Positions 1 through 6,250 of a stretch of 6,250 nucleotides of DNA are shown piece by piece. A program made the position numbers and the translations under genes. Source of the DNA: Eubacteriales Family XIII. Incertae Sedis bacterium. GTDB lineage: Bacteria; Bacillota_A; Clostridia; Peptostreptococcales; Anaerovoracaceae. Under the pieces are notes generated by a model. That model was not told the origin of the DNA and did not search any database. It saw nothing but the letters and a program-made list of their open reading frames with translations. The stretch lies in NCBI GenBank assembly GCA_031278145.1, contig JAITLA010000032.1:1-6250 (forward strand), in the 5' to 3' direction. Within the stretch, counting starts at the first letter, position 1, and every line of letters begins with the position of its first letter.

Positions 1-45
1 ATGGCGGTGGCCGTATGGCGGAAAATCAAGGAGATAACCTATTGA
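1..45 (+). CDS. Possible C-terminal tail of an upstream gene
   Basis: Frame 1 is open from the left edge and ends at a TGA at 43-45, giving a basic tail that finishes ...WRKIKEITY. The stop lies inside the -35 box of the next promoter, a common arrangement at the end of a gene. The stretch is too short to recognise. The first 20 or so bases are GC-rich like the genes in the window, while 25-75 is AT-richer, which fits a gene end running into an intergenic region. Another frame is also open to about 101, so the tail could be chance. Confidence 0.25.
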   Translation: MAVAVWRKIKEITY

Positions 46-70
46 CGTCAACTGTTTTCCCTTATATAAT
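42..70 (+). promoter_or_regulatory. Sigma-A/sigma-70 type promoter for the SLH gene
   Basis: TTGACG at 42-47 and a perfect TATAAT at 65-70 are separated by 17 bases, the ideal spacing for a housekeeping sigma factor. Transcription would begin near 77-78, leaving a leader of about 45 bases before the ATG at 122. The region is AT-richer than the genes around it. This is the only convincing promoter I found in the window, so gene 1 is probably well expressed. Genes 2 and 3 may depend on readthrough from here. Confidence 0.8.
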
Positions 71-106
71 GTTGTCGAAACGCAAAGCGGAATGGAGTTG
101 AATTTG

Positions 107-114
107 AAAGGAGG
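107..114 (+). promoter_or_regulatory. Strong ribosome binding site deciding the start of gene 1
   Basis: AAAGGAGG, a near-perfect Shine-Dalgarno sequence, ends 7 bases before the ATG at 122. The frame also has an ATG at 92, but that one lacks a good ribosome binding site and would place ten extra residues before the signal peptide. The 122 start is therefore preferred. Confidence 0.85.
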
Positions 115-121
115 ATGTCCC

Positions 122-1495
122 ATGAACAAGCTCGGTCGTCCATTGTGTATGATCGTACCCGCGGCGGCGTTGTTTCTCCTGCTGTTTTTCGCCGCAAGCC
201 CGCAAGCGGTTTCCGCGGCATCGCCGCCGGAAATCAAGTATTCCCCGCTGTATGAAGCCTCCCTGCGCGATACGATCAGGGAATTCACCGAAAAGGAAAG
301 CGGCGCGTATCACAAACGCATAAACGGCGCGGTGACGGAAACGGCGGTCGCCGCCGACGCCGGGGATACGGAGGCCGCGCCCGAGCCGCAGGTCTTGGCG
401 GCCATTCCCGGCATTCCAAGCGTGCCCAGCGTGCCCAAAATACCCACCGTGCCGACCGTACCGACCGTACCCACCGTACCCACCGTACCGACCGTACCCA
501 CCGTGCCCAGCGTGCCCACGCCGAGCTACACCTCCAGCTACAGCTGCGGGTCCACCTGCGCGGGCAGCAGCACCTGCGCCGGATCGTCCACCTGCGCGGG
601 CAGCAGCACCTGCTTCGGATCATCCACCTGCGCGGGCAGCGGCACCTGCTTCGGTTCATCCACCTGCGCGGGCAGCGGCACCTGCTTCGGATCATCCACC
701 TGCGCGGGCTCCACGACCTGCGCGGGAACAAGCACCTGTGTCGGCATGAGCAGCTGCGCCGGCAGCGGCACCTGCTTTGGCACCGCGACTTGCTCCGGAA
801 CAAGCACCTGCATCGGAACCGCGACCTGTACCGTTGGCAGCAGCTGCGTCAACCCGCAGGATCCGGGCGGCGGTACGGATGAAACGCCGGCCGCAAACGA
901 AACACCGCTGCCGGAAACGCCCAAGGCCGTGAACGACGACACAAAACCGAGCGACTGGGCCCGGGCACAGGTGGATGAAGCCATCGGCGTCGGATTTGTT
1001 CCCGCGGATCTGCAAAGCGACTACCGGAGCAACATAACGCGCAGAGAGTTCTGCGCGCTTGCCATAGGGCTCTTGGAACGGATCCTCGCGGACGATCCCG
1101 CGTTTGCGGATCTTATGGACATCGACTTGGGGGCGAGCCCGTTTACCGATGTGGACGATCCGGCCGTCACCCGGGCGTATTATCTTGAAATCGTGAACGG
1201 CGTGGGGAATGATCGATTCAATCCGGACGGGCAGATCACGCGCCAAGAAGCGGCGAGGCTGCTCACGAATATGTCAGAGAACGTCTTCGGGCTGGACACG
1301 AGCGCCGCGTCCGCGAGCTTCGGCGACGCCGACCGGATCGCCGGCTGGGCAAAGGATTCCGTCGATTTTGTCTGCGAATGCGGCATCATGAGCGGGGTTG
1401 GGAACGGCGCGTTCGCTCCGCTGAATCCGTACACCAGGGAACAGGCCTTCGTGACAATCCTGAGAATGTACAACGCGTTTGCGCTCGGTGAATGA
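122..1495 (+). CDS. Secreted SLH-anchored protein with Val-Pro stalk and cysteine hexapeptide array
   Basis: Protein of 457 aa. Residues 1-32 form a signal peptide: a short basic start, a hydrophobic core at about 11-27, and likely cleavage after ...VSA. Residues 33-94 are a charged, probably helical segment. Residues 95-133 are thirteen [IV]-P-x triplets, likely an extended stalk. Residues 142-242 carry 18 cysteines; the last 17 (C146 to C242) are exactly six residues apart in units like TCAGSS. Residues about 276-322, 338-384 and 398-446 are three SLH repeats with TRRE, TRQE and TREQ motifs, known in this family for binding pyruvylated secondary cell-wall polymer, so the protein should sit on the cell surface. 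Extra cysteines occur in SLH1 (C311) and SLH3 (C418, C420). Export and anchoring are well supported. The function of the cysteine array is unknown; structural, metal-binding, redox or enzymatically modified roles are all open. No catalytic domain is seen. Confidence 0.9.
   Translation: MNKLGRPLCMIVPAAALFLLLFFAASPQAVSAASPPEIKYSPLYEASLRDTIREFTEKESGAYHKRINGAVTETAVAADAGDTEAAPEPQVLAAIPGIPSVPSVPKIPTVPTVPTVPTVPTVPTVPTVPSVPTPSYTSSYSCGSTCAGSSTCAGSSTCAGSSTCFGSSTCAGSGTCFGSSTCAGSGTCFGSSTCAGSTTCAGTSTCVGMSSCAGSGTCFGTATCSGTSTCIGTATCTVGSSCVNPQDPGGGTDETPAANETPLPETPKAVNDDTKPSDWARAQVDEAIGVGFVPADLQSDYRSNITRREFCALAIGLLERILADDPAFADLMDIDLGASPFTDVDDPAVTRAYYLEIVNGVGNDRFNPDGQITRQEAARLLTNMSENVFGLDTSAASASFGDADRIAGWAKDSVDFVCECGIMSGVGNGAFAPLNPYTREQAFVTILRMYNAFALGE
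404..520 (+). repeat. Nine-base tandem repeat encoding a [IV]-P-x stalk
   Basis: Thirteen consecutive codon triplets encode Ile/Val-Pro-(Gly/Ser/Lys/Thr), with seven identical VPT units in the core. At the DNA level the units are variants of GTACCCACC or GTACCGACC, so copies are nearly identical and could slip during replication. Such Pro-rich stretches usually form an extended linker; here it would hold the cysteine array away from the preceding helical segment. It lies in frame inside gene 1. Confidence 0.85.
545..847 (+). repeat. Cysteine hexapeptide repeat array, T-C-x-G-[ST]-x
   Basis: One leading Cys (C142) is followed by C146, 152, 158 and on to 242 without a break in the six-residue spacing. 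The unit is [AFVI]-G-[ST]-x-[ST]-C in nearly all copies; the final units vary most. The phase resembles the left-handed beta-helix hexad ([LIV]-[GAED]-x-x-[STAV]-x), with Cys at the last position. If it folds that way, three hexads make one turn, giving about five turns with three columns of cysteines. The fold is inference; the spacing is read directly. Confidence 0.9.
614..709 (+). repeat. 36-bp higher-order DNA repeat inside the cysteine array
   Basis: Two copies (614-649 and 650-685) differ at a single base, and a third begins at 686 and matches the first for 24 bases. Each encodes two hexads, FGSSTC and AGSGTC, so the array appears to have grown partly by duplication of hexad pairs. A more diverged relative of the same unit lies just before, at 578-613. 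Confidence 0.8.
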
Positions 1496-1531
1496 TTCGG
1501 GGCGAGGCCCGTGCGGATCAAACGCGCATAC

Positions 1532-1561
1532 GGTCGCTGCGGATTTCGGTCCGCGGCGGCC
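1532..1561 (+). promoter_or_regulatory. Strong intergenic RNA hairpin between genes 1 and 2
   Basis: Bases 1532-1543 pair with 1550-1561 over 12 consecutive positions, ten Watson-Crick and two G-U, around a six-base loop. No T-tract follows, so it is not itself an intrinsic terminator. It could protect the 3' end of the gene 1 message or act with the terminator-like hairpin ten bases downstream. Its 3' arm (1556-1561) can also pair with 1587-1592 in the next hairpin, because the 8-nt sequence ACGGTCGC occurs at both 1530-1537 and 1585-1592. Confidence 0.5.
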
Positions 1562-1571
1562 CGATGTCAAA

Positions 1572-1603
1572 AAAGAGCGCCATGACGGTCGCATGGCTTT
1601 TTT
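1572..1603 (+). terminator. Intrinsic-terminator-like hairpin overlapping the start of gene 2
   Basis: GCCATG (1579-1584) pairs perfectly with CATGGC (1592-1597) around a seven-base loop. The stem is preceded by an A-rich tract and followed by six T's (1598-1603), which can extend the pairing as A-T and G-T pairs after one mismatch. This is the shape of a rho-independent terminator at the end of gene 1. The 3' arm and T-tract are also the first codons of gene 2, an unusual position. The 6-bp core stem is short, so termination may be only partial. Confidence 0.55.
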
Positions 1604-3695
1604 CCTTGTCGCCGTGGCCGTTGTATACGGGCTGCCGGCAAGCATACCGGCCGTACCGCACCGATTCCTTTCGCTTGTCTTTGCGTTGGCGTTCATAGCC
1701 CTCACCGTCCTTGACCTGCGAAAAAAGAACGGCTATTCGCTGTCCCATTCCCATGTCCTTGAAGCCTACATCTTGTCCGTATTCTCGGTCTATCAAGTGC
1801 TGAAAAACGAAAGCGCGCCGTTTTACCTTATCCTCTCGAAGCTGTCGAGCGGCTTTTCCGCGCTCGTCGGCGCGCTGATCGGGAGGCCGATAGCCATGGG
1901 CCCCGGCTACGGCGGCGTGGACACCATCGTCCTTTTCCTGATTGCGCTTATCGCCACCGGCCTCTCCCACAAGCGGCTGTCGCCGAAAACCGGCCTGCTC
2001 TGCCTGTCGGCCGTCCTGTGCATCTGGGGAGCGTACCTCGCCCTTTGGACATATCTCGCGGAATCCTCGCTCAGCTTGGGCCTGAACCTGCTCGAACCGC
2101 TTACGGGTCCCTTGGATTACCGCGCCGCGCTGTTCGCCGCGCTGCTTGCCTTCCATATGCTTGTTTGCGGGAAGCTCGCCCCGCGCGGCGCGGCCGCGAA
2201 GCCCGTGAAGGCGGCGCTGATTTGCCCGGCCGTCCTGTTGGCGCTGTGTGTGGCGACGACGGCCGTATGCGGTCTGTCCACCCGCTTGCCGGCAAAGAAT
2301 CCCGCCGCGCAGGTCGTATTTTTGGATACGGGGATAGACTTCGGCGTTCCTGCGCGCGGCAGGTACGGGCTGGACAATGCGGGGATGTTCGGCGTGCTGC
2401 CGCACTACTTGAACCGGCGGGGGTATCGCTGCCTGACGGTTCGGACCCTGAGCGGGACGCTTCTCGGCGAAACCGACGTTCTGGTCGTTTTCAATCCGAT
2501 GCATGCCCTCGACGAAAGCGCGCTTTCCGAAATATGGCGCTTTGTCGAGGACGGCGGTTCCGTTTTGGCCGTGGGCGATCATACGGGCGGGGAGCAGGTG
2601 CGTCTGCCGCTGAACGCCATCTTGAAGCCGGTCGGCATTTCTTTTAATTTCGACAGCGCCATTCCGTTCAATAGCCTGTGGGCGGACGGTTTTCAGCGCA
2701 GGCGCAGTCCGATTTTCAATGGAATCGACGACGCCCGGATACAAACGGTCGTCGGGGCCTCGCTGGATATCGGATGGAGGGCTCGCCCGCTGATTATCGG
2801 AAAAACGGCTTATTCGGATCTCGGCGATGCGGAAAACACCGCCGACGGCTATCTCGGCGATATGCGGTTTGCCCGCGGCGAAAGGATCGGGGATTTGATT
2901 CTCGCCGCGGAGGCGGCTTACGGCAGCGGGAAATTTATGGCTTTCGGGGATACCACGCCGTTTCAGAACACGGTCATCGCGTACAGCCATCCGTTTGTCG
3001 ACAATATCTTCACGTATCTGGGAGGCGGCGGCAAACGGCGCGAAACCGCGTGGGAGGACGACGGCTTTTTTACGGCCGCCTGCGTGATCGACGCGGGCCG
3101 CATGGAGCTGTTCGCGCGGGACAAGTCCGCGGACGCGGCGGACGGATTGATCGCCTGCCTCATGCGCGCGGGCTTTATGCCTTACGTGACGGGGGACGCG
3201 CCCTTATCGGAGATATCGGAAAAAGAGCCCGATGTAAGGCTCATACTTCTCATGGAGCCCGCCGTCGCCTTTTCGGACGCCGAGCTTGACGCCCTGGAGC
3301 GCTTCATGGACGCGGGCGGGAGCGTCCTCCTGTGCGCGGGCTACGAAAGCCCGGCGGCGAGCCGGGCGCTTGCGGGGTATTTTGGCTTTGCCTTCGATCC
3401 CCTGCCCATCGGAAGGATCGCGCCGGACAAGAACCCGGAAATGGCGTTTTGGAACGCCTGTCCCGTGCTGTACCGGGGCCTCCCGCCGGGAGAAGGCGGG
3501 GACGCGGTCGAAAGCCTTATGGAAATCTGGGGCTACTGCACGATGGCGTATAAGCCCGTCGGCGCGGGCGGCTTGTACGTATTCGCCGATCCGGGTTTCC
3601 TGAAAAACAAGAACCTGGAGAGCGCGGATGCCTACCGGGAAGGGAACGTGCTGTTTTTGGACAAGCTGCTGACGGATATTGCGGAAAGGGGTTGA
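1593..3695 (+). CDS. Seven-helix exosortase-like membrane protein with two extracytoplasmic GATase1-like domains
   Basis: Protein of 700 aa. Hydrophobic segments lie near 2-19, 25-42, 54-70, 109-124, 134-155, 178-193 and 207-228. Basic loops (RKK at 43-45, HKR at 126-128, and 194-206) predict a cytoplasmic N-terminus and put residues 230-700 outside. Domain A (about 238-478) is Rossmann-like: strand ETDVLVVFNP (293-302), VEDGG (318-322), GDHT (328-331), FNFD (351-354) and FGDTTPFQN (451-459). Domain B (about 484-700) repeats the pattern: VRLILLMEP, DAGGSVLL and FADPGFLKN (664-672). This resembles class I glutamine-amidotransferase-like (DUF4350/ThuA-type) folds, but no Cys nucleophile is evident. 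The helical part has exosortase-like order, with GPGYGG (104-109) where exosortases have the catalytic Cys. The ATG at 1593 is chosen because the first 30 residues align without gaps to the start of gene 3; its ribosome binding site is weak. No known family name is recognised. Coupled to gene 3. Confidence 0.8.
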   Translation: MAFFLVAVAVVYGLPASIPAVPHRFLSLVFALAFIALTVLDLRKKNGYSLSHSHVLEAYILSVFSVYQVLKNESAPFYLILSKLSSGFSALVGALIGRPIAMGPGYGGVDTIVLFLIALIATGLSHKRLSPKTGLLCLSAVLCIWGAYLALWTYLAESSLSLGLNLLEPLTGPLDYRAALFAALLAFHMLVCGKLAPRGAAAKPVKAALICPAVLLALCVATTAVCGLSTRLPAKNPAAQVVFLDTGIDFGVPARGRYGLDNAGMFGVLPHYLNRRGYRCLTVRTLSGTLLGETDVLVVFNPMHALDESALSEIWRFVEDGGSVLAVGDHTGGEQVRLPLNAILKPVGISFNFDSAIPFNSLWADGFQRRRSPIFNGIDDARIQTVVGASLDIGWRARPLIIGKTAYSDLGDAENTADGYLGDMRFARGERIGDLILAAEAAYGSGKFMAFGDTTPFQNTVIAYSHPFVDNIFTYLGGGGKRRETAWEDDGFFTAACVIDAGRMELFARDKSADAADGLIACLMRAGFMPYVTGDAPLSEISEKEPDVRLILLMEPAVAFSDAELDALERFMDAGGSVLLCAGYESPAASRALAGYFGFAFDPLPIGRIAPDKNPEMAFWNACPVLYRGLPPGEGGDAVESLMEIWGYCTMAYKPVGAGGLYVFADPGFLKNKNLESADAYREGNVLFLDKLLTDIAERG
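3683..3691 (+). promoter_or_regulatory. Ribosome binding site for gene 3 within the end of gene 2
   Basis: GGAAAGGGG lies in the last codons of gene 2 and ends 11 bases before the ATG at 3703, slightly further than ideal. The gene 2 stop at 3693-3695 falls between this site and the ATG, so ribosomes finishing gene 2 can restart on gene 3. This supports translational coupling and the 3703 start over the in-frame TTG at 3679. Confidence 0.65.
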
Positions 3696-3702
3696 CGGCG
3701 GC

Positions 3703-6042
3703 ATGGATTTTTCTTGGATCGCGGTATTGCTGCTCAGCTTTGCGTGGACGGTCGCCGTTCCCGTTTACGAGCCGCCGTCCTTGGCATGGCTTCTTCCGGC
3801 GGCGGTCGCCGTCGCCTTTGCCTTTGCCGTCTTTTGCGGGCGGGACGGGCGCGGGCGCGCGGAGGCGCTCAAGAACGCCCTGGCTTATTGCGGGCTCGTG
3901 ACGGCGGCGCAAGGAGCGCTCTTCCCCTTTTACTGCGTTTGGGCGGCGAGGCAGCACACCGAATCGGTATTCGTCGCCTTGGCCGGCGCCGTCCTAAGGC
4001 CGTTCGGCGCGCGGACGGTCGTTGAGGGGAATCTGCTGTATGTCGACGCGCCGCTCAAAACGATGACGTTTTCAAGCGCCCCGGAGAAGCTCGGCGCGAT
4101 GTTCCTCCTGCTTTTCATCGCCGGGGGCGTCGTCGCCCTGTTGCTGAAAAAGGCCCGCGTCAAGCACTTCGCCGCTTTTTTCGCCGTCGCGTTTTTTTAC
4201 ACCGTTTTGCGTTACGCCTTCCTGATCATGCTCTATTCCGTCTACGCCCTGCACAGCATCTTTTGGGACAGGGTGTTCACGTTCGTCACCTTCATTCCGC
4301 TTGCGCTCATTTTGGCGGCGATGTTTAAAGGCCTGCCGGCCCCCACGGCGCGGATTTCATTCGCAAAACCGGCAAGATCAAAGGCCATCCTGACCGGAGG
4401 CCTTGCTTTTCTGCTCGTTTTCGCGGGTGTCGCCTTTTTTGGGTTCCGCGATCCCGGCAAGGAAAAGCCGGGACGGGTGCTTGTCGATGAATACCACAGC
4501 GACTGGGAGTGGACGACGGACGTTTACAATGAACAGTGGTTCGGGGAACGCTCGGGGTATAACTATTACTGCTTTTTCAACTATCTGGACAAGTTCTACG
4601 AAACGCGTCGGAATATGCGCGCCATAGACGACGAAACGCTGAAGGACACGGACGTGTTCATCGTGAAAACCCCCACCAAGCCCTTCGAGGCGGAAGAGAT
4701 CGCGCTGCTGACCGCGTATGTGGAGGACGGCGGCGGGCTTTATCTGATAGGCGATCACACCAACGTATTCGGTACCGGGGCGAATCTGAACCAAATCTCG
4801 AAGGCCTTCGGCCTTACCTTCAATTACGATTGCACATACGAGCTCAGGCACGGCAGTTTGTCCGAATACGACGCCCCGCCGCTCATGCCGCATCCCGTGG
4901 TTTCGGATCTGCCGCATTTTCTGTTTGCCACCTCGAATACCTTGGGCGCAAAGTGGCAGGCCGAGGAAATCATCGTCGGGTACGGCTTGAAAGGGCTCGG
5001 GGCCGATTATTCCCAAAAGAATTTCTTCCCCGCCGACACCGAGGCGCCCACGATGGAATTCGGCCTTTTTCTGCAAAGCGCCGGCGTCGGGTACGGAAAA
5101 GGCAGGGTTCTTGCGTTCACGGACAGCACCGTGTTTTCAAACTTTTGGATGTTCATGCCCGGGAAGCCGGAGCTGCTGCTCGGGAGCGTCGCGTGGCTGA
5201 ACAGGGAGAACAGCCTTGTCGGTGTGACGCCGAGAGGGATCGCGACCGCTTTTTTGGTCGTTCTGCTGCTTCTGAACCTGCTGTGGGGCTTCAAGGCCGG
5301 AGCGGCATTCCCCTTGGGGATCTTCGTTTTTGCGGGCTTGGCGGCCTTTGTGATCGGCGCCGGCCTGTTCCATATCGCGGCTTGGGCATCCGCGCGCGCG
5401 CCCGAGCCCATAAAGCCGATGACGGAGATCCGCTTTGAGCGAGAATATTCAAAATACAAGCTGCCGAACGATCTGGACGGCTTTATGTCCGCCGCGGACG
5501 AGCAGTTGAACACCTTTTACGTTTGGACCCAAAGGCTCGATTATTTCCCGCGCGCGGAGGAAGAACTGCTCGACGCCGTGCGAAACGGGGATCTTGCGAT
5601 TCTCGCCAAGCCGGTCCGGGAGATAAAAAATCCGCGGCGGATACTCGACGAGCTCACCGCGGGCGCGCGGCTTCTCGTGCTGGACAATGTCGCGAGCGGC
5701 GCGCATTCAAACGGGCTATTGGCGCTTGCTGGCATGGAGCTGACCGACGCGCGCATTGGGCGATACGCCGATTACGGCGAGATACGGGACATACCCTTGA
5801 CGGCAAACGCGTCCGCAATCACAGGGGGAGAGGTCTTGATTCGCGACGAGGCCGGAAACGCCGTATGCGCGACGGCGCGGATCGGCGAGGGGCTGCTCGC
5901 GGTCTTTTCCGATCCGGATCTGTTTTACAACCGCGAATTGGGCGACGTCAGCGCCAACCTGACGGACAAGACGAAGCTTCTCACCGATACGGAATTCAAA
6001 CTGCTCAGAGCGCTTGTCGAATCAAGGCCGGATGGCGAATGA
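3703..6042 (+). CDS. Exosortase-like membrane protein with two GATase1-like domains, paralogue of gene 2
   Basis: Protein of 779 aa. Hydrophobic segments lie near 5-21, 26-45, 58-78, 131-148, 155-182, 189-208 and 229-248, then a second pair at 513-530 and 535-562. Basic inside loops (RDGRGR 47-52, KKARVK 149-154, 209-228) predict residues 249-512 and 563-779 outside. The N-terminal block follows exosortase order: outward loop VEGN (107-110) and SSAPEKLG (124-131) before a helix, Arg170 in YTVLR, and His184 in YALHSIFWD; the nucleophile position is Ser/Ala, not Cys. Domain A (about 256-500) has DTDVFIV (315-321), VEDGG (340-344), GDHT (350-353), FNYD (373-376) and FTDSTVFSN (472-480). Domain B (about 570-779) has GDLAILAKP, ARLLVLDN and FSDPDLFYN (735-743). 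These motifs match gene 2 position for position, so the two proteins are paralogues likely working together. Catalysis is unproven; a binding or assembly role is equally possible. Confidence 0.8.
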   Translation: MDFSWIAVLLLSFAWTVAVPVYEPPSLAWLLPAAVAVAFAFAVFCGRDGRGRAEALKNALAYCGLVTAAQGALFPFYCVWAARQHTESVFVALAGAVLRPFGARTVVEGNLLYVDAPLKTMTFSSAPEKLGAMFLLLFIAGGVVALLLKKARVKHFAAFFAVAFFYTVLRYAFLIMLYSVYALHSIFWDRVFTFVTFIPLALILAAMFKGLPAPTARISFAKPARSKAILTGGLAFLLVFAGVAFFGFRDPGKEKPGRVLVDEYHSDWEWTTDVYNEQWFGERSGYNYYCFFNYLDKFYETRRNMRAIDDETLKDTDVFIVKTPTKPFEAEEIALLTAYVEDGGGLYLIGDHTNVFGTGANLNQISKAFGLTFNYDCTYELRHGSLSEYDAPPLMPHPVVSDLPHFLFATSNTLGAKWQAEEIIVGYGLKGLGADYSQKNFFPADTEAPTMEFGLFLQSAGVGYGKGRVLAFTDSTVFSNFWMFMPGKPELLLGSVAWLNRENSLVGVTPRGIATAFLVVLLLLNLLWGFKAGAAFPLGIFVFAGLAAFVIGAGLFHIAAWASARAPEPIKPMTEIRFEREYSKYKLPNDLDGFMSAADEQLNTFYVWTQRLDYFPRAEEELLDAVRNGDLAILAKPVREIKNPRRILDELTAGARLLVLDNVASGAHSNGLLALAGMELTDARIGRYADYGEIRDIPLTANASAITGGEVLIRDEAGNAVCATARIGEGLLAVFSDPDLFYNRELGDVSANLTDKTKLLTDTEFKLLRALVESRPDGE

Positions 6043-6102
6043 ACGGCGCATGCCGCGCGAAACGGTGTTACACGCACGGTTACGGTTCAGAGGCAGTCGG
6101 CC

Positions 6103-6250
6103 TTGGGCTTGGTAATCCCCTCCGCTCTTCGCAACGCCGCAAAGGACGCGGCGTTTGTGCTCGCTGCGGTGGCCGCAAAGAACGCGGCCCTGGAATACCG
6201 CAATGACGCTCCGTGGAATACCAAGCCCGAGGCCCCGATGCGCACCTACG
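6103..6250 (+). CDS. Possible 5' end of a further gene, cut by the window edge
   Basis: The frame is free of stops from 6043 to the right edge and its third codon positions are mostly G or C, as in the genes upstream. A TTG at 6103 has AGAGG (6089-6093) nine bases before it, making it the best visible start. The product would contain AAKDAA and AAKNAA twelve residues apart and then a Pro-rich, more polar stretch. No family is recognised. The reverse strand in the same region shares the GC-rich third positions, so base composition alone does not decide; this could be a non-coding end of the operon. Confidence 0.3.
   Translation, partial: MGLVIPSALRNAAKDAAFVLAAVAAKNAALEYRNDAPWNTKPEAPMRTY
6133..6189 (+). 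repeat. Two palindromic copies of a 17-nt unit after gene 3
   Basis: GCCGCAAAGGACGCGGC (6136-6152) recurs with one change at 6172-6188, 36 bases later. Each copy can fold: AACGCCGC (6133-6140) pairs with GCGGCGTT (6148-6155), and GGCCGC (6171-6176) with GCGGCC (6184-6189), both around seven-base loops. The first is followed by only one further T, so it is at best a weak terminator for the gene 2-3 unit. The 36-base spacing is a whole number of codons, so a coding repeat explains it equally well. Confidence 0.4.

Follow-up and report, generated by a model that had tools for sequence, protein, structure and literature searches.

Hexapeptide proteins such as LpxA and LpxD are built from a six-residue unit that contains a glycine, and the hexad of the left-handed beta-helix follows the rule [LIV]-G-x-x-[ST]-x. 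Cysteines at every sixth residue, T-C dipeptides and small residues are found in the beetle antifreeze protein TmAFP (PDB code, 1EZG), of a family with a right-handed, disulfide-bonded beta-helix; its C2–C8 disulfides link residues six apart in 12-residue coils (PMC8038014). Archaeal DUF4350 proteins have been predicted to belong, together with S-layer proteins, to a complex for secretion or membrane remodelling (PMC5898192).

Here we analyzed a DNA stretch of 6,250 nucleotides (contig JAITLA010000032.1; hereafter the window), which encodes a protein with a ladder of regularly spaced cysteines and, downstream, two membrane proteins, A and B. The ladder shares with TmAFP the six-residue cysteine spacing, the T-C dipeptide and the small residues, but the TCT ice-binding pairs are absent and T stands before both cysteines of the 12-mer; moreover, the ladder proteins are bacterial, carry an SLH anchor, have A and B adjacent and contain up to 230 cysteines in relatives. 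The six-residue unit with G resembles that of LpxA and LpxD, and their aliphatic residue is matched at C+1 in Clostridia, whereas the invariant residues here are C and T/S, and C+1 is often charged in Zixibacteria. A and B contain the same Pfam domains, above or near cut-off, as GldG, DUF4350 (arCOG01314) and GIFT membrane proteins, from which they differ in being paired, in each having N-terminal transmembrane (TM) helices and in being tied to periodic-cysteine proteins. An exported periodic-cysteine protein, a shared N-terminal motif and the A/B pair form a conserved unit.

Structure of the ladder protein gene

The ladder protein gene (122..1495, forward strand, as are all features below) is an ORF of 457 aa read from the ATG at 122, with the Shine-Dalgarno sequence AAAGGAGG at 107–114. 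The promoter-like TTGACG-17-TATAAT upstream of it (42..70) has 11 of 12 consensus matches and is merely suggestive, since two sites of this quality were observed in the window against 1.7 expected. The encoded protein consists, in order, of a probable signal peptide, the motif YSPLYEASLRDTIREF, a proline-rich linker, the ladder and an SLH region. The signal peptide (residues 1–32; 122..217) was predicted from a basic start, a hydrophobic core and an AxA-like end, which supports an earlier proposal, made from the letters of the window and hereafter called the sequence-only reading, that the protein is exported. Sequence comparison showed the motif (residues 40–55; 239..286) to be common to several phyla. 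The VPT/VPS linker spans 404..523; a tandem repeat of nine bases at 421–519 encodes this stalk, the length of which differs among relatives. The S-layer homology region (944..1486) matched Pfam PF00395 above cut-off in two stretches (E 1.5e-16), thereby bearing out the proposed SLH anchoring at the surface; its third SLH-like unit and its limits were assigned by eye. One cysteine outside the ladder, C311 (1052–1054), lies in the first SLH-like unit and is conserved in most SLH relatives.

The ladder proper (557–847) contains 17 cysteines, C146 to C242, separated by 16 intervals of exactly six residues, and is preceded by C142 at a distance of four. When residues 140–245 were shuffled 20,000 times with composition kept, the longest six-spaced run did not exceed 8 (mean 2.3), so that the exact spacing of 17 cysteines in the sequence-only reading is confirmed both by the protein and by the shuffles. 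The range assigned to it there, 545..847, was correct at its end but began four residues early, at C142. Likewise, the proposed unit [AFVI]-G-[ST]-x-[ST]-C describes most of the 16 units but not all, because two units have S or T at C+1, the last has V at C+2, and two have M or G at C+3. At the DNA level the ladder is repetitive with periods of 18 and 36 bp, corresponding to one and two hexads. No Pfam or NCBIfam model covered the window ladder.

Relatives of the ladder protein and their conserved residues

A protein search restricted to the ladder identified eight relatives among 7991 scored candidates. All eight keep the cysteine ladder and seven carry SLH, and no homologue was seen in which the spacing was kept and the cysteines lost. 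Several relatives begin with four-spaced cysteines (CGATCGATCGSTC) and continue with six-spaced ones. A genome scan yielded 20 loci, 15 of which were accepted: 11 of the clostridial type (L001–L011), three of one Zixibacteria metagenome-assembled genome (MAG) and one of a Deltaproteobacteria MAG. The clostridial-type loci are titled mostly as Clostridiales or Syntrophomonadaceae MAGs and one as Clostridiales COT-073; L011, titled Zoogloeaceae but encoding a clostridial-type protein, presumably reflects a binning error. A protein search from the deltaproteobacterial pair gave 15 short relatives of 160–204 aa, one titled Thermodesulfobacteriota, from which the phylum name used here for genome G013 was borrowed. 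Ladder relatives occur in Clostridia, Zixibacteria and Thermodesulfobacteriota, and the ladder protein is a member of an apparently undescribed multi-phylum family. The Zixibacteria proteins reach 1495 aa with 230 cysteines and 208 intervals of six. An odd number of cysteines was counted by hand in at least four ladders (L001, L004, L005 and L008), and DUF963, a fission-yeast repeat of undescribed function, was matched above cut-off by L009 alone among the 10 relatives scanned.

T or S directly precedes the cysteine (position C+5) in 202/204 hexads from Clostridia and 1137/1146 from Zixibacteria, and C+2 is G in 193/204 and 807/1146, respectively. At C+1, residues are hydrophobic in 86% of clostridial hexads and never charged, and in Zixibacteria 35% are hydrophobic and 18% charged while C and T/S stay fixed. 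Large residues occupy C+3 in 32% of Zixibacteria hexads. The motif [ST]P[LI][FY]xx[SA]L was present near the N-terminus of 22 of 23 database proteins, the exception (P0007) beginning inside the ladder; SP[LI][FY] was present in 13 of a set of 15 proteins that includes the window protein, with L011 cut and L013 lacking it. Expansion of a GC-rich 18/36-bp repeat, neutral and functionless, would account for the tandem DNA repeats, but is scarcely credible and already contradicted, because cysteine and T/S are kept while other positions drift in three phyla, and because the ladder is linked to A and B.

Two further observations concern neighbouring sequences. In a 3.8-kb contig of a Clostridiales Family XIII MAG (L010:3164-3806), a ladder end 96–98% identical to that of the window is followed by a piece of gene B, which represents either an assembly mosaic or a rearrangement in a close relative. 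Near a Zixibacteria ladder gene, L017:12084-15197 encodes a protein of 1037 aa (start, ILGIDLGPNSLGW) that was judged Cas9-like by eye.

The membrane protein pair A and B

Neither the N-terminal motif nor the downstream membrane pair figured in the sequence-only reading. Protein A (1593..3695; ORF open from 1479, ATG at 1593 preferred) contains N-terminal TM helices, a GIFT/ABC_transp_aux region and DUF4350, and protein B (3703..6042; ORF open from 3679, ATG at 3703 preferred) contains TM helices, a GIFT domain, two more TM helices and DUF4350. The Pfam DUF4350 scores were 45.9 bits for A and 48.4 bits for B, against a gathering cut-off of 30.4. Hydropathy indicated six N-terminal TM helices in both window proteins and four to eight in the other A and B proteins; neither A nor B has an invariant cysteine. 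Profiles of A and B matched the GIFT structures of IFT52 (5fmr). With the GldG equivalog TIGR03521, B scored 12 bits against a threshold of 389.85, and A gave no match. The B profile found 506 proteins at E <= 1e-30 among 7993 scored in the protein database.

Gene A lies directly downstream of the ladder gene at nine of the 11 clostridial-type loci (L001–L008 and L011). The exceptions are L009, whose genome has A and B on a different contig (L081), and the 3.8-kb mosaic L010, which is without a downstream A. The pair also occurs near ladder genes in Zixibacteria (L059, L060 and L094) and Thermodesulfobacteriota (L058), with A alone at L059, at the edge of the stretch. Cross-phylum phmmer comparisons gave, among the matches listed, E values from 7e-36 to 4e-103, with A-A and B-B matches far above A-B matches; judged by these sequence comparisons, A and B each form an orthologous group that spans the three phyla. 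Upstream of the ladder gene, L004:577-7694 encodes a MoxR-type AAA ATPase, a protein O-mannosyltransferase and a family 2 glycosyltransferase, a set absent from the six flank proteins scanned at four other loci. The upstream protein at L009 has glycosyltransferase and kinase domains.

Co-occurrence of the ladder and B

In a sample of Zixibacteria, nine of the 132 genomes scanned for the ladder and nine of the 129 scanned for B were positive, and the nine genomes were the same; a ladder gene was read in every one of the B carriers. The probability of such a full overlap by chance was 5e-14, or 6e-12 with one ladder genome dropped. Six of the nine genomes have no ladder gene in the stretch around B, which in G678 comprises 2.1 kb; for five of these six, among the matches listed, the ladder lies on contigs different from that of B. 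In G671, B and one ladder share a contig, about 114 kb apart. In the class of COT-073, B was found in 3 of 391 genomes, all three with a ladder, and the ladder in four, figures subject to ascertainment bias because the class was picked, and its carriers first found, via the ladder. The contig of the fourth ladder genome ends inside A.

Periodic-cysteine arrays beside B

Nine B loci were examined in eight genomes of Thermodesulfobacteriota, and a periodic-cysteine protein adjoined B at eight of them; the ninth (G759) ends just past A and thus says nothing on an array. The array is six-spaced in G013, eleven-spaced (CxxTxDPxxxE, rich in Asp and Glu; 89 and 86 cysteines) in G471 and G683, seven-spaced (CPxxxTx; 50, 85 and 153 cysteines) in G682 and G796, and thirteen/fifteen-spaced (89 and 68 cysteines) in G691 and G758. 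The second G682 locus has a DPALPEC repeat, cut by the contig start. The six-spaced ladder profile found no match in the seven Thermodesulfobacteriota genomes besides G013. For nine arrays including that of the window, the share of the two commonest spacings beat the best of 500 shuffles in every case. Among ORFs of at least 150 aa in 32 loci, 27 of 239 were cysteine-periodic by a cut-off of our own, all of them array genes or, once, a reverse-strand shadow, a background that is local and not genomic since the loci were chosen around arrays or B.

Thiol-related proteins near B

In G796 the array is without the motif, which is found (as DSPLFRETL) on a separate 250-aa DsbA-like protein encoded beside B. 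This protein has an N-terminal hydrophobic anchor and a CVHC sequence, matches Thioredoxin_4 (E 4.8e-23) and DSBA (3e-19), and resembles in its residues 3–49 the N-terminus of a Zixibacteria ladder protein (E 2.4e-4). In G682, a protein that begins in the same way, truncated at the end of the contig, is encoded beside B. In all nine Zixibacteria genomes, B is adjoined by a small TM protein with conserved Cys, present as a tandem pair in six; by Pfam it is CcmH-like, seven of eight scanned copies matching at E <= 0.1 and two of eight above cut-off. A tblastn search found neither a DsbA-like nor a CcmH-like protein at the clostridial loci searched, and at those of Thermodesulfobacteriota it likewise gave no CcmH-like protein.

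Partners of these types could equally reduce thiols, which bears on the reading that the cysteines are metal or metal-sulfur ligands, so that the arrays would form a surface metal store or electron conduit, with A, B and the thiol proteins keeping the thiols reduced or loading the metal. The thiols are dense, regular and tolerant of spacing changes, Asp and Glu abound in the eleven-spaced arrays, and the hosts of the ladder loci are largely of kinds that we take to be anaerobic. However, the window ladder (residues 142–242) contains no His, Asp or Glu, no metal-cluster gene was recognized among the flank proteins scanned (a minority of all flank proteins), and we know of no metal-array structure of such a kind. 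We regard metal ligation as unlikely. A broader form, which appears quite improbable, would make the periodic-cysteine proteins of several phyla metal-thiolate or redox arrays on the cell surface. In it, A, B and partners of the DsbA/CcmH type would control the state of evenly spaced thiols, numbering dozens to hundreds, and these would convey metal ions or electrons along the protein outside the cell; there the spacing may vary (4, 6, 7, 11, 13/15) because a regular sulfur chain is what counts.

It is likewise quite unlikely that the motif region serves as the leader, and the repeat as the core, in a post-translational modification of Cys or Thr by thioether formation or S- or O-glycosylation. 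To the eye the conserved helix is leader-like, the T/S-C pair is nearly invariant in each hexad, a protein O-mannosyltransferase is encoded upstream at one locus (L004), and GIFT domains are proposed sugar binders (PMC7226087). Against this, no radical SAM or lanthionine enzyme was found in 10 clostridial flank proteins scanned at five loci, no RiPP precursor family was present among the NCBIfam matches of the three window proteins and 10 relatives, and the motif also occurs on the DsbA-like protein, which has no array.

Fold of the ladder

The best PDB sequence match of the window ladder was 1EZG (E 6.6e-4), aligned cysteine on cysteine. With the cysteines fixed and the other residues shuffled, 10 of 1000 shuffles reached this score, so that the match mostly reflects the spacing itself. 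The TmAFP feature of cysteines six apart is present in the window ladder, but the TCT ice-binding ranks are not, T-C-T occurring at just one of the 17 cysteines. No Pfam model of the insect antifreeze family was among the matches listed for the window protein (E <= 1) or for 10 relatives (E <= 10). A weak match (E 0.14) was obtained to the C-terminal tail of tektin-5 (PDB code, 8i7o), which has a similarly six-spaced C-G-x-x-x-C run but belongs to a eukaryotic sperm microtubule protein and, to our knowledge, shares no further feature with the ladder protein.

Clostridial ladders have a two-hexad period, seen at C+5 (lag 2 z 4.0, lag 3 z -3.5, lag 1 negative) and for a further three positions (z 3.2 at lag 2 and 0.4 at lag 3), which could be explained by DNA duplication in steps of 36 bp. 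Zixibacteria ladders do not show it (z -3.8 at lag 2 for three positions; z -0.5 and 0.4 at lag 3). For the clostridial ladders we infer a two-sided, beetle-like solenoid. We think that a beetle-type core could not hold the large C+3 residues of the Zixibacteria ladders, and because array spacings of 7, 11 and 13/15 differ, a single coil geometry cannot serve all. AlphaFold2 modelling with a clostridial-type alignment placed strands on almost all T-C-x triplets, with low confidence (pLDDT 59.7, pTM 0.43), and a more diverse alignment (31 ungapped ladders) gave no structure (pLDDT 36). The sequence-only reading had named a confident prediction of disorder, without close packing of the cysteines, as an outcome that would refute it; these low-confidence models, one regular and one structureless, are not such a prediction.

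A left-handed beta-helix as proposed in the sequence-only reading, which would stack the cysteines in three columns, in this case facing outward, appears quite unlikely. The clostridial unit fits the hexad rule through its uncharged, largely hydrophobic C+1 and its glycine at C+2, and L009 weakly matched six hexapeptide-transferase models (E 1.4e-3 to 6.4) and Hexapep (E 8.3), all far below cut-off. The proposal is weakened by the charged C+1 of Zixibacteria, by the two-hexad clostridial period and by the beetle antifreeze protein being the nearest solved sequence. Hexapep did not match the window protein at E <= 1, no left-handed-helix family model appeared in the Pfam and NCBIfam scans of this protein, and no lag-3 periodicity was detected in either group, although a missing sequence period does not rule out a fold with 18-residue coils. 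The comparisons lend weak support to both the beetle-antifreeze-like and the left-handed fold. Among the suggestions of the sequence-only reading, we favor the disulfide-stapled spike.

A proposed export and thiol-handling system

We propose that the window encodes a three-gene surface system, in which an SLH-anchored rod with disulfide rungs is served by A and B in export and folding, the motif being a docking tag; we consider this proposal about equally apt to be right or wrong. The product of the first gene would be secreted and held at the cell wall by its SLH domains, with the ladder in its middle. Outside the cell, the ladder may fold into a narrow beta-solenoid, in which T-C-x would be the strand and two hexads would make up a 12-residue coil, whose two inward-facing cysteines would pair as a disulfide rung, yielding a stiff rod that probably serves in adhesion or a surface layer. 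The GIFT/DUF4350 membrane pair would handle periodic-cysteine proteins in export and folding, and the motif [ST]P[LI][FY]xx[SA]L, which follows the signal peptide, would be its docking tag, placed in one genome on a membrane-anchored DsbA-like protein instead. A and B likely bind the motif and help in array export or thiol handling. The data show the ladder and its conservation, the motif and the link with A and B; docking, disulfide rungs, the two-hexad coil, the rod shape and the surface role we infer for the predicted ladder rod, and we would extend the scheme to periodic-cysteine surface proteins in general, with export and thiol handling by a dedicated system.

The proposal is favored by the fixed T/S-C, the 1EZG match, the clostridial two-hexad period, the linkage, orthology and co-occurrence of A and B, the periodic-cysteine neighbours of B in Thermodesulfobacteriota, the motif on the DsbA-like protein and the CcmH-like neighbours. 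It is disfavored by the AlphaFold2 models, the Zixibacteria ladders without the two-hexad period and with 32% large C+3 residues, the varied spacings, the odd cysteine numbers, the shuffles that match the 1EZG score, the about equally weak hexapeptide-transferase match in L009, the tblastn result of no DsbA/CcmH-like protein at the clostridial loci and no CcmH-like one at those of Thermodesulfobacteriota, and the lack of an invariant cysteine in A and B. If correct, the proposal would define, across several phyla, a system that builds cysteine-array surface proteins and has a docking motif and thiol-handling partners of its own. It would give DUF4350/GIFT membrane proteins a testable role, perhaps reveal in bacteria a counterpart to the beetle antifreeze fold in which up to 230 cysteines occur, and offer a possible source of very stable protein rods. 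A full-text literature search, the coverage of which excludes most subscription papers, returned no description of periodic-cysteine arrays or of a link between them and GldG-like membrane pairs.

Seven-spaced cysteine arrays were also found joined with GEVED domains, at L087:7872-10572 and L103:3071-7420, and the product of L087:5702-7099 ends C-terminally in a dockerin domain.
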